DNA of 6,433 bases, taken from contig PMWR01000458.1 in the NCBI GenBank assembly GCA_003166055.1, positions 371 to 6,803 of the forward strand. The letters run 5' to 3'. A program made the translations under genes and the position numbers. This DNA comes from Acidobacteriaceae bacterium. Lineage in GTDB: Bacteria; Acidobacteriota; Terriglobia; Terriglobales; Acidobacteriaceae. A model generated the notes under the pieces. That model had not been told where the DNA came from. It worked only from the letters and a program-made list of their open reading frames with translations, and did not search any database. Numbering within the stretch: position 1 is the stretch's first letter; each line of letters starts with the position of its first letter. Of the stretch, positions 1-6,433 are shown in pieces.

Positions 1-132
1 GTGCTGGCGGCCATCGATGGCGGAATGGTGGTGCATAGCCGGGAGTACGAGGGCAACCTGGTGCGGCTCAGGGTGAGGGGACCGGCCTCCCTGATAGGGC
101 GGCTGCGGAAGTTCAGAGTGCGGGGAGAGTAG
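1..132 (+). CDS. C-terminal tail of a truncated gene, possibly GTPase HflX
   Basis: The frame is open from the first base of the window and ends at TAG (130-132), giving the last 43 residues of a protein whose 5' part lies outside. The visible tail reads roughly as a short helix, then '[19 protein letters not shown]', then 'SLIGRLRKF'. The pattern of a charged 'yEg' turn, a strand of alternating hydrophobics, a proline and 'sL..RL..f' resembles the C-terminal subdomain of HflX-type ribosome-associated GTPases, which often ends that way. The C-terminal domain of YigZ/IMPACT proteins has a similar look and is the main alternative. No GTPase motif is inside the window, so the family call is a guess. 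That this is a real coding tail is more secure, because it is GC-rich and its stop is followed by non-coding sequence. Confidence 0.4.
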
Positions 133-138
133 CCGATC

Positions 139-209
139 TTCGTGGCGCCGCGGCGTTTACCGATGAAACGCACTTTCGGCTGTCGAGAACAGGAGTCTTG
201 CGCCACGAA
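139..209. repeat. 10-bp perfect inverted repeat upstream of the ATPase/nuclease operon
   Basis: TTCGTGGCGC (139-148) and its exact reverse complement GCGCCACGAA (200-209) are separated by 51 bases. The left arm overlaps a GC-rich palindrome, CGCCGCGGCG (146-155). The repeat sits between the stop of the preceding gene (132) and the ATPase start (256). It could form a long-range hairpin ending the upstream transcript, be an operator for the operon, or mark an old insertion edge. There is no clear T-run after the right arm, so a standard intrinsic terminator is not shown. Confidence 0.4.
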
Positions 210-255
210 AACTGACACTCTGATACCATGGCGGAACGAAAGGCAATGACCAGAA

Positions 256-1305
256 ATGAGCCGCATAACCAACCTTAAGCTCCAGAACTTCACGGCATTC
301 GAGAAACTTGACCTCAGGCCTTCTCCTGGGATCAACGTACTCGTTGGGGTGAATGGAACGGGGAAAACCCATATCCTCAAGGTCCTATATGCCGCATGTG
401 CGATCACAGAGGGCGAGGATAGGGACAAGCCCTTCGGGGTAAAGCTTCGCAATGTCTTCAGCCCCTATAACGGGGCGATTGGCAGGCTTGTTCGGCGGAA
501 GAAGGCTAGTGCCACGGCTCAAATCGAAGTCGTTCGTTTAGACGACGTACGGCTTCGAGCTGAATTCTCGAATCATGCCACCCTGGTGGAGAATACGCGC
601 ACCAAGAACCTTGCGGGCTGGACACGGAGTCCGCTTATAAGTGCATTTATCCCAGCCAAGGAAATGCTCGCACTTGCGCCCGGATTCATCGCAATCTCTG
701 CCCGGCGCGAGTGGTCAATTGAAGAGATATACATCGACATTATTAAGAAGGCATATCTGCCCATACTGACCGGACCCACTGGCAATGTGAGAAGATCGCT
801 CCTCGCAGCGCTTGAAAATGCGATCATCGGGAAGGTGATCGTTAAAGGTCAGACCTTTTTTCTAAAGAACAGCCAGGGCGAGCTTGAGTTTCCGCTCTTA
901 GCCGAGGGGATCCGAAAGCTGGCGCTGATCTGGTTGCTGATACAGAACGGAACACTGACGAGTGGTTCCATCCTTTTTTGGGATGAACCTGAGGCGAATC
1001 TCAACCCTTCGCTGATGGATCAGGTCGTCAGGGTTATCTTCAAGCTCCAGGAGTTGGGAGTGCAAGTATTTCTTACGACTCACAACTATGTTTTGCTCAA
1101 GCAGTTTGATTTGCAGACAGATAAGAAATCGAAGATTAAGTACATCTCCCTATATAGAGATGCCGTTGCTGGAAAGCCAACCGGCCCGGTCGTCGCGCGG
1201 GAGAGCGATACATACAGCGGGATCGAACCGAATGACATTGCCGGGACACTTGACCGGATTTACGACGACGAAGTGAAGCGCAGTCTTGGGGTAACAGCGA
1301 AATGA
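256..1305 (+). CDS. ABC/OLD-like AAA family ATPase, first gene of a putative two-gene defence operon
   Basis: This is a 349-residue cytoplasmic ATPase of the AAA_15/AAA_21 type (the SMC/RecF/OLD-like branch of ABC ATPases). An N-terminal strand-rich segment 'ITNLKLQNFTAFEKLDL' leads to Walker A GVNGTGKT (31-38). A conserved-looking FIPAKEML lies at 131-138, and a signature-like LLAEGIRKL at 214-222. Walker B is SILFWDEPEANLNP (238-251; D243 and E244 are the magnesium and catalytic acids), and the H-loop is TTHNY (274-278, H276). The insert between Walker A and the signature is about 175 residues with no long coiled coil, so it is not SMC or Rad50. There is no Toprim domain, so it is not a full OLD nuclease. 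The ATG at 256 is the first possible start, because an in-frame TGA lies at 247-249; AAAGG (239-243) is a distant ribosome binding site. Its stop overlaps the next gene (ATGA). The DNA is lower in GC than the flanks. The ATPase call is firm. The defence role is inferred from likeness to the ATPases of Septu and PARIS, which power a nuclease partner. Confidence 0.93.
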   Translation: MSRITNLKLQNFTAFEKLDLRPSPGINVLVGVNGTGKTHILKVLYAACAITEGEDRDKPFGVKLRNVFSPYNGAIGRLVRRKKASATAQIEVVRLDDVRLRAEFSNHATLVENTRTKNLAGWTRSPLISAFIPAKEMLALAPGFIAISARREWSIEEIYIDIIKKAYLPILTGPTGNVRRSLLAALENAIIGKVIVKGQTFFLKNSQGELEFPLLAEGIRKLALIWLLIQNGTLTSGSILFWDEPEANLNPSLMDQVVRVIFKLQELGVQVFLTTHNYVLLKQFDLQTDKKSKIKYISLYRDAVAGKPTGPVVARESDTYSGIEPNDIAGTLDRIYDDEVKRSLGVTAK

Positions 1306-1838
1306 AGCTATTTCGGGAGGGTGATCTTGAATTCGAATTCCCGGATCAGGCAGCGCCCCGCCGGTTTGACGATCCGAAGACTCACAGGCTGGCACACTGC
1401 ATGAAGGCGATTGACTGCATCTTTGAGTGGCGCGGAGATACATATTTTCTGGAAATCAAAGATCCGGAGAACCCAAAATCGCAGACAAAGGCCAAAGACC
1501 GGTTCTTGCGGGATTTTCAATCGGACGTTTTGAATAACAAGCTAACAATCAAGTACAGAGACTCCTTCATTTATGAATATGCTTCCGGCCGCGTAAAGGG
1601 TAGAGTTCATTATGTGGTTGTCATATGCATGAAGAATCTTGACAGCCATCTGCTGTCGAATAGGAGCGACGGATTGAGAAAGTCGCTGCCTTTAGAAGGG
1701 CCGAATGGGCCGTGGCAAAGGCCTTTTGTGTCGAGTTGCACAGTATTGAATATCGATGCATGGAAGCGCCTCTTCACGCAGATTCCTGTGCGCCGTGTGA
1801 GTGAAGTGGTTTCCGGCTCAACCCCAAATCAGGCATAG
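1302..1838 (+). CDS. small protein with candidate PD-(D/E)xK nuclease motif, partner of the ATPase
   Basis: This 178-residue protein begins inside the ATPase stop (ATGA, 1302-1305), so the two are translationally coupled and probably made together. I do not recognise a named family. The N-terminal part reads as 'hCMKAIDCIFEWRGDTYFLEIKDPE': an acidic residue at the end of one strand (D38), about a dozen residues with a tight turn, then E51-I52-K53 at the end of the next strand. That is the spacing and strand layout of a PD-(D/E)xK nuclease core. A helix with basic residues follows (about 60-82, including K63, K65, R67, R70), then a hydrophobic strand (VHYVVVICM, 102-110). There is no signal peptide, membrane segment or zinc site. 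It is not HNH (as in Septu PtuB) and shows no Toprim signature (as in PARIS AriB). The nuclease call rests on motif reading only. A non-catalytic sensor or effector built on the same fold is possible. Confidence 0.8.
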   Translation: MKLFREGDLEFEFPDQAAPRRFDDPKTHRLAHCMKAIDCIFEWRGDTYFLEIKDPENPKSQTKAKDRFLRDFQSDVLNNKLTIKYRDSFIYEYASGRVKGRVHYVVVICMKNLDSHLLSNRSDGLRKSLPLEGPNGPWQRPFVSSCTVLNIDAWKRLFTQIPVRRVSEVVSGSTPNQA

Positions 1839-1952
1839 CATCCCGACTTTTGTGGTGTCAGCGGCCAGGTCATAGGCCTAATTGCTGCGGATCCAGTCTG
1901 CGTCATGACCTTGAACGCGACCATACCTGTTTTGCTGAGGAGCCGAGCAACG

Positions 1953-1957
1953 AGGAG
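1953..1957 (+). promoter_or_regulatory. ribosome binding site fixing the Nudix gene start
   Basis: AGGAG lies five bases before the ATG at 1963, close to ideal. It supports that start and shows the Nudix gene is translated independently of the nuclease gene, which ends 124 bases upstream. No convincing sigma-70 promoter pair stands out in that spacer. Confidence 0.7.
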
Positions 1958-1962
1958 ACCCG

Positions 1963-2529
1963 ATGAATGGCATTGAAGGCGGAAGTGGGAAGTCCATCAC
2001 CACGCTCTCCAGTCGCGAGGTCTATCGCAACCACTGGATGCGTCTGCGGGAAGATGAAATTCTCCGCTCCAACGGGGAAAAGGGCATCTACGGCGTGGTC
2101 GAGAAGGACGACGCGGCCATCATTCTGCCCATCGACCAGGGCCGGGTGTGGCTGGTGGAGCAGTTCCGCTACACCATTCAGGAGCGCGCGCTGGAGCTGC
2201 CGCAGGGCGGCTGGGAGATGGAGGTCGAGCATCCTGAGGAACTGGCCCGCGGCGAACTCCGCGAGGAGATTGGCATGGAGGCGGCCGAGATGACCTACCT
2301 CGGCACGCTATGGATCGCCTACGGCTTCGCAAAGCAAAGACAGCATGTTTTTCTGGCCACCGGGCTGACGGTGACCGAGAAAGAGCCCGACCCCGAGGAA
2401 CACGATCTGGTGGCGCGTTCGATGCCGGTGGAGGAGTTTGAAGCGATGATGCTGAACGGGACCATCCGCGACAACTGCACTCTGTCGGCATGGGGCCTTT
2501 ATCTGCTGTGGAAGGCGCGGCAGGGTTGA
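1963..2529 (+). CDS. Nudix hydrolase, ADP-ribose pyrophosphatase type
   Basis: This is a 188-residue cytoplasmic enzyme expected to hydrolyse a nucleoside diphosphate linked to another moiety; ADP-ribose or a nucleotide sugar is most likely. The layout matches the NudF-like family. An N-terminal strand segment with 'YRNHWMRLREDEI' is followed by a strand pair 'AAIILPIDQGRVWLVEQFRY' (51-70), then 'ELPQGGWE' and the Nudix box at 83-105. The box fits Gx5Ex7(R)EUxEExGU with G83, E89, E98, E101, E102 and G104; the three late glutamates are the metal ligands. The one departure is G97 where the consensus has arginine. A C-terminal acidic stretch 'EKEPDPEEHD' and a helix complete the fold. Length is usual for the family. 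It is GC-rich, unlike the operon before it, so it is probably native chromosome. Substrate cannot be settled from sequence alone. Confidence 0.92.
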   Translation: MNGIEGGSGKSITTLSSREVYRNHWMRLREDEILRSNGEKGIYGVVEKDDAAIILPIDQGRVWLVEQFRYTIQERALELPQGGWEMEVEHPEELARGELREEIGMEAAEMTYLGTLWIAYGFAKQRQHVFLATGLTVTEKEPDPEEHDLVARSMPVEEFEAMMLNGTIRDNCTLSAWGLYLLWKARQG

Positions 2530-2541
2530 GAGCCTGCCGCG
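2516..2541. terminator. hairpin between convergent Nudix and membrane-protein genes
   Basis: CGCGGCAGG (2516-2524) and CCTGCCGCG (2533-2541) form a perfect 9-bp stem with an 8-base loop that contains the Nudix stop codon (2527-2529). Two G-T pairs can extend it. It lies where a terminator is needed, between two genes that face each other. There is no proper T-run on either side, so it may be a Rho-assisted or mRNA-stabilising hairpin rather than a classical intrinsic terminator. Confidence 0.5.
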
Positions 2542-2581
2542 TTCCGAACGGATAGGAACCAGGCGGTTAGGGTCTGGGCGG

Positions 2582-3067
2582 TTAGGCGACGTGGAACTTC
2601 TTGTAGGCGCGAATGGTGAGCAAAATGAAGATCACCAGAACCGCAAGCTGGACGAACCCAAAGCCCGGCGAAGACATGGTGGGTCCAATGGATTTGAGCG
2701 CGGGAACTTTGGCAAATCCCTGTGCAACCAGAATGAAGAAATTGAAGTAGAAAGCCACGCAAACCGAGATGACATAGGTTCCGCGCCAGGAGCCTTCGAG
2801 TTTTTTGACGTAAAGCCCAACGATCGCCACAATGAGCGCAATGATCGACAGGACGCCGATGACAATGCCGGGTGTAATTGTCGTGATCGGAAACAGGAAG
2901 CCGGTGATGCTGGTCAAGGCCGTGGTGACCAGGAAGAGCGACGTGAGAATGCCGAGCCGCTGCGAGGTGAGCAGGCCGAAGACAACGAAAAGCCCGGCGC
3001 CGATTCCAACCAGGCTCAGGAATACGTGCAGGTAAGTGAATTGCACCAAACTCAATCCAAGAATCAT
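2582..3067 (-). CDS. small multi-pass inner-membrane protein of unknown function
   Basis: This 161-residue, very hydrophobic protein has four to five predicted membrane segments by eye: about 10-33, 38-58, 67-87, 97-117 and 136-154. Short polar links separate them, and the C-terminus is basic (RAYKKFHVA). Recognisable stretches are 'LSLVGIGAGLFVVFGLL', 'TSITGFLFP' and 'LVAQGFAKVPAL'. They recall a family of uncharacterised bacterial membrane proteins of this length found in Acidobacteria and Proteobacteria. No catalytic or metal-binding motif is visible. The ATG at 3065-3067 is preceded by AAAGGA (3075-3080) at a spacing of seven, a good ribosome binding site. It lies 71 bases downstream of the broken DUF302 gene on the same strand and could be read from the same transcript. 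The complementary strand also stays open for about 550 bases, but that frame encodes an implausibly polar shadow. Confidence 0.85.
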   Translation of the reverse strand: MILGLSLVQFTYLHVFLSLVGIGAGLFVVFGLLTSQRLGILTSLFLVTTALTSITGFLFPITTITPGIVIGVLSIIALIVAIVGLYVKKLEGSWRGTYVISVCVAFYFNFFILVAQGFAKVPALKSIGPTMSSPGFGFVQLAVLVIFILLTIRAYKKFHVA

Positions 3068-3074
3068 CGATTTG

Positions 3075-3080
3075 TCCTTT
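3075..3080 (-). promoter_or_regulatory. ribosome binding site of the membrane-protein gene
   Basis: Read on the reverse strand, AAAGGA stands seven bases before the ATG at 3067. It supports that start over internal methionines. Confidence 0.65.
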
Positions 3081-3138
3081 CGAAAACCGGGAAAGCGGGA
3101 ATGCTTACTCCGCGAACTCCAGTATGTGTCGATACACC

Positions 3139-3684
3139 CTAGAAACGAAGGAAGCGCGCTGTGCGACCGGGGGAAAGTGCTTTTGCCGATCCTGCGGCTG
3201 CCGTGAGCGGAGCTTCGACTTTAGCGCCTAGTTCCCGCGCAACTTGCAGCGCGGCAATAGTACCATAAGGGGCAAGAGAATTGGCCATTAAATCGCAGGA
3301 AAGATGAATGCCCCCCCGCGCGCTCATCGATGAGGACGCTTACCGGGGGGCGTAAGAAGCAGTGTCCGGCACGTGCTCCGACCTCTGTTTCATGATGAGC
3401 GGATTCCCCTCGACAAGGCGCACGATTTTCGGCGCGGAGGCGCCTTTCTCCTTGGCTATGACGAGGTCCAGGTTGAAGCGCGTGAACTCCATGAAGCCTG
3501 ACGGTCCGATAGACGCAAGGACTGCCTGTTCCAGTTCCTGCCAGGACTTTGCCGCGACCATCTTCTGGCCGAATTCGCGCATGTCCGGATGGCCGATCGA
3601 TGCTTCGAGAGAGGAAAGGACTTCTGCAAAGGGGTTGGAGGAAACTACGCTGAATCGCTCGACCGCAATTTGACGAATCGTCAT
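3139..3684 (-). pseudogene. DUF302-family gene broken by two frameshifts
   Basis: Read from ATG 3684 ('MTIRQIAVERFSV'), the protein follows a DUF302-type pattern through 'FMEFTRFNLD', 'RLVEGNPLIMKQ' and 'HVPDTASYAP', then hits TAA at 3340-3342. The continuation is present but displaced. 'PVSVLIDERAGG' reads in a second frame between two homopolymers, and 'GIHLSCDLMANSLAPYG' to 'KVEAPLTAAAG' resumes in the original frame down to TAG (3139-3141). The shifts fall in a run of six C (coding strand, 3345-3350) and a run of seven G (3311-3317). A reading with four or seven C and six G restores a single protein of about 180 residues. A possible earlier start at 3735 adds 17 residues unlike the family and is not favoured. 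DUF302 proteins are small alpha/beta proteins of unknown function. Whether the breaks are real mutations or indel errors cannot be told here. Confidence 0.8.
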
Positions 3685-3880
3685 GGCGCACCTGCCTTGA
3701 GGTTTGGATGTAGAGAGCCGGGGCGTGCGTCGCAAAGAACTTTAACCTCCCGGCATAGTAGACGTTCTGTCGCCTGAATCCACCCCGGCCGCGGGCAAGC
3801 CAATGTGATCAAAGATGAGCAGCCAGTGGACTCCTGGAGTGGAATCCTCTATTTTGACCCGAGAGGAGCCTTCCCCCGCC
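3685..3880. promoter_or_regulatory. divergent promoter spacer
   Basis: About 196 bases separate the start of the reverse DUF302 gene from the chosen start of the forward propeller gene, so both promoters should lie here. No strong -35/-10 pair is evident on either strand. A short odd palindrome, ACTCC-T-GGAGT (3830-3840), lies about 40 bases before the forward start and could be an operator, though a match this short may be chance. No small gene is supported in the gap. Confidence 0.35.
3864..3868 (+). promoter_or_regulatory. ribosome binding site deciding the propeller gene start
   Basis: AGGAG inside GAGAGGAG (3861-3868) lies 12 bases before ATG 3881, a long but usable spacing. The upstream in-frame ATG at 3815 has no such site. 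The ATG at 3962 has a GGAAG touching it, too close to serve. This favours 3881. Confidence 0.5.
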
Positions 3881-6205
3881 ATGAGTTCTCTGTCTTCGTA
3901 TCTCAATGTCACGCGGATTCCTGGTTCGCCGCCCTTCACTCGCAAGTCCCGCTTTCGGAAGATGGTATGCGTTGCCGGCCTGTTGCCATGCCTGGCCCTC
4001 ATCTGTTGCGACAGTGCTCCACAACCGGTTACAAATCCCGGTGATTTTTCGCTGACTTCCACGCCCGGAACAATCACGCTTGTCTCCGGCGGCGCGGGTC
4101 AGGGGATCAGCGTCAATGCCGTCCCGGCAAATGGCTTCACTGGGGTTGTGACAGTCGCGTTCACCGGACTGCCCGCGGGTGTGACCGCAAATCCGGCGAC
4201 GCTGACGCTCACTCCGGGAATGGCGCAGAATGTAACGCTCGCCGCTGCTTCAACCGCTGCGGCAGGCAACGCGACGGTGACTCTTACCGGAACATCGGGA
4301 ACCCTCAGCCATTCGGCAGCTGTGGCGTTGACCGTTTCCGCAGCCCCGCCGCCACCGGACTTTTCCCTGGCCGTGTCACCGGCGTCGCTGACGATCGTGG
4401 CCGGGGCAACCGGCTCGCCGGTGAGCATCCTGGCGACCCCGTTGAATTCGTTTAGCGGCACGGTCGCTGTGACGATCACCGGACTCCCGACCGGAGTCAC
4501 TGCGAATCCTGCGACGCTCACGTTGTCTCCGGGGACGGCGCAAAACACTACGCTGACAGCCGGCGCAGGCGCGGTGGCGGCAACTCCAACGGTCACCTTC
4601 ACGGGAACCACAGGCAGCCTCACCCACACTGCCACACTGGCTCTGACGGTGCAGGCCGCGGTCTCGTCCACTAACGCGCCGGATGTGACAACCTACCATG
4701 ACGACATTGCGCGCGACGGACTGAATGCGCAAGAAACCATCCTGACGCTGAGCAATGTGAACTCCACGCAGTTCGGCAAGCTAGCCTTCGACACGGCGGA
4801 CGGTTTGGTCGACGCTGAACCGTTGTATCTAGCCAATGTGACTACAAGCGGCAAGTTGCGCAATGTTCTGTATATGGCCACCGAACACGACAGTGTCTAC
4901 GCCTTCGATGCCGATAGCGGCACCCAGTTGTGGAAGACGTCGATCCTTGGAACCGGCGAAACCACCAGCGACGATCATGGCTGCGGGCAGGTGACGCCCG
5001 AAATAGGAATTACCTCGACGCCGGTGATCGATCGCAAACAGGGGCCGAACGGTACGCTCTTCACGATTGGCATGAGCAAGGATGCAAGCGGCAACTACCA
5101 TCAGCGTCTCCATGCGCTCGACGTCACCACAGGCGCGGAGATCAGCGGCAGTCCGACCGAGATTACCGCAACCTATCCAGGAACGGGAGACAACAGCTCG
5201 AACGGCAACGTGGTGTTCGCACCGGGACAATACAACGAGCGCGCGGCCTTGCTGCTGTTGAACGGCAGCATCTACCTCGGCTTTTCATCGCACTGCGACA
5301 TCAAGCCCTATACCGGCTGGGTAATGGCTTACAGCGAGTCCACGTTGCAGCAGACGCAGGTGCTGAACATGACGCCAAATGGCAGCGAAGGCTCCATCTG
5401 GATGAGTGGCGACGGTATCGCCGCGGACAGTAGCGGAAACCTCTACTTTCTGGATGCGAACGGCAGTTTCGATACCACCTTGAATTCCAGCGGTTTCCCT
5501 GCGCAGAACGACTTCGGCAATGCGATGATCAAGCTCTCGACGAGCGGCAAGCTGGCGGTTGCCGACTACTTCGAGACCTATAACACGGTCATGGAATCCG
5601 ACGAAGACGAGGATCTGGGATCAGGCGGGGAAGTCCTGCTGCCCGACCAGACAGATGCGCAAGGAGTGGTCCATCACCTGATTGTGGGCGCGGGCAAAGA
5701 CAGCAATATCTATCTCGCGGACCGGGATAATCTGGGCAAGTTCGAGCCCAGTATTATCACGGATCCCAACATTTACCAGGAGGTTACGGGTGCGCTGTCA
5801 GGCCAGGTCTTTTCCACCCCCGCGTTCTTCAACGGCGTGCTCTACTATGGCGCGGTTGGAGATGGCCTGAAAGCTTTTCCAATGACCGATGCGCTGCTCG
5901 GGACCACTCCGTCGAGCCAGTCGTCCGTCTCATTTCCTTACCCAGGGACCACGCCGAGCGTATCCGCCAATGGGAGCCAGAACGGGATCGTATGGGCATT
6001 GGAATCCAGCATGAGCGCTCCCGGAGTCCTGCACGCCTACGATGCGACCAATCTGACGCATGAACTTTACAACAGCGGCCAGGCTGCCAGTGGGCGTGAC
6101 AGCTTCGGCAATGGAAACAAATTCATTACCCCGCTGGTTGTGAACGGCAAGGTATACGTCGGAACCCAGACCGGGGTTGCGGTGTTTGGATTGCTGGCTC
6201 AGTGA
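3881..6205 (+). CDS. exported protein with two Ig-like domains and a PQQ-like beta-propeller
   Basis: From ATG 3881 the protein has 774 residues. A basic region (FTRKSRFRK) and a hydrophobic core (VCVAGLLPCLALICC, about 29-43) form an export signal. The double cysteine suggests a lipoprotein, but the residues before it do not fit a normal lipobox. Two Ig-like modules follow (about 55-152 and 160-257), each starting 'DFSL' and containing 'GVTANPATLTL', joined by a PPPP linker. The rest (about 265-774) is a PQQ-like propeller with blade motifs such as 'YMATEHDSVYAFD' (331-343), 'DSNIYLADRD' (607-616), 'NGVLYYGAVGDGLKAF' (651-666) and 'NGKVYVGTQTGVAVFGL' (755-771). An acidic loop 'ESDEDEDLGSGG' (572-583) may bind calcium. 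The only two cysteines after the signal (C368 in DDHGCG, C472 in SSHCD) could pair. Such proteins are common in Acidobacteria; binding partner and substrate are unknown. I see no complete quinoprotein dehydrogenase active site, so enzymatic activity is doubtful. Confidence 0.9.
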   Translation: MSSLSSYLNVTRIPGSPPFTRKSRFRKMVCVAGLLPCLALICCDSAPQPVTNPGDFSLTSTPGTITLVSGGAGQGISVNAVPANGFTGVVTVAFTGLPAGVTANPATLTLTPGMAQNVTLAAASTAAAGNATVTLTGTSGTLSHSAAVALTVSAAPPPPDFSLAVSPASLTIVAGATGSPVSILATPLNSFSGTVAVTITGLPTGVTANPATLTLSPGTAQNTTLTAGAGAVAATPTVTFTGTTGSLTHTATLALTVQAAVSSTNAPDVTTYHDDIARDGLNAQETILTLSNVNSTQFGKLAFDTADGLVDAEPLYLANVTTSGKLRNVLYMATEHDSVYAFDADSGTQLWKTSILGTGETTSDDHGCGQVTPEIGITSTPVIDRKQGPNGTLFTIGMSKDASGNYHQRLHALDVTTGAEISGSPTEITATYPGTGDNSSNGNVVFAPGQYNERAALLLLNGSIYLGFSSHCDIKPYTGWVMAYSESTLQQTQVLNMTPNGSEGSIWMSGDGIAADSSGNLYFLDANGSFDTTLNSSGFPAQNDFGNAMIKLSTSGKLAVADYFETYNTVMESDEDEDLGSGGEVLLPDQTDAQGVVHHLIVGAGKDSNIYLADRDNLGKFEPSIITDPNIYQEVTGALSGQVFSTPAFFNGVLYYGAVGDGLKAFPMTDALLGTTPSSQSSVSFPYPGTTPSVSANGSQNGIVWALESSMSAPGVLHAYDATNLTHELYNSGQAASGRDSFGNGNKFITPLVVNGKVYVGTQTGVAVFGLLAQ
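4043..4651 (+). repeat. tandem duplication encoding two Ig-like domains
   Basis: Unit one (4043-4336) and unit two (4358-4651) have the same length and align throughout: 'DFSL', 'FTGVVTVAFTGLPAGVTANPATLTL' against 'FSGTVAVTITGLPTGVTANPATLTL' (shown here in part), 'PG.AQN.TL' and 'LTV'. The protein match is closest around GVTANPATLTL, while the DNA differs mainly at third codon positions. That points to an old intragenic duplication kept by selection on the protein. Confidence 0.85.
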
Positions 6206-6247
6206 GCACGCAGGGGCCGGATTGCGCGAGCTTCCGCGCGTGGCTCA

Positions 6248-6249
<2 letters not shown>
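6201..6249. terminator. bulged hairpin spanning the stops of two convergent genes
   Basis: AGTGAGCACGC (6201-6211) pairs with GCGTGGCTCACT (6238-6249) as 11 base pairs with one bulged G (6242). The stem contains the stop codon of the propeller gene (6203-6205) and touches that of the citrate synthase gene (6248-6250). The 26-base interior holds a further GCGCG/CGCGC pairing. The position suits a terminator serving both strands, but no T-run follows. Confidence 0.45.

Positions 6250-6433
<184 letters not shown>

What the first reader, a model, noticed from the sequence alone, without database searches (positions are those of the whole stretch)
256..1838. Two-gene ATPase plus candidate nuclease operon, a possible undescribed defence system
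An OLD/ABC-like ATPase with full Walker A, Walker B and H-loop motifs is fused by an ATGA overlap to a small unrecognised protein bearing D38...E51-x-K53, a PD-(D/E)xK-like core. The architecture parallels Septu (ATPase + HNH) and PARIS (ATPase + Toprim), but the partner fits neither. The operon sits alone among housekeeping genes, as defence cargo often does. The motifs and overlap are seen; the defence role is inferred.
Basis: partly seen in the sequence, partly recalled or inferred. Interest (0 to 1): 0.75.

Follow-up and report, generated by a model that had tools for sequence, protein, structure and literature searches.

The report
Known ATPase-nuclease defence pair, HEC-02
Two overlapping genes encode an ATPase and a small nuclease-like protein; the pair belongs to an already catalogued candidate anti-phage family that is often found inside larger defence operons, and here it stands on its own between two housekeeping genes.

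Summary
Window 256-1305 (ATPase A) and 1302-1838 (small protein B) match PADLOC's candidate system HEC-02 (A 8e-115, B 5.6e-50). In B, D38 and E51 are kept in 106/106 aligned sequences and K53 in 105/106; its confident model (pLDDT 91.4) is consistent with a PD-(D/E)xK nuclease, though no structural match is strong. A resembles PtuA, Rad50 and SMC ATPases. A, or in 7 loci a broken or cut part of it, lies directly upstream of B in 80 of 81 loci. In 21 of 81 the pair sits inside BREX operons. A 2026 paper describes OLD-ABC ATPases paired with PD-(D/E)xK nucleases in BREX as backup effectors (PMC12839542, passages read). The window's copy stands between hflX and nudF, which are adjacent without it in three related genomes. 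Most likely it is a mobile sensor-ATPase plus nuclease-effector module. Defence is supported by context; activity, trigger and target are untested. New member of a known kind.

The parts
256..1305 (+). ATPase A (349 aa), HEC-02A, OLD-type ABC ATPase
   Evidence: PADLOC PDLC04213 8e-115; Pfam AAA_21 1.9e-24; model pLDDT 93.3, best Foldseek match PtuA 1.2e-14
346..369 (+). Walker A GVNGTGKT (residues 31-38)
   Evidence: G31, N33, G36 and K37 74/74 of rows with a letter
970..987 (+). Walker B ILFWDE (residues 239-244)
   Evidence: W242, D243 and E244 79/79 of rows with a letter
1075..1083 (+). H-loop TTH (residues 274-276)
   Evidence: T275 and H276 79/79 of rows with a letter
1302..1305 (+). ATGA stop/start overlap of A and B
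   Evidence: gap -4 in 49 of 80 related loci
1302..1838 (+). Protein B (178 aa), HEC-02B, predicted PD-(D/E)xK-type nuclease
1317..1319 (+). E6 of B, probable fourth active-site residue
   Evidence: E in 97 of 103 rows with a letter
1413..1415 (+). D38 of B
   Evidence: 106/106
1452..1460 (+). E51-I-K53 of B
   Evidence: E51 106/106, K53 105/106 (R in L001)
133..1962 (.). Approximate inserted stretch carrying the pair, between hflX and nudF
   Evidence: hflX and nudF adjacent in L107, L114 and L115; DNA similarity to G174 stops at 132 and resumes at 1993; G+C 0.47-0.54 in 400-base windows from 201 to 2000

Best explanation
The pair is a stand-alone member of the HEC-02 candidate anti-phage family. 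A is an OLD-type ABC ATPase that probably dimerises around ATP, senses an infection cue and holds or gates B. B is a PD-(D/E)xK-type nuclease with an E6-D38-E51-K53 metal site that, once released or switched on, cuts nucleic acid (phage DNA, or host nucleic acid to abort infection). Shown: family membership, strict two-gene coupling, correlated divergence, conserved sites, confident models, recurrent placement inside BREX operons, and insertion between hflX and nudF here. Inferred: the nuclease activity, the sensing role, the A-B complex, the trigger, and the choice of phage or host target.
For: HEC-02 matches for both genes. A directly upstream in 80 of 81 loci, 73 of them with a full-length A by my ORF rule. 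A and B distances correlate, r=0.75, 0 of 2000 permutations as high (n=72), and r=0.53, 0 of 2000 without the BREX-I group (n=59). A and B hit the same 2 of 274 genomes of one class sample, one of them the sample's centre. Invariant site. Strand and helix order and structural matches of B. A closest to PtuA, Rad50 and SMC heads. Inside BREX in 21 of 81 loci and in both plasmid hits, one by annotation, the other by gene order and size. OLD-ABC plus PD-(D/E)xK pairs described as BREX backup effectors (PMC12839542).
Confidence: 0.68

Rival explanations
1. A Rad50/Mre11-like (SbcCD-like) DNA-end processing or repair pair with a housekeeping role rather than defence.
Against: Patchy and rare: 0 of 399 genomes in the class sample round the window's nearest relative, where at most 8 candidates a genome were scored and the 10 of 10 positive control is true by construction; 2 of 274 in another class; 20 named phyla among 80 genome loci; repeated placement inside BREX; hflX and nudF adjacent without the pair in three relatives.
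Confidence: 0.12
2. A toxin-antitoxin-like or selfish pair, with B the toxic nuclease and A its restraint, spread without a primary anti-phage role.
For: Two-gene overlap and patchy spread, and the PARIS precedent of an ATPase that activates a nuclease on infection (described in PMC12839542).
Against: Recurrent fixed slots inside two kinds of BREX operon argue for a defence role; ABC-type ATPase motifs suggest sensing rather than simple neutralisation (inference).
Confidence: 0.12
3. B is a non-catalytic nucleic-acid-binding member of the PD-(D/E)xK fold, and A is the active partner.
For: Inactive REase-fold sensors are described in BREX helicases (PMC12839542); the structural matches are weak.
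Against: D38, E51, K53 and an acidic residue at position 6 are kept together in 98 of 106 sequences, which a dead site would hardly keep.
Confidence: 0.06

Closest known systems
HEC-02 (PADLOC-DB; HEC = Hma-embedded candidate, Payne et al. 2024 preprint, doi 10.1101/2024.01.29.577857; preprint not held, seen only as cited in PMC12988326 and PMC11411939)
   Same: Both proteins match HEC-02 models over nearly their whole length, as neighbouring genes.
   Different: This copy is not embedded in another defence operon: its neighbours are hflX and nudF. Embedding is how such candidates were found, not (as far as I can tell) a structural requirement.
OLD-ABC ATPase plus PD-(D/E)xK-REase pairs in BREX and BREX-related systems (PMC12839542; abstract and passages read)
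   Same: Same two-protein architecture; relatives of this pair lie inside BREX operons. The paper counts Hma among its BREX-related systems.
   Different: No BREX gene recognised in the window; the paper's supplementary lists were not opened, so identity with its families is inferred.
Septu (PtuA ATPase + PtuB HNH)
   Same: A's best Foldseek match is PtuA.
   Different: B has no HNH match; its conserved site is E-D-ExK.
PARIS (AriA ATPase + AriB Toprim)
   Same: OLD-ABC ATPase with a separate effector; A matches AriA models weakly (4.3e-25 against 8e-115 for HEC-02A).
   Different: No Toprim match for B.
Shedu SduA and Can2/Cdn1 nuclease domains
   Same: Defence nucleases among B's weak structural and sequence matches; that they are PD-(D/E)xK nucleases is recalled.
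   Different: B lacks their sensor domains; the sequence similarity is not significant.

Membership tests
HEC-02 | ATPase matching HEC-02A model | tested here: met
   PDLC04213 8e-115, residues 3-345 of 349
HEC-02 | Small partner matching HEC-02B model, encoded next to it | tested here: met
   PDLC04229 5.6e-50, residues 1-167 of 178; 4-base overlap
HEC-02 | PADLOC's own system rule (required genes and spacing) | not tested
   The rule file was not seen; only the protein models were used
HEC-02 | Anti-phage activity | not testable with these tools
   No test of HEC-02 seen: the whole-word search found one unrelated paper; the looser search held 172 papers, of which the 20 listed are unrelated; preprint not held
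PD-(D/E)xK superfamily | Conserved D...(D/E)xK site | tested here: met
   D38 106/106, E51 106/106, K53 105/106
PD-(D/E)xK superfamily | Core fold | tested here: inconclusive
Septu | HNH nuclease partner (PtuB) | tested here: not met
   No HNH match for B in Pfam, PADLOC or NCBIfam; different conserved site
PARIS | Toprim partner (AriB) | tested here: not met
   No Toprim match for B
BREX | BrxC, PglX and PglZ in the same operon | tested here: not met
   None among the six window ORFs scanned with Pfam; the rest of the genome is not held

The most novel reading that the evidence does not exclude
The pair is a self-sufficient, mobile defence module rather than a BREX part. Most sampled copies stand alone in the held flanks, and BREX operons of two kinds gained (or released) it several times at fixed slots, so embedded and free copies may share one trigger, for example a phage anti-restriction protein.
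Probability: 0.45. Interest if true: 0.5.

Novelty: new member of a known kind. Interest (0 to 1): 0.27.

Why it matters
It suggests that a candidate defence module named for its embedded copies also lives free: 60 of 81 sampled copies have no BREX in the held flank (33 of them with at least 8 kb on both sides), in genomes of many phyla. It names the probable catalytic residues of B for direct tests. If free copies work alone, embedded copies are best read as captured back-up systems rather than BREX components.

Tried and rejected
Undescribed system: rejected by PADLOC and PMC12839542. Septu and PARIS membership: rejected, partner differs. Other features: no Rfam match and no tRNA in the window; in 100-2000 no promoter-like site and 4 terminator-like sites (shuffle mean 2.2); only short repeats in 1-3400.

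Defence-island location of the copies outside BREX: PADLOC hits at 1e-30 were looked for in 113 immediate neighbours (of 115 chosen; L015:10671-14042 and L030:10694-14047 dropped for the size limit) and in 81 distant ORFs. Both sets gave scattered single hits. The tool counts per family, not per protein, and listed 25 of 50 families for the near set and 24 of 24 for the far set, so this is a rough comparison. The near set includes L073 and L077, later counted as BREX loci.

Rows dropped: for the A tree L022, L026, L038, L045, L050, L065 and L071 were left out because my ORF rule gave a truncated, broken or contig-cut A, and L055 has no A; the distance test also left out L054 and L059. The A fold used 72 sequences and the B fold 94. 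The site was counted on 106 sequences: the window, 81 loci and 24 database proteins; P0001 is 99% identical to the window, so it is hardly independent. BREX labels: PADLOC was run on genes of L063, L081, one gene of L033, and L073 and L077; the other BREX loci were called by tblastn with the L063 and L081 genes. L060 has only two short BREX-like fragments over 5 kb away and was not counted.

Viral collections: 1 IMG/VR contig, 0 of 50,697 phage records. Krishnan 2020 (PMC7544218) and the Payne preprint are not held.

Full report
What is there. Window 256-1305 (+) encodes a 349-residue ATPase (A) and 1302-1838 (+) a 178-residue protein (B); the stop of A and the start of B overlap as ATGA. A carries Walker A, Walker B, NLNP and TTH motifs. 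Pfam gives AAA_21 (1.9e-24) for A and nothing for B.

Identity. PADLOC-DB names the pair: A matches HEC-02A (PDLC04213, 8e-115, residues 3-345) and B matches HEC-02B (PDLC04229, 5.6e-50, residues 1-167); the next different family for A is AriA at 4.3e-25. HEC means Hma-embedded candidate, from Payne et al. 2024, a preprint that is not held; I saw it only as cited in PMC12988326 and PMC11411939 (passages read). PMC12988326 says that several HECs, including HEC-06, have shown antiviral activity. A whole-word search for HEC-02 in the held library found one unrelated paper; a looser one held 172 papers, of which the 20 listed are unrelated.

Coupling. A scan of the genome collection with an alignment of B gave 83 confirmed loci, of which 80 were kept, and a viral scan one more. 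A lies directly upstream of B in 80 of 81; the exception, L055, is cut by the contig end 43 bases before B. In 73 of the 80 A is full length by my ORF rule; in 7 it is broken, shortened or cut by the contig end. The gap is -4 in 49 of 80 and -1 in 10 of 80. A and B distances correlate (r=0.75, n=72, 0 of 2000 permutations as high; r=0.53, n=59, 0 of 2000, without the BREX-I group). In a sample of 274 genomes of one class, A and B profiles hit the same two genomes, one being the sample's centre.

BREX context. In 10 loci the pair lies between BrxC and PglX of type I BREX (L063, L064, L066-L070, L074-L076); L073 and L077 also have BrxC directly upstream, L073 with PglX downstream and L077 with an unrecognised protein there. 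In 9 loci (L001, L002, L003, L006, L012, L014, L033, L071, L081) it lies in BREX operons with BrxC, PglXI and PglZ, several with BrxHI; L071's contig begins inside A, so only the downstream genes are seen. That is 21 of 81. L001, L014 and L081 also hold a HEC-01 pair. Both plasmid hits among 72,556 records have the type I slot, one by annotation, the other by gene order and size. PMC12839542 (abstract and passages read) reports OLD-ABC ATPases paired with HNH, PD-(D/E)xK or PIN nucleases in 594 taxa of BREX and related systems and proposes them as backup effectors. Of the 60 loci without BREX in the held flank, 33 have at least 8 kb on both sides, and their immediate neighbours were not clearly richer in PADLOC hits than distant ORFs. 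On a quick A tree of 74 rows the window falls in a well-supported group of 13, of which 5 are BREX-embedded; the stand-alone label needs 9 changes, at least 5 forced by well-supported branches, with gain and loss not told apart.

The window's site. Bases 1-132 resemble the C-terminus of HflX and 1963-2529 encode a NUDIX protein. Of 47 NUDIX loci from the drawn genomes, hflX lay within the held flank (about 1.5 kb) in 4: directly adjacent in L107, L114 and L115, and in L083 separated by another insert. G+C is 0.47-0.54 across the pair and 0.58-0.63 just after it. B was absent from 399 genomes of the class round the nearest relative, with at most 8 candidates a genome scored and a positive control of 10 of 10 that is true by construction. 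The host is inferred to be an acidobacterium, as the nearest relatives came from a sample of that phylum.

Reading. The pair is a stand-alone HEC-02 module between hflX and nudF, most likely an ATPase sensor with a nuclease effector. Family, coupling, site conservation and BREX association are shown; nuclease activity, complex, trigger and target are inferred.

Noticed in passing
The site looks variable.
   Followed up: partly
window 2530-6248: In G010 (L104) the sequence like window 6249-6433 (citrate-synthase-like by eye) lies about 50 bases after nudF, so the stretch with the PQQ-like protein and two small ORFs may be a second variable segment.
   Followed up: partly
L050:3878-9998: The ATPase gene is split by about 5 kb that holds three copies of a 392-aa transposase-like ORF (alike over the 150 residues printed, named by eye); B is open downstream.
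   Followed up: partly
PADLOC-DB models PDLC04145 and PDLC04146: Labels look swapped: 'HEC-02B' PDLC04146 matches the ATPase and 'HEC-02A' PDLC04145 matches the small protein.
   Followed up: no
L081 (IMG/VR contig): A contig filed as viral carries a BREX operon with HEC-01 and HEC-02 pairs embedded.
   Followed up: no
L133:12990-14147 (plasmid pLM6): A second PDDEXK-annotated gene sits between pglX and pglZ in the same BREX operon as the HEC-02 pair.
   Followed up: no
window protein B residues 84-87: K84, R86 and D87 are as invariant as the D/E/K site (106/106) and lie in a predicted helix; their role is unknown.
   Followed up: no
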